Source of the DNA: Streptomyces nodosus
GTDB taxonomy: Bacteria; Actinomycetota; Actinomycetes; Streptomycetales; Streptomycetaceae
Length of the DNA stretch: 64,000 nt
NCBI RefSeq assembly: GCF_008704995.1
Contig: NZ_CP023747.1
Coordinates: 2,816,501 to 2,880,500, forward strand
Direction: 5' to 3'
A model generated the notes under the pieces. The model ran no database searches, was not told where the DNA came from, and worked only from the letters and a program-made list of their open reading frames with translations. This document shows positions 1 to 64,000 of this stretch, one piece after another. The stretch's first letter is position 1. Every line of letters starts with the position of its first letter. The translations under genes were made by a program, and so were the position numbers.

Positions 1-609
1 GCGAACAAGGCCGGGATACCGGTGGTGGGCGTGGACCGCGCCGTCAACAAGGCGCAGACGGTCGCGCTGGTCGCCTCCGACAACGTCGAGGGCGGCAGGC
101 TGGCCGCGCAGGCGCTCGCCGAGAAGCTGGGCGGCAAGGGCCGGATCGTGATCCTCCAGGGCCAGGCGGGCACCTCCGCCAGCCGTGAGCGCGGGGCCGG
201 CTTCGCCGAGGGTCTCAAGGCTTACCCGGGCATCCAGGTCCTGGCCAAGCAGCCGGCCGACTTCGACCGGACCAAGGGCCTCGATGTGATGACCAACCTG
301 CTCCAGGCGCACCCGGACGTCCAGGGCGTCTTCGCCGAGAACGACGAGATGGCGCTCGGCGCGGTCAAGGCGCTGGGCTCCAAGGCCGGCACCTCGGTCC
401 AGGTCGTCGGCTTCGACGGCGAGCCTGACGGACTGGCCGCGGTCAAGGCGGGCACGCTGTACGCCTCGGTGGCGCAGCAGCCGAGCCAGCTGGGGCGGAT
501 CGCGGTCGACAATGCGCTGCGGGCCGCCGAGGGCAAGAAGGTCGACGACACGGTGAAGGTTCCGGTGAAGGTGGTCACCAAGCAGAACGTGGCCGGGTTC
601 ACCGGCTGA
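1..609 (+). CDS. rbsB: D-ribose ABC transporter substrate-binding protein, 5'-partial
   Basis: This is the C-terminal two thirds of a periplasmic-binding-protein-like sugar receptor. The frame is open from base 1, so the start and the lipoprotein signal lie outside the window. The visible 202 residues include the type-1 binding-protein pattern GVDRAV, then SDNVEGG, a middle FAENDEMALGAVKAL helix and a VVGFDGEPDG strand, all typical of RbsB-like ribose binders. The protein captures ribose outside the membrane for an RbsAC-type importer that must lie upstream. The ribokinase and ribose pyranase that follow on the same strand make ribose the most likely ligand. The family call is secure; the exact sugar is inferred from context. 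Confidence 0.88.
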   Translation, partial: ANKAGIPVVGVDRAVNKAQTVALVASDNVEGGRLAAQALAEKLGGKGRIVILQGQAGTSASRERGAGFAEGLKAYPGIQVLAKQPADFDRTKGLDVMTNLLQAHPDVQGVFAENDEMALGAVKALGSKAGTSVQVVGFDGEPDGLAAVKAGTLYASVAQQPSQLGRIAVDNALRAAEGKKVDDTVKVPVKVVTKQNVAGFTG

Positions 610-650
610 CCCGCGCGCCGGGCCTCGTCGTCGCAGGTATCCGCGGAATC

Positions 651-710
651 CACGGGGTTCCATGAGGGTCCGCGGGGTTCCATGAGGGCCCACGGGGATC
701 CAGAGGGTCC
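651..710. repeat. Three 20-bp imperfect tandem repeats upstream of rbsK
   Basis: The rbsB-rbsK spacer holds three exact-length 20-bp units at 651-670, 671-690 and 691-710, each beginning C-R-CGGGG and carrying a CCAtGAGGG core, followed by a half unit to 720. The first two differ at only three positions. The array ends about 10 bp before the rbsK Shine-Dalgarno GGGAG. It may be a slippage minisatellite or an mRNA structure that sets the rbsB:rbsK ratio. The repeat is seen directly; any function is inference. Confidence 0.75.
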
Positions 711-735
711 ATGAGGATCCGTAGGGAGACAGTTC

Positions 736-1635
736 ATGTACGACTACGACCTGCTGGTCGTGGGGTCGGCCAACGCCGATCTGGTCGTCCGGGTCGAGCG
801 CCGGCCCGCGGCCGGGGAGACCGTGCTCGGCTCCGACCTGGTGGTCCACCCGGGCGGCAAGGGCGCGAACCAGGCCGTGGCCGCCGCCCGGCTCGGGGCC
901 CGTACGGCGCTGCTGGCCCGCGTCGGCGACGACGGGCACGGGGAGCTGCTGCTCCGGTCGCAGCGCGCGGCCGGCGTCGACACGACCGGGGTCCTGGCCG
1001 GCGGGGCGCCCACCGGGGTCGCACTGATCACGGTGGACCCCTCGGGGGACAACAGCATCGTGGTCTCGCCCGGGGCCAACGCCCGGCTCACCCCCGAGGA
1101 CGTACGGGCCGCCAGCGGTCTGCTGGGCTCCTCCCGGGTGGTGTCGGCGCAGCTGGAGATCCCGCTGGAGACGGTCGTGGAGGTGGTACGGAACCTGCCG
1201 TCCGGCACCCGCTTCGTGCTGAACCCGTCGCCGCCGCGGCCGCTGCCCGCCGAGCTGCTCGCGGCGTGCGACCCGCTGATCGTCAATGAGCACGAGGCGC
1301 GGGTCATCGCGGGCGGGAAGCCGGACGGTTCGCCCGAGGACCGGGCGGCGGCGCTGCTGGCCCTCGGTCCCCGTTCGGTCGTGGTGACGCTGGGCGCGGA
1401 GGGCGCGCTGGTGGCGACCGGGGAGACCATGACCCGGGTGCCGTCCGTGAAGGTGGACGCGGTGGACACCACCGGCGCGGGCGACGCGTTCACGGCGGCG
1501 CTGGCGTGGCGGCTCGGCACGGGCTCGTCGCTGCCGGAGGCGGCGGCGTTCGCGGCGCGGGTGGGCGCGGCGGCGGTGACCCGCCCCGGAGCCCAGGAGT
1601 CCTACCCGACCGCCGAGGAGGTCGGGGCGCTGTGA
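736..1635 (+). CDS. rbsK: Ribokinase
   Basis: The enzyme is a PfkB-family sugar kinase that phosphorylates cytosolic D-ribose to ribose 5-phosphate with ATP. Its 299 residues match the family length. The N-terminal substrate motif GGKGANQA sits near residue 40, the NPSPP segment follows in the middle, and the C-terminal anion-hole and catalytic-base motif DTTGAGDAF lies near residues 243-251, with GAGD as the signature. The ATG is preceded by GGGAG at a good spacing. The stop overlaps the next gene's GTG (GTGA), so rbsK and rbsD are translationally coupled. It acts directly after ribose import and mutarotation. Confidence 0.93.
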   Translation: MYDYDLLVVGSANADLVVRVERRPAAGETVLGSDLVVHPGGKGANQAVAAARLGARTALLARVGDDGHGELLLRSQRAAGVDTTGVLAGGAPTGVALITVDPSGDNSIVVSPGANARLTPEDVRAASGLLGSSRVVSAQLEIPLETVVEVVRNLPSGTRFVLNPSPPRPLPAELLAACDPLIVNEHEARVIAGGKPDGSPEDRAAALLALGPRSVVVTLGAEGALVATGETMTRVPSVKVDAVDTTGAGDAFTAALAWRLGTGSSLPEAAAFAARVGAAAVTRPGAQESYPTAEEVGAL

Positions 1636-2021
1636 AGCGGTCCGGCATCCTGAACCGTCATCTGGCGGGCGCCCTGGCCGAGTTGGGGCACGGGGACACG
1701 GTGCTGGTGTGCGATGCGGGCATGCCGATCCCGGCCGGGCCCCGGGTGGTGGACCTGGCGTTCCGCGCGGGGGTGCCGGCCTTCGCCGAGGTGCTCGACG
1801 GTCTGCTGGACGAACTGGTGGTGGAGGGCGCCACGGCGGCGCGGGAGGTACGCGGCGCGAACCCGGAGGCGTCGGCCCTGCTGGACGCCCGCTTCCCTGA
1901 TCTCGCGCTGATACCCCATGAGCGGCTGAAGGAGCTGGCGGCGGGCGCACGCCTGGTCGTCCGCACCGGCGAGGCCCGCCCGTACGCCAATGTGCTGCTG
2001 CGCTGCGGGGTGTTCTTCTAG
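1632..2021 (+). CDS. rbsD: D-ribose pyranase
   Basis: RbsD converts beta-pyranose ribose to the furanose form that ribokinase uses. The 129-residue product begins VKRSGILNRHLA and has the conserved HGDTVLVCDAGMPIP segment near residues 21-35 and the C-terminal RTGEARPYANVLL segment that closes the active site in this family. I chose the GTG at 1632, which overlaps the rbsK stop by four bases, because it gives the normal family length and N-terminus. Longer upstream frames read through rbsK. It is the last gene of the ribose operon, followed by a strong hairpin. Confidence 0.92.
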   Translation: MKRSGILNRHLAGALAELGHGDTVLVCDAGMPIPAGPRVVDLAFRAGVPAFAEVLDGLLDELVVEGATAAREVRGANPEASALLDARFPDLALIPHERLKELAAGARLVVRTGEARPYANVLLRCGVFF

Positions 2022-2051
2022 CCGCTCCCATCGAGCGGGACGGAAATAATT

Positions 2052-2085
2052 CGAGGGGGCCCCGTCTTCCGACCGGGCCCCCTCG
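2052..2085. terminator. Hairpin terminator after rbsD
   Basis: An 11-bp perfect stem (CGAGGGGGCCC pairing with GGGCCCCCTCG) closes a 12-nt loop 30 bp after rbsD. It lies between convergent genes and can end both transcripts. A run of seven T follows about 110 bp further on, near 2191, next to a short direct repeat of tttcgggcgggc. Confidence 0.75.
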
Positions 2086-2226
2086 TGCTTCCCCCTCCGT
2101 CAGCGCCCCGTAGATCCCCCCGGATCCCCCCAGGGGCGCTGACACCCAGTACGACAGGCCGGGCGGGGAAAGGGTTGTACGACTCTTCAAGATTTTTTTC
2201 GGGCGGGCTTTCGGGCGGGCTGCCGG

Positions 2227-3060
2227 CTATCCGGCATGCTCCACGAAGCGCCGTGCCGTCTCGGTCAGGACCTCGCGGCCGTCCCGGGCCCACAGTGCCT
2301 CGTTGAAGAGTTCGACCTCGATCGGCCCGGTGTACCCGGCCGCCTCCACGTACCCCTTCCACTCACGCATGTCGACCGAGCCGTCGCCGAGCTGGCCGCG
2401 CCCGTTCAGCACGCCCTCGGGCAGCGGGGTGGTCCAGTCGGCGAGCTGGAAGGTGTGGATACGGCCCTGGGCACCGGCCCTGGCGATCTGCGCGGGCGCC
2501 TGGTCGTCCCACCAGATGTGGTACGTGTCGACGGTGACCCCGACCTGCTCGGCGGGGAACCGCTCGGCCAGGTCCAGGGCCTGGGTCAGGGTGGAGACCA
2601 CACAGCGGTCGGACGCGAACATCGGGTGCAGCGGCTCGATCGCCAGGCGGACACCGTGCTCGGCCGCGTACGGGCCGAGCACGGCGAGGGCGTCCGCGAT
2701 GCGCTCGCGCGCCCCGTGGAGGTCCTTGCTGCCGGCCGGGAGCCCGCCGGAGACCAGGACCAGGGTGTCCGTGCCGAGGGTGGCGGCCTCCTCCACGGCG
2801 GCCCGGTTGTCGTCCAGGGCCCTCGCCCGCTCGCCGGGGTCGATCGCGGTGAGGAAGCCGCCCCGGCACAGGGTGGTGACGGCAAGCCCCGCGCCCCGCA
2901 CCAGCTCGGCGGCGGCCGCGACTCCGTACTGCCGCACCGGCTCGCGCCACAGGCCCACGCCGGGCACACCCAGCTCCAGGCAGGCGTCGACCAGTTCCGG
3001 GAGGGAGAGCTGTTTCACCGTCATCTGGTTGATGGAGAAACGCCTCAGTGAGTCGTTCAT
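2227..3060 (-). CDS. Sugar phosphate isomerase/epimerase (xylose isomerase-like TIM barrel)
   Basis: The 277-residue protein has the AP endonuclease 2 / xylose-isomerase TIM-barrel pattern. Candidate metal ligands are the Glu in AIEPLHPMF, Asp and His in VDTYHIWW, and the late Glu in IEVELFNEALW. Proteins of this kind isomerise or epimerise free or phosphorylated sugars, inositols or keto sugars. The ATG overlaps the stop of the preceding gene (ATGA), so it is the third gene of a coupled operon with a DUF993 enzyme and a Gfo/Idh dehydrogenase. That trio suggests stepwise oxidation, isomerisation and aldol cleavage of one sugar or cyclitol. The substrate is unknown. Confidence 0.85.
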   Translation of the reverse strand: MNDSLRRFSINQMTVKQLSLPELVDACLELGVPGVGLWREPVRQYGVAAAAELVRGAGLAVTTLCRGGFLTAIDPGERARALDDNRAAVEEAATLGTDTLVLVSGGLPAGSKDLHGARERIADALAVLGPYAAEHGVRLAIEPLHPMFASDRCVVSTLTQALDLAERFPAEQVGVTVDTYHIWWDDQAPAQIARAGAQGRIHTFQLADWTTPLPEGVLNGRGQLGDGSVDMREWKGYVEAAGYTGPIEVELFNEALWARDGREVLTETARRFVEHAG

Positions 3061-4208
3061 GCGTTCACCCCGTACAGGGACAGCAGGGTCCTCATCCTGG
3101 TCTCCGCCCGCTCCGGATCGGGGAACAGGCCGAGCCCGTCGGCGAGTTCGTAGGCCCGGGCGAAGTGCGGCAGCGAGCGGGCCGACTGGAGGCCGCCCAC
3201 CATGGTGAAGTGCTCCTGGTGGCCCGCGAGCCAGGCCAAGAAGACCACGCCCGTCTTGTAGAAGCGGGTCGGCGGCTGGAAGAGGTGGCGGGAGAGCTCC
3301 ACCGTCGGGTCCAGGACCTCCCGGAAGCCCTTCACATCGCCCGTGTCCAGGACCCGTACCGCGTGCGCGGCCAGCGGTCCCAGGGGGTCGAAGATGCCCA
3401 GCAGCGCATGGCTGAAGCCCTGTTCGTCGCCCGCGATCAGCTCCGGGTAGTGGAAGTCGTCGCCCGTGTAGCAGCGCACGCCCTGCGGGAGACGGCGGCG
3501 CAGATCGACCTCCCGCTGCGCGTCCAGCAGCGAGATCTTCACCCCGTCCACCTTGTCCGGGTGCGCCGCGATGACCTCCAGGAAGACCTCCGTGGCCGCG
3601 TCCAGGTCGGACGAACCCCAGTAGCCCTCCAGCGCCGGGTCGAACATCGGGCCGAGCCAGTGCAGGATCACCGGGTCGGCGGCCTGGCGCAGCAGATGGC
3701 CGTAGATCTCCAGATAGTCCCCGGGGTCCTCGGCGGTGGCGGCGAGGGCGCGGGAGGCCATCAGGATCGCCTGGGCGCCCGCCTCCTCGACCACGGCGAG
3801 CTGTTCCTCGTAGGCCGCGCGGATCTCGGTGAGGGAACCGGTGGCGAGCTGGTCGGTGCCGACGCCGCAGGCGATCCGGCCGCCCACGGCACGGGCCTCG
3901 GCCGCGGACCGGCGGATCAGCTCCGCCGCGCCCGCCCAGTCCAGGCCCATCCCACGCTGGGCGGTGTCCATGGCCTCGGCGACCCCCAGCCCCTGCGCCC
4001 ACAGATGGCGGCGGAAGGCGAGCGTGGCGTCCCAGTCGACGGCGGCGGGCGAGTCGGGGGACACATCCGCGAAGGGGTCGGCGACCACATGCGCCGCCGA
4101 GAAGACCGTACGGGAGGCGAAGGGGGTGCCGGTGGTGAGGGCGAGGGGTGCGCGGCGCGGCTCGTACGTCCTCAGCCGGCCGTCGGCGTCCGGGAGTCGG
4201 ATGGTCAC
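3057..4208 (-). CDS. DUF993 family protein, dihydrodipicolinate synthase-like aldolase
   Basis: The 383-residue product resembles the DUF993 branch of the class I aldolase / DHDPS superfamily. A Lys in the strand GVKISLLD (about residue 220) is the likely Schiff-base residue. The segment YTGDDFHYPELI and the C-terminal FYKTGVVFLAWLAGHQ are recognisable. The GTG start overlaps the stop of the oxidoreductase by four bases (GTGA), and its own stop overlaps the isomerase start. An aldol cleavage step fits between a dehydrogenase and an isomerase. Substrate and products cannot be read from sequence. Confidence 0.82.
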   Translation of the reverse strand: MTIRLPDADGRLRTYEPRRAPLALTTGTPFASRTVFSAAHVVADPFADVSPDSPAAVDWDATLAFRRHLWAQGLGVAEAMDTAQRGMGLDWAGAAELIRRSAAEARAVGGRIACGVGTDQLATGSLTEIRAAYEEQLAVVEEAGAQAILMASRALAATAEDPGDYLEIYGHLLRQAADPVILHWLGPMFDPALEGYWGSSDLDAATEVFLEVIAAHPDKVDGVKISLLDAQREVDLRRRLPQGVRCYTGDDFHYPELIAGDEQGFSHALLGIFDPLGPLAAHAVRVLDTGDVKGFREVLDPTVELSRHLFQPPTRFYKTGVVFLAWLAGHQEHFTMVGGLQSARSLPHFARAYELADGLGLFPDPERAETRMRTLLSLYGVNA

Positions 4209-5356
4209 AGGGAGATCTCCGGTACCTCGATGCGGCGGCCCTCGGCCGAGGACCTCAGGCCCAGTTCGGCGAGCTGGACGCCACGGGCGCCGGCCAGCAG
4301 GTCCCAGTGGTAGGGGGCGTCGGCGTACACATGACGCAGGAACAGCTCCCACTGGGCCTTGAAGCCGTTGTCGAACTCGCCGTTGTCGGGCACCTCCTGC
4401 CACTGGTCGCGGAAGGACTCGGTGACGGGGATGTCCGGGTTCCATACGGGCTTGGGGGTGGCCGACCGGTGCTGGGCCCGGCAGCCGCGCAGTCCGGCGA
4501 CGGCCGATCCCTCCGTGCCGTCCACCTGGAACTCGACGAGTTCGTCGCGGTTGACCCGCACCGCCCAGGAGGAGTTGATCTGGGCGATCGCGCCGCCCTC
4601 CAGCTCGAAGACGCCATAGGCGGCGTCGTCGGCCGTGGCGTCGTACGGCTTGCCGTTCTCGTCCCAGCGCTGCGGGATGTGGGTGGTGGCGAGCGCCTGC
4701 ACGGAGGTGACCCGGCCGAACAGCTCGTGGAGCACGTACTCCCAGTGCGGGAACATGTCGACGACGATGCCGCCGCCGTCCTCGGCGCGGTAGTTCCAGG
4801 AGGGCCGCTGGGCGGACTGCCAGTCGCCCTCGAAGACCCAGTAGCCGAACTCGCCGCGGACGGACAGGATCCGGCCGAAGAAGCCGCCGTCGATCAGCCG
4901 CTTCAGCTTCAGCAGACCCGGCAGGAAGATCTTGTCCTGGACGACGCCGTGCTTGATGCCCTTCTCCTGGGCGAGCCGGGCCAGTTCGAGGGCGCCCTCG
5001 AGCCCCGTGGCCGTGGGCTTCTCGGTGTAGATGTGCTTGCCCGCCGCGATGGCCTTCTTGATCGCTTCCTCGCGGGCCGAGGTGACCTGGGCGTCGAAGT
5101 AGAGGTCGACCTCGGGGGCGGCGAGGACCGCGTCCAGGTCCGTCGACCAGTGCTGAAGCCCGTGCTGCTCGGCGAGCGCCGCCAGGGCGTGCTCGCGGCG
5201 GCCCACCAGGACCGGCTCGGGCCACAGCACGGTGCCGTCACCCAGGTCGAGGCCGCCCTGTTCGCGGATGGCCAGGATGGAGCGGACGAGGTGCTGGCGG
5301 TAGCCCATGCGTCCCGTCACGCCGTTCATGGCGATACGCACCGTCTTGCGTGTCAC
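4205..5356 (-). CDS. Gfo/Idh/MocA family oxidoreductase
   Basis: The 383-residue enzyme is an NAD(P)-dependent dehydrogenase of sugars or cyclitols. The Rossmann glycine loop GVTGRMG is at residues 11-17, the family's EKPTATG loop is near residue 120, and the C-terminal substrate domain carries GGGIVVDMFPHWEY, which supplies the catalytic His region. I chose GTG 5356 because GAAGGGAAC precedes it; the open frame extends further upstream but loses the family N-terminus. It is the first gene of a three-gene coupled operon divergent from a LacI regulator, with a LacI-type palindrome about 60 bp upstream. Confidence 0.88.
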   Translation of the reverse strand: MTRKTVRIAMNGVTGRMGYRQHLVRSILAIREQGGLDLGDGTVLWPEPVLVGRREHALAALAEQHGLQHWSTDLDAVLAAPEVDLYFDAQVTSAREEAIKKAIAAGKHIYTEKPTATGLEGALELARLAQEKGIKHGVVQDKIFLPGLLKLKRLIDGGFFGRILSVRGEFGYWVFEGDWQSAQRPSWNYRAEDGGGIVVDMFPHWEYVLHELFGRVTSVQALATTHIPQRWDENGKPYDATADDAAYGVFELEGGAIAQINSSWAVRVNRDELVEFQVDGTEGSAVAGLRGCRAQHRSATPKPVWNPDIPVTESFRDQWQEVPDNGEFDNGFKAQWELFLRHVYADAPYHWDLLAGARGVQLAELGLRSSAEGRRIEVPEISL

Positions 5357-5410
5357 GTCGTTCCCTTCGTACGCGTCCCGCGCCGCGTACGCTCCCCGGT
5401 GAGCGTGACA

Positions 5411-5422
5411 GCAAGCGCTTTC
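5411..5422. promoter_or_regulatory. Candidate LacI-family operator
   Basis: The core AAGCGCTT (5413-5420) is a perfect 8-bp palindrome with the central CG step favoured by LacI-family repressors, within gcaagcgctttc. It lies 55 bp upstream of the oxidoreductase GTG and 220 bp from the divergent lacI gene. It is the best operator candidate for that regulator. Confidence 0.6.
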
Positions 5423-5641
5423 TATACGGAAAGACGCTAGCCTCTGTCCGGGGGATCGGACAAGAGCGCGCGGCGGGCGAACCACACGTGTCCGTCCTGC
5501 GGGGCGCGCGTTGTCCGGGTACGGCGTGACACGGGGCGACCCGGTGGCACGGGGCCGTGCGACCGTGCGGTTCCCTCGCCCCGGAAGGGCGAGCACGGCC
5601 AGTACGACGGGTACGACCAGACGCGCGACCGGAGGACGACG

Positions 5642-6682
5642 ATGACGGTGACCCTGGCGGACGTGGCGGCGCGCGCGCAGGTGTCGCCCGCCACCGTGTC
5701 GCGGGTGCTGAACGGCAACTACCCGGTGGCGGCGTCCACCCGGGAGCGGGTGCTGCGCGCCGTGGACGAGCTGGACTATGTCCTCAACGGCCCGGCGAGC
5801 GCGCTCGCGGCGGCCACCTCCGACCTGGTCGGGATCCTGGTGAACGATGTCGCCGACCCGTTCTTCGGCATCATGGCGAGCGCCATCCAGTCGGAGATCG
5901 GCGGCCCCGGGGGACGCGCGGGGGGCGAACGGCTCGCCGTGGTCTGCAACACGGGGGGCTCACCGGAGCGGGAGCTGACCTATCTGACGCTGTTGCAGCG
6001 ACAGCGGGCGGCGGCCGTGGTGCTGACCGGTGGCGCGGTGGAGAACGGCGCGCACGCGGAGGCGATGGGCGCGAAACTGCGCAAGCTCGGCGCGGCGGGG
6101 ACCCGGGTGGTCCTGTGCGGACGGCCGCCCGCGCCCGATGCGGTCGCCCTGGCCTTCGACAACCACGGCGGCGGACAACGCCTCACCGAACATCTCATCG
6201 AGCTCGGGCATCGCCGGCTCGGGTACATCGCCGGCCCCGAGGAGCGTACGACGACCCGGCACCGGCTGGAGGGGCACCGGGAGGCCCTGGCCGCCGCGGG
6301 CGTCAAGGACGACCCCCGGCTGACGGTGCACGGCCGCTACGACCGCCGCGCCGGCTATGAGGCCACGCTGGAACTGCTGCGCCGGGACCCCTCCCTGACG
6401 GCGATCGTGGCGGCCAACGACACGGTGGCGCTGGGTGCCTGCGCGGCACTGCGGGACTCGGGGCTGCGCATCCCCGAGGACGTGTCGGTCGCAGGATTCG
6501 ACGACCTCCCCTTCGCGATCGACGCGGTACCCGCGCTGACGACGGTGCGCCTGCCGCTGTCGGAGGCCGGCGCCCGGGCCGGCCGGATCGCCATGGGCCG
6601 CGAGGAACCACCGCCGGGCGGGATCGCGACGGTACCGGGCGAACTGATGGTCCGCGGGTCGACGGGGGCGCCGCGGGCGTAG
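5642..6682 (+). CDS. LacI family transcriptional regulator
   Basis: The 346-residue repressor begins with a canonical LacI headpiece, LADVAARAQVSPATVSRVLNG (residues 5-25), including the hinge-proximal AAATSDLVGILV junction. A periplasmic-binding-protein-like effector domain follows (about 60-335), with VAANDTVALGA and SVAGFDDLPFA. GGAGG precedes the ATG. It is transcribed away from the Gfo/Idh-DUF993-isomerase operon, and the LacI palindrome in the shared promoter region supports control of that operon. The inducer is probably the sugar or a derivative handled by these enzymes; its identity is unknown. Confidence 0.9.
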   Translation: MTVTLADVAARAQVSPATVSRVLNGNYPVAASTRERVLRAVDELDYVLNGPASALAAATSDLVGILVNDVADPFFGIMASAIQSEIGGPGGRAGGERLAVVCNTGGSPERELTYLTLLQRQRAAAVVLTGGAVENGAHAEAMGAKLRKLGAAGTRVVLCGRPPAPDAVALAFDNHGGGQRLTEHLIELGHRRLGYIAGPEERTTTRHRLEGHREALAAAGVKDDPRLTVHGRYDRRAGYEATLELLRRDPSLTAIVAANDTVALGACAALRDSGLRIPEDVSVAGFDDLPFAIDAVPALTTVRLPLSEAGARAGRIAMGREEPPPGGIATVPGELMVRGSTGAPRA

Positions 6683-6902
6683 GGGCTGACGGCCGGGGTC
6701 CCGTTCTTCGGCACCGGGCCCCCGGGCGCGGGTGTGGGCTCGCGCGAGGAGCCGTCTCGACCGCCTCCCGCGGGCACCCGGCGACCGTCGTAGGACAGTT
6801 CGGAGGCATGCCCACCACGACGGGCGAAGGTTACGGCTGCTGTCCCCCGGTCCGTCGCACACCGGCGCGAGGACCGGCCGGGCGCCCGGCTTCGGCCCCG
6901 GT

Positions 6903-7604
6903 CTACATCTGCTCGCCGGACTGCCGGCCGGCTTCGTGTTCGCCCACGCTGACCAGTCCTGTCTCATAGGCGACGATGACGGCCTGGACACGGTCACGGA
7001 GTCCGAGCTTGGCGAGGATGCGGGCGACATGGGTCTTGACGGTCGCCTCGGCCAGGTGGAGACGGCCCGCGAGTTCGGCGTTGCTCAGTCCTCGGGCCAG
7101 CAGGCCGAGGACCTCCAGTTCGCGCGGTGTGAGCGCGGCGAGGTCCCGGTGCAGAGCGGCGGTGTCGCTGCCGTGCCGGGCGAACCTCCGCACCAGGCGG
7201 CGGGTGATCGCGGGCGCGAGGAGGGCGTCGCCGGTGCGGACCGTGCGGACGGCCGCGGCCAGTTGCTCGGGAGTGACGTCCTTGAGGAGGAAGCCGCTGG
7301 CCCCGGCGGACAGGGCCGCGTAGACATACCGGTCGAGGTCGAAGGTGGTCAGGACGATGACGCGGGGTTCGCCGGGGGCGCCGGTGAGAATGCGGCGGGT
7401 GGCCTCCAGACCGTCCATCTCCGGCATCCGGATGTCCATCAGGACCACATCGGGACGTACCCGGCGGACCGCTTCGACCGCCTCGGCCCCGTTGGTCGCC
7501 TCAGCGACGACATCGATGCCGTCGGCGCCGAGGATCATCCGGAATCCGGTGCGGACCAGGGTCTGGTCGTCGGCCAGCAGCACACGCGGCGGCTGCTCGG
7601 TCAC
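6903..7604 (-). CDS. LuxR/NarL-type response regulator
   Basis: The 233-residue protein has a receiver domain (about 1-125) with the acidic pair DD at 12-13, phospho-acceptor Asp57 in LMDIRMPEMDG and the conserved Lys in FLLKDV. A LuxR-type HTH follows, with LTPRELEVLGLLARG and AEATVKTHVARILAKL (about 155-215). Its ATG overlaps the stop of the sensor kinase by four bases, so the pair is coupled. Such pairs next to MacB/FtsX-type exporters usually respond to cell-envelope stress or antimicrobial compounds. Regulation of the divergent exporter is inferred from position. Confidence 0.93.
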   Translation of the reverse strand: MTEQPPRVLLADDQTLVRTGFRMILGADGIDVVAEATNGAEAVEAVRRVRPDVVLMDIRMPEMDGLEATRRILTGAPGEPRVIVLTTFDLDRYVYAALSAGASGFLLKDVTPEQLAAAVRTVRTGDALLAPAITRRLVRRFARHGSDTAALHRDLAALTPRELEVLGLLARGLSNAELAGRLHLAEATVKTHVARILAKLGLRDRVQAVIVAYETGLVSVGEHEAGRQSGEQM

Positions 7605-8914
7605 GGTGCCTCCAGAGGGATCAGCGCTTCCACACGGTAGCCGCCCCTCAGGCGTCGGCCGGTGTCCAGGGTTCCGTCGTAGACGGCGAGGCGCTCGCGC
7701 AGACCGATCAGGCCCCGGCCGTTTCCGGTGGCCGCGCCCGCGCCCGGGCGTCCACCGGTGTCCGTGACCTCCACCCGGAGCCGTTCCGGCCCGTATTCGA
7801 CCGTCACCGAGGCGGTGGCGCCGGACGCGTGCTTCACGGTGTTGGTGAGGGCCTCCTGGACCACGCGGTAGACCGCGAGCTCGATGCCGGAAGGGATCTC
7901 GCGGGGCGGGCCGGTCACGGTCAGCTCGACCGGCAGCCCGGCGTCCCGTACTCGTCCCACGAGCCTGTCCAACTGGTCCAGGCCCGGCTGCGGGGCCAGT
8001 TCCAGGCCCCCGTCGGCCAGTTCCTCGGCCCCGCCCGTCGGCTCGCCCTCGCCGGTCATGGTGAGCAGGCCCATGACGTGCCGCAGTTCGGTCATGGCTG
8101 CCCGACCGCCCGCCTCGACGGCGAGCAGGGCCTCACCGGCCTGCTCGGGGGCGGTCTTCATGATCTTGCGGGCGGCGCCCGCCTGAATGACCATCACGCT
8201 GACGTTGTGCGTGACGACATCGTGCAGTTCGCGAGCGATTCTCGCGCGCTCGTGCTCGACCGCCCGGCGCAGTGCCTCGGCCTGTTCACGTTCCAGAGCG
8301 GAGAGCCGGGTCCGGCCCTCGTCGGACCGGTGTTTCCAGGTGCGCAGCCCGAGGGCGGCCACGGCCATCGGGACCAGGATCAGCAGGGCGACATATTCGT
8401 TGGGGATGATCGGTGTCACCGGGTTCCCCGAGGTGCCGACCAGGACGACCGACACCAGCAGCGCCGCCAGGGTCCCCAGCCGGTACGGGCTGTACACGGC
8501 GGCGCTGTAGACGGCGATGACGAAAGCGTAGAAGGTCAGCCGGAGGACGCTCTGCGGGGTCGCCAGTGTCGCGGCCGTCACGATGCACAGCACGGCGAGC
8601 GGGAAGCGGCGGCGCAGCGCCAGGGCACCCGAGGCGACGACCGCGAGGGTCACCATGAAGGCCATGCCGCCGGGGCCGGACGGGCGCGGCAGGGTGTACT
8701 CCACACCGGGTGCGATCTCACGCACCACGACGACGTCCACGTTGTCGATGCCGTAATAGACGGTGCTGATGCCCAGGACCAGCGCCACCAGCCCGTCGAA
8801 CTGCCGGGCGCGACGCCTGAGCCGCGGCGGCGGACCGGTGGCGAACCTGGCGTCGCGGACCGCCTCACGGGCCAGGACCCGCAACCGCTCCGGCGTCGTA
8901 CGCGCGTTCATCAC
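7601..8914 (-). CDS. Two-component sensor histidine kinase, HPK7 (NarX/DesK-like)
   Basis: The 437-residue kinase has about four to five membrane segments in the N-terminal half (for example VALVLGISTVYYGI and FMVTLAVVASGALAL), a HisKA_3 dimerisation helix with phospho-acceptor His near residue 231 in RELHDVVTHNV, and a HATPase domain with the N-box VVQEALTNTVKHASG and the G-box GRGLIGLRERL. It lacks a large extracellular sensor, so it probably senses within or at the membrane. The frame opens with GTG then ATG at 8911; either could start. It forms an operon with the response regulator and is divergent from the exporter genes. Confidence 0.92.
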   Translation of the reverse strand: MMNARTTPERLRVLAREAVRDARFATGPPPRLRRRARQFDGLVALVLGISTVYYGIDNVDVVVVREIAPGVEYTLPRPSGPGGMAFMVTLAVVASGALALRRRFPLAVLCIVTAATLATPQSVLRLTFYAFVIAVYSAAVYSPYRLGTLAALLVSVVLVGTSGNPVTPIIPNEYVALLILVPMAVAALGLRTWKHRSDEGRTRLSALEREQAEALRRAVEHERARIARELHDVVTHNVSVMVIQAGAARKIMKTAPEQAGEALLAVEAGGRAAMTELRHVMGLLTMTGEGEPTGGAEELADGGLELAPQPGLDQLDRLVGRVRDAGLPVELTVTGPPREIPSGIELAVYRVVQEALTNTVKHASGATASVTVEYGPERLRVEVTDTGGRPGAGAATGNGRGLIGLRERLAVYDGTLDTGRRLRGGYRVEALIPLEAP

Positions 8915-9127
8915 CGGCTCATTGTCGCCGTCGCCCGGACTCTCGAAGTCCGCCTCGGCGGTCGGTTCCCGCCGCCCGGCATCCCTCGGACGACTACATC
9001 GCAGGGATGACGTTCCGGCAGATCATCCCGATGCGGTACGGCAAGGGGGTCGGGCGGGCGACGCGCGGAGGCCGGGCGCGCTCCTAGCCTCCGAGGGGCC
9101 TGATGACCGCGTCCGAGGAGCCCTTCC

Positions 9128-9835
9128 ATGACCGTACCCGTGATCGAACTGCGCGAGGTGAGCCGCCGATACGACGACGGCCCGCCCGCCCTGCACAAGG
9201 CGTCGCTGACCGTGCGGCCCGGCGAGGCCGTCGCGATCCTCGGCCCCTCCGGCAGCGGCAAGTCCACGCTGCTCAATCTGATCGCGGGCCTGGACCGGCC
9301 GGACACGGGGAACGTCACCGTGGACGGGGTGCGGGTGGATCAGCTGGGCGAGGCCGGATCAGCGCTCTACCGACGGTCGAAGATCGGCATGGTCTTCCAG
9401 TTCTTCAACCTGCTCGACGATCTGACCGTCGCCGACAACGTCGCGCTGCCCGCGCGGCTGGCGGGTACGGCACGTGCCGAGGCTGACCGCCGGGCGGCGG
9501 AACTCCTGGAGAACCTCGGCATCGGCCGGCACGCCCGCGCCTTTCCGGGGCGGCTGTCCGGCGGCGAGCGGCAGCGGGTCGCGGTGGCCCGGGCGTTGAT
9601 GAACCGGCCGCCGCTGCTCCTGGCCGACGAGCCGACCGGGGCCCTGGACACGGCCGCGGGGCAGGACGTCAGCAGGCTGCTCACCGACCTCAACGCCGAG
9701 GGCCAGACCATCGTCGTGGTCACCCACGACCTGGCCCTGGCCCGGTCCTGCACGAACCGCACGGTCCGGATCGCCGACGGCCGGATCATCGAAGACGTCC
9801 GGTCGGGGGCCGTCGCCCCGGAGGCCGTCCGATGA
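9128..9835 (+). CDS. ABC transporter ATP-binding protein (MacB/LolD type)
   Basis: The 235-residue ATPase has Walker A GPSGSGKST near residues 39-47, a Q-loop in VFQFFNLLDDLT, the signature LSGGERQRVAVARAL, Walker B LLLADEPTGALD and the switch His in VVTHDLALA. The PTGALD D-loop and LLDDLTV segment are typical of the MacB/LolD/FtsE group that drives mechanotransmission rather than classical transport. Its stop overlaps the permease ATG by four bases. With the FtsX-type permease it likely extrudes or releases an amphipathic compound or lipopeptide. The divergent two-component system probably controls it. Confidence 0.93.
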   Translation: MTVPVIELREVSRRYDDGPPALHKASLTVRPGEAVAILGPSGSGKSTLLNLIAGLDRPDTGNVTVDGVRVDQLGEAGSALYRRSKIGMVFQFFNLLDDLTVADNVALPARLAGTARAEADRRAAELLENLGIGRHARAFPGRLSGGERQRVAVARALMNRPPLLLADEPTGALDTAAGQDVSRLLTDLNAEGQTIVVVTHDLALARSCTNRTVRIADGRIIEDVRSGAVAPEAVR

Positions 9836-12180
9836 GCGCGCTCGGCACGGTGGTGCGCTCGGGGGTGGGACGACGCCGTGTGCAGACGCTGGTGATCGGG
9901 CTCGCCACGATGATGGCGGTGGCCGCCTCCGTCCTCGGCGGATCGCTGCTGGCGGTCTCCGGCGCGCCCTTCGACGACGCCTTCGCCGAGCAGCACGGCG
10001 CGCACCTGTCCGTCCAGTTCGACGCGGGCAAGGTCGGTGCCGGGCAGCTGTCGAGGTCCAAGGACGCCGAAGGGGTGAGCGATGCGGCCGGGCCGTTCCG
10101 TACGGCGACGGTCACCCCGCGGCCGGACGGGGCGAACCCCGGATGGCCGGTGACCGTGGTCGGCCGTTCCGGTCCCGGCCGGGACGTGGACGAGGTGGCG
10201 CTGCTCGACGGGCGGTGGCCCACGCGCCCCGGCGAGATCGTGCTGTCCGCCGACTCCTCGCTCGTCCCGGCCCTGGGCAGGAGACTCGCCTTCCCCGGCC
10301 TGCCCGGCGCTCCGACGCTGACGGTGGTCGGGGTGGCCCGCTCGGTCACCCGCACCGCCGACGCCTGGGTGGTTCCGTCCCAGATGCCGGCCCTCACCGC
10401 GCCCGGCGAGGGCGGGTACCAGATGCTCTACCGCTTCACCGAGGCGGACACCGCCGCGCGGATCACCGCCGGGGCGAGGGCGGTGACGGAAGCCCTGCCA
10501 CCGGGAACGGCCGTGGGCCGGCAGTCCTGGCTCACCGTCAAGAAGACCGCCGAGCGCGACACCGCACCCTATGTGCCGTTCCTCATCGCGTTCGGCGTCC
10601 TGGGCCTGGTCATGTCGGTGCTCATCGTCGGCAATGTCATCGCGTCGGCCGTCGGCACGGGAACGCGCCGCATCGGCGTCCTCAAGGCCGTCGGATTCAC
10701 CCCGGCCCAGGTCGTGCGGGCCTATGTGGGCCAGGCGTTGGTCCCGGCCGCCGTCGGCACCGCCCTCGGTGTCCTCGTCGGCCATCTGCTCGCCGTCCCC
10801 GTACTGGCCGAGACCGAGGAGGTCTACGGCACCTCGTCCCTGGCCGTCACCCCCTGGGTCGACCTGGCGGTGATCGCCGGGGTGCTCGGCCTGGTGGCGG
10901 CGACCGCGTGGGCGAGTGCCTGGCGCGGCGGGCGGCTGCGTACGGTCGACGCGCTCGCCGTCGGGCGCGGCGCTTCGGCGGGGCGCGGCCGGTGGGCGGC
11001 TCGCCTGGCCGGACGGCTGCCGTTGCCCCAGCCGGTCGCGCTGGGCCTGGCCCGGCCCTTCGCGCGGCCCGCCCGCGCGCTGGCCATGGGCACAGCGGTC
11101 CTGTTCGGCACGGTCGCCGTCACCTTCACCGTGGGGATGGGCGCCTCGCTCGGCCAGGTGATGAAGGCCAGGGCCCATGACGTCGCCGATGTCACCGTGC
11201 CCGCGCCCCCGCCGGACCTCGGCCTCCGAGGCCCCGGCCTCCGGAAGGGGCCCACAACCGATCCTGCCGCGGTCGCCGCGGCCGTCGAGACCGCCGCCGG
11301 AACCGGGGAGCACTACGGCGCCGCGAAGGTACGGGCGACCGTGTCCGGCCTGACCGGCACCGTCGACGTGATCGCCTTCACCGGCGACGCCTCCTGGGGC
11401 GGCTACACCATGGTGTCGGGCCGCTGGATCGACAAGCCCGGCGAGGCCGTGGTCCCCACCCCCTTCCTGGCCGCCACCGGCACCCGCCTCGGTGACACCG
11501 TCACCCTGAACGGCCTGGCCGAACCGGTCACGGTCCGGATCGTCGGCGAGGTCCTCGACCCCCGCCACGACGGCATGCAGGTCTTCACCGACGCCTCGAC
11601 CCTCATGGCCGCGCATCCCGACCTGACGGAGACGAGCCATCACATCGCGGTCAGGCCGGGCACCGGTGTCTCCGACTACGTCGACGCGCTGAACAGGGAT
11701 CTGGCACCGCTGGGGGTCGCTGCTCGGGCCGGCGGGCCCGACGCCGGCGGCGACATGGTCGTCACCCTCGACGCGCTGTCCGTGCTCCTCACGCTGATGC
11801 TCGTCGCCGTCGCCGCGCTCGGCGTGCTCAACGGCGTGCTGCTCGACACCCGCGAGCGCGTCCGGGAGCTCGGCGTCCACAAGGCACTCGGCATGACTCC
11901 CCGGCAGACCGTCGCGATGGTCGTCACCTCGGTCGTCGTGACCGGACTGGTCGCGGGCACCCTGGGCGTGCCGCTCGGCGTGGCCCTGCACGGCTGGGTC
12001 GTCCCCGCGATGGGGGAGGGCGTGGGGCTGCGTCTCCCCGGTTCCGTCATCGCGGTCTACCACGCGGCGGAGCTGCTCCCGCTCGCACTCGGCGGGCTGC
12101 TCATCGCCGTCCTGGGTGCGCTCCTGCCCGCCGGCTGGGCCGCCCGGACCCGGACCGCCACGGCCCTGCGCACCGAATAG
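9832..12180 (+). CDS. FtsX-like ABC transporter permease
   Basis: The 782-residue membrane protein has one N-terminal membrane segment followed by a large extracytoplasmic domain, then three-helix bundles at about residues 245-360 and 645-775. Each is an FtsX (DUF214) unit with a cytoplasmic coupling helix (RIGVLKAVGFTPAQVV and ELGVHKALGMTPRQTV). This duplicated layout is common in actinobacterial members of the family. ATG overlaps the ATPase stop (ATGA). The substrate is unknown. Antimicrobial-peptide resistance or lipoprotein handling are the usual roles. Confidence 0.9.
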   Translation: MSALGTVVRSGVGRRRVQTLVIGLATMMAVAASVLGGSLLAVSGAPFDDAFAEQHGAHLSVQFDAGKVGAGQLSRSKDAEGVSDAAGPFRTATVTPRPDGANPGWPVTVVGRSGPGRDVDEVALLDGRWPTRPGEIVLSADSSLVPALGRRLAFPGLPGAPTLTVVGVARSVTRTADAWVVPSQMPALTAPGEGGYQMLYRFTEADTAARITAGARAVTEALPPGTAVGRQSWLTVKKTAERDTAPYVPFLIAFGVLGLVMSVLIVGNVIASAVGTGTRRIGVLKAVGFTPAQVVRAYVGQALVPAAVGTALGVLVGHLLAVPVLAETEEVYGTSSLAVTPWVDLAVIAGVLGLVAATAWASAWRGGRLRTVDALAVGRGASAGRGRWAARLAGRLPLPQPVALGLARPFARPARALAMGTAVLFGTVAVTFTVGMGASLGQVMKARAHDVADVTVPAPPPDLGLRGPGLRKGPTTDPAAVAAAVETAAGTGEHYGAAKVRATVSGLTGTVDVIAFTGDASWGGYTMVSGRWIDKPGEAVVPTPFLAATGTRLGDTVTLNGLAEPVTVRIVGEVLDPRHDGMQVFTDASTLMAAHPDLTETSHHIAVRPGTGVSDYVDALNRDLAPLGVAARAGGPDAGGDMVVTLDALSVLLTLMLVAVAALGVLNGVLLDTRERVRELGVHKALGMTPRQTVAMVVTSVVVTGLVAGTLGVPLGVALHGWVVPAMGEGVGLRLPGSVIAVYHAAELLPLALGGLLIAVLGALLPAGWAARTRTATALRTE

Positions 12181-12251
12181 GAGGTCGGGTTCGAAGCCCC
12201 TGCCGCCTCCTGAGGACCGTCCGGCCGATTCCGGTCCTGAGCGGCGGGTCT

Positions 12252-13154
12252 TCAGTGAGCGACGGCTTCGGGAGTGCGGGACGGGTCCACCCGCCGCGCC
12301 CTCGCCGGGGCCAAAGAGGTCAGGGCGACGCCGCCCACCAGGAGGGCCGCCGCGCCCCAGCGCAGTGGGGTGACCGACTCGTGCAGGAACAGGGCCGCCG
12401 CCGACATCCCGAAGACCGGGACCAGGAGGGAGAACGGGGCGACCGTGGAGGCCGGGTGACGGCGCAGCAGCCAGCCCCAGGCGCCGAAGCCGAACACCGT
12501 GGTGATCCAGGCGACATAGAGGATGACGCCCGCGCCCTGCCAGTCGAGGGCGCGCAGGGCGTCGAGGTCGCGGGACGGTCCTTCCCTGAGGAGGGACAGG
12601 CCGAGCAGGGGCAGTACCGGCACCGTGCTCACCCACACCATGAAGTTCAGCGAGTCCGGCGGGGCGGCCCTGCGGGTCAGCACATTGGACACGCCCCAGC
12701 AGACCGCCGCCGCGATCACCAGGGCGAAGGCGCCCAGCGGGCCGGCCGTGCCCTCGTCGACGGCGGCGAGCGCCACCCCGCCGAGGGCCACCGCCATGCC
12801 GAGGGCCCGCAGCCGGGTGGGCCGTTCGCCGAGGACCACGAAGGCGATCAGCGCGGTGAAGACGGCCTGGATCTGGAGCACCAGGGAGGACAGTCCCGCG
12901 GGCATGCCCTCGTCCATCCCGATGAACAGCAGCCCGAACTTGGCGACCCCCAGGGCCAGTCCCACGCCCACGATCCACTTCCAGGCCACCTTGGGACGGC
13001 CGACGAGGAACACGGCCGGTACGGCGGCGACGAGGAAGCGCAGGGCCGAGAACAGCAGCGGCGGGAAGTGTTCGAGTCCGATCTCGATAACGGTGAAGTT
13101 CACGCCCCAGAGGGCGGCCACGAGAACGGCGAGACAGAGATGTGCGGGTCGCAT
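12252..13154 (-). CDS. EamA/DMT family transporter
   Basis: The 300-residue protein has ten predicted membrane helices in two five-helix EamA repeats, starting MRPAHLCLAVLVAALWGVNF, a typical RhaT/EamA N-terminus. Family members export amino acids, metabolites or sugars. An in-frame GTG seven codons upstream (13175) is possible, but neither start has a strong Shine-Dalgarno. It is transcribed divergently from a LysR regulator, with paired direct repeats between them, an arrangement in which the LysR protein commonly activates the exporter in response to the exported compound. The substrate is not known. Confidence 0.88.
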   Translation of the reverse strand: MRPAHLCLAVLVAALWGVNFTVIEIGLEHFPPLLFSALRFLVAAVPAVFLVGRPKVAWKWIVGVGLALGVAKFGLLFIGMDEGMPAGLSSLVLQIQAVFTALIAFVVLGERPTRLRALGMAVALGGVALAAVDEGTAGPLGAFALVIAAAVCWGVSNVLTRRAAPPDSLNFMVWVSTVPVLPLLGLSLLREGPSRDLDALRALDWQGAGVILYVAWITTVFGFGAWGWLLRRHPASTVAPFSLLVPVFGMSAAALFLHESVTPLRWGAAALLVGGVALTSLAPARARRVDPSRTPEAVAH

Positions 13155-13180
13155 GCGTCGAGGATCACGCCTCACAACCG

Positions 13181-13230
13181 TGAAGCACCAGCGATGGTTA
13201 CTACATGGTTGGATGAAGCAACGCTGATGT
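13181..13230. promoter_or_regulatory. Direct repeats between EamA exporter and LysR gene
   Basis: Two 17-bp related boxes, tgaagcaccagcgatgg (13181-13197) and tgaagcaacgctgatgt (13214-13230), lie 33 bp apart, about three helical turns, in the 109-bp divergent promoter region. This fits a LysR tetramer contacting two boxes. The boxes are seen; binding is inferred. Confidence 0.5.
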
Positions 13231-13263
13231 ATGGCGGGAGCCTTTCACCCCTGGGAGTCGCCC

Positions 13264-14268
13264 ATGCTGGATCTCCAGCGGCTGCGCGCGCTGCACGCGG
13301 TCTCCGTCCACGGCACGGTCGGCGCCGCGGCCACCGCGCTCGGATACACGCCCTCCGCCGTGTCCCAGCAGATCGCCAAGCTGGAGCGGGAGACCAGGAC
13401 CGTGCTGCTCGAACGGGAGGGGCGCGGGGTGCGGCTCACCGACGAGGCGCGGCAGCTCGTGGTCACCGCACAGGAGCTGATGGCCATCGTGGAGCGGGCG
13501 GAGACCGAGCTGGAGAAGCGGCGGGGGGTGCCGGCCGGGCGGCTGACCGTCGCGGCGTTCGCCTCCGCCGCCCGGGGGCTGCTGCCCGGTGTGCTCGCGG
13601 ACCTGGCGGCGCGTCATCCCGCGCTCGACACCCGGCTCACCGAGGTCGACCCGCATCTGTCCGTGGACCTGGTCGCCAAGGGCGTCGTCGATCTGGCCGT
13701 GGCGCACGACTGGGACGTGGCCCCGCTGCCCGCCCCCGCCGGGGTGGAGCAGGCGGTCATCGGGAACGACCTGTGCGATCTGCTCGTGCCCGAGGGGCAT
13801 CCCTTCGTCGGCCGGGCCTCCGTGCGGCGCGAGGAGCTGGGCGGCGAGCGGTGGATCTGCCAGCCGCCGGGCCGGATCTGCCACGACTGGCTGCTGCGGA
13901 CCCTGCGCGCGGCCGGACATGAGCCCGATGTCGTGCACCAGGCCGAGGAGAACCCCACCCTGGTGGCCCTCGTCGCCGCAGGTCTCGGGGTCGCGCTGAT
14001 CCCGCGCCTGGGCCGCGGCCCGCTGCCGGAGGGGGTCGTCCAGGTCGCCCTGGACCCGATGCCGGTACGGCGTCTGTACGCGCTGTGGCGCACCGGTGCC
14101 GCGCGCCGGCCGGCGATCGAGGAGGCCGTCCGCACCCTGAAGGGGTTCTGGCCCCGGGTGACGGCCGCCGCGTCACCTCGGCCACCGCTCCACCGCTGTG
14201 CGGCGACCGGAGCGCTTCCGGGAACCCTTTCCGCGCCCGCCGCGTCCAACGCGCGGGCTGCCGGATGA
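13264..14268 (+). CDS. LysR family transcriptional regulator
   Basis: The 334-residue regulator starts MLDLQRLRALHAV with a winged HTH (about residues 1-60, including GAAATALGYTPSAVSQQIAKLE) and a LysR substrate-binding domain (about 90-300). I chose ATG 13264, which has GGGAG eight bases upstream; the frame upstream of it lacks LysR homology. The C-terminal 30 residues are poorly conserved. It probably controls the divergent EamA exporter. The effector is unknown. Confidence 0.9.
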   Translation: MLDLQRLRALHAVSVHGTVGAAATALGYTPSAVSQQIAKLERETRTVLLEREGRGVRLTDEARQLVVTAQELMAIVERAETELEKRRGVPAGRLTVAAFASAARGLLPGVLADLAARHPALDTRLTEVDPHLSVDLVAKGVVDLAVAHDWDVAPLPAPAGVEQAVIGNDLCDLLVPEGHPFVGRASVRREELGGERWICQPPGRICHDWLLRTLRAAGHEPDVVHQAEENPTLVALVAAGLGVALIPRLGRGPLPEGVVQVALDPMPVRRLYALWRTGAARRPAIEEAVRTLKGFWPRVTAAASPRPPLHRCAATGALPGTLSAPAASNARAAG

Positions 14269-14348
14269 GTCCCCGCGCCGCGGCGCCGGCCCTCACGGCC
14301 GGCGTGCGAGGGCCGACCCCCCTCTCCGCCGCACGCGGCCGGCAGCAC

Positions 14349-14388
14349 GCCGTCATCGGCGCACCCCCTCCCGTGCGCCGATGACGGC
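14349..14388. terminator. 16-bp perfect hairpin between lysR and methyltransferase remnant
   Basis: GCCGTCATCGGCGCAC pairs perfectly with GTGCGCCGATGACGGC around an 8-nt C-rich loop. It lies 80 bp after the LysR stop and 46 bp from the end of the minus-strand methyltransferase remnant, so it can act in both directions. A short 9-bp tandem repeat (ggcggctac, three copies) follows at about 14409-14438. Confidence 0.75.
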
Positions 14389-14434
14389 CCCGGGCCGATC
14401 ACGGGCGTTACGGCGGCTACGGCGGCTACGGCGG

Positions 14435-14968
14435 CTACGACGCATTCCCCCGGTCGGCAGCGGACTTGCGGGCGAGCAGGTGGATCTCCTGGAACTGCCG
14501 TCGTTCGCCGGGCTCGGGCCGGCGCGCCATCCGGGCCTTCTCGACGAGCCCGGACTCGCGCAGCAGCGCGGAGAGATGGCCCGGCCACCATCGATAGGCC
14601 GGCGCGACCGTGTGGTCGAAAGCCTGGGTCGGGTGAGAGGGGTCGTCGGCGGCCGAGAAGCCGATCAGCAGATGGCCGCCGGGGGCCAGCACACGGTGGA
14701 ACTCCGCCAGGACGGCGGGAAGTTCACGCGGTGGGGTGTGGATGACGGACCAACGGGAGAGTACGCCGCCCAGCGCGCCGTCGACGATGTCCAGCGCGGC
14801 CATCGAGCCCACGTCGAACCGCAGTCCCGGATAGGCGTGCCGAGCCGACTCGATCATCGCGGGAGAGGCGTCGACGCCGAACACCGCCAGCCCCGACTCC
14901 TGGAGATGAGCGGGGGAACCGCGGTTCTCGCACCTGGTCCCGTGCGGCGACCGGCGCGCTGTGCGCAC
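14435..14968 (-). pseudogene. 5'-truncated SAM-dependent methyltransferase
   Basis: From about 14910 downward the frame reads as a class I methyltransferase: FGVDASPAMI (motif I-beta2 acidic loop), GSMAALDIVDGALGGVLSRW (motif III) and HRVLAPGGHLLIGF (post-motif). The N-terminal part with the SAM glycine loop (DxGxGxG) is missing. The 20 residues before the homology are unrelated, and the only upstream start (GTG 14968) sits inside the terminator hairpin of the neighbouring peptidase gene and lacks a ribosome site. An intact member would have about 60-80 more residues. It is probably inactive, left by a deletion that fused the gene to the peptidase terminator. Confidence 0.75.
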
Positions 14969-15011
14969 GAGGCGGCACGGTCCCGGGGTTTCCGGGCCGT
15001 GCCGCCTCGTG
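14966..15011 (-). terminator. Strong terminator of the S37 peptidase gene
   Basis: A 15-bp perfect stem (CACGAGGCGGCACGG with CCGTGCCGCCTCGTG) is extended by an inner CCCGG/CCGGG pairing around a short GT-rich loop. It starts 23 bp after the peptidase stop. The truncated methyltransferase begins within it. Confidence 0.82.
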
Positions 15012-15034
15012 GTGAGTGTTGACGGGGGACGGGG

Positions 15035-16480
15035 TCAGGGGCGCAGCCCCGGCTCGCTCTCCGCCTCCCGGCGGTCCAGCTTGGCGTCGAAGGCCGCGAG
15101 CGGCTTGGCCGCCGAGGGGTTCGACTGGACCGCCGCCGGGGTCACACCCGCCCAGTCCAGGATGCGGGCCGTGGCCAGGGCCTTCTGGTCGGCCGTGAGA
15201 CCGGCCACGTTGACGCCGTGGTTCATGCCCGGGGCGGTGAAGACATATGAGTCCTTGGCGCCCTTGCCGACGTGGAAGGGCTCGGCGCCCCACGGGTCGT
15301 TCTGGCCGTACACGAAGAGCATGTGCTCGGCGTGCTGTCGGACCCAGTTGTCCACGTCCCGCATCGCCGACGGCTGGAACTTCATCGGGATGGAGCGGGG
15401 CACGAAGTTCCGCGGCGGCTGGTAGCCGTAGCGGAGGTACTTCTTCTCGATGTGCGGGAAGTGGATGGTCGGCGCGCCCAGCTGGGTGCCCGCCTGGTAG
15501 TAGTACGGGGTGTACGTCTCCAGGCCCTGGTCGGTGTAGGCGGAGAAGCCGGAGATGGTGTCCACGGTGTTCCAGATCTGGTCGTCCGTGGCGTCCTTGG
15601 CGTCGGCGGGGATGGTGTCGCAGTCCGAGAGCAGGCTGTACTGCCAGAAGCCCCACACATAGTCGAGGACGACCGCCTCATAGGCCCGGTCGAGGTCGCC
15701 GACGGTCTGGAAGGTGTAGCCATTGTCGGCCGCGTACGCCTGGTACTTCTTCTCCAGCGGCTGGCGGCGCACCAGCGCCTCGCGCTGCACGGCGTTCAGC
15801 CGGTCGCGGCACTCCTTGGTGCCGACCTTCTCGAAGAAGCGGTCGTAGGCGGAGTCCTCGTTGTTGACGACGTCGTTGGGCGCGACATAGGCGACCACGC
15901 CGTCCATGTCGTGCGGGTAGAAGCGCTTGTAGTACGTCGCCGTCATCCCGCCCTTGGAGCCGCCGGTCGCGAGCCACCGCTGGGTGTAGAGCGGCTTGAG
16001 CGCCTCGAAGATGCGGTGCTGGTCGCTGGCCGCCTGCCAGATGTCCAGCTTGGTCCAGTCGGCGGGGGCGGGACGGGACGGGGTGAAGAAGCGGTACTCC
16101 ATCGAGACCTGGTTGCCGTCCACGATCTGGGTCGGCTCACGGCGGCCGGGGCTGGTGGAGACGTTGTAGCCGCCGGTGTAGAAGACCGTGGGCCGCGAGA
16201 CGTCCTTGTGCAGCACGGTGATCCGCTGCTGGAACGTGCCCTGGGACGGGTTCCGGTGGTCGACCGGCTGGGTGTAGTTCAGGACGAAGAAGCGGTACCC
16301 GGTGTACGGCTTCTCCTCGATCAGGCTCATTCCCGGTATCGCGAGCAGCCGGTCCTTGATGTCGGCCGCTGGCGCGACGGTACCTGTGGCCTCCGGCTGG
16401 GCGGCGGTGGCCACCCCGGCCGTGCTCAGTGTGCCGGTGAGCACCACGAGCGCCAGCAGCCATCTGAGCGCCTTGCGCAT
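15035..16480 (-). CDS. Secreted S37/S28-type tripeptidyl aminopeptidase (serine hydrolase)
   Basis: The 481-residue protein has a signal peptide (MRKALRWLLALVVLTG..., cleavage near AAQPEA, residues 25-30) and an alpha/beta-hydrolase domain. The nucleophile Ser lies in GGSKGG near residue 171, the acid in YGQNDPWGAEPF and the His in APGMNHGVNVAGL, all in the expected order. This matches the Streptomyces secreted prolyl/tripeptidyl aminopeptidases (Pfam Peptidase_S37, like the S. lividans SSP/Tap enzymes) that trim N-terminal tripeptides or proline-containing peptides outside the cell. GGGGAGGG precedes the ATG. It is monocistronic, followed by a strong terminator. Confidence 0.88.
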   Translation of the reverse strand: MRKALRWLLALVVLTGTLSTAGVATAAQPEATGTVAPAADIKDRLLAIPGMSLIEEKPYTGYRFFVLNYTQPVDHRNPSQGTFQQRITVLHKDVSRPTVFYTGGYNVSTSPGRREPTQIVDGNQVSMEYRFFTPSRPAPADWTKLDIWQAASDQHRIFEALKPLYTQRWLATGGSKGGMTATYYKRFYPHDMDGVVAYVAPNDVVNNEDSAYDRFFEKVGTKECRDRLNAVQREALVRRQPLEKKYQAYAADNGYTFQTVGDLDRAYEAVVLDYVWGFWQYSLLSDCDTIPADAKDATDDQIWNTVDTISGFSAYTDQGLETYTPYYYQAGTQLGAPTIHFPHIEKKYLRYGYQPPRNFVPRSIPMKFQPSAMRDVDNWVRQHAEHMLFVYGQNDPWGAEPFHVGKGAKDSYVFTAPGMNHGVNVAGLTADQKALATARILDWAGVTPAAVQSNPSAAKPLAAFDAKLDRREAESEPGLRP

Positions 16481-16604
16481 GCACCCTCCCCTGTGTACGC
16501 AGATGTCCGCCGGAAACTAGCGGACCAACTGGCGTCACACCAGGGGAGGTTGGTGATATCGGTGAATTGGCGAAGAAGATCCCCCACCGATCAGGGGGAG
16601 CCCT

Positions 16605-16991
16605 TCAGCAGAGGATCCAGCCCGAGTTGACGGACCCGCCTCCCACCGATCCGGAGATCCGTACACAGCGGTGGCCGGCGTGCACGGTCACCGGGCCGGC
16701 GTGATGGAGATAGCGGCCCCTGTCGACCACGGGACGGTTGCCTCGCGCCTGCACGCTGACCGACATGGCCTTGCGGCCGGACGCCTTCTTGGTCACGGTC
16801 ATGGCGCACACATAGCCGTCGCGCTTGTAGACCCGGACCGAGCCGGTGGAGAACGAGAGGGTACGGACCTTGCGTCCGGCACAGTGGTCGGCCGCCTCCG
16901 CCTGCCCGGGAGCGGCGAGGGCGAGCACCCCGGACACCGTCAGCACGGTGATGCCCAGTGCCAGATGCCGGCGTATTCCTCCATGGCCCAC
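16605..16991 (-). CDS. Small secreted protein of unknown function
   Basis: The 128-residue product has a clear Sec signal peptide (RRHLALGITVLTVSGVLALAAPGQAEA, cleavage near residue 33). The mature domain is about 95 residues and basic, with four Cys (in DHCAGRK, GYVCAMT, HRCVRIS and the last residue) that could form two disulfides. The GTG has GGAGG upstream. I do not recognise a family. The beta-rich pattern and disulfides suggest a stable extracellular domain. It is not coupled to its neighbours. Confidence 0.72.
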   Translation of the reverse strand: MGHGGIRRHLALGITVLTVSGVLALAAPGQAEAADHCAGRKVRTLSFSTGSVRVYKRDGYVCAMTVTKKASGRKAMSVSVQARGNRPVVDRGRYLHHAGPVTVHAGHRCVRISGSVGGGSVNSGWILC

Positions 16992-17079
16992 TGCTGTCGC
17001 CCTCCCCCGTGGTCAACACCCCATCACCGTACTGGTGTACGGACGCCCCTCACGCACCGGACGGTTGCGCCCCGCGTCC

Positions 17080-17128
17080 GGGGGGCGCCCGGCGGCAGGA
17101 GGGCGCCGGGTGTGACCGGGCGCCCCCC
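17080..17128 (-). terminator. Inverted repeat downstream of the fused ABC exporter
   Basis: GGGGGGCGCCCGG and CCGGGCGCCCCCC form a 13-bp stem around a G/C-rich centre that can itself fold. It starts 12 bp past the exporter stop. Confidence 0.6.
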
Positions 17129-17140
17129 TGTGGTCCTGTG

Positions 17141-20100
17141 TCAGGGCGTCGAGCCCACGGGTTCCTCCGGGGTCTCGGGCTCCGGCTCGCCCAGGAAGGT
17201 CCGCCACAGGCGGGCGTAGCGTCCGTCGTGCGCCAGCAGTTGCTCATGGGTGCCGTCCTCGGCGACCCGGCCGTGGCTCATCACCACCACCCGGTCCGCG
17301 CGGGCGGCCGTGGTCAGCCGGTGGGCCACCACGAGCGTGGTACGGCGGCCCGCCAGCCGGTCCGTGGCCTGGTTGACCTGTGCCTCGGTGGCCAGGTCCA
17401 GCGCCGCGGTCGCCTCGTCGAGCAGCAGGACGTCGGGGTCGACCAGCTCCGCGCGGGCCAGGGCGATCAGCTGCCGTTGTCCGGCGGAGAGGTTGCGGCC
17501 GCGCTCGGCGACCTGGTGCAGATAGCCGCCCTCGAGACCGGCGATCATCTCGTGCGCGCCGACCGCCCGGGCCGCCGCCTCCACCTCGGCGTCGGTCGCG
17601 TCCGGGCGCCCGTAGGCGATGGCGTCCCGGACGGTCCCCGCGAAGAGGTAGGCCTCCTGCGGGACGACGCCGAGCCGGTGCCGGTACGCGGTCAGATCGA
17701 GCGACCTGAGATCGGTGCCGTCGGCCAGCACCCGGCCGTGTGTCGGGTCATAGAACCGGGCGACCAGCTTGACCAGGGTCGACTTGCCCGCCCCGGTCTC
17801 GCCGACGAAGGCCACGGTCTGTCCGGCCGGGATCCTCAGATCGATACCGTGGAGCGCCTCCTCGTCGTCGCCGTAGGCGAAGCCGACGTCCTCGAAGGTG
17901 ATCTCGCCGCGCAGTGACAGCACATCGAGCGGTTCCTCGGCGGTCTTGGTGGCGGTCGGCTCGCGGAGCAGCTCCTGGATGCGGCCGAGCGACACGGTGG
18001 CCTGCTGATAGCCGTCGAAGACCTGGGACAGCTGCTGCACCGGCGCGAAGAACAGATCGATGTAGAGCAGATAGGCGACCAGCGCGCCGGTGGTGAGGGT
18101 CCCGGCGTCCACCCGGTGCGCGCCCACGACCAGGACGGCCGCCGCGGCGACCGAGGACAGCAGTTGGACGAAGGGGAAGTACACGGAGATCAGCCACTGG
18201 CCGCGGACCCGGGCCCGGCGATAGTCGTCGCTGCCCCGGGCGAAGCGGCGCCTGCCGTCCTCCTCGCGCCGGAACGCCTGGAGGATCCGCAGCCCGGACA
18301 CCGACTCCTGGAGGTCCGCGTTGACGGCCGACACCCGTTCCCGGGCGAGTTCGTACGCCTTGACGCTCGCCCGGCGGAAGAAGAAGGTCCCCACGATCAG
18401 CGGCGGCAGCGTGGCGAACACGATCAGCGCCAGCTGTAGGTCGATCACCAGCAGCGCGACCATGATGCCGAAGAAGGTGACGACCGAGACGAACGCGGTG
18501 ACCAGACCGGTCTGCAGGAACGTCGACAGCGCGTCGACGTCCGTGGTCATCCGCGTCATGATCCGGCCGGTGAGCTCACGCTCGTAGTAGTCCAGGCCGA
18601 GCCGCTGGAGCTGGGCGAAGATCTTCAGCCGCAGCGAATAGAGGACGCGTTCACCGGTCCGTCCGGTCATCCGGGTCTCACCGATCTGTGCCGTCCACTG
18701 GACGAGGACGGCGAGCAGCGCGAGCAGGGACACGGACCAGACCGCGCCGAGGGCGAGCCGGGAGACGCCCTGGTCGATGCCGTGCCGGATCAGTACCGGC
18801 AGCAGCAGCCCCATGCCCGCGTCGACCGCGACCAGGGCCAGGCTGATCAGGAGGGGCAGTCCGAAGCCGCGCAGCAGCCGGGTCAGACCGTACGACTCCT
18901 CGGGGCGGACCGCGCGTGCCTCGTCGATGTCGGGGGTGTCGGTGGCCGGGGGAAGCTTCTCGACCTGGGCGAGGAGTTCGGGGGTCGCCGGGGAACCGGC
19001 CAGTGCCGGATCCTTGGGCTCGCGGTCACCGGTCCACAGATGCGGGGTGACGCCGCGCTCGGCGTCGTACTGGGCGTCCAGCTCCTCGCGCAGGGTGGTG
19101 TCCTCCGGCGGGGAGGCCGGCAGCGCATGACCGGGGGAGACACCGCCCAGTTCGTCCGGGTCGGTGAGCAGCCGCCGGTAGAGGGCGGAGCGTGCCTGGA
19201 GCTCCTCGTGGGTGCCGAGGTCGGCGAGCCGTCCGCCGTCCAGCACGGCGATGCGGTCGGCCAGGTTCAGGGTGGAGCGGCGGTGGGCGATCAGCAGGGT
19301 TGTGCGGTCCCGCATGACCTCCCGGAGCGCCTCGTGGATCTCGTGCTCGACCCGGGCGTCCACCGCGGAGGTCGCGTCGTCCAGGACCAGCAGCCTCGGG
19401 TCGGTGAGGATCGCGCGGGCGAGGGCGACACGCTGGCGCTGCCCGCCGGAGAGGGTGAGTCCGTGCTCGCCAACCTCGGTGGCGTATCCGTCGGGCAGTG
19501 CGGCGATGAAGTCATGGGCCTGCGCGGCGCGGGCGGCCCGCTCGATCTGCTCGTCGGTGGCGTCGGGGCGGCCGTAGGCGATGTTGTCGCGGACCGTGTC
19601 GGAGAAGAGGAAGGAGTCCTCGGGGACCAGTCCGATCGCGGAGCGCAGCGAGGTGAGGGTCAGCTCCCGCACATCGTGGCCGCCGATGAGGACGGCACCG
19701 TGGGTGACGTCGTAGAAACGCGGCAGCAGCAGCGAGACCGTGGACTTCCCGGAGCCGGAGGAGCCGACGACGGCGAGGGTCTCACCGGGGCGGATCTCGA
19801 AGGAGAGCCGGTCAAGGACGGGCGGTCCGCCCTGGTAGGCGAAGGAGACCTCGTCGAACTCCACGGCCGCGGGGACGTCGTCGGGCAGCTCCTTGGTGCC
19901 GTCCCGGAGCGTGGGCTCGGTGTCGATCAGCTCCAGCACCCGCTCGGCGCCGGCGCGGGCCTGCTGGCCGACGGTGAGGACGACGGCCAGCATCCGCACC
20001 GGGCCGACGAGCTGGGCGAGATAGGCGGAGAAGGCGACGAAGGTGCCGAGCGTGATGTGCCCGCGCACCGCTAGCCAGCCGCCCAGCGCCAGCATGGCGA

Positions 20101-20884
20101 CCTGCCCGAGGGCGGGTACGGCCTGGAGCGCCGGGGTGTACCGGGCGTTCAGCCGGATGGTCCGCAGCCGGCCCGCGAACAGCCGGTGCCCGACCTCCCG
20201 CAGCTTGGCGGTCTCCTGCTCCTCCTGGCCGAAGCCCTTCACCACGCGTACGCCGCTGACGGCGCCGTCGACCACGCCCGCCACGGCGGCGGCCTGGGCC
20301 TGGGCGTACCAGGTGGCCGGGTGCAGCCGGGTGCGGCTGTGCTTGGCGATGAACCACAGGGCGGGCGCCACAGCCAGCGCCACCAGGGTCAGGGGCAGCG
20401 ACAGCCATGCCATGATCACCAGGGAGATCAGGAACAGCAGGACGTTCCCGATGGTCATCGGGAGCATGAAGAGCAGGCCCTGGATCAGCTGGAGGTCGCT
20501 GGTGGCGCGGCCCACGACCTGTCCGGTGGACAGCTCGTCCTGACGCCGCCCGTCGAGCCGGGTGATCGTCCCGTACATCTCCGTGCGCAGGTCGTGCTGG
20601 ACGTCGAGGGCGAGCCGGCCGCCGTAGTAGCGGCGGATGTAGGTGAGGGCGTAGACCAGGACCGCGGCGCCGACGAGGGCGCCGGCCCAGGGCGCCATGG
20701 ACCGGGTGTGCCGGCCCACGACATCGTCGATGATCACCTTGGTGACCAGCGGCACCAGCGCCATGACGGCCATACCGCCGAGGGAGGACCCGAGCGCGAG
20801 GACGACGTCCTTCGGGTACCGCCAGGCGTACCCCGCGAGCCTTCTCCAGACGCCCGGCTGCTCCCCCGCTTCCGGCACTGCCAC
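17141..20884 (-). CDS. Single-chain fused ABC exporter (two TMD-NBD halves)
   Basis: The 1247-residue chain contains two complete ABC-B type exporter halves in tandem. The first has six helices, then Walker A GSSGSGKST (about residue 376), signature LSGGQRQRVALARA and Walker B VLDDATSAVD (about 501). The second has Walker A GETGAGKST (about 1031), signature LSAGQRQ (about 1133) and Walker B LLDEATAALD (about 1156). The first Walker B ends in Asp instead of the catalytic Glu, and the second signature is LSAGQ not LSGGQ. These two changes fall in the same composite ATP site, the pattern of heterodimeric exporters with one degenerate site. Layout resembles the mycobacterial fused exporter Rv0194. 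GTG 20884 is preferred (AAGGG nearby); an upstream in-frame GTG at 20929 is possible. Confidence 0.92.
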   Translation of the reverse strand: MAVPEAGEQPGVWRRLAGYAWRYPKDVVLALGSSLGGMAVMALVPLVTKVIIDDVVGRHTRSMAPWAGALVGAAVLVYALTYIRRYYGGRLALDVQHDLRTEMYGTITRLDGRRQDELSTGQVVGRATSDLQLIQGLLFMLPMTIGNVLLFLISLVIMAWLSLPLTLVALAVAPALWFIAKHSRTRLHPATWYAQAQAAAVAGVVDGAVSGVRVVKGFGQEEQETAKLREVGHRLFAGRLRTIRLNARYTPALQAVPALGQVAMLALGGWLAVRGHITLGTFVAFSAYLAQLVGPVRMLAVVLTVGQQARAGAERVLELIDTEPTLRDGTKELPDDVPAAVEFDEVSFAYQGGPPVLDRLSFEIRPGETLAVVGSSGSGKSTVSLLLPRFYDVTHGAVLIGGHDVRELTLTSLRSAIGLVPEDSFLFSDTVRDNIAYGRPDATDEQIERAARAAQAHDFIAALPDGYATEVGEHGLTLSGGQRQRVALARAILTDPRLLVLDDATSAVDARVEHEIHEALREVMRDRTTLLIAHRRSTLNLADRIAVLDGGRLADLGTHEELQARSALYRRLLTDPDELGGVSPGHALPASPPEDTTLREELDAQYDAERGVTPHLWTGDREPKDPALAGSPATPELLAQVEKLPPATDTPDIDEARAVRPEESYGLTRLLRGFGLPLLISLALVAVDAGMGLLLPVLIRHGIDQGVSRLALGAVWSVSLLALLAVLVQWTAQIGETRMTGRTGERVLYSLRLKIFAQLQRLGLDYYERELTGRIMTRMTTDVDALSTFLQTGLVTAFVSVVTFFGIMVALLVIDLQLALIVFATLPPLIVGTFFFRRASVKAYELARERVSAVNADLQESVSGLRILQAFRREEDGRRRFARGSDDYRRARVRGQWLISVYFPFVQLLSSVAAAAVLVVGAHRVDAGTLTTGALVAYLLYIDLFFAPVQQLSQVFDGYQQATVSLGRIQELLREPTATKTAEEPLDVLSLRGEITFEDVGFAYGDDEEALHGIDLRIPAGQTVAFVGETGAGKSTLVKLVARFYDPTHGRVLADGTDLRSLDLTAYRHRLGVVPQEAYLFAGTVRDAIAYGRPDATDAEVEAAARAVGAHEMIAGLEGGYLHQVAERGRNLSAGQRQLIALARAELVDPDVLLLDEATAALDLATEAQVNQATDRLAGRRTTLVVAHRLTTAARADRVVVMSHGRVAEDGTHEQLLAHDGRYARLWRTFLGEPEPETPEEPVGSTP

Positions 20885-21014
20885 ACCGATGCCCTTCTGC
20901 CGTCCCGATCTTCCGCAAGGCACCAACACGGACAGAACCGGATTTCATCCCTCCGCAATATTTCCCCCTTGTTCGGGGGACGCGGGAGGGCGGGACCGTC
21001 GTCCCGGGACGGGG

Positions 21015-21935
21015 TCAGCGCGCGGGTATCGCGGGCATGACCTCCTGCGGTGTGCTGGTGGGCACATAGGCGGTGGTGGTGGAGGCCGTCGGCACCAGGT
21101 CCTTGTGGATCGCCTTGGCCACGTTCTGGATGGTGGTGACGCCGTAGCTCATGGTGCTGTTGTCCTGGGTGAGCACGGTGATCATGTAGTCATGGCCGCG
21201 GCCGTCGAAGGTGCCGACGCTGTGCACACGCCAGCCGTGCGTGGCCCGCTGGAGCCAGCCGTTCTTGACATGCACGGCGACCCCGGAGGGCGTGCCCGCC
21301 GGGGTGCCCCAGCGCTGGGCGGAGACGACCTTCCCCATCAGCTTGAGGATGTAGGCGCGGGAGTTGTCGCTCAGCACGGAGTTCTTGGCGGTGATCAGCT
21401 TGAGCAGCTTCTGCTCGTCCTGCACCCGGATCTGGGTCAGCCCCCAGTAGCCGTTGGCGCCGGGCGTGGTCCCCGTCATGCCCGCGGCGGCCAGAAAGCC
21501 CTTGATCTTGGTCATCCCCAGCTGCTTCCACAGCGTGCTGGTGGCGGCGTTGTCCGACTTGGTGATCATGGCTGCGGCGAGGGTGTCCTCACGGCTCGTC
21601 AGATAGCGGTTGTGCTTCTTGGCGTCCCACAGCAGCGTGGCGAGCACGGTGACCTTGACGACGCTCGCCGAGTCGTAGGCACTGGTGGCGCGCAACGAGC
21701 AGGTGGTGTTGGTGGAGCGGTCGTAGAGCCCGACCGCGACCGTCCCCTTGCGGCTCGCGAGGGCGGCCGTGATGTCCTTCTGCAGCTTGGCGGCCAGTCC
21801 CGCCTGGCCCGATGTGCAACTGACCGCGGGCGTCGCGGCGGCGGCCGGCACGGCGGCCCCCACGATCGGCGTCAGCATCCCGACACCGAGGCCCGCGCAG
21901 AGCACACGGGCGCGCCGGGATCTCCGGTGAGTCAT
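21015..21935 (-). CDS. Secreted serine hydrolase, class A beta-lactamase fold
   Basis: The 306-residue protein has an N-terminal twin-arginine-like signal (RRSRRARVLCAGLGVGML, cleavage near AAAATPA, about residue 33). The domain has the penicilloyl-enzyme motifs in order: SVVK (Ser nucleophile and Lys) near residue 95, SDN near 132, and KNG in place of KTG near 238. The SxxK-SDN-K(T)G set is that of class A beta-lactamases, but the Glu166 omega-loop motif is not evident, so a DD-peptidase-like or non-lactamase role is as likely. ATG 21935 has GGGAG upstream; the longer open frame is not supported. Confidence 0.82.
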   Translation of the reverse strand: MTHRRSRRARVLCAGLGVGMLTPIVGAAVPAAAATPAVSCTSGQAGLAAKLQKDITAALASRKGTVAVGLYDRSTNTTCSLRATSAYDSASVVKVTVLATLLWDAKKHNRYLTSREDTLAAAMITKSDNAATSTLWKQLGMTKIKGFLAAAGMTGTTPGANGYWGLTQIRVQDEQKLLKLITAKNSVLSDNSRAYILKLMGKVVSAQRWGTPAGTPSGVAVHVKNGWLQRATHGWRVHSVGTFDGRGHDYMITVLTQDNSTMSYGVTTIQNVAKAIHKDLVPTASTTTAYVPTSTPQEVMPAIPAR

Positions 21936-22136
21936 GACATCTCCCTCTTTTCCGGGTGTGGGCGGGCGCGCCTCGGGCACGCTCGCCTCTACTGACTCGC
22001 CGAAGAGACCGAACGTTGTACGCGCGTTCGGGATGAAAAGTGCCATGGCCCCCCGACCGGTCCGGTCGGGGGGCCATGGTCGCGTCGGCCTGTCCTCTCG
22101 GGCCGTCGTCTCGGGCCGTCGCGTCGGGCCGTCGCG

Positions 22137-23822
22137 TCAGTCCAGATGGGTCGGTGCGAACATCCGTAGCAGCGCCGGAAGGACGACCACCGAGGGGCCC
22201 GGTTCGGCCAGCGCCTCGGCCAGGTCGGTCTCCAGGGACTCCGGAGTCGTACGGACCGCCGGGACACCGAAGGACTCCGCGAGGGCCACATAGTCCGGAC
22301 GGGTCAGCTCCGTCGCGGTCGCCTCGCCGAAGGCGTCCGTCATGTACTCACGCAGAATGCCGTAGCCGCCGTCGTCGACGATCAGCCAGGTCACGTTCAG
22401 GCCGTACTGGCGTGCCGTGGCCAGTTCGGCGATGGAGTAGAGGGCTCCGCCGTCGCCCGAGACGGCCAGCACCGGGCGGGTGGGGTCCGCGACCGCCGCG
22501 CCCAGCGCCGCCGGGAAGCCGTAGCCGAGGCCGCCGGCGCCCTGGGCCGAGTGCATGGTGTTCGCACCCCGGGGGTCGAAGGCCGACCACGCCCAGTAGG
22601 CCAGGATCGTCATGTCCCAGAAGGAGGGGGAGCCCGCCGGGAGGGCCCGGCGCACCGACGCCAGCACCTCCTGTTCCAGGGTGAGTTCCTGGGCGGCGAT
22701 GCGTTCCTCGACACGGGACAGCAGGGTCCGTACCCGCTCCGGGGCCGTCTCGTCCGCCCGCTCCGGCACCGTCTCCAGCAGCGCCTGCAGCGCCAGGCGG
22801 GCGTCCGCGTGGATGCCCAGGGCCGGGTGGTTGGACTCCAGCTTGCCGAGGTCCGCCTCGATCTGGATCACCCGGCCGCGCGGGCTGAAGGTGTGGTAGT
22901 TCGAGGAGAGTTCACCGAGGCCCGAGCCGACCACCAGCAGAACGTCCGCGTCCTGAAGGAAGTCCGTCGTATGGCGGTCCTCCAGCCACGACCGGAGGGA
23001 CAGGGGGTGCTCCCAGGGGAAGGCGCCCTTGCCGCCGAAGGTCGTGACGACGGGAGCGTTCAGCCGCTCCGCCAGCGCCAGCAGCTTGCCGGACGCGTCG
23101 GCCCTGACCACTCCCCCGCCCGCGATGATCGCCGGACGAGCGGCCTTCGACAGCAGGTCGGCCGCCACCGCGGTGAGTTCGGGGCGCGGCACCAGTGCGC
23201 CCGGCGACGCGTCCAGGGCCGTGACCACCGGCAGGGTCGTCTCCGCCAGGAGGACGTCCTGCGGGATCTCCACCCACACCGGGCCGTGCGGGACGGTCAG
23301 CGCCGACCTCCAGGCCTCGGCGATCGCGGACGGGATCTGCGAGGGGGTGCGGACCGTGTGCACGGACTTGACCACGCCCCTGAACGAGGCGGCCTGGTCC
23401 GGCAGTTCATGCAGATAGCCATGGCGTCCGCCGCCCAGCCCCGCGGTCGGGATCTGGCTGCTGATCGCCAGCACCGGGGCGGAGGCGGACGCGGCCTCCT
23501 GGAGCGCGGCCAGAGAGGTGAGCGCTCCCGGGCCCGTGGAGAGCAGCAGGGGCGCGGCCTCGCCCGTGATGCGCCCGTAGGCGTCCGCCGCGAAGCCCGC
23601 GTTGTTCTCCACCCGCAGTCCGACGTACCGCAGATCGGAGCGGCGCAGCGCGTCGAACATGCCGAGCGCGTGCTGGCCGGGCAGTCCGAAGACCGTGGTG
23701 GCGCCGAGCCCGGCCAGCGTCTCCACGACCAGGTCTCCGCCGTTGCGGCCCGGGGGAGGTGTCAGCGCGGCCTCGGTCTGTGCCGCCGTGGGGCGGAGGA
23801 CCAGGTCGTGGTCGTGGGTCAC
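22137..23822 (-). CDS. Thiamine pyrophosphate-dependent enzyme (acetolactate synthase-like)
   Basis: The 561-residue enzyme has the three-domain layout of the TPP decarboxylase/synthase family. The PYR domain carries the catalytic Glu in [18 protein letters not shown], the middle domain is FAD-binding-like, and the PP domain has the Mg-TPP motif SGDGGALYS followed by VDDGGYG. The second half of that motif usually ends in Asn, so the Asp is a small deviation. It could be a benzoylformate decarboxylase-, acetolactate synthase- or 2-keto acid decarboxylase-like enzyme. Its ATG overlaps the agmatinase stop (ATGA). In the context of a ureohydrolase, decarboxylating the keto acid left after amidine removal is plausible. 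Confidence 0.85.
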
Positions 23823-24826
23823 TTGGTCCCGGTCCCCTCACCGGCGCGGGCCGCCGCGATCTGGCGGGTCATGACGGTCGTCAGCTCGTACGCGGTGTGG
23901 GAGGCGGCCACCGAGGTGATCTCGGCGTGGTCGTAGGCGGGCGCCACCTCGACGACGTCCGCGGAGACCAGGTTGCAGGAGGCCAGACCGCGCAGGATCT
24001 CCAGGAGTTCACGGGAGGTCATGCCGCCGGCCTCGGGGGTGCCGGTGCCGGGGGCGTGCGCCGGGTCGAGGCAGTCGATGTCGATGGAGATGTACAGCGG
24101 GCGGTCGCCGATGCGCTGGCGCAGCTGGTCGGCGATCTCGTCCGCGCCGCGCCGGTAGACGTCGGCGGAGGTGACGATGCCGAAGCCCATCTTCTCGTCG
24201 TCGGTGAGGTCCTGCTTGCCGTACAGCGGGCCGCGGGTGCCGACATGGGAGAGCGCGGAGGTGTCGAGGATGCCCTCCTCCACGGCACGGCGGAACGGGG
24301 TGCCATGGGTGTACTCGGCGCCGAAGTAGGTGTCCCAGGTGTCGAGATGGGCGTCGAAGTGCAGCAGCGCCACCGGGCCGTGCTTCTTGGCGACGGACCG
24401 CAGCAGCGGCAGCGCGATGGTGTGGTCACCGCCGAGCGTCATCAGCCGGGCGCCCGTGCCGAGCAGTTCGTCGGCGGCGGCCTCGATGGTCTCCACGGCC
24501 TCGTTGATGTTGAACGGGTTCACGGCGATGTCGCCGCCGTCCGCGACCTGGGCGAGGGCGAACGGGGAGGCGTCCTGCGCCGGGTTGTAGGGGCGCAGCA
24601 GCCGGGACGCCTCACGGATGGCGTTGCCGCCGAAGCGGGCGCCCGGACGGTAGGAGACGCCCGAGTCGAAGGGCACACCGATCACCGCGACATCCGCGGT
24701 GCCGACCTCGTCGAGGCGCGGCAGCCGGGCGAACGTCGCCGGACCCGCGTACCGCGGGACGCGGGACGAGTCGACGGGCCCGCGGGGCCGGCCGTCGCCT
24801 GCTGCGGTGTTCTCGGTGCTGCTCAT
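23819..24826 (-). CDS. speB: Agmatinase / guanidino-acid ureohydrolase
   Basis: The 335-residue protein is a member of the arginase/agmatinase family that hydrolyses a guanidinium group to urea and an amine. All Mn-binding motifs are visible: [13 protein letters not shown] (HxDxHxD) and [19 protein letters not shown]. The substrate may be agmatine, guanidinobutyrate or guanidinopropionate, which sequence reading cannot separate. ATG 24826 has GGAGGAG upstream. The stop overlaps the TPP-enzyme ATG, and the sodium symporter lies 105 bp upstream behind a hairpin. The symporter, ureohydrolase and PucR regulator together suggest uptake and use of a guanidino compound or polyamine precursor. Confidence 0.9.
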
Positions 24827-24889
24827 CCTCGGACTCCTCCAGGTCATGCGTGTGTCATCGAAGGTCGCGGGCCCCCTGCGGGACCCGCT

Positions 24890-24920
24890 CGGTCCGGCCG
24901 CCGGGCGGGCGGCCGGACCG
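24890..24920 (-). terminator. Hairpin between symporter and agmatinase genes
   Basis: A 13-bp perfect stem (CGGTCCGGCCGCC with GGCGGCCGGACCG, 5-nt loop) begins 11 bp after the symporter stop and 64 bp before the agmatinase ATG. It can separate or attenuate transcription between the two genes. Confidence 0.72.
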
Positions 24921-24931
24921 AAGCGTCGGGC

Positions 24932-26392
24932 TCAGGCACCCACCGTGGCGGGCTCGTCCGTGTCCGCCGTGCCCCGCCCCGCGAGCCTCTCGCGCCAGGC
25001 GGCCAGCACCGCCTCGTCCGTCGGCTTCGTCGCCAGCGACACCACGACGTACGCGGCCAGCGAGGCCAGCAGCCCGTAGTAGACGGGCTCGTTGGCGAGG
25101 ATGCCGAAGGTGGCCATCAGGGCGATGACGGACAGACCGCCGACCGTCACCGCGGCCAGGGCGCCCTGCACGGTGCCGCGTCGCCACAGCAGTCCGCCCA
25201 GGATCGGGACCAGCAGACCGCCGACCAGCAGGTTGTAGGCCACGGTCAGCGCCTCGACCACATTGTTCAGGGCGATGGCCGTGCCGATCACCACGACCCC
25301 CATGACCAGGATGAAGACCCGGTTGCCCCTGACCTCGTCATGCTCTGCCCCGTCGCGGCGCACGACCCCCCGCAGCCGGGACCAGATGTCGTTGTTGGCG
25401 ACCGTGGCACAGGCGATGAGCGCCCCGGAAGAGGTCGACATCACCGCGGCCAGGGCGGCGGCCAGCACCAGCCCCCGCACACCGATGGGCAGTTCGTCCT
25501 TGACGATGGTGGCGAAGGCGTCGTCGGCGTTGCTCAGCTTCGGGTACATCACCTTGGCGGCGGTGCCGATGACGGCGCCGGCGATCGCGTACACCAGACA
25601 GTAGGTGCCGGCCACCGTGCCGCCCCACTTGGCGGTCTTGTCGCTGCGCGCGGTGAACACCCGCTGCCAGATGTCCTGTCCGATCAGCATGCCGAACGTA
25701 TAGATGAGGACATAGGTGAAGATGGTCTCCCCGCCGATGCCCAGCGGGTCGAAGTACGAGGTCGGCAGCTTGGCCTTCATCTCGCTGAAGCCGCCGGCCT
25801 TGACGACCGCGATGGGCAGCAGCAGAAGCAGCACACCGATGGTCTTCACCACGAACTGCACCATGTCGGTGAGGGTGATGGACCACATGCCGCCGAGCGT
25901 CGAGTACGCGACGACGATGGCGCCGCCGAGGATGATCGACACCGTGCGGTTCAGATCGAACAGGACGTCGAAGATGGTGGCGTAGGCGATGGTCGAGGTG
26001 ACCGCGAGCATCAGGGTGTACGCCCACATGACCACGCCGGATATCACCCCGGCCCGGCCGCCGTACCGCAGGTCCAGCATCTCGGAGACGGTGTAGACCT
26101 TCAGCCGGGCGATACGGGCGGAGAAGAAGACCGACAGGGCGAGCAGACCGAGGCCGATGGTGAGCACCATCCAGGCGCCGGAGAGCCCGTACTTGTAGCC
26201 CAGGCCGACACCGCCGATGGTGGACGCGCCGCCAAGGACGATCGCGGCCATGGTGCCGGAGTACATGGCGGGCCCCAGGCGGCGGCCCGCGACGAGGAAC
26301 TCGCTCTTGGACTTGGCGCGGCGCATGCCCCACCAGCCCATGGCCAGCATGCCGGCCAGATAGACGACGATCACTGTGTAGTCGACGGCCAT
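24932..26392 (-). CDS. Sodium:solute symporter (SSS family)
   Basis: The 486-residue protein has about 13 membrane helices and the SSS signature region around GLGYKYGLSGAWMVLTIGLGLL and IYTFGMLIGQDIWQRVF. It imports an organic solute with sodium. ATG 26392 has AAGGAGGGCC upstream. It leads a minus-strand set with the agmatinase and the TPP enzyme and faces a PucR regulator across a 227-bp promoter region. PucR proteins often regulate purine, polyamine or amino-acid use, so a nitrogen-rich solute is a reasonable guess. The exact substrate cannot be called. Confidence 0.9.
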   Translation of the reverse strand: MAVDYTVIVVYLAGMLAMGWWGMRRAKSKSEFLVAGRRLGPAMYSGTMAAIVLGGASTIGGVGLGYKYGLSGAWMVLTIGLGLLALSVFFSARIARLKVYTVSEMLDLRYGGRAGVISGVVMWAYTLMLAVTSTIAYATIFDVLFDLNRTVSIILGGAIVVAYSTLGGMWSITLTDMVQFVVKTIGVLLLLLPIAVVKAGGFSEMKAKLPTSYFDPLGIGGETIFTYVLIYTFGMLIGQDIWQRVFTARSDKTAKWGGTVAGTYCLVYAIAGAVIGTAAKVMYPKLSNADDAFATIVKDELPIGVRGLVLAAALAAVMSTSSGALIACATVANNDIWSRLRGVVRRDGAEHDEVRGNRVFILVMGVVVIGTAIALNNVVEALTVAYNLLVGGLLVPILGGLLWRRGTVQGALAAVTVGGLSVIALMATFGILANEPVYYGLLASLAAYVVVSLATKPTDEAVLAAWRERLAGRGTADTDEPATVGA

Positions 26393-26619
26393 GCGGGGCC
26401 CTCCTTCGCGCACTCTCCGGCGGCGTGTCGTGCAGTTGGTTGTCAGCGGGGACGCGGACGGCCGCGGTGGACCCGTCCGGCTGGGGCGACGACGGCTCGT
26501 GGGGACATCCGCCCGTACCCACGTCTGCCGGTCTGGACCGACCTTAGGTGGCCGGAAAGCATCGCTGAAGTGTACGTTTCATCCACCGGAAACCAACCGG
26601 ATGGAGGAACCGTCCACCC

Positions 26620-28380
26620 ATGCCGGAGCCATCGCCGCCGCCGTCCGCCCCCGCGGTACCGCCCACACCGCCGGTGCCGCTGTCCGCGCTGCTCGCCCGG
26701 GAGGAGCTGGGCCTGCGGCAGATCGCGGGACCGGTGGACCCCGGCACCGTGATCCACTGGGCCCACACCTCGGAGATGGCGGACCCGTACCCGTATCTGC
26801 TGGGCGGGGAGCTGCTGCTGACGGCTGGGGTGCATGTCGTGCCGGAGACGGCTGATGTTGTCCCGGGGACGGCCGGTGTTCCGGGGACGGCCGGTGTTCC
26901 GGGGACGGCCGGTGTTCCGGAGACCGGCAATGCTCGGGAGACGGCCGGTATCCCGGAGACGGCCGGTGTCCCAGAGACGGCGGGCGTACCGGAGACGGCG
27001 GGAGCCGCCGGGCGCGGCGCCCTGGGTGAGGCGGGCGCCCGCGGTGACGGCGGGGTTTCCGGGGTCGTTCCCGGGGCCGCAGATGTGAAGGCCGTCGGCC
27101 GCCTGGAGGCGTACTTCGACGCCTATGTCTCCCGGGTGGTGGAGGCGGGTGGCACGGCCCTCGGCTTCGGTCTGGCGCCGGTGCACGACACCGTGCCCAA
27201 GGCGCTGGTGGCGGCCTGTGACCGTCATGGGCTGCCGCTCCTCGAGGTCCCGCCGCGGACCACCTTCTCGGGCGTGGCCCGTGCGGTGGGCCAGCTGATG
27301 GCCCGGGCCCGCCTGGCGGAGCTGCGCCGGGTCACCGAGGCGCAGCAGAGCCTGGCCGCGGCGGCGGCGAGCCCCGCCCCGATCCCGGCGGTGCTGCGCC
27401 GGCTGGCCCAGCGGGTGGGCGGCCGGGCCGTTCTGTACGGGCCGGACGGAGCGGAACTGGCCGCGGCCGGACGGTCCGAGGAGGCCGCGGTCCGGGCGCT
27501 GGAGGAGCTGGCCGGGGTGGTGCGTCCCAAAGCCCCTTCGGGGTCCGCCGTCTCCGCCCCTTCCTCCGCCTCCGGCACCGTGGCCGGGACGCGCCTGGCC
27601 GCCTACGCCCTCGGCACCGGGCAGGGATTCGTCCTGGGGGTCGCCGCCCCGCGACGCGACCCGGGCGACCACACCATCTCCTCGGTCGCGGCGGTCCTGC
27701 TGTCCCTGCTCACCGGCGAGCACCAGAGCGCCGGTGGCGCGGCGCGTTCCTCGGCGCTGGTCCGGCTGCTGCTCGGGGCCCCGCCCGAGGAGGTCGCACC
27801 TCTGCTCGGGGGCGACCGCTGGGTGGTGGTGCACGCCCGGCCGGCCGGGGATCGCCCCGCACCGGACGCGGTGGCCGCGGCATCGCTCGGCGCGGCGCTG
27901 GGCTCCACGCTCGTGGAGGTGAGCGACGCCGTGGTGCGCGTCCTGGTGCCCACCGAGCGGGAGCCTGCCGCGCAGCCGGGCTGGACGCTCGGGGTGAGCG
28001 CGCCGGTGGAGGCCGCGGGGTGGCCGGCGGCCGACGCACAGGCGTCCCGTGCGCTGGCCCGGGCCCGCGCGACCCGCACCCCGCTGTTGCGCCACGGTGA
28101 GCGCACGGGCCTGACCGACCTGGTCCCGCCCGCCCAGGCCGAGCTGCACGCCCGTACCCTGCTGGCACCGCTCGCCCAGGCCCCCGCGCTCGTCGAGACC
28201 CTGCGCAGCTGGCTCTCCCTGCACGGCAGCTGGGACCGCACGGCGGTGGCCCTGTCCGTGCACCGCAACACCGTCCGCCAGCGCATCGCACGCTGCGCCG
28301 CCTCGCTCGACGCCGACCTGGACGACCCGGATGTCCGCATGGAGCTGTGGTTCGCCCTGAAACAGACGGGGACGGTCTGA
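26620..28380 (+). CDS. PucR family transcriptional regulator with repeat insertion
   Basis: The 586-residue protein has an N-terminal PucR (purine catabolism regulator) domain split by a low-complexity repeat at about residues 72-130, then a GGDEF-related middle domain, and a C-terminal PucR HTH (HTH_30) with LRSWLSLHGSWDRTAVALSVHRNTVRQRI and FALKQTGTV at the end. The N-terminal domain resumes as YFDAYVSRVVEAGGTALGFGL after the insertion, so the repeat sits in a loop and the reading frame is intact. It is divergent from the symporter gene and likely controls it. An imperfect inverted repeat near 26582-26605 is an operator candidate. Confidence 0.88.
   Translation: MPEPSPPPSAPAVPPTPPVPLSALLAREELGLRQIAGPVDPGTVIHWAHTSEMADPYPYLLGGELLLTAGVHVVPETADVVPGTAGVPGTAGVPGTAGVPETGNARETAGIPETAGVPETAGVPETAGAAGRGALGEAGARGDGGVSGVVPGAADVKAVGRLEAYFDAYVSRVVEAGGTALGFGLAPVHDTVPKALVAACDRHGLPLLEVPPRTTFSGVARAVGQLMARARLAELRRVTEAQQSLAAAAASPAPIPAVLRRLAQRVGGRAVLYGPDGAELAAAGRSEEAAVRALEELAGVVRPKAPSGSAVSAPSSASGTVAGTRLAAYALGTGQGFVLGVAAPRRDPGDHTISSVAAVLLSLLTGEHQSAGGAARSSALVRLLLGAPPEEVAPLLGGDRWVVVHARPAGDRPAPDAVAAASLGAALGSTLVEVSDAVVRVLVPTEREPAAQPGWTLGVSAPVEAAGWPAADAQASRALARARATRTPLLRHGERTGLTDLVPPAQAELHARTLLAPLAQAPALVETLRSWLSLHGSWDRTAVALSVHRNTVRQRIARCAASLDADLDDPDVRMELWFALKQTGTV
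26840..27007 (+). repeat. 18-bp coding minisatellite within the PucR gene
   Basis: About eight in-frame 18-bp units encode V/I-P-G/E-T-A-G hexapeptides. Three consecutive units around 26864-26917 are nearly identical (core ccggggacggccggtgtt), then come degenerate units ending near 27007. The identity gradient suggests recent slippage at the 5' side. Unit count probably differs between strains. Confidence 0.88.
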
Positions 28381-28381
28381 C

Positions 28382-28417
28382 GGACGGGCGCTCCGGGTCC
28401 CCGAGTGACGCCCGTCC
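28382..28417 (+). terminator. Hairpin after the PucR gene
   Basis: GGACGGGCG and CGCCCGTCC pair over an 18-nt loop that can itself form a CTC-GGG/CCC-GAG inner stem, beginning one base after the stop codon. Confidence 0.6.
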
Positions 28418-28470
28418 CACGGCGCGAAACAGCGGCTGACCCGGCGCGGCGCCCCGGCAGAATGGAGAGC

Positions 28471-29259
28471 ATGCCGATACCCGGGACCCCCAGCCGCGCC
28501 GAGCTCGTCGACCACCTCGTCAGGACCCGTATCGCGGGCGATGTCGCCACTCCCCGCGAGAACAACCTCTCCCACTACCGCAAGCTGGCGAACGGCGACC
28601 GCCACTACTGGCTGGGCCTGGAACTCGGCGACCGCTGGGGCGACGAGCAGGACGTCCTCGCGGTGATGGCGGAGCGCTGCGGCGTCAGCGACGACCCCGA
28701 GCACCGTTACGGCCAGGACACCATCGACCCGGAGCTGACGGTCGACGCCCTGGACCGCCTCGCGGGCCGGCTGCGCAAGGCCGCCGACGGCGAGCAGCGC
28801 GTGCTGTTCGCCACCGGTCACCCCGGCGGGCTCCTGGATGTGCACCGTGCCACCGCCGCCGCGCTGCGGGCCGCCGGCTGCGAGATCGTCGTCATCCCGG
28901 ACGGGCTGCGGACGGAGGAGGGGTATGTCTTCCAGTTCGCGGACGTCGCCGTGCTGGAGCACGGGGCCACCCTCTGGCACACCCACTCCCCCGAGCCGAT
29001 GCGGGAGATCCTCAAGAGGCTGGAGCGCGAGGGCCGGCCGCTCCCCGATCTGGTGGTCGCCGACCACGGCTGGGCGGGGTGCGCGGGTCAGCTCGGCATC
29101 GACTCGGTCGGATACGCCGACTGCAACGACCCGGCGCTCTTCCTCGCCGAGGCCGAGGGCACCGTCCAGGTGACGGTCCCCCTCGACGACCATGTCACCA
29201 GCCCCCGCCACTACGACCCGCTCACGGCCTATCTCCTCAGCCGGGCGGGCCTGGCCTGA
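28471..29259 (+). CDS. Phosphatase-annotated conserved actinobacterial protein
   Basis: The 262-residue cytosolic protein is widely conserved in Streptomyces under the name phosphatase. Visible features are NNLSHYRKLANGDRHYWLGLE near the N-terminus, FATGHPGGLLDVH (about residue 112-124), a WHTHSPEPM segment and VVADHGWAGCAGQLGIDSVGYADCNDPALF in the C-terminal half. His and Asp residues in these motifs could bind metal. ATG 28471 is preferred because CAGAAT, a -10-like hexamer at 28458-28463, lies seven bases upstream, as in a leaderless transcript. An ATG nine bases earlier is possible. Enzyme activity is not established by sequence alone. Confidence 0.7.
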   Translation: MPIPGTPSRAELVDHLVRTRIAGDVATPRENNLSHYRKLANGDRHYWLGLELGDRWGDEQDVLAVMAERCGVSDDPEHRYGQDTIDPELTVDALDRLAGRLRKAADGEQRVLFATGHPGGLLDVHRATAAALRAAGCEIVVIPDGLRTEEGYVFQFADVAVLEHGATLWHTHSPEPMREILKRLEREGRPLPDLVVADHGWAGCAGQLGIDSVGYADCNDPALFLAEAEGTVQVTVPLDDHVTSPRHYDPLTAYLLSRAGLA

Positions 29260-29298
29260 CCGACGACCACCGTCCCGGCCCGCCGACGGTCCTCGGGG

Positions 29299-29319
29299 GC
29301 CCGGGACGGGGTCCCGGCC
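29299..29319. terminator. Hairpin between convergent phosphatase and acyl-CoA dehydrogenase genes
   Basis: CCGGGAC and GTCCCGG pair around ggg with additional G-C pairs outside, 40 bp after the plus-strand gene and 33 bp after the minus-strand gene. Confidence 0.55.
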
Positions 29320-29351
29320 GGGTTCTCGCGGGCCTCAGCGCCGTAGGGACC

Positions 29352-30509
29352 TCACAGCCCCATGTCCTTGGCGATGATCGACTTCATGATCTCGCTGGTG
29401 CCGCCGTAGATGCGGTTCACGCGGTTGTCGGCGTACAGCCGGGCGATCGGGTATTCGTTCATATAGCCGTAGCCGCCGTGCAGCTGGAGGCAGCGGTCGA
29501 TCACCCGATGGGCGACCTCGGTGCAGAACAGCTTGGCGCTCGCGGCCTCGGCCGGGGTCAGTTCGCCCGCGTCCAGCGCCTCCAGGGCACGGTCGGCGAC
29601 CGCCTCGGCGGCGTCCACCTCGGCCTGGCAGGCGGCCAGTTCGAACTTGGTGTTCTGGAAGTGCGCGACCGGCTTGCCGAAGACGGTGCGCTCCTGCACG
29701 TACTGCTGTGCGAACCGGACCGCGGCCCTGGCCTGCGCATAGGCGCCGTAGGCGATGCCCCAGCGCTCGGAGGGCAGATTGGCGCCCAGGTAGGAGAAGC
29801 CCTTGTTCTCCTCGCCGAGCAGGTCCTCGAGCGGGACCTTGACGTCGACGAACGCCAGCTCGGCGGTGTCGGAGGTGCGCAGGCCGAGCTTGTCGAGCTT
29901 GCGGCCGACGGAGTAGCCCTCGGACCGGGTGTCGACGGCGAGCAGGGAGATCCCGTGGCGACGGTCCTCGGGCGTCGACGGGGAGGTGCGGGCGCAGACG
30001 ATCACCCGGTCGGCGTGGACGCCCCCGGTGATGAAGGTCTTGGCGCCGTTGAGGACATAGTGCGTGCCGTCCTCGGAGAGCCTGGCGGTGGTCTTCATGC
30101 CCGCGAGGTCGGAGCCGGTGCCCGGCTCGGTCATCGCGATGGCCCACATCTCCTCGCCGGAGACGAACTTCGGCAGATAGCGCTTCTTCTGCTCGTCGGT
30201 GGCGAGCATCTTGAGGTACGGCAGGGCGAGCAGGACATGCACGCCTGACCCGCCGAAGGTGACGCCCGCGCGGGCGGTCTCCTCGTACTGGATGGCCTCG
30301 AACTTGTGTGTGTCCAGGCCGGCGCCGCCGTACTCCTCCGGCGCGTTGATACCGAACAGCCCCAGGTCGGCGAGCTTGTAGTAGAACTCGCGCGGCGCCT
30401 GACCGGCGGCAAGCCACTGGTCGTACACCGGTACGACCTCGGCCTCGATAAAGGCGCGAAGGGTCTCCCGGAACGCCTCATGATCCTCGTCGAACACCGT
30501 ACGACGCAC
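29352..30509 (-). CDS. Acyl-CoA dehydrogenase
   Basis: The 385-residue flavoenzyme oxidises an acyl-CoA to a 2,3-enoyl-CoA, passing electrons to ETF. The family signatures are present: AMTEPGTGSDLAGMKTTA (FAD-loop, about residue 130), the hydrophobic core, QLHGGYGYMNEYPIARLYAD and the C-terminal GGTSEIMKSIIAKDMGL. The catalytic Glu is likely in the YGGTSE region or the upstream helix, depending on chain-length class. GGAGGT precedes the GTG start. It is monocistronic, and a perfect CAAGCGCTTG palindrome lies 38 bp upstream of the start, suggesting TetR-type control. Chain-length specificity is unknown. Confidence 0.9.
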   Translation of the reverse strand: MRRTVFDEDHEAFRETLRAFIEAEVVPVYDQWLAAGQAPREFYYKLADLGLFGINAPEEYGGAGLDTHKFEAIQYEETARAGVTFGGSGVHVLLALPYLKMLATDEQKKRYLPKFVSGEEMWAIAMTEPGTGSDLAGMKTTARLSEDGTHYVLNGAKTFITGGVHADRVIVCARTSPSTPEDRRHGISLLAVDTRSEGYSVGRKLDKLGLRTSDTAELAFVDVKVPLEDLLGEENKGFSYLGANLPSERWGIAYGAYAQARAAVRFAQQYVQERTVFGKPVAHFQNTKFELAACQAEVDAAEAVADRALEALDAGELTPAEAASAKLFCTEVAHRVIDRCLQLHGGYGYMNEYPIARLYADNRVNRIYGGTSEIMKSIIAKDMGL

Positions 30510-30853
30510 CCGCCACCTCCAGCTGCGGCCTGCCCAAGCGCCTGTCCAAGCGCTTGCTCAGCCCACGGTACCGGCGAGTACGAACAACCGTCCAGAGCAG
30601 TCGGCCCGTCACGCTCGTCACACATCGACCGGACCCTCCACCTCCCGCACCCCAGCGGTCCGGCCCACCATAAACATATCGAGCGACAATCACGTCAATG
30701 AATTCATCACAACCCGCTTTAAAGCTGGAATTACAAACCTCTGCTCCGATCAAGTGGACTCGTTTTCCAGCGCTCCACGAGCGGACAGAGACTTCACCGA
30801 CCGGCCTACGATCACGTCCGGGAGAAACGACCCTCGAAAGGAGCCGGATCCCC
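30510..30853. promoter_or_regulatory. Divergent promoter region with CAAGCGCTTG operator and AT-rich tract
   Basis: This 344-bp gap holds a perfect 10-bp palindrome CAAGCGCTTG at 30547-30556, with an upstream half-match cccaagcgcc at 30533-30542, beside the acyl-CoA dehydrogenase start. From about 30665 to 30745 the DNA turns strikingly AT-rich for this genome. A frame open from 30698 would need TTA codons at once (two in its first 12 codons), so I treat it as non-coding leader or promoter of the membrane protein that starts at 30854. Confidence 0.6.
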
Positions 30854-32134
30854 ATGCGTGCCCTTTCGGTGACCGAGGAACAAACCGAGGCCGGATCAAA
30901 AAAGCCCTTCTGGAGCTTCTGGAACGTCCTTGCCGTTTTCGCGGTGTCGGCGCTGTTCCATGTCGGGGTCGTTCTCTTCGTCCATCTGTCCAGTAACGGT
31001 CAGCCTCTTTATCCTGATGCCCGCCGCTATGAGCAGCAGAGCATGCTGATGGCCTTCGCCTGGCGTTATGAGTACGCCCACAGCCCGGACCAGATCGCCG
31101 GTTCGTCGTTCTGGGGTTACTCCGCCGCGATGGCCCTGTGCAGACTGCTGACGGGCGGCGGGTGGCTCGCCGCCAAGACGGCGCTGAGCCTGTTCGCGAG
31201 CACCGGCGCCCTCGCGGCCCATGGGCTGGCCACGCTCTCGGGGTGCGGCCGCAGACGGGCGACGGCGGTCGGTCTGATCGTGGGCACCAGTCCGAGCCTG
31301 CTGCTGTGGGACGCCTGGGGCCTCAAGGACGGCCTGATCACCGCCCTGCTCCTCTGGTCCCTTTTCCTTCTCCTCCGGGCACGCTTCACCCTCGCCTGCC
31401 TGACCGCCCTCGCCGGCATCCAGCTGTGCAGCTATCTGCGGGCCGCGGCGGCCATTTTTCTCGCGACCGCCCTGCTCACCCGCCTCCGGTTCCGTCGCGG
31501 ATACCTCACGGGCCTGGTCGTGACCGCCGTTGCCGCTCTGGCGTTCGTCATCCCTCGTGCGACGACGCTGCTGGGTCTCGTCAGCGGACTGGAGATCGGG
31601 GCGGGGAACTATATCGACTTCTCCGGGGGATACGGCTCACGCAACCTGCTGAGCAATCCGCAGTACATCGCCCATTTTCTGTTCGGACCGTTCCCCTGGG
31701 CATTCGGGCCGGAGACCGCGACCCCGGGACGCTGGCTCTACCTCGGCACCACCGTCTGGATCGCGTCCCTCGTACTGATTCCCGTCGCGGTGAAGAAGGC
31801 ATGGAAGGACACCGAGGGGGCCGGCCGAACGATGGTCCTGGCGTCGGCCGCGTACACCGCGACCTATCTGCTGAGCTTCGGCGCCGAGTTCTACCGGCAG
31901 CGCTCCGTGACCGAGTGCATGATGATGATCCTCATCGTGCTCTATGTACCGCTCTCCCCGGCCGCCGCGGCCGCCCGGGTGCTGATGTGGCTCTCGGTGG
32001 TCGCCGGTCTGGCCGTTCTGCAGGCGTCCTATCTGACGCCCACCGTGTGGAGCAAATGGCTGGCCGGCGGCGTGCTGTGCTGCATGCTGCTCACCGCTCT
32101 GGTCCGGACCCCGTTCGCACGGCTGAGACGCTGA
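30854..32134 (+). CDS. Polytopic membrane protein, possible GT-C-type transferase
   Basis: The 426-residue protein has about 9-11 membrane helices after a short N-terminal cytoplasmic tail. A first outer loop carries YPDARRYEQQS, an Asp-x-x-x-Tyr acidic loop reminiscent of the first extracellular loop of GT-C glycosyltransferases and polymerases (Wzy/PMT-like), and a later loop carries DFSGGYGSRNLLSNPQY. I do not recognise a specific family. AAGGAG lies 10 bases upstream of the ATG. There is no glycan gene next to it. Transfer or polymerisation of a surface sugar is a tentative idea only. Confidence 0.7.
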   Translation: MRALSVTEEQTEAGSKKPFWSFWNVLAVFAVSALFHVGVVLFVHLSSNGQPLYPDARRYEQQSMLMAFAWRYEYAHSPDQIAGSSFWGYSAAMALCRLLTGGGWLAAKTALSLFASTGALAAHGLATLSGCGRRRATAVGLIVGTSPSLLLWDAWGLKDGLITALLLWSLFLLLRARFTLACLTALAGIQLCSYLRAAAAIFLATALLTRLRFRRGYLTGLVVTAVAALAFVIPRATTLLGLVSGLEIGAGNYIDFSGGYGSRNLLSNPQYIAHFLFGPFPWAFGPETATPGRWLYLGTTVWIASLVLIPVAVKKAWKDTEGAGRTMVLASAAYTATYLLSFGAEFYRQRSVTECMMMILIVLYVPLSPAAAAARVLMWLSVVAGLAVLQASYLTPTVWSKWLAGGVLCCMLLTALVRTPFARLRR

Positions 32135-32162
32135 ACCGGCTGAACCGGCTGAACCACTGAAC
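32131..32162 (+). repeat. 9-bp tandem repeat across the membrane protein stop codon
   Basis: Three and a half copies of ctgaaccgg run through the stop codon of the preceding gene. The array can extend or reset the stop context through slippage but does not change the frame. Confidence 0.7.
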
Positions 32163-32237
32163 CGCCGAGATGCCGAGCCGCAGAGCCGCCGAGACGACGC
32201 CCGGTCACCCGGTCGCCCGGCCGTGAAACGAGCCCCC

Positions 32238-32855
32238 TCAGTCCGTCCCCGCCGCGGCGAAGGCCCCCCGCGCCATCCGGTGCAGCAGCCCGGCCATGAC
32301 CTCGCGTCCGGGCAGCGCGCCGGGCCGCCCCAGATGCGGGGTCGAGTTGAGCAGTCCGAACACCGAGTGCACCGCGGAGCGGGCGCCGGGCTCCGTCAGA
32401 TCCGGGTACAGCTCCCGGACGACCTCCACCCACAGCTCGACATACTGCCGCTGCAGCTGCCGTACGAGCTTGCGGTCGCTGTCCCGCAGGCGGTCCAGCT
32501 CCCGGTCGTGCAGGGTGATCAGGGGACGGTCGTCGAGCGCGAAGTCGATATGGCCCTCGATCAAGGAGTCGAGGACCACCTCGGGGTCCCGCCCGGCGCG
32601 CCCACCGGGCCCCCCGTCGGCCTCGGCGACCCGCCGCTTGGCCCCGGTCAGCAGCTGCCCGCTGATCCCCACCAGCAGCTCGGCGAGCATCGCGTCCTTG
32701 CCCGCGAAGTGCCGGTACAGACCGGGTCCGCTGATACCGACCGCGGCCCCTATCTCGTCGACCCCGACACCGTGGAAGCCGCGCTCGGCGAACAGCCGTG
32801 CGGCCTCCTTGAGGATCTGCTCGCGACGGGTGGATGCGTCGGTTCTCGTGGCCAT
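32238..32855 (-). CDS. TetR family transcriptional regulator of the leucine/isovalerate operon
   Basis: The 205-residue repressor has an N-terminal TetR HTH (residues 10-56, RREQILKEAARLFAERGF ... VGISGPGLYRHFAGKD) and a C-terminal ligand domain (TetR_C_33-like). It is divergent from the acyl-CoA carboxylase / HMG-CoA lyase / dehydrogenase operon, and two quasi-palindromes lie in the 85-bp intergenic region. This is the standard arrangement of a repressor that binds a CoA intermediate of the pathway. The ligand is inferred, perhaps isovaleryl- or methylcrotonyl-CoA. Confidence 0.88.
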   Translation of the reverse strand: MATRTDASTRREQILKEAARLFAERGFHGVGVDEIGAAVGISGPGLYRHFAGKDAMLAELLVGISGQLLTGAKRRVAEADGGPGGRAGRDPEVVLDSLIEGHIDFALDDRPLITLHDRELDRLRDSDRKLVRQLQRQYVELWVEVVRELYPDLTEPGARSAVHSVFGLLNSTPHLGRPGALPGREVMAGLLHRMARGAFAAAGTD

Positions 32856-32876
32856 GAAATCGATTCTAGACAGGAT

Positions 32877-32922
32877 GGTTAGCGGTCGTTAACCTGAAGG
32901 AAATGCGTTAACGCTCATTAAC
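32877..32922. promoter_or_regulatory. Twin TetR operator sites
   Basis: Two related quasi-palindromes, GGTTAGCGGTCGTTAACC (32877-32894) and GTTAACGCTCATTAAC (32907-32922), have centres 29 bp apart, close to three helical turns. Both carry TTA and TAA arms and lie 20-60 bp from both start codons, so a TetR dimer at each could repress both transcripts. Confidence 0.68.
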
Positions 32923-32940
32923 AGCTGAGGGGACCGCAGG

Positions 32941-34560
<1,620 letters not shown>

Positions 34561-34568
34561 GGGGATCC

Positions 34569-36509
34569 ATGTTTGACACGGTGCTCGTGGCCAACCGGGG
34601 CGAGATCGCGGTCCGGGTCGTCCGCACCCTGCGCGCGCTCGGGGTGCGTTCGGTGGCCGTCTTCTCCGACGCGGACGCCGACGCCCGGCACGTCCGGGAG
34701 GCCGACACGGCGGTACGGATCGGACCGGCGCCCGCAGCCGAGAGCTATCTGTCCGTCGAGCGGCTCCTCGCGGCGGCGGCCCGCACCGGCGCCCAGGCGG
34801 TGCACCCGGGATACGGCTTCCTCGCGGAGAACGCCGCCTTCGCGAAGGCGTGCGCGGAGGCGGGGCTGGTCTTCATCGGGCCGCCCGCCGAGGCGATCTC
34901 CCTCATGGGCGACAAGATCCGCGCCAAGGAGACGGTGCGGGCGGCCGGGGTGCCGGTCGTCCCGGGCTCCGACGGCAGCGGGCTGACGGACGAGCAGCTG
35001 GCCGAGGCGGCCCACACCATCGGCATGCCGGTGCTGCTGAAGCCGAGCGCCGGCGGGGGCGGCAAGGGCATGCGGCTGGTGCGGGAGCCGGAGCGGCTGG
35101 CCGAGGAGATCGCCGCGGCCCGCCGTGAGGCCCGCGCCTCCTTCGGCGACGACACGCTCCTGGTCGAGCGCTGGATCGACCGGCCCCGGCATATCGAGAT
35201 CCAGGTCCTGGCCGACTCCCACGGGAACGTGGTGCATCTGGGCGAGCGCGAGTGCTCCCTCCAGCGCCGCCACCAGAAGCTCATCGAGGAGGCGCCCAGT
35301 GTGTTCCTCGACGAGGCCACCCGTGCGGCGATGGGCGAGGCGGCGGTCCAGGCGGCCCGCTCCTGCGGCTACCGGGGCGCGGGCACGGTGGAGTTCATCG
35401 TCCCGGGCAACGACCCCTCCGCCTATTACTTCATGGAGATGAACACCCGCCTCCAGGTGGAACACCCGGTCACCGAGCTGGTCACCGGCCTGGACCTGGT
35501 GGAATGGCAGCTGCGGGTGGCGGCGGGCGAGCCGCTGTCCTTCGGGCAGGACGACATCACGCTCACCGGGCACGCCGTGGAGGCGCGGATCTGCGCCGAG
35601 GACCCCGCCCGCGGCTTCCTCCCCTCCGGCGGCACGGTGCTCGCGCTGCACGAACCGGGGGGCGACGGCCTCCGCACCGACTCGGGCCTGTCCGAGGGCA
35701 CCGAGGTCGGCAGCCTCTACGACCCGATGCTGTCCAAGGTCATCGCCCACGGCCCCGACCGGGCGACCGCGCTGCGCAGACTGCGCGCGGCCCTCGGGGA
35801 GACCGTCACCCTGGGCGTGGGGACCAACGCCGGTTTTCTGCGCCGGCTGCTGGCCCATCCCGCGGTCGTGGCGGGCGAACTGGACACCGGGCTGGTGGAA
35901 CGCGAGGCGGACGGCCTCATCCCGGAGGGGGTGCCGGAGGAGGTGTACGAGGCCGCCGCCGCCGTGCGCCTGGACGCACTGCGGCCCCGGGGCGAGGGCT
36001 GGACCGACCCGTTCTCGGTGCCGGACGGCTGGCGCCTCGGCGGCGAGCCCGCGCCCCTGTCCTTCCCCCTGCGGGTGTCCGAACCGGTGGAGTACTCCCC
36101 CCGGGGCACCCACACGGTCACCGAGGACCGGGTGTCCGTGGTGCTGGACGGGGTGCGGCACACCTTCCACCGCGCCGCCGACTGGCTCGGCCGGGACGGC
36201 GACGCCTGGCAGGTGCGCGACCATGACCCGGTCGCCGCCTCGCTCACCGGCGCCGCCCGAGCCGGCACCGACTCGCTGACCGCGCCCATGCCCGGCACGG
36301 TCACCGTGGTGAAGGTCGCCGTCGGGGACGAGGTGGCCGCAGGGCAGAGCCTGCTGGTGGTCGAGGCGATGAAGATGGAGCACGTCATCTCCGCGCCGCA
36401 CGCCGGGACCGTCGCCGAACTCGACGTCACCCCGGGCACCACGGTGGTCATGGACCAGGTGCTGGCCGTGATCACCCCGCACGAGGAGCACACGGAGGCG
36501 GAGCGATGA
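34569..36509 (+). CDS. Acyl-CoA carboxylase biotin carboxylase / biotin carrier subunit
   Basis: The 646-residue alpha subunit activates bicarbonate with ATP and carboxylates its own biotin. It begins [21 protein letters not shown]. The ATP-grasp biotin carboxylase part (1-450) has [14 protein letters not shown] and [20 protein letters not shown]. The C-terminal biotinyl domain ends with the lysine motif EAMKMEH near residue 605. The length is close to that of MccA-type alpha subunits. It starts eight bases after the beta-subunit stop, and its stop overlaps the HMG-CoA lyase start (ATGA). With the carboxyltransferase it forms methylglutaconyl-CoA from methylcrotonyl-CoA. Confidence 0.92.
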
Positions 36510-37444
36510 CCGCTCAGGGACTGCCCATGGTCGTGCCGTCCGAGGACCTGCCTCCCCGGGTCAGGATCCATGAGGTCGGCGCGCGCGACGGACTGCAGAA
36601 CGAGCAGCGCACCGTCCCGACGGAGGTCAAGGCGGAGTTCATCCGCCGGCTCGCCGCCGCGGGTCTGTCCACCATCGAGGCCACCAGCTTCGTCCACCCC
36701 AAGTGGGTGCCCCAGCTCGCCGACGCGGAAGAGCTCTTCCCGATCGTCAGCGAACTGCCGGTGGCGCTCCCCGTCCTGGTGCCCAACGAACGGGGCCTGG
36801 ACCGCGCCCTCGCGCTGGGCGTCCGCCGGATCGCCGTCTTCGCCAGCGCCACCGAGTCCTTCGCCCGGGCCAACCTCAACCGCACGGTGGACGAGGCCCT
36901 GTCGATGTTCGAGCCGGTGGTGCGGCGCGCCAAGGACCACAAGGTGCATGTCCGCGGCTATCTGTCCATGTGCTTCGGCGACCCCTGGGAGGGCCCGGTC
37001 CCCATCCATCAGGTGGTCCGGGTCAGCAAGGCCCTGATGGACATGGGCTGCGACGAGCTGAGCCTGGGCGACACCATCGGCGTGGCGACCCCGGGCCATG
37101 TCCTGGACCTGCTGTCCGAGCTCAACGAGGAGCGGGTGCCCACCAGTGCGATCGGCGTGCACTTCCACGACACCTACGGACAGGCCCTCGCCAACACCCT
37201 GGCGGCACTCCAGCACGGCGTGACCACCGTCGACGCCTCCGCGGGCGGCCTCGGCGGCTGCCCGTACGCCAAGTCCGCCACCGGCAACCTCGCCACCGAA
37301 GACCTCGTGTGGATGCTTCAGGGCCTCGGTATCGACACCGGGGTCGACCTCGAGCGGCTCACCGCCACAAGCGTGTGGATGGCCGCCCATCTGGACCGGC
37401 CCAGCCCGTCCCGTACCGTCCGCGCCCTCTCCCACAAGGAGTGA
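36506..37444 (+). CDS. Hydroxymethylglutaryl-CoA lyase
   Basis: The 312-residue enzyme cleaves HMG-CoA to acetoacetate and acetyl-CoA. It shows the HMGL-like TIM-barrel signature [19 protein letters not shown] (residues 22-40), a metal His pair in [12 protein letters not shown], and [20 protein letters not shown] with the catalytic Cys near residue 252. These motifs are the standard active-site set. The start overlaps the biotin carboxylase stop by four bases. It carries out the last step of leucine degradation. The methylglutaconyl-CoA hydratase step has no gene here. Confidence 0.92.
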
Positions 37445-37447
37445 CCC

Positions 37448-38608
37448 ATGGACCACCGCCTCTCCCCCGAACTGGAAGAACTCCGCCGCACGGTCGAGGA
37501 GTTCGCGCATGACGTCGTGGCACCCAAGATCGGTGACTTCTACGAACGCCATGAGTTCCCCTATGAGATCGTCCGCGAGATGGGCCGCATGGGCCTGTTC
37601 GGGCTGCCGTTCCCTGAGGAGTACGGCGGCATGGGCGGCGACTATCTGGCCCTGAGCATCGCCCTGGAGGAGCTGGCCCGGGTGGACTCCTCGGTGGCCA
37701 TCACCCTGGAGGCGGGCGTCTCCCTGGGCGCGATGCCGATCCATCTCTTCGGCACCGAGGAGCAGAAGCGGGAGTGGCTTCCGCGGCTGAGCTCCGGCGA
37801 GATCCTGGGCGCCTTCGGCCTCACCGAACCGGACGGCGGCTCGGACGCGGGCGCCACCCGCACCACGGCCCGGCTGGACCCGGAGACCGACGAATGGGTG
37901 ATCAACGGCACCAAGTGCTTCATCACCAACTCGGGCACGGACATCACGGGTCTGGTGACGGTCACGGCGGTCACCGGCCGCAAGGAGGACGGCCGCCCGC
38001 TGATCTCCTCGATCATCGTCCCCTCCGGCACCCCCGGCTTCACCGTGGCCGCCCCGTACTCCAAGGTCGGCTGGAACGCCTCGGACACCCGTGAGCTGTC
38101 CTTCGTGGACGTCCGGGTCCCGGCCGCCAATCTGCTGGGCGAGGAGGGCCGCGGCTACGCCCAGTTCCTGCGCATCCTGGACGAGGGCCGGGTGGCGATC
38201 TCGGCGCTGGCCACCGGTCTGGCCCAGGGCTGTGTGGACGAGTCGGTGAAGTACGCCAAGGAGCGGCACGCCTTCGGCACCAACATCGGCTCCTACCAGG
38301 CCATTCAGTTCAAGATCGCGGACATGGAGATGAAGGCGCACACGGCCCGCCTGGCCTGGCGCGACGCCGCCTCCCGTCTGGTGGCGGGCGAGCCCTTCAA
38401 GAAGGAGGCGGCCCTGGCGAAGCTCTACTCCTCCACGATCGCGGTCGACAACGCCCGCGACGCCACCCAGATCCACGGCGGCTACGGCTTCATGAACGAG
38501 TACCCGGTGGCCCGGATGTGGCGCGACTCCAAGATCCTGGAGATCGGCGAGGGCACCAGCGAGGTCCAGCGCATGCTGATCGCCCGCGAACTGGGCCTCA
38601 CGGGCTGA
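37448..38608 (+). CDS. Acyl-CoA dehydrogenase, isovaleryl-CoA dehydrogenase-like
   Basis: The 386-residue flavoenzyme shows LTEPDGGSDAGATRTTARLD (FAD loop), FITNSGTDITGLVTVTAV, FAQGC..SVKYAKERHAFGTNIG, IHGGYGFMNEYPVARMWRD and GTSEVQRMLIARELGL. It starts four bases after the HMG-CoA lyase stop. Its place as last gene of an operon with a methylcrotonyl-CoA carboxylase and HMG-CoA lyase argues for isovaleryl-CoA dehydrogenase, the first oxidation after leucine transamination and decarboxylation. Similar genes are often labelled only acyl-CoA dehydrogenase (AcdH). A hairpin follows. Confidence 0.9.
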   Translation: MDHRLSPELEELRRTVEEFAHDVVAPKIGDFYERHEFPYEIVREMGRMGLFGLPFPEEYGGMGGDYLALSIALEELARVDSSVAITLEAGVSLGAMPIHLFGTEEQKREWLPRLSSGEILGAFGLTEPDGGSDAGATRTTARLDPETDEWVINGTKCFITNSGTDITGLVTVTAVTGRKEDGRPLISSIIVPSGTPGFTVAAPYSKVGWNASDTRELSFVDVRVPAANLLGEEGRGYAQFLRILDEGRVAISALATGLAQGCVDESVKYAKERHAFGTNIGSYQAIQFKIADMEMKAHTARLAWRDAASRLVAGEPFKKEAALAKLYSSTIAVDNARDATQIHGGYGFMNEYPVARMWRDSKILEIGEGTSEVQRMLIARELGLTG

Positions 38609-38620
38609 ACCACCCCTCCC

Positions 38621-38649
38621 CCGGCCCGCGCCCTCCCGGCGCGGGCCGG
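38621..38649 (+). terminator. Terminator of the leucine/isovalerate operon
   Basis: A 12-bp perfect stem (CCGGCCCGCGCC with GGCGCGGGCCGG, 5-nt loop) lies 12 bp after the acyl-CoA dehydrogenase stop. Confidence 0.78.
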
Positions 38650-38755
38650 ACACCCCACCGGTGTACCCGCCGGAAGTCCCACCCCACGAACGCGTCCGAC
38701 CCCCGGGCCGATTAATCCATGCCCTCCCGACGACGCCCCGTCGCATACTCAGGAC

Positions 38756-39286
38756 GTGATCTCCAAGGAGCGCGCCGTCCAGTTGGTGGAGGAGCTGCTG
38801 TCGAAAGAACAGCAGGGGTCACCATGGCTTCCGGAAGTCGCCGTCCACCATGTGAAGAAGCATGCCTTCGGGTGGCTGTTCGTCTGTCAGTCGGTGGAGT
38901 ACGTCCGCAGCGGTGACCCCGCGCACCTGCTGGTGGGGTCCGGTCCCTATCTGGTGGACGGGCAGGACGGGAGCATCCACCACATTCCCGTCACCACCTA
39001 CCACCACGAGGACTGGGAGCAGCTCTACCTCCAGCAGATCAAGGGCGTCAGACCGCCCGACCCGCTGCTCGCGGCCGTCCGGACGCTGGTGCGCCACGAC
39101 GGCACCGTGGCCGCCCTGCGCCATCTGCGCGGGCAGGCCCCACGGTTGACCCCGGGGCAGGCGAAGGCCTATGTCGTGGCCCTGCGGAACGGGGCCGAAC
39201 CCCCGGAAGAACTGGTGCGCCTCACTCGGGAGGAAGAGCGGTGCCCGCCCTTGCCCATCGAGACACTGGCCGGACCTGTCCGATAA
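38756..39286 (+). CDS. Imm35/YrhB-domain protein with L7/L12-like tail
   Basis: The 176-residue protein starts GTG. The N-terminal part (to about residue 90), ISKERAVQLVEELL...VHHVKKHAFGWLFVCQSVEYVRSGDPAHLLVGSGPYLVDGQDG, matches the YrhB/Imm35 immunity fold in its pattern of a leading helix, a GW strand, and a GSGPYLVD loop. The C-terminal part (about 100-145), AALRHLRGQAPRLTPGQAKAYV, resembles the helix-turn of ribosomal L7/L12 C-terminal domains. Imm35 proteins usually sit behind a polymorphic toxin; no toxin is visible here. Immunity, solo regulator or unrelated role are all open. Confidence 0.65.
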   Translation: MISKERAVQLVEELLSKEQQGSPWLPEVAVHHVKKHAFGWLFVCQSVEYVRSGDPAHLLVGSGPYLVDGQDGSIHHIPVTTYHHEDWEQLYLQQIKGVRPPDPLLAAVRTLVRHDGTVAALRHLRGQAPRLTPGQAKAYVVALRNGAEPPEELVRLTREEERCPPLPIETLAGPVR

Positions 39287-39365
39287 CCGGTCGCCTCGGG
39301 TGAATCGGACAGGGCCACGGCCGCGGGGCGCGGCGCTTCAGGGACCCACTCCCTGGACAGAAAAT

Positions 39366-39384
39366 GAGGTTAGGCTAACCTATC
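39366..39384. promoter_or_regulatory. Iron box (DmdR1/IdeR site) upstream of desE
   Basis: GAGGTTAGGCTAACCTATC keeps the GGTTAGGCTAACCTA core of the DmdR1 consensus TTAGGTTAGGCTAACCTAA but with changed outer bases. It lies about 48 bp before desE. DmdR1 with iron should repress the gene. Confidence 0.88.
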
Positions 39385-39431
39385 TCGGAGCTCGTCCCCG
39401 GCGGACTCCGCCCTGTTCGAAAGCAGACCTC

Positions 39432-40478
39432 ATGTCCCACGTCCGTGCCCCCCGTCTCACCCGCCGTGGCATCCTCGCCGCCGGCGGTGCTCTCGGCCTC
39501 GGTGCCGCGCTCGCGGCCTGCGGCGACGACAAGACGCAAAGCGGCGGCTCGGACGGCGCGACGACGGCGGCCTCCGGCCCCTGGTCCTTCAAGGACGACC
39601 GGGGCCAGACCGCGAAGACGGACAGGACCCCGTCGAGCATCGTGGCGTTCGTGGGCGTCGCCGCCGCCCTGCACGACTACGGCGTCGCGGTGAAGGGCGT
39701 CTTCGGGCCGACCACGACCAAGGACGGCAAGGCCGATGTCCAGGCCGGCGACCTCGATGTCTCCAAGCTCACGGTCCTCGGCAACGAGTGGGGCCAGTTC
39801 AACATCGAGAAGTACGCGGCCCTCGCGCCCGATCTCCTCGTCAGCACCATGTTCGACGACGCCGGGACCCTGTGGTACGTCCCGGAGGAGTTGAAGAAGA
39901 AGATCCTCGCGGTCGGCGCCCCGAGCGTCGGGATCTCCGTCTACGACCGCCAGTTGACCGAGCCGCTGCAGCGCATGCTGGAGCTCGCGAAGTCACTCGG
40001 CGCGGACGCCTCCTCCGCGAAGATCACCCAGGCGAAGAAGCGGTTCGAGGACGCGGCGGCCCGGCTGCGCGCGGCCACCAAGGCCAAGCCCGGCATCAAG
40101 GTGCTGGTCGGCTCCGCGAGCCAGGACATCTTCTATGTCTCCGGCTCCAACCTGTCCGTCGACCTGGAGTACTTCAAGGCACTCGGGGTGAACTTCGTCG
40201 AGCCCTCCGCCTCCGCCCTCAAGGCGAGCGGCGGCTGGTTCGAGAACCTGAGCTGGGAGAACGTCGACAAGTACCAGGCCGACGTCATCATGATGGACAA
40301 CCGCTCCTCGGCCGTCCAGCCCGCCGACATCACCGAGGCGACCTGGAAGAAGCTCCCCGCGGTCAAGGCGGGCCAGGTCATCCCCCGCGACGCCGAGCCC
40401 ATCCTGTCGTACGACAAGTGCGCCCCGCTGCTCGAGAACCTCGCCGAGGCGATCGAGAAGGCGAAGAAGGTCAGCTGA
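39432..40478 (+). CDS. desE: Ferric-siderophore ABC transporter substrate-binding lipoprotein
   Basis: The 348-residue protein is a class III (FecB/FepB-like) siderophore receptor with a twin-arginine lipoprotein signal: RRGILAAGGALGLGAALAAC, lipobox LAAC, lipidated Cys near residue 29. The mature domain contains the SIVAFVG, ALAPDLLVS and long-helix segments of this fold. Its position behind an iron box, before a siderophore-interacting protein and desABCD, identifies it as the ferrioxamine receptor DesE. It acts on the outside of the membrane and needs an ABC permease that is not in the window. GCAGACCTC precedes the ATG; the ribosome site is weak. Confidence 0.92.
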   Translation: MSHVRAPRLTRRGILAAGGALGLGAALAACGDDKTQSGGSDGATTAASGPWSFKDDRGQTAKTDRTPSSIVAFVGVAAALHDYGVAVKGVFGPTTTKDGKADVQAGDLDVSKLTVLGNEWGQFNIEKYAALAPDLLVSTMFDDAGTLWYVPEELKKKILAVGAPSVGISVYDRQLTEPLQRMLELAKSLGADASSAKITQAKKRFEDAAARLRAATKAKPGIKVLVGSASQDIFYVSGSNLSVDLEYFKALGVNFVEPSASALKASGGWFENLSWENVDKYQADVIMMDNRSSAVQPADITEATWKKLPAVKAGQVIPRDAEPILSYDKCAPLLENLAEAIEKAKKVS

Positions 40479-40558
40479 CACCCCCGGGGCCCACACCCCC
40501 CCGGCACGCCCCCCCCCACACACACAATCCGCCCCCTGACGATGACTCGGGAGCACAT

Positions 40559-41401
40559 ATGACGACGGCCGTGGCCGCCCCGTTCCGCTTCTTCTCCCTC
40601 CAGGTCGTGCGGACGAGGCGGCTCGGCCCGTCCGTCGTCCGGGTCAGCTTCGCGGGGGACGATCTGCGGGCGTTCCGCTCCGACGGGCACGACCAGAGCC
40701 TGTCGCTCTTTCTGCCGCATCCCGGCCAGAGCGAGCCGGCCGTTCCCGTCGAGCTGGGCGATGCCTGGTGGCAGGGCTGGCGCGAACTCCCCGACGACGT
40801 ACGGGCGGTGATGCGCTCGTACACCCTGCGGGCGCTGCGGCGCGACCCCGACGAGATCGACATCGACTTTGTGCTGCACGGTGTGGAGCCGGGTGCCGCC
40901 GCGCCCGCGGGTCCCGCCTCCCGCTGGGCCTCCCGGGCCGCCGCCGGTGACCGCGTGGCCTTGCTGGGCCCCGCGGTCCGGGACAACCGGGCGATCCGCT
41001 TCCGCCCGCCCGAGGACACCGATCTGGTGGTGATCTGGGCCGACGAAACCGCCGTACCCGCCGCCTCCGCGATCCTCGAACGACTGCCCGCGGGCACCCG
41101 CGCCCGGGTCTGGCTGGAGGCCGGCCACACCGATGACGTCCAGGACCTGGTGACCGAGGCCGACGCCGAGATCACCTGGCTGGTGCCGGGCGAAGGGTCC
41201 CCCACGGCCCTGGCCGCGCTGCGGAACGCCGAACTCCCGGCGGCGCGGGCCCCGTACGTCTGGCTGGCCGGCGAGTCGGGCCGGGTGAAGGAGCTGCGCC
41301 GGCATGTCGTCGGCGAGCGCGGTATCGACCGCCGGCGGGTCACCTTTGTCGGCTACTGGCGGCGCGGACTCAGCGAGGAGCAGCTGCGCGAACGGGAGTG
41401 A
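40559..41401 (+). CDS. desF: Siderophore-interacting protein (ferric-siderophore reductase)
   Basis: The 280-residue protein belongs to the SIP/ViuB flavin-dependent ferric reductase family (FAD_binding_9 and SIP domains). The N-terminal FAD domain has RVSFAGDDLRAF and VMRSYTLRALRRD (the RxYT flavin-binding motif), and the C-terminal SIP domain has VIWADETAVPAASAILERL and VWLAGESGRVKELRRHVV. It reduces iron in imported ferrioxamine so that the metal is released. It lies 80 bp after desE; the spacer holds a nine-base C run. Probably cotranscribed with desE from the iron-box promoter. Confidence 0.9.
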   Translation: MTTAVAAPFRFFSLQVVRTRRLGPSVVRVSFAGDDLRAFRSDGHDQSLSLFLPHPGQSEPAVPVELGDAWWQGWRELPDDVRAVMRSYTLRALRRDPDEIDIDFVLHGVEPGAAAPAGPASRWASRAAAGDRVALLGPAVRDNRAIRFRPPEDTDLVVIWADETAVPAASAILERLPAGTRARVWLEAGHTDDVQDLVTEADAEITWLVPGEGSPTALAALRNAELPAARAPYVWLAGESGRVKELRRHVVGERGIDRRRVTFVGYWRRGLSEEQLRERE

Positions 41402-41444
41402 GGGAGGCCATGCCCGCGGGGACGTGATCAAGACCCGCCTCGAC

Positions 41445-41463
41445 TTAGGTTAGGCTAACCTAA
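41445..41463. promoter_or_regulatory. Perfect iron box upstream of desA
   Basis: TTAGGTTAGGCTAACCTAA is a perfect 19-bp palindrome around a central G, identical to the DmdR1/IdeR consensus, 65 bp before desA. It should give the tightest iron repression in this window. Confidence 0.96.
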
Positions 41464-41527
41464 GTTCGAACGGCGATCCCGTCTCTCTTCATGTCCCGCG
41501 CGGACCCGCCCCACCGGAGGACCCCCC

Positions 41528-42970
41528 ATGCGCTCGCACCTGCTCAATGACCTCACCGCGGAGCATTACCGCCGCTCCGTGACCGAAGGAGTAGAGCGGG
41601 TGGCCGCACAACTCGCCACCACCGGGCGCCCGTTCACCGGCATCACGGTCGACGCCCTGGCCCCCCGCGTCGAGCGGATCGACCTGGACCGCCCGCTGCA
41701 CGACACCACCGCCGTCCTGGACGAGCTGGAGGAGGTCTATCTGCGCGACGCGGTCTACTTCCACCACCCGCGCTATCTGGCCCACCTCAACTGCCCGGTG
41801 GTCATCCCGGCCGTCCTCGGCGAGGCCGTGCTGTCCGCCGTCAACTCCTCCCTCGACACCTGGGACCAGTCGGCCGGCGGCACCCTCATCGAGCGCAAGC
41901 TCATCGACTGGACCGCCGGACGCATCGGCCTCGGCCCCGCCGCCGACGGCGTGTTCACCAGCGGCGGCACCCAGTCCAACCTCCAGGCGCTGCTGCTGGC
42001 GCGGGAGGAGGCCAAGTGCGAGAGCCTCGCCGAACTGCGGATCTTCGCCTCCGAGGTGAGCCATTTCAGCGTGCGGAAGGCCGCGAAACTGCTCGGTCTG
42101 AGCGCCGACTCGGTGGTCTCCGTCCCCGTCGGCCAGGACAAGCGGATGGGAACCGTCGCCCTCGCCCATGAGCTGGAGCGCTGCGTCCAGGACGGGCTGA
42201 CCCCCATGGCCGTGGTCGCCACCGCGGGCAGCACCGACTTCGGCTCCATCGATCCGCTGCCCGGCATCGCCGAGCTGTGCGCTCGCTACGGCGCCTGGCT
42301 GCATGTGGACGCGGCCTACGGCTGCGGGCTGCTGGTCTCCCCGCGCCGCCGCGAGCTGCTGGCCGGGATCGAGCACGCCGACTCGGTCACCGTCGACTAC
42401 CACAAGTCCTTCTTCCAGCCGGTGAGTTCCTCCGCCGTGCTGGTCCGGGACGCCGCCACGCTGCGGCATGCGACCTATCACGCGGACTACCTCAACCCGC
42501 GCCGCATGGTGCAGGAACGTATCCCCAACCAGGTCGACAAGTCCCTCCAGACCACTCGCCGCTTCGACGCCCTCAAACTGTGGATGACCCTGCGCGTGAT
42601 GGGCGCCGACGGCATCGGACAGCTCTTCGACGAGGTCTGCGACCTGGCGCACCAGGGCTGGCAATTGCTGGCCGCCGATCCCCGCTTCGACGTGGTCGTC
42701 GAACCGCAGCTCTCCACCCTCGTCTTCCGTTACATCCCGGCCGCCGTCACCGACCCGGCCGAGATCGACCGGGCCAACCTGTACGCCCGCAAGGCCCTGT
42801 TCGCCTCCGGCGACGCCGTGGTCGCGGGCACCAAGGTCTCCGGCCGCCACTATCTGAAGTTCACCCTCCTCAACCCCGAGACCACGGCGCAGGACATCAC
42901 CGCCGTGCTCGATCTGATCGCCGGCCACGCCGAGCAGTACCTGGGAGACTCCCTTGACCGCGCTTGCTGA
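41528..42970 (+). CDS. desA: L-lysine decarboxylase (PLP-dependent), desferrioxamine step 1
   Basis: The 480-residue enzyme decarboxylates lysine to cadaverine. It is a group II PLP decarboxylase: substrate-side [11 protein letters not shown] near residue 78, [19 protein letters not shown] (cofactor-phosphate loop), HVDAAYGCG (PLP Asp) and [11 protein letters not shown] with the Schiff-base Lys near residue 296. It is the first gene of a four-gene unit behind a perfect iron box, with ggagga preceding the ATG. Its stop lies 17 bases beyond the start of desB, so the genes overlap. Confidence 0.95.
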
Positions 42971-44237
42971 AGCCCCTGACCGCATCCACGACCTGGTGGG
43001 GATCGGGCTCGGCCCCTTCAACCTCGGGCTCGCCTGCCTCACCGAGCCGATCGCCGAACTCGACGCCGTGTTCCTGGAGTCGAAGCCGAACTTCGAGTGG
43101 CACTCCGGGATGTTCCTGGACGGGGCGCATCTGCAGACCCCGTTCATGTCGGACCTGGTCACCCTGGCCGACCCCACCTCCCCCTACTCCTTCCTCAACT
43201 ACCTCAAGGAGCAGGGCAGGCTGTACTCGTTCTACATCCGGGAGAACTTCTACCCGCTCCGGGTGGAGTACGACGACTACTGCCGCTGGGCCGCCTCCCG
43301 GCTGAGCAGCGTCCGCTTCGGCACCACCGTCACCGAGGTGACGTACCAGGACACGGACGACGTCTATGTCGTACGGACCGGGGACGGGGACGCCTACCGG
43401 GCCCGCCGTCTGGTCCTCGGCACCGGCACCTCCCCGCACATCCCGGAGCCCTGCCGGGGTCTCGCGGGCGATGTCGTCCACACCTCCCGCTATCTGGACC
43501 ACAAGCACGCGCTCCAGGCCAAGGAGTCGATCACCCTGGTCGGCAGCGGGCAGTCCGCCGCCGAGATCTACCAGGACCTGCTGAGCGAGATCGACGTCCA
43601 CGGCTACCGGCTGAACTGGGTCACCCGCTCCCCGCGCTTCTTCCCGCTGGAGTACACCAAGCTCACGCTGGAGATGACCTCCCCCGAGTACATCGACTAC
43701 TTCCACGCGCTGCCCGAGGGGACCCGCTACCGCCTCACCGAGCAGCAGAAGGGCCTGTTCAAGGGCATCGACGGCGATCTGATCAACGAGATCTTCGACC
43801 TGCTGTACCAGAAGAACCTGGACGGTCCGGTCCCCACCCGGCTGCTCACCAACTCCGCGCTCACCAGCGCCCGTCACGAGGACGGCGGCTACACCCTCGG
43901 CTTCCGCCAGGAGGAGCAGGGCAGGGACTACGAGCTGCGCTCCCAGGCGCTGATCCTCGCGACCGGCTACCGGTACACCGAACCGGAGTTCCTCGCCCCG
44001 GTCCGCGACCGGCTGCGCTACGACGGGCACGGCAACTTCGACGTGGCCCGCAACTACTCCATCGACACCACCGGCCGGGGCGTCTTCCTCCAGAACGGGG
44101 GCGTCCACACCCACAGCATCACCAGCCCCGACCTCGGCATGGGCCCCTACCGCAACGCCTGCATCATCCGGGAACTGCTGGGCAGCGAGTACTACCCCGT
44201 CGAGAAGACCATCGCCTTCCAGGAGTTCGCCGCATGA
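42954..44237 (+). CDS. desB: Cadaverine N-hydroxylase, lysine/ornithine monooxygenase family
   Basis: The 427-residue FAD enzyme hydroxylates cadaverine at nitrogen using NADPH and oxygen. Motifs are [13 protein letters not shown] (FAD glycine loop, residues 14-26), the SGMFLDG...LQTPFMSDL region, [11 protein letters not shown] (NADPH loop) and [14 protein letters not shown]. This is the SidA/IucD/PvdA layout. The start is TTG at 42954 with GGGAG upstream, inside desA. This gives the full FAD motif; other starts would be later. It overlaps desA by 17 bases and desC by four. Confidence 0.95.
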
Positions 44238-44782
44238 GCACCGCCACCCGTGCCCTCGGCACCCTCACCTTCCGTCCCCTCGACCCGCTCCGGGACGCCG
44301 AACTGCTGCACGGCTGGGTCACCCACCCCAAGGCGGCGTTCTGGATGATGCAGGACGCCGATGTCCAGGACGTCCGGCGCGCCTACGCCGAGATCGAGGC
44401 CGACGAGCACCAGCACGCGCTGCTGGGTCTGCACGACGGCGAACCCGCCTTCCTGCTGGAGCGGTACGACCCGGCCCACCGTGAACTGGTCGGCCTCTAC
44501 GAGCCCCGGCCCGGCGATGTGGGCATGCACTTCCTGGTCGCACCGGCCGAGACCCCCGTGCACGGCTTCACCCGGGCCGTGATCAGGGCCGTGATGCGGC
44601 ACCTGTTCGAGGACCCGACGACCGCCCGTGTCGTCGTGGAACCCGATGTCCGCAACACCGCGGTGCACGCCCTGAACGCCACCGTCGGATTCGTGCCCGA
44701 GCGAGAGATACCGAAGCCGGAGAAGACGGCGCTGCTCAGCTTCTGCACGCGGGAGCAGTTCGAGAAGGCGGTGGCGGCATGA
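44234..44782 (+). CDS. desC: GNAT-type N-hydroxy-cadaverine acyltransferase
   Basis: The 182-residue protein is an IucB/RhbD/AlcB-like acyltransferase that adds succinyl or acetyl groups from CoA to N-hydroxycadaverine. Its GNAT core has [35 protein letters not shown] and [24 protein letters not shown] (residues 130-155), the characteristic siderophore-acyltransferase block. The ATG overlaps the desB stop, with AGGAG 8 bases upstream, and its stop overlaps the desD ATG, so translation is coupled through the unit. Confidence 0.93.
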
Positions 44783-46569
44783 CCTACGGCACGACCTCCG
44801 CCGAGGCGGTCTCCCATCTCTCCCCCGAGCGCTGGGAGCGTGCCGAGCGCCTGCTGGTCCGCAAGGCCCTCGCCGAGTTCGCCCATGAACGGCTGATCAC
44901 CCCCGAGCCTGAGGCCGGCGCGGAGGACACCTATGTGGTCCGCAGCGACGACGGACTCACGCACTACCGCTTCACCGCCACGCTCCGCGGCCTGGACCAC
45001 TGGGGGGTCGAGGCCGACTCGATCACCCGTCGCCGCGAAGGGGTGGAACTCCCGCTCTCCGCACTGGACTTCTTCATCGAGCTGAAGAACTCCCTCGGTC
45101 TGAGCGACGAGGTGCTCCCGGTCTATCTGGAGGAGATCTCCTCCACCCTCTCCAGCACCTGCTACAAGCTCACCAAGCCGGAGGTCACCTCCGCCGAGCT
45201 GGCCGGGCGCGGCTTCCAGGGCATCGAGGCGGGGATGACCGAGGGCCACCCCTGCTTCGTCGCCAACAACGGGCGGCTCGGCTTCGGCGTCCAGGAGTAT
45301 CTGGCCTACGCGCCCGAGGCGGGGCGCCCGGTCCGGCTGGTCTGGCTGGCCGCGCACCGCTCCCGGGCGGCGTTCACGGCCGGGGCCGGGATCCGGTACG
45401 AGTCCTTCGTCCGGGAGGAGCTGGGCGAGACCACGGTCGGGCGCTTCCACCGCCGGCTGACCGAACGGGGCCTCGACCCCGAGGACTATCTGCTCATCCC
45501 CGTCCACCCCTGGCAGTGGTGGAACAAGCTGTCCGTCACCTTCGCCGCCGAGGTCGCCCGGCAGCACCTGGTGTGCCTCGGTGAGGGCGACGACGAGTAT
45601 CTGGCCCAGCAGTCCATACGGACCTTCTTCAACGGCAGCCATCCCGGGAAGCACTATGTGAAGACGGCCCTGTCCGTGCTCAACATGGGGTTCATGCGCG
45701 GGCTCTCGGCCGCCTATATGGAGGCGACCCCGGCGATCAACGACTGGCTGGCCCAGCTGATCGAGAACGATCCGGTGCTGAAGTCGACCGGCCTCACGAT
45801 CATCCGGGAGTGCGCCGCCGTCGGCTACCGGCATCTGGAGTACGAGGCCGCCACCGACCGCTACTCCCCCTACCGCAAGATGCTCGCCGCGCTGTGGCGG
45901 GAGAGCCCGGTGCCCTCGCTCCAGGAGGGCGAGACCCTGGCGACCATGGCCTCCCTCGCCCATGTCGACCAGCAGGGCGCCTCCTTCGCGGGCGCGCTGA
46001 TCCGGCGGTCGGGGCTGGCCCCGGCCGAGTGGCTGCGCGGCTATCTGCGGGCGTATCTCACCCCGCTGCTGCACAGCTTCTACGCCTATGACCTGGTCTT
46101 CATGCCGCACGGCGAGAACGTCATCCTCGTCCTGAAGGACGGTGCCGTGCAGCGTGCGATCTTCAAGGACATCGCCGAGGAGATCGCGGTGATGGACCCG
46201 GACGCGGCGCTGCCCCCGGAGGTCGCCCGGATCAGGGTCGAGGTCCCGGACGACAAGAAGCTCCTGTCCATCTTCACGGATGTCTTCGACTGCTTCTTCC
46301 GCTTCGTCGCGGCACACCTCGCCGACGAGGGCGTGCTGACGGAGGACGACTTCTGGCGGACGGTCGCCGAGGTGGTGCACGCGTACCAGGACGCCCATCC
46401 GCAGCTCGCCGAGCGGTTCCGGCGGTACGACATGTTCGCGCCGGAGTTCGCGCTGTCCTGTCTCAACCGGCTCCAGCTGCGCGACAACCGGCAGATGGTG
46501 GACCTGGCGGACCCTTCGGGGGCGTTGCAGCTGGTGGGGACCCTGAGGAACCCGATCGCGGGACGGTAG
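44779..46569 (+). CDS. desD: Desferrioxamine synthetase (NRPS-independent siderophore synthetase)
   Basis: The 596-residue IucA/IucC-family enzyme condenses three N-hydroxy-N-succinylcadaverine units, forming desferrioxamine E (cyclic) or, with the acetylated unit, B. Motifs include EGHPCFVANNGRLGFGVQEY (ATP-binding histidine region, residues 155-175), the VHPWQWWNKLSV segment, SIRTFFNG and the C-terminal HGENVILVLKDGAVQRAIFKD. It is the last gene of the des unit and is followed 18 bp later by a strong hairpin. Confidence 0.95.
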   Translation: MTYGTTSAEAVSHLSPERWERAERLLVRKALAEFAHERLITPEPEAGAEDTYVVRSDDGLTHYRFTATLRGLDHWGVEADSITRRREGVELPLSALDFFIELKNSLGLSDEVLPVYLEEISSTLSSTCYKLTKPEVTSAELAGRGFQGIEAGMTEGHPCFVANNGRLGFGVQEYLAYAPEAGRPVRLVWLAAHRSRAAFTAGAGIRYESFVREELGETTVGRFHRRLTERGLDPEDYLLIPVHPWQWWNKLSVTFAAEVARQHLVCLGEGDDEYLAQQSIRTFFNGSHPGKHYVKTALSVLNMGFMRGLSAAYMEATPAINDWLAQLIENDPVLKSTGLTIIRECAAVGYRHLEYEAATDRYSPYRKMLAALWRESPVPSLQEGETLATMASLAHVDQQGASFAGALIRRSGLAPAEWLRGYLRAYLTPLLHSFYAYDLVFMPHGENVILVLKDGAVQRAIFKDIAEEIAVMDPDAALPPEVARIRVEVPDDKKLLSIFTDVFDCFFRFVAAHLADEGVLTEDDFWRTVAEVVHAYQDAHPQLAERFRRYDMFAPEFALSCLNRLQLRDNRQMVDLADPSGALQLVGTLRNPIAGR

Positions 46570-46586
46570 CGTCCCCCGCATACAGG

Positions 46587-46621
46587 CGGGCACCCCGGAG
46601 TACGGTCCTCCGGGGTGCCCG
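46587..46621. terminator. Bidirectional terminator between desD and hexosaminidase
   Basis: GGGCACCCCGGAG pairs with CTCCGGGGTGCCC, a 13-bp perfect stem with a 7-nt loop, extended by one C-G pair. It lies 18 bp after desD and 16 bp from the convergent hexosaminidase stop. Confidence 0.85.
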
Positions 46622-46636
46622 TCGGCGTACCGGCAA

Positions 46637-48232
46637 CTACCGTGCGGGCCAGGGCACCTGGGGCGAGCGGTAGTAGTCGATGCCCAGCGCCTCCCAGCGC
46701 GGGCCCTGCGCCGCGAGCCGCACCTTGTAGGTGTCCCAGTCGTGTGTGGCGGCGGGCGACCAGCCGAGTTCGGCGGCGCCCGGCAGTCTCGGGAAGGCCA
46801 TCTGCTCCAGCTGGGCCGAGGTGCTGAGGGTCTCCGACCACAGCGGGGCCTCCACACCCCGGACCGCGGAGGCGGGCGCCCCCGGGAGATAGCTGCCCGG
46901 GTCCCAGTCGTAGGACCGCCGCACCTCGACATAGCCCGCCCAGGCGAGCCCCAGCGGGGTGTCCGCGGTGTACTTCATGTCCAGGTACACCCGGTCGGCC
47001 GGGGACAGGATCAGCCCGGTGCCGTTCTGCGCGGCCCGGGCGACCTGGGCCTTCTCGGCGGCGCCGGTGGAGTCCAGGCCCCAGTACTGGGCGAGCGCGC
47101 CCTTGACCGGTGTGGCGCCGGTCAGCTGGTGCCAGCCGATCACCGTCTTGCCGTACTTGGCGACGAGGGGCTGCACCCGGTCCATGAACGTCACATAGTC
47201 CTCATGGCTGGTGGAGTGCGCCTCGTCGCCGCCGATGTGGAGATAGCGGCCCGGTGTGATCGCCGCCAGTTCGCGGATGACGTCGTCCACGAAGTCGTAC
47301 GTCAGCTGCTTGGACACGCACAGCGAGCTGAAGCCGACCTCGGTGCCGGTGTAGGGCGGGGGCGCGACGCCGTCGCAGTTCAGTTCGGCGTAGGAGGAGA
47401 GGGCCGCATTGGTGTGTCCCGGCATGTCCAGCTCGGGGACGACCTCCAGATGGCGGGAGGCGGCATAGCGGACGATCTCCTGGTACTGGGCCTTGGTGTA
47501 GAAGCCGCCCGGACCGCCGCCGACCTCGCCGGCACCGCCGTGGGTCGCAAGCCGCGGCCAGGAGTCGACGGCGATGCGCCACCCCTGGTCGTCGCTCAGA
47601 TGCAGATGCAGGGTGTTGATCTTGTAGAGGGCCAACTGGTCGATATAGCGCTTGACCTGGGCCACGCCGAAGAAGTGGCGGGAGACATCGAGCATGGCGC
47701 CCCGGTAGGCGTAGCGCGGGGTGTCCTTGATGGTGCCCCCGGCGACCGTCCAGGGGCCGGACTGCACGGTCCTGCGCTCGACGGCCGCGGGCAGCAACTG
47801 GCGCAGGGTCTGTACGCCGTGGAAGAGACCGGCGGCCTTCCGGGCGGTGATGGTGACGCCCCGGGACCCGCTGTCGAGGCGATAGCCCTCCTCGCCGAAG
47901 GGGCCGTCGCCCAGGCGGAGCCGGATGCCGCCGTCGCCGTGCGTGGTGACCGGCAGCGGATAGCCGGTCGAGGGCCGCAGGACGTCCGCGAGGTACTCGC
48001 CGACCTCACGGGCCGCGCGCGCCTCGTCCACCCGGATATGTGTTCCTCGGGTGATCCGGTACGGGGCTCCCCCGGGCTCGACCGTTGCGGGGGCCGGGAT
48101 CACCCGGCCGAGCGGGACGGCGGTGCGGTCGGCCGCGGCGGGTGCCGCCGCGCCGAAGCCGACGGAGAGCCCGGCCGCCGCCACCAGCAGCAGCGTGCCG
48201 AGGAGGCGGGGCGTTCTGTGGTGCTGTCTCAC
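46637..48232 (-). CDS. Secreted GH20 beta-N-acetylhexosaminidase
   Basis: The 531-residue enzyme hydrolyses terminal GlcNAc or GalNAc from chitooligosaccharides and glycans. It has a signal peptide (RTPRLLGTLLLVAAAGLSVGFGAA, cleavage near residue 33), a GH20b N-domain with YRITRGTHIRVDEA, and the GH20 catalytic barrel with the neighbouring Asp-Glu pair in YLHIGGDEAHS near residue 340, plus substrate strands VPELDMPGHTNAAL and WHQLTGA. The GTG has GGGAG upstream. Together with glmS nearby and the ceb genes later it fits amino-sugar and polysaccharide use. Confidence 0.9.
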   Translation of the reverse strand: MRQHHRTPRLLGTLLLVAAAGLSVGFGAAAPAAADRTAVPLGRVIPAPATVEPGGAPYRITRGTHIRVDEARAAREVGEYLADVLRPSTGYPLPVTTHGDGGIRLRLGDGPFGEEGYRLDSGSRGVTITARKAAGLFHGVQTLRQLLPAAVERRTVQSGPWTVAGGTIKDTPRYAYRGAMLDVSRHFFGVAQVKRYIDQLALYKINTLHLHLSDDQGWRIAVDSWPRLATHGGAGEVGGGPGGFYTKAQYQEIVRYAASRHLEVVPELDMPGHTNAALSSYAELNCDGVAPPPYTGTEVGFSSLCVSKQLTYDFVDDVIRELAAITPGRYLHIGGDEAHSTSHEDYVTFMDRVQPLVAKYGKTVIGWHQLTGATPVKGALAQYWGLDSTGAAEKAQVARAAQNGTGLILSPADRVYLDMKYTADTPLGLAWAGYVEVRRSYDWDPGSYLPGAPASAVRGVEAPLWSETLSTSAQLEQMAFPRLPGAAELGWSPAATHDWDTYKVRLAAQGPRWEALGIDYYRSPQVPWPAR

Positions 48233-48490
48233 ATGCGCTCCCTTCCACGAGCGTTCACGGGCTCGTCCGGCCCGGACCCGATGGGGTAGGGACCACCTTC
48301 TCGCACCGCGGGAAGGGCAACCCCCTGTTCACGGAAATCCCCCGGGTGACGCGTCCCGACCCACCGGAATGTGACGCAGCACACGAAAGGGGCGGCCACT
48401 GATGGGAACCGGAGAAGGATCCCACGGCCCACTGCCCGAAACCGGGCAGGATTCTTGCGATTTCGGCCCCCGTACCCCAGGATCTACCGG

Positions 48491-48748
48491 GTGCACGACG
48501 AACTTGTTGATCATTTGACGCGGTCCACCCCCCTCAACCGGGGCGAGGCGCTGCGCGTGGTCCAGGACGTGCTCGCCTATTTCGACGAGACGACCGAGGA
48601 GTTCGTCCGTCGCCGCCACCGTGAACTCCAGGCCCAGGGCCTGGTGAACGCGTCGATCTTCGAGCGGATCGAGGCGGACCTGAAGTACCGCGCGGTCGCG
48701 CCGCCCGGGCTCACACTCCGGCAACTGCGCCGCATCGTCTACGGCTGA
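48491..48748 (+). CDS. Small conserved actinobacterial protein, unknown function
   Basis: The 85-residue soluble protein reads VHDELVDHLTRSTPLNRGEAL RVVQDVLAYF (helical) then ETTEEFVRRRHRELQAQG, IFERIEADLKYRAVAPPGLTLRQLRRIVYG. It is probably all-alpha and carries no catalytic motif I recognise. GTG 48491 has AGGAT upstream, and the region before it is not protein-like, so the longer open frame (from 48371) is less likely. It sits just before glmS on the same strand, 99 bp apart. Confidence 0.68.
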   Translation: MHDELVDHLTRSTPLNRGEALRVVQDVLAYFDETTEEFVRRRHRELQAQGLVNASIFERIEADLKYRAVAPPGLTLRQLRRIVYG

Positions 48749-48847
48749 GCCGCCGTACGGACGCCCCCACCCTCGCGCGGAAAAGCAGAAACAGCACAAA
48801 CGGCAGAAACAGCGAAATCAGCTACACCAAGGGACTCAAGGATTCAT

Positions 48848-50665
48848 ATGTGCGGAATCGTCGGATACATCGGTAAGCGCGATGTGGCCCCGCTGCTGCT
48901 GGAGGGCCTCCAGCGGCTGGAGTACCGCGGCTACGACTCGGCGGGCATAGTCGTCACCTCGCCGAAGTCCGCCGGCCTGAAGATGGTCAAGGCCAAGGGC
49001 CGGGTCCGTGACCTGGAGGCCAAGGTCCCCGCGCGCTTCAAGGGCACCACCGGTATCGCCCACACCCGCTGGGCCACCCATGGCGCCCCCTCCGACGTGA
49101 ACGCCCACCCGCACATGTCGGCCGACCACACGGTCGCCGTCGTCCACAACGGCATCATCGACAACGCCTCCGACCTGCGGAAGAAGCTGGAGGCGGACGG
49201 CGTCGAGTTCCTCTCCGAGACCGACACCGAGGTCCTCACCCATCTCATCGCCCGCTCCCAGGCCGAGACCCTGGAGGAGAAGGTCCGCCAGGCGCTGCGG
49301 GTCGTCGAGGGCACCTACGGCATCGCCGTGATGCACGCCGACTTCCCGGACCGCATCGTGGTGGCCCGCAACGGCTCCCCCGTCGTCCTCGGCATCGGCG
49401 AGAAGGAGATGTTCGTCGCCTCGGACGTCGCCGCGCTGGTCACCCACACCCGCCAGATAGTCACCCTGGACGACGGCGAGATGGCCACCCTCAAGGCCGA
49501 CGACTTCCGCACCTACACCACCGAGGGCACCCGCACCACGGCCGAGCCCACCACCGTGGAGTGGGAGGCCGAGTCGTACGACATGGGCGGCCACGACACC
49601 TATATGCACAAGGAGATCCACGAGCAGGCCGACGCCGTGGACCGTGTGCTGCGCGGCCGGATCGACGACCGGTTCTCCACCGTGCACCTGGGCGGGCTCA
49701 ACCTGGACGCCCGGGAGGCGCGTGCGGTGCGCCGGGTGAAGATCCTCGGCTGCGGCACCTCGTACCACGCGGGCATGATCGGCGCCCAGATGATCGAGGA
49801 GCTGGCCCGCATCCCGGCGGACGCCGAGCCGGCCTCGGAGTTCCGCTACCGCAACGCGGTCGTGGACCCGGACACCCTGTATGTGGCGGTCTCCCAGTCC
49901 GGCGAGACCTATGACGTGCTGGCCGCCGTCCAGGAGCTCAAGCGCAAGGGCGCACGGGTGCTGGGCATCGTCAATGTGGTCGGTTCCGCGATCGCGCGTG
50001 AGGCGGACGGCGGAATGTACGTCCACGCCGGGCCCGAGGTCTGTGTGGTGTCCACCAAGTGCTTCACCAACACCACCGTCGCCTTCGCGCTGCTCGCGCT
50101 GCACCTGGGCCGCACCCGCGATCTCTCGGTGCGTGACGGCCGACGGATCATCGAGGGCCTGCGCAGGCTGCCCGGGCAGATCTCCGAGATCCTGGAGCAG
50201 GAGGCGGAGATCAAGAAGCTGGCGGAGCAGTTCGCGGACGCCCGCTCGATGCTCTTCATCGGACGGGTGCGGGGCTATCCGGTGGCCCGCGAGGCCTCGC
50301 TGAAGCTCAAGGAGGTCTCCTACATCCACGCCGAGGCCTACCCGGCCTCCGAGCTGAAGCACGGCCCGCTGGCGCTGATCGAGCCCGCGCTCCCGACGGT
50401 GGCGATCGTGCCCGACGACGACCTGCTGGAGAAGAACCGTGCGGCCATGGAGGAGATCAAGGCCCGCAGCGGCCAGATCCTCGCGGTGGCCCACCGGGAG
50501 CAGGAGAAGGCCGACCACACGGTGATCGTCCCGAAGAACGAGGACGAGCTGGACCCGATCCTGATGGGCATTCCGCTGCAACTCCTCGCCTACCACACGG
50601 CCCTGGCGCTGGGCCGGGACATCGACAAGCCGCGCAACCTCGCCAAGTCGGTGACGGTGGAGTAG
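48848..50665 (+). CDS. glmS: Glutamine--fructose-6-phosphate aminotransferase (isomerising)
   Basis: The 605-residue enzyme makes glucosamine 6-phosphate from fructose 6-phosphate and glutamine, the first step of cell-wall amino-sugar synthesis. The N-terminal nucleophile Cys2 (MCGIVGYIGKRD), HTRWATHG and HNGIIDN mark the glutaminase domain. Two SIS domains follow, with GCGTSYHAG (about 300) and FIGRVRGYPVAREASLKLKE, and the end is RNLAKSVTVE. The leader is A-rich and carries two copies of gcagaaacagc (about 48784-48815). I see no glmS ribozyme. In S. coelicolor (from memory) this position holds a second glmS copy. Confidence 0.95.
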   Translation: MCGIVGYIGKRDVAPLLLEGLQRLEYRGYDSAGIVVTSPKSAGLKMVKAKGRVRDLEAKVPARFKGTTGIAHTRWATHGAPSDVNAHPHMSADHTVAVVHNGIIDNASDLRKKLEADGVEFLSETDTEVLTHLIARSQAETLEEKVRQALRVVEGTYGIAVMHADFPDRIVVARNGSPVVLGIGEKEMFVASDVAALVTHTRQIVTLDDGEMATLKADDFRTYTTEGTRTTAEPTTVEWEAESYDMGGHDTYMHKEIHEQADAVDRVLRGRIDDRFSTVHLGGLNLDAREARAVRRVKILGCGTSYHAGMIGAQMIEELARIPADAEPASEFRYRNAVVDPDTLYVAVSQSGETYDVLAAVQELKRKGARVLGIVNVVGSAIAREADGGMYVHAGPEVCVVSTKCFTNTTVAFALLALHLGRTRDLSVRDGRRIIEGLRRLPGQISEILEQEAEIKKLAEQFADARSMLFIGRVRGYPVAREASLKLKEVSYIHAEAYPASELKHGPLALIEPALPTVAIVPDDDLLEKNRAAMEEIKARSGQILAVAHREQEKADHTVIVPKNEDELDPILMGIPLQLLAYHTALALGRDIDKPRNLAKSVTVE

Positions 50666-50691
50666 CAACTCCCCTTCTCCTGACCGGATGT

Positions 50692-50731
50692 GAGCGGCCC
50701 CCTGTGCTTCCGACAGCACAGGGGGCCGCTC
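50692..50731 (+). terminator. Terminator of glmS
   Basis: A 17-bp perfect stem (GAGCGGCCCCCTGTGCT with its complement) closes a 6-nt loop and is followed by tctttcg, 26 bp after the stop. It is among the strongest intrinsic terminators in the window. Confidence 0.9.
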
Positions 50732-50806
50732 TTTCGTGGGCCGGGGCTGACGCCCTCCCGCTCCCGCCGCCTCTCGAACGGGTGGGCTCCCCGGCCCGGC
50801 ACTGCC

Positions 50807-51373
50807 TCAGCCGGCGGCCGTCACTCCGCGGCCGGCAGCGCGTCGCGGCAGGACGGTGGGCCACTTCGCCAGGACCGCCGTCGCCGCGTACCAGGCGAGC
50901 ACGCCCGCGACGACCGCGAACCAGCCGCCGGCCTTGCCCAGGGCGTCGCTGTCCGCGAAGCGCGCCACGGCGAGCAGCAGCAGCGAGACGAAGAACAGCC
51001 CATAGGTGCCCTGGTCGAGAACGCCGCCGCCGGCGCCCACCGCCAAGGTCAGCGCGACCAGGGCGAACAGCAGGAGGAAGAGTCCGGCAGCGTTGTCGGA
51101 CATCTGACTGCCCGCCGTGACGGCCCAGGTGAACCACAGGGCGCCGAGCGCCGTGAAGGCCGTACCGGTGGCGGTGTCGCGGTCGCGCAGGGCGAGCAGG
51201 CCCGCGAGGAACAGGGCCACGCCGCCGACATAGTGGGCCAGTGACACGGCGTCGGCCGTCGTCACGCCGTCGATCACCTTGGTGGTTCCGAGTCCGAAGG
51301 CCAGCAGCGTGATACCCAGCGCGAGCCGGCCGACGATCGAGGTGGTGCTTCCCGCAGAGACGTCGTTGTTCAC
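50807..51373 (-). CDS. GPR1/FUN34/YaaH (SatP-like) family membrane protein
   Basis: The 188-residue protein has six predicted membrane helices and the family pattern HYVGGVALFLAGLLALRDRDTATGTAFTALGALWFTWA and LGKAGGWFAVVAGVLAWYAAT. Members carry acetate, succinate or ammonium across the membrane. The usual N-terminal NPAPLGL motif is not found; the protein begins VNNDVSAGSTTSIVGRLALG, which may mark a divergent branch. GTG 51373 has AAGGGAG upstream. The gene is monocistronic. Confidence 0.83.
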   Translation of the reverse strand: MNNDVSAGSTTSIVGRLALGITLLAFGLGTTKVIDGVTTADAVSLAHYVGGVALFLAGLLALRDRDTATGTAFTALGALWFTWAVTAGSQMSDNAAGLFLLLFALVALTLAVGAGGGVLDQGTYGLFFVSLLLLAVARFADSDALGKAGGWFAVVAGVLAWYAATAVLAKWPTVLPRRAAGRGVTAAG

Positions 51374-51694
51374 GGCGGGCTCCCTTCTGTCCTGCACATA
51401 CGGGGGTGCGGTGACCGGTATATGCCCTTCACAAGGGCACAAACACCTCTACGCGGGAGTAGATTCGCCCGAATTCCGAAGGGAGTTGACACCGCCCGCC
51501 GGTCATCTCGCCCGGATCGACACCGGGTTGCGCGACGGTGACGGGAAGGTTGCGGCGACGTCTCGCACCACCCGGCGCTCGCACAGGTACGGCATACGGC
51601 GCTCGTATCCGGGTGCGCGCATCGCCCGGCCTTCGCACACGGGTGAGACATACGGCGCTTCGGATCCCGTGACGGCCCTGCGGGGCCCGGTGCT
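51374..51694. other. Intergenic region between Usp and YaaH-like genes
   Basis: This 321-bp stretch has no convincing gene. It contains a small 7-bp hairpin (tgcccttcacaagggca, 51422-51438) about 50 bp upstream of the YaaH-like start, and a set of loose direct repeats of the form gcgctcgcacaggtacggcatacggcgctcg near 51575-51660. The minus-strand promoter for the membrane protein is presumably here. Confidence 0.5.
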
Positions 51695-52222
51695 TCAGGG
51701 GATGACGATCACGGGGCGCTGGGCCCGCTTGGTGAGGCGGCCGGCCACCGAGCCGAAGATACGGCCGACGAGGCCGTGCGTGGAGCCGACGACGATGGCG
51801 TCCGCCGCGTACTCCCGCCCGACCTCCTCGAGTTCATGGCAGATGTCGCCGCCCCGCTCCACCAGGATCCAGGGCACCTCGGAGAGATGCTCCGCACAGG
51901 CGAGTTCGAGACCGAGGACCTCGGTACGGTGGTCCGGCACATCCACGAAGACCGGGGGCTCACACCCGGCCCACACCGTGGTGGGCAGCCGGTTGGCGAC
52001 ATGGACGATGATCAGACCCGCGTGGGAGCGATAGGCCATGCCGATCGCATACGCCAGGGCGCGCTCGCTGGAGGTGGAGCCGTCGAAGCCGACCACCACA
52101 CCATGTTTGAAGGCGGGGTCGCAGGACGGGCGGGACTCTTCCGCCGCCAAGGGCTCGGCCGCCGTGGGATCGGCGACGGGGCGCTTGCGGTCCGGGGGAT
52201 CGAAGAATTCGTGACCGGCCAT
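51695..52222 (-). CDS. Universal stress protein (UspA domain)
   Basis: The 175-residue protein has one UspA domain after a 48-residue N-terminal extension: VVVGFDGSTSSERALAYA (nucleotide-loop start), IIVHVAN, and the ATP-type motif VVGSTHGLVGRIFGSVAGRL, which matches G-2x-G-9x-G. It ends RPVIVIP. ATG 52222 gives this length; an upstream in-frame ATG at 52291 is possible, and neither has a strong ribosome site. The Pro/Glu-rich extension is probably disordered. Usp proteins respond to stress or energy limitation; its own role is unknown. Confidence 0.85.
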   Translation of the reverse strand: MAGHEFFDPPDRKRPVADPTAAEPLAAEESRPSCDPAFKHGVVVGFDGSTSSERALAYAIGMAYRSHAGLIIVHVANRLPTTVWAGCEPPVFVDVPDHRTEVLGLELACAEHLSEVPWILVERGGDICHELEEVGREYAADAIVVGSTHGLVGRIFGSVAGRLTKRAQRPVIVIP

Positions 52223-52717
52223 GGGTGTCTCGGCGTTGTGATCCTCGTGGGTGGGACGACAGTGCGTGTCGGAGCTGTGTCCGGGAATCATCTTCCCAAC
52301 CCCATACCCTCAAGGGTACGGCGGCACGCCTCCTCGATCTCAGATCCCGCGCACTGTCCCGGGCTCTCGGCTTCACTCTCGATACGGCCCCCCGGCGCGG
52401 GGGGTTTCAGGGAGCATGCACGAGGGACGCCCGCAGCGCAATGGCTGCCGTCTCGTACAGCCGGTTTCTTCGGGGGTGGCCGGGAACCGCCGGCGTTCCG
52501 CGCCGGGCGCCGCCCCGGAACCGTACACTCCGCGCCGGGCGCCGCCCGCGCAACGGTACGCCCCCGCCTCCGGCGCCATCCCAGGAACCGCGCGCCCTGC
52601 TTCGGCCGCCGCCCCGGAACCGTGCTCCCCCTCGCACCGACCGCCGCGGAGCGCGGCAGTGACCCCCGGCCGTGGCCCGCGTTGAGTCCGGTGACCCGTC
52701 GCCGTAGGGAGCACACC

Positions 52718-53146
52718 GTGTCCGGACCCCACACCGACCCGCAGCCGTCCCCCGAGCAGGACACCGCGCGTCAGGTGGTCGGCTGGGCGGCCTTCTGCTG
52801 TGCCCTGGTCCCGCTGGTCCTGGTCTGGTACGGCACCTCGTGGGCCGGTGCGATCAGCGCCACGCTGGGTCTGTCCAGCGTCACCGCCGGGTGCCGCGCG
52901 CTGCTGCGGCAGTCCGAGCGGGGCGCGGCACAACTGAGAGCCGCAGCACTGAGGGACGCCCCGCGAGGGGAGGCTCCCCTCAGGCGCGCGGAGCCGGGAA
53001 GTGGAGTGCGGAGGGTCGAACCGCTCGGGGGCGGAACACCGGGGACCGTGGGGCACGTCACCTACCGCCGGCCGCACGGCTGGACCGACCCCACGGGGGC
53101 GCACAGGGGCGGGCGTCGGGCCGAGGGGAACGCTCCGGTCCGCTGA
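52718..53146 (+). CDS. Small membrane protein of unknown function
   Basis: The 142-residue product has two membrane helices, VVGWAAFCCALVPLVLVWYG and WAGAISATLGLSSVTAGCRALL, preceded by a short polar head and followed by a basic, Arg-rich 60-residue tail. GTG 52718 has GGGAG upstream. I do not recognise a family. It may be one of the small membrane proteins found near adpA. Confidence 0.6.
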   Translation: MSGPHTDPQPSPEQDTARQVVGWAAFCCALVPLVLVWYGTSWAGAISATLGLSSVTAGCRALLRQSERGAAQLRAAALRDAPRGEAPLRRAEPGSGVRRVEPLGGGTPGTVGHVTYRRPHGWTDPTGAHRGGRRAEGNAPVR

Positions 53147-53523
53147 CCGGTTTCCGCGCACGCCCCCGCCTCTTTTCAGCCAACTTCTCAACCCCCCGCA
53201 TCCCCGGTCCCCACGGGCCCCCACCCCCCGTTCGACCTGGGCCGAAAGCCCTCCGAGGGGCCCGCGTACCCTATGCGGATTGGCCACCCGGACGAGGCGC
53301 ACTTCCCTGTACGGCCCACGAGTGCAACGCTTCGTGATCGAATGCTTCACGCCAAGTTGCCTTGTCGACAATGTGCCGGATGGCGAACTGGTCACCCCGG
53401 CACCACGGGACACAGTAGATTCGATCATGACTGTCTACGGCGGGGGACTCGTGCAGGACCGAGGGGAAACGTGCAGGAGCGACACAACCGAGGAGCCGCG
53501 ACCACCGAGGGGGGCTTAGCAGG
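53147..53523. promoter_or_regulatory. adpA upstream region
   Basis: The 377-bp gap before adpA holds a T-rich promoter segment: a possible -10, TAGATT, in cacagtagattcgatcat (about 53414-53432), with a G+C-poor stretch ttgccttgtcgacaatgtg (about 53355-53373) before it. AdpA genes usually have long leaders with several AdpA and gamma-butyrolactone receptor sites. I did not find a clean TGGCSNGWWY match. The ribosome site of adpA is weak: the region reads ggggggcttagcagg before ATG 53524. Confidence 0.5.
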
Positions 53524-54750
53524 ATGAGCCACGACTCCACCGCCACGCCGGACGGAGCGGCCCGGAAACTGTCCGGGCGACGCCGCAAGGAGATCGTCGC
53601 GGTGCTGCTGTTCAGCGGCGGCCCCATTTTCGAGAGTTCCATACCGCTGTCGGTGTTCGGGGTTGACCGCCAGGACGCCGGAGTGCCGCGCTACCGACTG
53701 CTGGTGGCCGCCGGCGAGGAAGGCCCGCTGCGGACCACAGGGGGCCTGGAACTCAGCGCGCCGTTCGGCCTGGAGGCCGTCTCACGGGCGGGCACCGTCG
53801 TCGTGCCGGCCTGGCGGTCGATCACCGCGCCGCCGCCGCAGGAGGCGCTCGACGCACTGCGCCGGGCGCATGAAGAAGGCGCCCGCATCGTGGGGTTGTG
53901 CACCGGCGCCTTCGTACTGGCCGCCGCCGGACTGCTGGACGGACGGCCGGCCACCACGCACTGGATGTACGCGCCGACCCTGGCCAAGCGCTATCCGTCG
54001 GTGCATGTCGATCCGCGCGAGCTGTTCGTGGACGACGGAGACGTGCTGACGTCGGCCGGCACAGCGGCCGGCATCGACCTCTGCCTCCATATCGTGCGCA
54101 CCGACCACGGCAACGAGGCGGCCGGGGCGCTCGCCCGCCGGCTGGTGGTCCCGCCGCGCCGCACCGGAGGCCAGGAGCGCTACCTCGACCGGTCTTTACC
54201 TGAGGAGATCGGCGCCGACCCGCTCGCGGAGGTCGTCGCCTGGGCGCTGGAGCACCTTCACGAGCAGTTCGATGTGGAGACGCTGGCGGCGCGGGCGTAC
54301 ATGAGCCGACGGACGTTCGACCGGCGCTTCCGGTCGCTCACCGGCAGCGCGCCGCTGCAGTGGCTGATCACCCAGCGGGTGCTGCAGGCGCAGCGGCTCC
54401 TGGAGACCTCCGACTACTCGGTGGACGAGGTCGCCGGACGCTGCGGCTTCCGCTCCCCGGTGGCGCTGCGCGGGCACTTCCGCCGTCAGCTCGGCTCCTC
54501 GCCGGCCGCGTACCGGGCCGCTTACCGGGCACGCCGGCCGGGAAGCGACCGGCCGGGGGACACGGACGGCACCCCGGTGCCCACGGTGCAGCCGGTCCCG
54601 CAGGATACGGCCCAGGTCCCCCTGCAGACCCGCCGCACGGCGACCGCGCTCGGCACGGCCGCGTCCCTGACCACGGACCACGGCAAGCACGTACCGGAAC
54701 TGTACGCGACCAGCCGCCCCGGCCTGCCCGGCCAGCGCAGCGCACCGTAG
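53524..54750 (+). CDS. adpA: AraC-family developmental regulator AdpA (BldH)
   Basis: The 408-residue protein starts MSHDSTATPDGAARKLSGRRRKEIVAVLLFSGGPIFESS, a DJ-1/PfpI dimerisation domain (about 25-195), with an AraC HTH pair (about 235-335): AEVVAWALEHLHEQFDVETLAARAYMSRRTFDRRFR and DEVAGRCGFRSPVALRGHFRRQLG. Leu225 in the linker, at 54196-54198, is a TTA codon, in frame and at the position known in AdpA, so translation depends on the bldA tRNA. AdpA switches on morphological and antibiotic genes. The C-terminal 70 residues are Pro/Arg-rich and variable. Downstream orn and tRNA-His complete the conserved neighbourhood. Confidence 0.96.
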   Translation: MSHDSTATPDGAARKLSGRRRKEIVAVLLFSGGPIFESSIPLSVFGVDRQDAGVPRYRLLVAAGEEGPLRTTGGLELSAPFGLEAVSRAGTVVVPAWRSITAPPPQEALDALRRAHEEGARIVGLCTGAFVLAAAGLLDGRPATTHWMYAPTLAKRYPSVHVDPRELFVDDGDVLTSAGTAAGIDLCLHIVRTDHGNEAAGALARRLVVPPRRTGGQERYLDRSLPEEIGADPLAEVVAWALEHLHEQFDVETLAARAYMSRRTFDRRFRSLTGSAPLQWLITQRVLQAQRLLETSDYSVDEVAGRCGFRSPVALRGHFRRQLGSSPAAYRAAYRARRPGSDRPGDTDGTPVPTVQPVPQDTAQVPLQTRRTATALGTAASLTTDHGKHVPELYATSRPGLPGQRSAP

Positions 54751-54756
54751 GGTCAC

Positions 54757-54803
54757 GGGCCGGTGGGCTCCGCGGTCACCACCACCGCGGCCCCCACCGG
54801 CCC
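54757..54803 (+). terminator. Terminator of adpA
   Basis: GGGCCGGTGGG and CCCACCGGCCC (11 bp) flank an inner CCGCGG/CCGCGG stem and a small loop, starting six bases after the adpA stop. The nested hairpin is very stable. Confidence 0.85.
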
Positions 54804-55206
54804 CGGCCCGCCCCGCTCCCGAAGCACCCGGAGCCGCTCCCCTCTCTCCTTCCCCGGCCCGGGACCGGTCCCTGCACACCCGGCCCCACCCTGTTTCCCG
54901 GGTGTCCCGCCCTGCCGCTCGGCGCGACGGGTCCCCCCGCGGCCCCTCTCCACCCCCGCGCCGCACGAGCATTCCCGGGACCGGCCGACACCCCTCGCCC
55001 GATCCGATCATCGATCACCGATCCCTGCTCCCGCGGCAGTGGCGAATTTCATGGCCTCCTGGACCACGGGCCCTCGCACCTGGCCTGCCGGCGGCCCGTG
55101 CCCGGGTTCCCCCGGGCTTCGGGGGCCCGCTCCGCACACCCCGCACCACACTTCCCCGTCCGCACGGGCGGTCCGTACGGCCCGGGTGGGCCATAAGGTG
55201 GGACAC
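54804..55206. other. adpA-orn intergenic region
   Basis: This 403-bp stretch shows no convincing gene; open frames in it are G+C-driven. Poor Shine-Dalgarno, absent start context and proline/arginine-rich translation argue against coding. The orn promoter should be at its 3' end near 55165-55200. Confidence 0.6.
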
Positions 55207-55809
55207 ATGAACGATCGCATGGTGTGGATCGACTGCGAGATGACCGGACTCTCGCTGTCCGACGACGCGCTCATCGAGGTGGCCGCGCTGGTCACCGACT
55301 CCGAGCTGAATGTGCTCGGCGAGGGAGTGGACATCGTGATCCGGCCTCCGGACGCGGCGCTGGAGACGATGCCGGAGGTGGTGCGCCAGATGCACACCGC
55401 CTCGGGACTGCTCAAGGAACTGGCGGCCGGCACGACGCTGGCCGACGCCGAGGAGCAGGTCCTCGCCTATGTAAGGGAGCATGTCAAGGATCCGGGCAAG
55501 GCCCCGCTGTGCGGCAACTCGGTCGGCACCGACCGCGGCTTCCTGTCCCGCGACATGCCGACGCTGGAGGACTATCTCCACTACCGGATCGTGGACGTCA
55601 GCTCGATCAAGGAGCTGGCCCGGCGCTGGTATCCGCGGGCGTACTTCAACAGCCCCGAGAAGAACGGGAACCACCGGGCGCTGGCCGACATCCGCGAGTC
55701 GATCGCGGAGTTGCGCTACTACCGGGAGGCGATCTTCGTGCCGCAGCCGGGCCCCGACTCGGACACGGCCCGCACCATCGCGGCCCGGCACGTGGTGTCC
55801 TCGAAGTAG
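55207..55809 (+). CDS. orn: Oligoribonuclease
   Basis: The 200-residue 3'-5' exonuclease degrades small RNA oligonucleotides and pGpG-like products to nucleotides. DEDDh motifs are present: WIDCEMTG (first Asp/Glu), [31 protein letters not shown] and [18 protein letters not shown] (His and last Asp). AAGGTGGGAC precedes the ATG. Its position immediately after adpA is the conserved Streptomyces arrangement (ornA is known to affect aerial growth). Confidence 0.95.
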
Positions 55810-55921
55810 CCCCTCTCCGGGGCTCGCCCCCGGGCTCCGGAGAAACGATGGCGCGAGCACCCCTCCGGACCCTGTACACTTTTTCTCGGCCGCCGGGGAT
55901 CACCGAGAACCGCCGGTCATG

Positions 55922-55994
55922 GTGGGTGTAGCTCAGCTGGTAGAGCACCTGGTTGTGGTCCAGGATGCCGCGGGTTCGAGTCCCGTCACTCACC
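55922..55994 (+). tRNA. tRNA-His (anticodon GTG)
   Basis: The acceptor arms GTGGGTG and CACTCAC pair with one G-T, the D arm is gctcagctggtagagc, the anticodon stem is cctgg/ccagg with GTG in the loop ttGTGgt, and the T arm is gcgggttcgagtcccgt. C73 and the preceding G (55921) give the -1 G typical of tRNA-His. CCA is not encoded. The 3' half could serve as an integration site; no second copy was found. Confidence 0.97.
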
Positions 55995-56004
55995 CTGAAT
56001 GATC

Positions 56005-56036
56005 AAGGGCTGACCTGTGAAAACAGGTCAGCCCTT
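56005..56036. terminator. Terminator after tRNA-His
   Basis: A 14-bp perfect stem (AAGGGCTGACCTGT with its complement) capped by a GAAA tetraloop ends in cttcgtc. It lies 10 bases after the tRNA and 29 bases from the stop of the minus-strand methyltransferase, so it may serve both. Confidence 0.9.
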
Positions 56037-56064
56037 CGTCGTTCCCGGGATGGTAGAGAATGCG

Positions 56065-56880
56065 TCACGCCGGGCGGCTGGCGACCACCAGGAGATGAGA
56101 GCTGGCCGCCAGCAGTTCCGGGTAGGGCTCGGCCATACGCGCAGCTACAAGGGCCGACTCGAACAGGGGTGTATCGCGGAAGTCGTCTCCGGTGGTGCGC
56201 TCGGCCGCAGCGAGCATCGACCACGCAGGGCCTTCGACGCCGTACACCTCGGGGGCGGTGAATCCGGCCGTGTCCACCTCGTCGCGCAGCTGCTCGCCGC
56301 TGTGGAAGTAGGCGGCCGTGAATGCCTTCTTTCCGTCATGGACCTGCGAGGCGAGGATGCTGCCGATGCTCTTCTGCAGCGACGGTTTATGCAGGTGCGC
56401 GAAGGCGGAGTGCTCGAACAGTGACGCGTACCGGTTGATGCCGGCTGCCGCCAGCAGGCCGCCCGGCCTGAGGACCCGGAGGGCTTCGGCGAGTGCCCGG
56501 TCACGGTCGGCACGGTCGATCAGGTGATACAGCGGCCCCAGTAGGAGCACCACATCGTACGAGGCGTCCTCCGCGGTGAGGTGGCGGGCGTCTCCGAGCT
56601 CGGCTGTGGCTCCGATCTGTCTGGCCTGCTCGATGTGCCGGGGGATCGGGTCGACGAGGTGCACGGTGTAGCCGTCCTCGACGAGCCAGCGGGCGTGGGC
56701 GCCGGGGCCGCCGCCGACATCGAGGATCCGTGCGGTTGGCGCAGGCAGGTGGCGGCGCAGCAGTTCCTGGGTGCGTACCATCTCCAGACGGCCGTCGGCC
56801 GTCGTTGTCAGGCGGTCCGCTTCGTCAATGGTCTCGGAGTAGAACCTCACGATCTCCGGCGCTAGCTCAGGGCTCGTCAT
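56065..56880 (-). CDS. Class I SAM-dependent methyltransferase
   Basis: The 271-residue enzyme has motif I ILDVGGGPGAHARWLV (about residue 52-67), VHLVDPIPRHIEQA (motif II Asp), VVLLLGPLYHL (motif III), and LAEALRVLRPGGLLAAAGI (post-motif). The substrate is unknown. ATG 56880 has no Shine-Dalgarno but CAGAAT six bases upstream, so it is probably leaderless. It is divergent from a GntR regulator, and the palindrome at 56905-56916 sits at the -35 position of that promoter. It is the first gene of an island that differs from the core genome. Confidence 0.88.
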   Translation of the reverse strand: MTSPELAPEIVRFYSETIDEADRLTTTADGRLEMVRTQELLRRHLPAPTARILDVGGGPGAHARWLVEDGYTVHLVDPIPRHIEQARQIGATAELGDARHLTAEDASYDVVLLLGPLYHLIDRADRDRALAEALRVLRPGGLLAAAGINRYASLFEHSAFAHLHKPSLQKSIGSILASQVHDGKKAFTAAYFHSGEQLRDEVDTAGFTAPEVYGVEGPAWSMLAAAERTTGDDFRDTPLFESALVAARMAEPYPELLAASSHLLVVASRPA

Positions 56881-56904
56881 GCGTGCATTCTGATGCTCGA
56901 ACAG

Positions 56905-56916
56905 TGGACCAGTCCA
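56905..56916. promoter_or_regulatory. Palindromic candidate GntR operator
   Basis: TGGACCAGTCCA (10 of 12 symmetric) lies between the methyltransferase and gntR, on the probable -35 of the methyltransferase promoter and 19 bp before the gntR ATG. A near-identical, fully symmetric TGGACCGGTCCA recurs just after gntR at 57678-57689. Confidence 0.65.
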
Positions 56917-56935
56917 GTTGATCGGAAACACTCCC

Positions 56936-57655
56936 ATGGCACTGCTGAAGTACGAGCAGATCGCGGAAGATCTGCGTACCCGCATCGCGGGCGGTGAGTT
57001 CGGCCCCGGCGACCTGCTGCCATCAGGCCGCGACCTGGCCGAGCAGTGGAGTGTGTCCAGGGCCACGGTGGTCAAGGCGTATGACGTACTGCGGTCCGAT
57101 GGCCTGGTGGTGGCCCGGCAGGGCGCCGGCTTCACGGTCGTTGAGACGCCGGTTGCACGCCCGGCCGGCGGCCGCCGGGCAGGCTCCAGCCGCGTGGCCG
57201 GCGGGGCCCCTTACCAGCGGCTGGGAGTCCCGGACTGGACGGTCCCGCCCGCTCACATCGCTGACGCGCTGGAGCTCGGGCCGGGAGACGAGGCGCTGCG
57301 TCGCGCGCGGCTGGTGCTGCTCGAGGACGGCTCGCCGCACAGCCTGGTGACGGCGTGGTTCCCGCCGTCGATCGCCAAGGTCGCGCCGCGTCTGCTCGCG
57401 AAGGGCCCGATCTCCGAAGGCACCACGCACTACGTCCGCCGTGAGACGGACCGGTTCCCGGTCGAGGGGATGGACGTCACGAAGGTTCGGCTCGCCACCG
57501 GCGAGGAGGCGCGCCTGCTCGGTGTGGAGCGGCCCGCCGCCGTCGCGGTGGTCGTGCATGTGGCGTACGACGAGGGCCGGCGTCCGCTGGTGTGCGAGGA
57601 GGGCGTGCTGCCGTCGGAGGTGTTCGAGGAGACCGAGACGTACCCGATGAGGTAG
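56936..57655 (+). CDS. GntR family transcriptional regulator, UTRA-type
   Basis: The 239-residue regulator has an N-terminal winged HTH (YEQIAEDLRTRIAGGEFGPGDLLPSGRDLAEQWSVSRATVVKAYDVLRSDGLVV, about 4-60) and a UTRA effector domain (about 85-235). I chose ATG 56936, giving MALLKYEQIAEDLR; TTG at 56918 is an alternative. Upstream and downstream sequences carry the same TGGACC(A/G)GTCCA palindrome, pointing to autoregulation. Streptomyces accessory elements often carry this type of GntR regulator next to DUF6415 genes, which is the case here. The ligand is unknown. Confidence 0.9.
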   Translation: MALLKYEQIAEDLRTRIAGGEFGPGDLLPSGRDLAEQWSVSRATVVKAYDVLRSDGLVVARQGAGFTVVETPVARPAGGRRAGSSRVAGGAPYQRLGVPDWTVPPAHIADALELGPGDEALRRARLVLLEDGSPHSLVTAWFPPSIAKVAPRLLAKGPISEGTTHYVRRETDRFPVEGMDVTKVRLATGEEARLLGVERPAAVAVVVHVAYDEGRRPLVCEEGVLPSEVFEETETYPMR

Positions 57656-57674
57656 TTGCACACCCGAGGCGCTT

Positions 57675-57700
57675 GACTGGACCGGTCCACCGGTCCAGTC
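57675..57700 (+). terminator. Palindromic hairpin after gntR
   Basis: GACTGGACCGGT and ACCGGTCCAGTC form a 12-bp perfect stem with only CC between them, followed by tctttctt. It can act as a terminator and, because it contains TGGACCGGTCCA, as a second GntR binding site. Confidence 0.72.
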
Positions 57701-57832
57701 TCTTTCTTGTGCCGGGCTTGCCCGCTGCGGATGCGGCGGTGCTGTGCCCGGCTGCCAGGAAGAAGAACCCCGGCGACCGCTGACACGGCCCCGGGGACGG
57801 CCAACGCTCAAAGCTGCCGAGGGAGCGCCGAC

Positions 57833-58036
57833 ATGACGAACGATAGGGGCCTCTTAAGGCCCAGAGTCAAGATGACGATTCGCGTCTACCAGGTGGGTGC
57901 CGACGGCGGGATCACCCAGGATCGTGGGACCGTCGCGAGCATTCCGTACGCGAAGTGGTCGGTGCCGGAGGCGCAGGGGTATCCGCCGTGCGCGTGCCCG
58001 CTCCACCGTTCCGCCGAGACGGCGGTCACCCGGTGA
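57833..58036 (+). CDS. Small accessory-region protein (67 aa)
   Basis: The product is MTNDRGLLRPRVKMTIRVYQVGADGGITQDRGTVASIPYAKW... with a CACPLH motif near its end. Cys and His pairs suggest a small zinc site. GGGAG is well placed before the ATG. It overlaps the next gene's GTG by four bases. Proteins of this kind, starting T-x-R-V-Y and ending with a CxCPxH motif, follow GntR genes in Streptomyces accessory regions. The function is unknown. Confidence 0.72.
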   Translation: MTNDRGLLRPRVKMTIRVYQVGADGGITQDRGTVASIPYAKWSVPEAQGYPPCACPLHRSAETAVTR

Positions 58037-58419
58037 GTGGCCTCGCGCAGGCCTGGACCGGCACGGTGAGGCCGGACATCGAGACGATGCGCGACACCGT
58101 CGGCCGTCTCTTGCCTCCCCGCGCGAGTGCGCCTGCCGACAGCGAGCTGGAGATGCTGACCAGCCTGTTGTGCGGCCACATCGAGGCGATCATCCCGGAC
58201 GTCCAGGCGGTGGTCGAAGGGCTGCCTGAGGATGACGTGCCCGGCTACTGCGCGACCGTCGCCATCGGCAAGGCTCGACCTCGCGGGGCGGCCGAATCCC
58301 ACGCAGGGCGGGAGCGTTGCGTATGCGCGGCGTTTGGCCCGAGTGCTGAAAGACCTGTGTTTGTACTGGCGGCCGTGCTCCACCTGTTTAAGGCTGACGC
58401 TCCGAAGTCAGGAACGTGA
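58033..58419 (+). pseudogene. Frameshifted DUF6415-like gene
   Basis: The reading frame begins VSGLAQAWTGTVRPDIETMRDTV and continues to PGYCATVAIGKA, like the N-terminal part of DUF6415 proteins. Beyond about 58270 the expected continuation, an ARLDLAG...GSVAYARRLARVLKDLC segment, is found in the +1 shifted frame, while the original frame becomes an unrelated RPRGAAESHAG tail. This points to a one-base indel near gccatcggcaaggct. The gene is also truncated or overlapped at its 3' end by the minus-strand CU044_5270 gene. It overlaps the 67-aa gene by four bases. Confidence 0.75.
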
Positions 58420-59383
58420 CGTAGCCAATCACGGAGTTGGGAGCAACCTGGAGCTTGCCCGTGTCACCGAGAATCTGCTCTTCGTCAGCGAGCAGCTCTC
58501 CCGTCTGCGGGTCGAAGATGAGGACGCGTTTGGTCGGCAAGCCGCCGGACGCATCCGTAACGGAGAACGCCTGCCCGATACGACCGGCTCGATCCTGAAC
58601 TGTGCCCTCGTAGCGTACGCCCTCGGTCTCTGCTAGGACCCGAAGCACCGCAGCACGCTGTGCCGGTGAGAACACATGATCTTGGAACCGCTCGGGCACG
58701 ACCTCGTACAGGAGTCCTGGTGTGATTACATCTCGGCCATTGGCCAGCCAGTTCCTCATCCCTGCCTTCGTAGTCGGCGGTTCGGTGGCTGTCTGCCCAG
58801 AAGTTGGCCCGCTGGAGTCTTGGGACACCACCGACTCGGCTCCGATTGAGCCGGCCTTCTCCCATGCTTCACGCTGAGACTCGTTCTGGAACACCGGGGG
58901 GAGGGTGCTGATCTTCCAGTTTGCCGAGCCGTCACGCTTCTGCCATGTCTCCCTGTGCTCAGGGATGACAGCTGAGGTGACGTTCGTACCGTCAACACGC
59001 GTCGAGAGTGACCATGCGTTCCAAACAAAATGCTCTGTCTTCCAGGCTGTCGGGCGATCATCCGGCAGCCCTTCCACTCGGGACGCGGTGTCTTTGAGCA
59101 CCTGTGCGGCTGAAGGACTGCCAGAGTGATAAGCCAAAGGCTGAGGCGTCACAGCAAGCGCGGGCTGGGCCGACGTCCCGAAGGGGTCGACAACGGTGTA
59201 GACCACTGCCGCAGCAGCTGCGACAGCCACCGTGGCAATAGACCATTGCCTCAGCGATCGCGGACGAGTGGCGGACACCACAGGCCGTGGCGTGGCCAGG
59301 ATGTTCTTCAGCTTCTTGGTGTCAGCTGAGGCACCGTCCTGTACCGGGTTGAGCCGCTGCAACGCCTGGTCGATGTCACGCAT
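58388..59383 (-). CDS. CU044_5270 family membrane protein
   Basis: The 331-residue protein has a short cytoplasmic N-terminus (MRDIDQALQRLNPVQDGASADTKKLKNIL), one membrane helix at about 46-66 (SIATVAVAAAAAVVYTVV) and a large extracellular domain. This is the layout of the CU044_5270 family encoded beside ECF sigma factors in actinobacteria. Position and topology suggest an anti-sigma or accessory role. The ATG lies eight bases inside the sigma gene's 3' end. The 3' end overlaps the DUF6415 remnant on the other strand. Confidence 0.84.
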   Translation of the reverse strand: MRDIDQALQRLNPVQDGASADTKKLKNILATPRPVVSATRPRSLRQWSIATVAVAAAAAVVYTVVDPFGTSAQPALAVTPQPLAYHSGSPSAAQVLKDTASRVEGLPDDRPTAWKTEHFVWNAWSLSTRVDGTNVTSAVIPEHRETWQKRDGSANWKISTLPPVFQNESQREAWEKAGSIGAESVVSQDSSGPTSGQTATEPPTTKAGMRNWLANGRDVITPGLLYEVVPERFQDHVFSPAQRAAVLRVLAETEGVRYEGTVQDRAGRIGQAFSVTDASGGLPTKRVLIFDPQTGELLADEEQILGDTGKLQVAPNSVIGYVTFLTSERQP

Positions 59384-59921
59384 CTACTCCTCCAAGAATC
59401 GATGATGTCCGCCGGGACGGGCTGGCGGCGGGGCGATCGAGGTGCTCGCGTAGCCGTCTGCGAGCACGGTGGAGCCGCACGTGGAACGTCGCGGTCGTGC
59501 ATCCGATCACGATGGCCGCATGACGGGCTGGCAGCTCTTCCCACAAGGCCAGACGCAGGACCTCTTTGTCGCTGTCACTCAGCGAGTCAAAAGCCATGGC
59601 GACGGCCTGCGCTCCAGCAATGTCCTCGGCTGGATCGCGTGTGAGGCACTGCCGCTGCTGCGCCGCAGTCTCTGCCAGCATCCGACGTCGCCGTTCAGCA
59701 CGATGCGTGTTCGCCAGGATCCTGCGAGCTGTCGCGTACAGCCAGGGCAACACAGCTGCGCGTGGTATCTCATCAAGCCGACGCCATGCTGTGAGGAAGA
59801 CTTCGGCGACCACGTCATCGCAATCTTCGGCATCGCTCAGACGTCGTCGTACGTACGCTTCCACGGCTGGGTGATGCGCGCGGTACAGCGCGGTGAAGTC
59901 TTGCTCATGTCGTGTGTCCAC
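59376..59921 (-). CDS. ECF-type RNA polymerase sigma factor
   Basis: The 181-residue sigma-70 family factor has sigma-2 (EDCDDVVAEVFLTAWRRLDEIP with helix, about 34-60) and sigma-4 (LSDSDKEVLRLALWEELPARHAAIVIGCTTATFHVRLHRARRRL) and no extra domain. GTG 59921 has GGAGGGG upstream and is preferred over ATG 59936. Its stop overlaps the CU044_5270 gene, so they form a coupled pair. The target promoters are unknown. Confidence 0.88.
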   Translation of the reverse strand: MDTRHEQDFTALYRAHHPAVEAYVRRRLSDAEDCDDVVAEVFLTAWRRLDEIPRAAVLPWLYATARRILANTHRAERRRRMLAETAAQQRQCLTRDPAEDIAGAQAVAMAFDSLSDSDKEVLRLALWEELPARHAAIVIGCTTATFHVRLHRARRRLREHLDRPAASPSRRTSSILGGVDA

Positions 59922-60087
59922 ATCCCCTCCAACCATGTAGATGTCCAGCGGCCCCTGGTCCTTACAGCCGCTGAGACGGAATTTCGAGATGGGTCGACGG
60001 CAGGTTGATGTGTCCGCCCGAACGTGGCGGCGAGCGACTACGGGGCCGACGAAGTTCCTGCAGGTCCCCCCCCTCGCCGGTCCGCTC

Positions 60088-60999
60088 ATGCGTGGCCAGT
60101 CCAGCGAGCCGGTTGATTTCGTCGAGGCTGCCGAGCGGTGGATAGCGGCTCGTGGCGACCAGTGGACCGCGGACTCCGCCTATTCCTTCGCCGTCGTCGA
60201 TGGCGAAGGCCTCGTTCTCGGTCAGGCGTGTGTCGGCCGGGTGGACCGGCGCCATGGCACGAGATGGGTGTCCTACCGGACAACGGCGGCGGCTCGTGGC
60301 CGGGGCGTGGTTTCCCGCGCCTGCCGTGCTGTGGCCTGCTGGGCTTTCGACGATGCGGAACTCTTCCGGCTGGAGTTCGGGCACCGGGTGAACAATCCCG
60401 CCTCATGCGCAGTGGCCCGCGCGACAGTCGAGAAGGCCCGGCAGACCGCCCGGGCTCACGTCTTCCTCCACATTCCGGCTGTGCAGGCAAGTGCCGCTCC
60501 AAACCGCCTTGTCGGGCCGAAAGCCCGCGCACCGATACGGCTGACGGCACGTCCGGATCCGGGCCAGGTCGGCGCTTCTTCAGGTTCCGGAAGGTCTCAT
60601 CCAGAATCTGGTCCGTCCACTTGGCCTGCGTCAGTCTCCTGGCCGAGCCGGCCGAGCTCGTCAGCCACCCGCCGTCGACGGCGGTCGTCCCTGCGCTGGT
60701 ACTCCAGCAGCGACGACTCGGTGATTCTGTGGTGTGAGCCAACGGCCCGGCACCCGATCTCGCCGGCGTCCAAGAGGCCGATGAGGAAGGGGAGGGACAC
60801 ATTGAGCATGTCGGCGGCTTGCTGGGCGGTGAGCTCAGCGTCGGACGGAACGATGGACACGGCCCGGCCGGCGCCGAGGTGCGCCAGGAGTGATGCGAGG
60901 AGTTCCACGACCTCGCGTGGGAGTGTCAAGGGTTCACGATCACCGCTGTCCCGGACAGTGACCTGGATCTGGGATGCGCCCTGGTGCTCTGCCAGATAA
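60088..60999 (+). pseudogene. Decayed GNAT N-acetyltransferase
   Basis: The region from about 60110 to 60410 translates as a GNAT domain: VDFVEAAERWIAARGDQ, SFAVVDGEGLVLGQACVGRV, SYRTTAAARGRGVVSRACRAVACWAFDD, EFGHRVNNPASCAVA. The usual N-terminal strand and the C-terminal GF-x-x-EG segment are missing. After residue 110 or so the frame has no GNAT match and simply runs antisense to the antitoxin gene up to 60999. The only nearby start, ATG 60088, lacks the N-terminal domain. It is a disrupted RimJ/RimL-type gene; its functional length cannot be fixed. Confidence 0.68.
60548..60631 (-). pseudogene. PIN-domain toxin fragment
   Basis: An open frame of 28 residues reads TQAKWTDQILDETFRNLKKR then RPGPDPDV. 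This matches the internal segment of PIN-family toxins (x-A-K/R-W-T-D-x-I-L-D-E-x-x-R-N-L-x-x-x-R-P-x-x-D-P). The N-terminal part with the first catalytic Asp and everything after it are gone. It lies directly behind the antitoxin gene on the same strand, where the toxin of this module would be. The match is short but specific. It is overlapped by the GNAT remnant. Confidence 0.58.
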
Positions 61000-61082
61000 G
61001 CCCGGACCTTGGTGAGGGCCTGGCTCGCGGCCTGCCGCTTGTCGTCCGGAAGCTTCACCGGACGAATGTCGGTCCTGGTCAT
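60597..61082 (-). CDS. Excisionase-family antitoxin (HTH)
   Basis: The 161-residue protein has a variable N-terminal half and an excisionase/MerR-type HTH at about residues 85-140: DAELTAQQAADMLNVSLPFLIGLLDAGEIGCRAVGSHHRITESSLLEYQRRDDRRRRR. This is the antitoxin architecture of PIN-toxin modules. ATG 61082 has AGGGG eight bases upstream. The last 12 residues (TDAGQVDGPDSG) do not follow the family and begin where a PIN-toxin fragment starts in another frame. The HTH is intact, so it can still bind DNA; its toxin partner is broken. Confidence 0.8.
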   Translation of the reverse strand: MTRTDIRPVKLPDDKRQAASQALTKVRAYLAEHQGASQIQVTVRDSGDREPLTLPREVVELLASLLAHLGAGRAVSIVPSDAELTAQQAADMLNVSLPFLIGLLDAGEIGCRAVGSHHRITESSLLEYQRRDDRRRRRVADELGRLGQETDAGQVDGPDSG

Positions 61083-61315
61083 GTGCACGCCCCTGGATGC
61101 GGTGGTAGCCCTTGCGGTTTCAAAGGTTCTCATCACCCCCGCCGCCTCACGGGCGAAGTCGTCGAAGAGCGGAACGCTGTCCTGTCCCCGCCGAACACAC
61201 TGTCGCTGCACGCTCTCCCCTTGGCATCCGATGCCGCCCCGCGCCAACGACCCGGCAGCTCATCGAGGCCGAGGCCCCCAGGAAAGTGACAGCGCGACGG
61301 TTCTAGGCTTTCGGC

Positions 61316-61957
61316 GTGATTGAGACCATGGTGTTCGATGTCGGCGAGACAATCACCCGTGACGATCGCTACTGGGCTTCTTGGGCTGACTGGCTGGGAG
61401 TCCCCCGGCACACCCTGTCTGCCCTCGTAGGAGCTGTCGTCGCTCGAGGGCAGGACAATGCCGAGGCCGTCCGGCTTGCCAGACCGGGTGTCGATATCGC
61501 TGCCGAGTACCAGGCCCGCGAAGCCGCCGGCCAGGGCGAGCACCTGGACGAGAGCGACCTCTACCACGATGTACGCTCTGCCCTCTCCGCGCTTCGCACG
61601 CTAGGGGTGCGCGTGGTGATCGCCGGGAATCAGACGCCTCGGGTCGGCGAATTGCTACGCGGTCTGGACCTCTCCGCAGACCTCATCGTCACCTCAGGGG
61701 AGTGGGGAGTCGCCAAGCCCCAGCCGGAGTTCTTCGAGAAGGTACTGCAGGTGGCCCAGGCAGCACCGAGCGAGACTCTCTACATCGGCGACCACCCTGC
61801 CAACGACATCTTCCCCGCGAAGGCTGCGGGACTGCGTGCCGCACATATCCGCCGCGGCCCATGGGGGCATCTGTGGGCGGATACCCCCGACGTCGTGCAG
61901 GCGGCCGACTGGCGAATCGACGGCCTCGCCGAACTGACCGGCGTGGTGGATGCCTGA
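61316..61957 (+). CDS. HAD superfamily hydrolase
   Basis: The 213-residue protein has motif I FDVGETITRDD (nucleophile Asp near residue 8), motif II near VVIAGNQTP, motif III with Lys in VAKPQPEFF and motif IV GDHPANDIFPAKAAGLRAAH. It is a small-molecule phosphatase or beta-phosphoglucomutase-like enzyme. The GTG start lacks a Shine-Dalgarno, but TAGGCT lies six bases upstream at 61304-61309, a good -10 for a leaderless transcript. The next gene is the XRE remnant. Confidence 0.87.
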   Translation: MIETMVFDVGETITRDDRYWASWADWLGVPRHTLSALVGAVVARGQDNAEAVRLARPGVDIAAEYQAREAAGQGEHLDESDLYHDVRSALSALRTLGVRVVIAGNQTPRVGELLRGLDLSADLIVTSGEWGVAKPQPEFFEKVLQVAQAAPSETLYIGDHPANDIFPAKAAGLRAAHIRRGPWGHLWADTPDVVQAADWRIDGLAELTGVVDA

Positions 61958-62061
61958 CGGGTGAAACAGCCCCATAGGTCAGGGTCGATGGGACCGGTCG
62001 TAAGCACGTGGCGTGCGCGTAAAGATACCGTTCGCAGTGGACGCGCCGAACTGGAGCCAGG

Positions 62062-62199
62062 ATGCCCGCACATGCCGATGGCGGCGTAGGCAGGCGCATC
62101 GCCTACTACCGCAGCGTCGTACGCCCGAAGATGACCCAGGAGCAGCTCTCCGACGCCGCCTGCGTGGCCCTGGGCACCATCCGCAAAATCGAGCGCGGC
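62062..62199 (+). pseudogene. Truncated XRE-family HTH regulator
   Basis: The first 46 residues, MPAHADGGVGRRIAYYRSVV...MTQEQLSDAACVALGTIRKIERG, are a typical XRE HTH. The match stops at KIERG; a frame continues but its Pro/Arg-rich translation is not protein-like. GGAGCCAGG precedes the ATG. A full protein would have about 70-280 residues. The break coincides with the return to core-genome composition and marks the right edge of the accessory region. Confidence 0.72.
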
Positions 62200-62389
62200 G
62201 TGCTCCCTGCGGTTGGAGCGGCGGACCTTGCCGTCGGCGTCCCCGGGCCGCCCGCGCCCCGAGCACCCGGCCCCCGCACGCCGGGCGCGGGCGCCCAGCC
62301 CAAAGCCCCGGTGCCGGAGCGCCCGGACCGGAGCGCCCGGTGCCGGACCGCCCGGCGTCAGGGCACTCGGTGCCCCGGGGCGCGCCCCC
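62200..62389. other. GC-rich repeat spacer between island and cebR
   Basis: This 190-bp stretch has no gene. It is built of short repeated cggtgccgg and gcgcccgg elements (for example gagcgcccggaccggagcgcccggtgcc near 62317-62345) that form dense inverted repeats, likely the cebR terminator. It is also the island-core junction. Confidence 0.6.
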
Positions 62390-63445
62390 TCAGGAAGAGG
62401 CCCGTTCCATCAGTTGGGTCGGCAGGACCACCTGGCGGCGTTCCAGGGTGCGGGAGGCCGGCGGGCGGCGGTCCGCGATCTCGTCCAGGAGGAGGTCGAT
62501 CATCGCGCGGCCCATCTCCTCCATCGGCTGGCGCACGCTCGTCAGCGGCGGCTCCATATGGCGGGCTATCACCGAGTCGTCGAAGCCGACCAGCGCCACG
62601 TCGTCGGGGATGCGCCGGCCCGACTCGCGCAGCACCTGGCGGGCGCCCGCCGCCATCACGTCCGACCCGGCGAACACCGCGTCCAGCCCCGGGCGGCGGG
62701 CCAGCAGTTCGGTCATGGCCCGGCGTCCGCCCTCCTCGGTGAAGTCACCGGGGGCGATCAGCGCCTCGTCCACCTCCCGGCCCGCGTTCCGCAGCGTGTC
62801 ACGGTAGGCGTCGACGCGCCGCTGGGCGCCGTACACATCGAGGCGGCCGGTGATCGTGGCGATCTGCTCGCAGCCGCGGGACATCAGGTGCTCGACCGCC
62901 GAACGGCCGCCGCCGTAGTTGTCCGAGTCCACCGACGGCAGGGTCTCCCGCTCCGAGCGGGGGCCGCTGATCACCGCCGGGATCTCCAGCTGGGCGAGCA
63001 GGTCGGGCAGCGGGTCGTCCGCGTGCACCGAGACCAGCAGCACCCCGTCCACCCGGTGCGCCGCCAGATACTGGGCCAGCCTGCGCCGCTCCCGGTCGCC
63101 GCTCGCGAAGATCAGCAGCAGCTGCATCTCCGAGTCGGCGAGCTCGGCGCCCACGCCCTTCACCATGTCGGAGAAGTACGGCTCCGCGAAGAAGCGGGTC
63201 TCCGGTTCCGGAACGACCAGGGCGATCGCGTTCGTACGGTTGGCGGCCAGCGCCCGGGCCGCGGTGTTCGGCACATAGCCGAGCTCCGCCACCGCCGCCT
63301 CGACGGCCGCGCGCGTCGCGTCGCTGACCCGGGGCGAGCCGTTGATCACCCGGGAGACCGTGCCGCGGCCGACACCCGCCCGCGCGGCGACCTCCTCCAG
63401 GGTCGGCCGTCGGCCACTCCGACCGCGCGTACCGTGGCCTGCCAT
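62390..63445 (-). CDS. cebR: LacI-family cellulose-utilisation repressor CebR
   Basis: The 351-residue protein starts MAGHGTRGRSGRRPTLEEVAARAGVGRGTVSRVINGSP, with a LacI headpiece, and has the periplasmic-binding-protein effector domain. ATG 63445 has GGGAGG upstream at 6 bp spacing. Adjacent divergent cebE behind the exact CebR box identifies it. CebR represses ceb genes until cellobiose or cellotriose binds, and in plant-associated streptomycetes it can also control virulence genes. It is well conserved. Confidence 0.94.
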   Translation of the reverse strand: MAGHGTRGRSGRRPTLEEVAARAGVGRGTVSRVINGSPRVSDATRAAVEAAVAELGYVPNTAARALAANRTNAIALVVPEPETRFFAEPYFSDMVKGVGAELADSEMQLLLIFASGDRERRRLAQYLAAHRVDGVLLVSVHADDPLPDLLAQLEIPAVISGPRSERETLPSVDSDNYGGGRSAVEHLMSRGCEQIATITGRLDVYGAQRRVDAYRDTLRNAGREVDEALIAPGDFTEEGGRRAMTELLARRPGLDAVFAGSDVMAAGARQVLRESGRRIPDDVALVGFDDSVIARHMEPPLTSVRQPMEEMGRAMIDLLLDEIADRRPPASRTLERRQVVLPTQLMERASS

Positions 63446-63828
63446 GGTCACCTCCCGTCACACCGCACGCCTTGCGTCCGGCCTGGAATCTAACAGCCGT
63501 ATGCATCTCACCGCTGCGGTCCCGGCCGTCCGACGGACCGAGCGGCGCCCCCAGTGACACGAGCCACCTCGCCCGTTGCCGACCGGATCCAGCCACCGTC
63601 CGCCGCATTAGTTAACAGGCCGATAACTGAAGACTTTTCTCGCTGTCCGTGCCCTTGACACCCCCGCCCGGACCTACGACCCTTCAACACATCACTTGTG
63701 GGAGCGCTCCCACGCTACCTGACACATACATATCCCGCACGTTCCCCGCCCGAGCCGCAGCGTGAACCACGGGCCCAGTGAAGAAAGTTGGCCGGGGGGT
63801 CGGCACGTCAGGGCAACAGGAGGACGAC
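63446..63828. promoter_or_regulatory. cebR-cebE divergent promoter region
   Basis: The 383-bp divergent region carries one CebR box and no gene. An A/T-rich stretch, gttaacaggccgataactga (63614-63633), may hold part of the cebR or cebE promoter. AGGAGG lies before the cebE ATG. Confidence 0.6.
63699..63712. promoter_or_regulatory. CebR box
   Basis: TGGGAGCGCTCCCA is a perfect 14-bp palindrome, extended by one G-C pair on each side, and equals the CebR consensus. It is 117 bp upstream of cebE. Binding is known from other streptomycetes. Confidence 0.95.
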
Positions 63829-64000
63829 ATGCGAGCAACTCTCCCCCATTCTCGGCTCCGCCGGGACGGAGGGACCCACTCCGTCCGCAAAGCGGTGGCC
63901 CTGACCGCCGTCGCAGTGATGAGCGCCGGGCTGCTGGCCGGCTGTGCCGACGACGGCGGTGGGAAGAGCAGCGGGAGCTCGGACGGCAAGGGCAAGACCA
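63829..64000 (+). CDS. cebE: Cellobiose/cellotriose ABC transporter substrate-binding lipoprotein, 3'-partial
   Basis: The visible 57 residues contain a lipoprotein signal: VRKAVALTAVAVMSAGLLAGC with lipobox LAGC, lipidated Cys near residue 39, then a Gly/Ser-rich linker (DDGGGKSSGSSDGKGK). AGGAGG is well placed before the ATG. The rest lies outside the window. Position downstream of the CebR box with cebR on the other side identifies it as CebE. It binds cello-oligosaccharides for the CebFG permease with MsiK. Confidence 0.92.
   Translation, partial: MRATLPHSRLRRDGGTHSVRKAVALTAVAVMSAGLLAGCADDGGGKSSGSSDGKGKT

Follow-up and report, generated by a model that had tools for sequence, protein, structure and literature searches.

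A PucR-linked symporter, ureohydrolase and ThDP enzyme unit in Streptomyces nodosus as a possible actinobacterial counterpart of the Pseudomonas gbu locus

Described guanidino-acid systems and the S. nodosus locus

In the arginine transaminase (AruH/AruI) pathway and the AspC/IlvB1 network of S. meliloti, as set out in PMC7268258, ThDP-dependent decarboxylation is followed by aldehyde oxidation and by conversion of guanidinobutyrate to GABA. The route proposed here resembles both, with an arginine-derived 2-oxo acid that would be decarboxylated, an aldehyde that would be oxidised and guanidinobutyrate that would be converted to GABA. Unlike in the AruH/AruI pathway, the ThDP enzyme of the window (the whole stretch of 64,000 nucleotides analysed) groups in another clade than AruI. 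No transaminase was found among the neighbouring genes scanned, which comprised the unit and three flanking genes.

The gbu locus of P. aeruginosa, like the window, has as neighbours the genes for a guanidinobutyrase or guanidinobutyrase-like protein, an SSS symporter and a ThDP decarboxylase. The gbu-locus ThDP enzyme is annotated as a 2-ketoarginine decarboxylase and is a member of the AruI family (883 bits), but is only 34% identical to that of the window. The gbu locus also differs in its gene order, in the presence of a GlcD-like FAD oxidoreductase and in its LysR regulator, where the window has PucR. A cluster of S. clavuligerus (L197) likewise carries ThDP enzyme and ureohydrolase genes close together, but these are separated by an asparagine synthase-related gene, whereas the two genes of the window overlap. 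The S. clavuligerus products, recorded as 'thiamine pyrophosphate-binding protein' and 'agmatinase', are presumably carboxyethylarginine synthase and proclavaminate amidinohydrolase, the biosynthetic pair of the clavam pathway. The original prediction knew of no described pathway with this combination, but comparison with these two loci does not support its being undescribed in kind. The gene combination of the window has a precedent in the gbu locus, from which it differs in ThDP subfamily and in regulator. Medi4948 and DstH, Streptomyces polyketide amidinohydrolases, share the ureohydrolase superfamily with the window, but going by PMC5704753 and PMC4737276, on which the likeness is based, they act in late-stage antibiotic tailoring and not in catabolism.

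Gene set, linkage and non-coding elements

The gene set established here is that of the original prediction, with all four genes present as open reading frames bearing the corresponding Pfam domains. The PucR-family regulator (26620..28380, forward strand; PucR and HTH_30 domains) is divergent to the other three genes, which lie on the reverse strand and encode a sodium:solute symporter (24932..26413; SSF domain), a ureohydrolase which is likely a 4-guanidinobutyrase (23819..24847; Arginase domain) and a ThDP-dependent enzyme of 561 aa with a GTG start (22137..23822; three TPP_enzyme domains). Stop and start of the last two overlap by 4 bases (23819..23822, reverse strand); the overlap reads GTGA, with GTG as start codon, and not ATGA as had been claimed. 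The symporter is 52% identical to that of the P. aeruginosa gbu locus, which matched it with 495 bits, the next protein of the S. nodosus genome scoring 74.5; on this homology it probably carries a guanidino acid. An NCS1 permease which adjoins the unit in relatives is 54% identical to the NCS1 permease of the gbu locus.

The ureohydrolase and ThDP genes were adjacent in all 31 Streptomyces relatives holding both. In a class-wide sample the pair was adjacent in 45 of 48 genomes, a count which takes in one genome (G173) where the ThDP copy is decayed, while in the other three (G101, G333 and G359) the ThDP gene had no adjoining ureohydrolase. The ThDP gene also stood apart from the ureohydrolase in Embleya (L186) and as a second copy in G193 (L158). 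Outside Streptomyces, every genome with the ThDP gene also had the ureohydrolase (18/18), compared with 86 of 354 among all genomes; at some loci, among them L140, L142, L143 and L154, where ORF calls fell on antisense frames, the ureohydrolase or dehydrogenase genes were checked by tblastn. This linkage is far beyond chance. Co-occurrence had been proposed as a check on the original prediction, and the pair is plainly linked across genomes, so the objection that the two genes are never found together fails. The ureohydrolase is itself near-universal in Streptomyces, being found in 37/37 genomes of the genus in one sample and 39/40 in another.

With respect to non-coding elements, the symporter is divided from the ureohydrolase/ThDP pair by a G+C-rich double hairpin (24867..24921, reverse strand), as had been noted originally. 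Its two stems gave -55.7 kcal/mol (z -4.83), and none of 200 shuffles folded as well. Among the 60 Streptomyces loci listed of 69 tested, the strong hairpin was common by eye to four (L032, L036, L038 and L042); two others had other strong folds in this gap (L061 and L092) and 54 had weak folds of -13.7 to -28.3 kcal/mol. The strong hairpin is therefore no family trait. A terminator-like hairpin of 17 pairs lies 3' of the ThDP gene (22043..22079, reverse strand), and the scan of 21900-28500 found two terminator-like sites against a mean of 0.8 in shuffles. A conserved block 5' of the symporter (26540..26585, reverse strand) has the consensus TGGATGAAACGTACACTTC...CTTTCCGGCCACCTA, with a 17-base core that is unique in the genome, and is a candidate PucR operator or promoter. 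The N-terminal part of the regulator itself holds an insert of 18-bp tandem repeats. No known RNA or riboswitch was found in 21000-29500 at Rfam gathering scores, and no sigma-70-type promoters were found in 21900-28500.

Assignment of the ureohydrolase and the ThDP enzyme

The ureohydrolase is the sole PF00491 match of this genome. Six metal/catalytic positions of GbuA were compared by alignment, and all were kept (H142, D165, H167, D169, D256 and D258), in agreement with the complete Mn motifs of the original prediction. Five of the GbuA positions are as listed in PMC9772407. The best solved match was guanidinobutyrase 3NIO (288 bits), ahead of proclavaminate amidinohydrolase (258 bits) and guanidinopropionase (247 bits). 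GbuA R72, proposed as a contact to the substrate carboxylate (PMC9772407), corresponds to R85 in the window protein and was Arg in 12/12 aligned actinobacterial rows; the clavam enzyme has His at this position in the same alignment. The loop residue M161 of GbuA is Tyr174 here, and Tyr at this position is described for the guanidinopropionase of P. aeruginosa as well as for the guanidinobutyrase of A. niger (PMC10833137). The S. mediocidicus 'agmatinase' Medi2865 is reported to hydrolyse 4-guanidinobutyrate (PMC5704753). In genomes lacking the ThDP orthologue, the ureohydrolase gene was found near a nitrilase-family amidase gene and a gene for an L-amino acid oxidase/monooxygenase (L172/L196, L174 and L176) or upstream of a GABA transaminase gene (L175). 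From these comparisons the protein is very probably a 4-guanidinobutyrase.

A monooxygenase gene was present in 37/37 Streptomyces genus genomes, with an adjoining amidase gene in that of the window, whose monooxygenase has 'L-amino acid oxidase/monooxygenase' as best solved match. The two enzymes may have an amino acid other than arginine as substrate, for example lysine. S. lividans is stated to lack an arginine monooxygenase (PMC5082578), and with its substrate uncertain on both counts the enzyme was not used as proof of a general Streptomyces partner.

The alignment of the ThDP enzyme showed the catalytic Glu and a GDG...DDGGYG cofactor motif, in agreement with the general form GDG...(N/D)(N/D); the second motif residue is Asp here. 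On these features and its three TPP domains, the protein is assigned to the ThDP-dependent decarboxylase/carboligase superfamily. The DDGGYG that had been singled out in the original prediction is real, but is no peculiarity of this protein, being found in 160 of 162 matches at >=50% identity, some of which share one genome (154 VDDGGYG and 6 IDDGGYG); of the remaining two, one row was ended by the locus boundary (L001) and the other is a decayed copy (L159). The protein scored 350 bits on the AruI/5-guanidino-2-oxopentanoate decarboxylase model NF005712 (cut-off 500) and 382 bits on the PRK08266 model NF006122 (cut-off 571), and of 54 families matched, the 25 shown all had cut-offs that it did not reach. 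An AruI label from the NF005712 score was rejected, as a PRK08266-family protein (L190) scores 354 against 350 for the window. In the tree, built from rows obtained by tblastn and with L207 left out, a common clade with AruI-family proteins was rejected (AU test, p-AU 0.00098), and an actinobacterial protein above the AruI cut-off (L163, 539.5 bits) grouped with AruI. By these sequence criteria the window's enzyme is not an AruI orthologue and belongs to a distinct actinobacterial clade with conserved DDGGYG. It is nevertheless this genome's best match to the gbu-locus decarboxylase (231 against 194 bits), and is likely a 2-oxo acid decarboxylase. We only tentatively regard it as a 2-ketoarginine decarboxylase, at slightly less than an even chance. 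In one related family (f19) an aldehyde dehydrogenase gene is linked to the ThDP gene in 7 of 8 genomes, and the linked enzymes are 75-100% identical to one above the aminobutyraldehyde dehydrogenase cut-off (637 bits against 615).

Proposed route and alternative readings

The original prediction of a single guanidino-compound unit is supported by the linkage of the ureohydrolase and ThDP genes to a symporter gene and a divergent PucR gene, and the unit very likely serves to import and degrade guanidino acids that stem from arginine. We consider the chances evenly balanced for the fuller reading, in which it is an operon under PucR control and the actinobacterial equivalent of the gbu locus. 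For its substrates, step order and regulation we infer a route in which the symporter would bring in 4-guanidinobutyrate or some closely similar guanidino acid, 2-ketoarginine (5-guanidino-2-oxopentanoate) would be decarboxylated by the ThDP enzyme to give 4-guanidinobutyraldehyde, oxidation of the latter by an aldehyde dehydrogenase whose gene lies elsewhere in the genome (near the ThDP gene in the f19 family) would yield 4-guanidinobutyrate, and the ureohydrolase would release GABA and urea from it. Neither the f19 dehydrogenase, monooxygenase or amidase nor the NCS1 permease or GABA transaminase had a match at E 1e-40 in 80 mostly Streptomyces loci.

Decarboxylation most likely stands upstream of the ureohydrolase step, the reverse of the order first predicted, in which the guanidino 2-oxo acid would first lose urea and 5-amino-2-oxopentanoate would then be converted by the ThDP enzyme to 4-aminobutyraldehyde. 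That order is distinctly unlikely, since 5-amino-2-oxopentanoate is expected to cyclise, and since ureohydrolases of the clade are also found where the ThDP gene is missing, close to genes whose products should form 4-guanidinobutyrate or consume GABA, which makes the last step the more likely one for this enzyme. It has a precedent in vitro in S. meliloti, where PMC7268258 describes SpeB2 acting on 5-guanidino-2-oxopentanoate and IlvB1 as sevenfold more active on 5-amino-oxopentanoate, and the f19 dehydrogenase is of the aminobutyraldehyde family. The ThDP enzyme could instead be a decarboxylase of another 2-oxo acid or a carboligase, leaving a guanidino pathway of symporter and ureohydrolase only. 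Its place outside the AruI clade and under all the family cut-offs shown would fit this, as would the copies without an adjoining ureohydrolase (L141, L148/L194, L158, L186 and L215), but the adjacency of the pair in the class-wide sample and the constant presence of the ureohydrolase in non-Streptomyces genomes with the ThDP gene make it somewhat unlikely.

An agmatinase yielding putrescine is highly improbable, even though the ureohydrolase passes the NCBIfam agmatinase cut-offs (TIGR01230 and PRK02190; 232.5 against 174.3 and 314.5 against 302). Because the gbu-locus guanidinobutyrase also passes TIGR01230 (212 against 174.3) and falls just below the other cut-off (297 against 302), the family label does not tell these substrates apart, and both R85 and the genes found nearby point to a guanidino acid. 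Guanidino acids, and not agmatine, are likewise described as hydrolysed by the human 'agmatinase', which shares 60% identity with GbuA (PMC9772407). A clavam-type biosynthetic pair of carboxyethylarginine synthase and proclavaminate amidinohydrolase is an extremely remote reading: the same two superfamilies lie near one another in S. clavuligerus, but its ThDP protein is only 26.5% identical to that of the window, no beta-lactam synthetase-like gene was found in the unit or the three flanking genes scanned, and the window has a symporter and PucR instead. We also regard it as unlikely that the ThDP clade of the actinobacteria was recruited independently of AruI and forms a new class of enzymes, marked by a cofactor motif that is all Asp (DD), in a unit that would salvage an imported guanidino 2-oxo acid or related 2-hydroxy acid (e.g. 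argininic acid), switched by a PucR of its own and with no transaminase needed.

The gbu-like reading provides a testable function for the near-universal Streptomyces 'agmatinase', probably a guanidinobutyrase, and for a ThDP clade that lies above no family cut-off among the 25 families shown. Two ThDP subfamilies next to homologous symporters would exemplify non-orthologous replacement, and through the candidate operator the question of the PucR ligand comes within reach. The ureohydrolase could tap the pool of 4-guanidinobutyrate, which is described as the starter unit of antifungal arginoketides (PMC10322714 and PMC5704753).

Gene content and linkage of the unit

The genome carrying the window is one contig of 7.77 Mb. 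Gene calls placed the ThDP enzyme (22137-23822, reverse strand), the ureohydrolase (23819-24847, reverse), the symporter (24932-26413, reverse) and the PucR regulator (26620-28380, forward) where the original prediction had them, and a domain search returned the domains it had inferred for all four. The overlap it had read as ATGA is in fact GTGA, the start codon of the ThDP gene being a GTG which overlaps the ureohydrolase stop. The hairpin said to separate the symporter from the ureohydrolase is present as a double hairpin, and a 17-pair terminator-like hairpin lies 3' of the ThDP gene; no Rfam family was found in the region at gathering scores. The ureohydrolase is the sole PF00491 match in the whole genome.

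Co-occurrence of the two enzymes, which the original prediction had proposed as a check, was analyzed in two samples which share genomes. Among 37 genomes of the genus, own genome counted, the ureohydrolase (at least 85% identity) was present in 37 and a ThDP orthologue (at least 75%) in 31. Each of these 31 genomes has the pair side by side on the same strand, with match ends no more than about 610 bases apart, one pair being divided by a contig end. The second sample spanned the class and comprised 394 genomes: 48 had a match to the ThDP enzyme (E at most 1e-140) and 125 to the ureohydrolase (E at most 1e-100), including all 48 with the ThDP enzyme; the pair was adjacent (within about 345 bases) in 45/48, the exceptions being G101, G333 and G359. 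Outside the genus, the ureohydrolase occurred in 18/18 genomes with the ThDP enzyme versus 86/354 overall (Fisher 2e-12, kinship ignored). The symporter is the loosest member of the unit: a close match (E 1e-120) was found in 36/394 genomes (33 of them with the ThDP gene as well), and a strong match was missing from 8/69 large Streptomyces loci. In the best 80 of at least 581 confirmed related loci from named genomes (79 Streptomyces, one "Actinobacteria bacterium"), the ureohydrolase gene always lies upstream of the ThDP gene, with a gap of 0-217 bases.

Several loci depart from this layout. One of the 45 adjacent pairs, in the Streptomyces genome G173, has an apparently decayed ThDP copy (L159:9061-10734) with the GDG motif gone and the second cofactor motif cut, next to a full-length ureohydrolase match. 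G359 has the order PucR-symporter-ThDP at locus L215, with its ureohydrolase on a separate contig. Arthrobacter plasmid NicSoilB11-1 (L187:108-10644) bears two oppositely oriented ThDP copies; both are accompanied by matches to the ureohydrolase and the symporter, fragmented in the second set. A short palindrome, CGCGAYGAAGCG, stands directly upstream of the ureohydrolase in 47/51 matches across the 80 loci (L032-L111), and its stem ends covary by eye (TACGC/GCGTA, TGCGC/GCGCA); the window has a large double hairpin in its place.

The PucR gene and a candidate operator

The stretch separating PucR from the symporter contains a block of some 46 bases (26540-26585), conserved across 75 aligned rows, that may function as promoter, as operator or in both roles. 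A genome-wide search allowing up to two mismatches found a single copy of its 17-base core. The block was located within 400 bases ahead of the first operon gene in 65/69 large Streptomyces loci; in L091 it is farther upstream, ahead of a short symporter match. Presence of the block and of PucR agrees in 67/69: the block is found in 65 of the 66 loci where PucR was matched, the exception (L052) having only a C-terminal PucR piece, and in the three loci with no detected PucR it is missing from two and present in L095. Five loci have the block and no strong symporter match; in four it lies within 400 bases ahead of the ureohydrolase, and the fifth is L091. Within the N-terminal part of PucR, an 18-bp tandem repeat (26842-26999, about eight copies) reads PETAGV; similar strings are missing from 69/74 related loci.

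Substrate and family of the two enzymes

The closest solved structure to the ureohydrolase is the P. aeruginosa guanidinobutyrase 3NIO. Its agmatinase labels have no discriminating value, since the enzyme of the P. aeruginosa guanidinobutyrase (gbu) locus scores almost equally. GbuA R72, proposed in PMC9772407 to contact the substrate carboxylate, aligns with R85 in the window; this position is Arg in 12/12 actinobacterial rows and His in the S. clavuligerus enzyme. In g3, a genus of the same order whose genomes are without a close ThDP orthologue, the distance between the ureohydrolase and an L-amino acid oxidase/monooxygenase gene is 1.0-3.7 kb in 9/10 genomes, the two being on separate contigs in the tenth; a carbon-nitrogen hydrolase gene stands between them in L172/L196, L174 and L176. 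Such a layout is to be expected for a route from arginine via 4-guanidinobutyramide to 4-guanidinobutyrate, the steps of which have been described for the supply of the azalomycin starter (PMC5082578). Tsukamurella plasmid L198 carries like gene kinds, judged by annotation, and in L175 the genes after the ureohydrolase encode a GABA transaminase (795.7 bits against a cut-off of 639) and a dehydrogenase. These contexts argue for 4-guanidinobutyrate before the ureohydrolase and GABA after it. One S. mediocidicus "agmatinase", Medi2865, is reported to hydrolyse 4-guanidinobutyrate (PMC5704753).

The ThDP enzyme scored below the cut-offs of both the AruI (2-ketoarginine decarboxylase) model (350 bits, cut-off 500) and the PRK08266 model (382, cut-off 571); on the former, three AruI-family proteins scored 629-884 and a PRK08266 member 354. 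In a 36-row tree, 17 actinobacterial rows formed one clade (100/100), which joined other unnamed actinobacterial proteins (98/98), while AruI-family proteins were placed apart with actinobacterial L163, L165 and L208-L210 (99/97). Grouping AruI with the window clade was rejected (p-AU 0.00098), in a test whose question came from the pathway and which followed inspection of the trees. The window enzyme is therefore not an AruI orthologue. With the gbu-locus decarboxylase as query it was nevertheless the top match in its own genome (231 vs 194 bits). DDGGYG, where the original prediction had noted Asp in place of the usual Asn, is present in 160/162 matches at 50% identity or more and, slightly altered, in some sister proteins; Asp as a putative metal ligand is chemically plausible.

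Order of steps and relation to known loci

In f19, an actinobacterial family, a dehydrogenase gene follows the ThDP gene in 7/8 ThDP genomes, directly or past an NCS1 gene; one was scanned and scored above the cut-off for aminobutyraldehyde dehydrogenase, and the remaining ones share 75-85% identity with it. The AruI-family and dehydrogenase genes of Caballeronia share 4 bases, and in S. nodosus a 60% identical dehydrogenase is encoded away from the unit. Together these observations favour an aldehyde product and therefore decarboxylation by the ThDP enzyme. On a Caballeronia plasmid (L188:12104-12514), an AruI-family gene and a dehydrogenase gene are followed by an unannotated partial ureohydrolase match (33.6%, 137 aa), which suggests the same set of three enzymes, its ureohydrolase being truncated.

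The order which fits best would be decarboxylation, then oxidation, with urea removal by the ureohydrolase last, since this enzyme apparently also serves where 4-guanidinobutyrate comes from elsewhere. The original prediction had urea removed first and the keto acid decarboxylated afterwards. PMC7268258 supports both orders in vitro for S. meliloti: SpeB2 accepts 5-guanidino-2-oxopentanoate, 4-guanidinobutyraldehyde and 4-guanidinobutanoate, and IlvB1 has sevenfold greater activity on 5-amino-oxopentanoate. The order with urea removal first therefore has some support, but we consider it unlikely.

The window symporter is 52% identical to that of the gbu locus, which as query against the S. nodosus genome scored 495 bits with the window gene and 74.5 with the runner-up. 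The plasmid copy of that locus (L201), which we take to be gbu from its GbuA match, bdlA as neighbour and the PAO1 gene order, comprises genes for a LysR regulator, guanidinobutyrase (agreeing with 3NIO by eye), an NTF2-like protein, a cytosine permease, the symporter, a "5-guanidino-2-oxopentanoate decarboxylase" and a GlcD-like FAD oxidoreductase. Its bdlA-to-gbu stretch agrees with the chromosomal gene order. The NCS1 permease adjoining the unit in several actinobacteria is 54% identical to the cytosine permease.

The gbu locus, the arginine transaminase pathway and the clavam ThDP/amidinohydrolase pair are already known. Among the papers listed in open-access literature searches, none was recognisably concerned with the Streptomyces unit described here, with the clade of its ThDP enzyme or with the putative operator and, as far as these searches show, all three are new.
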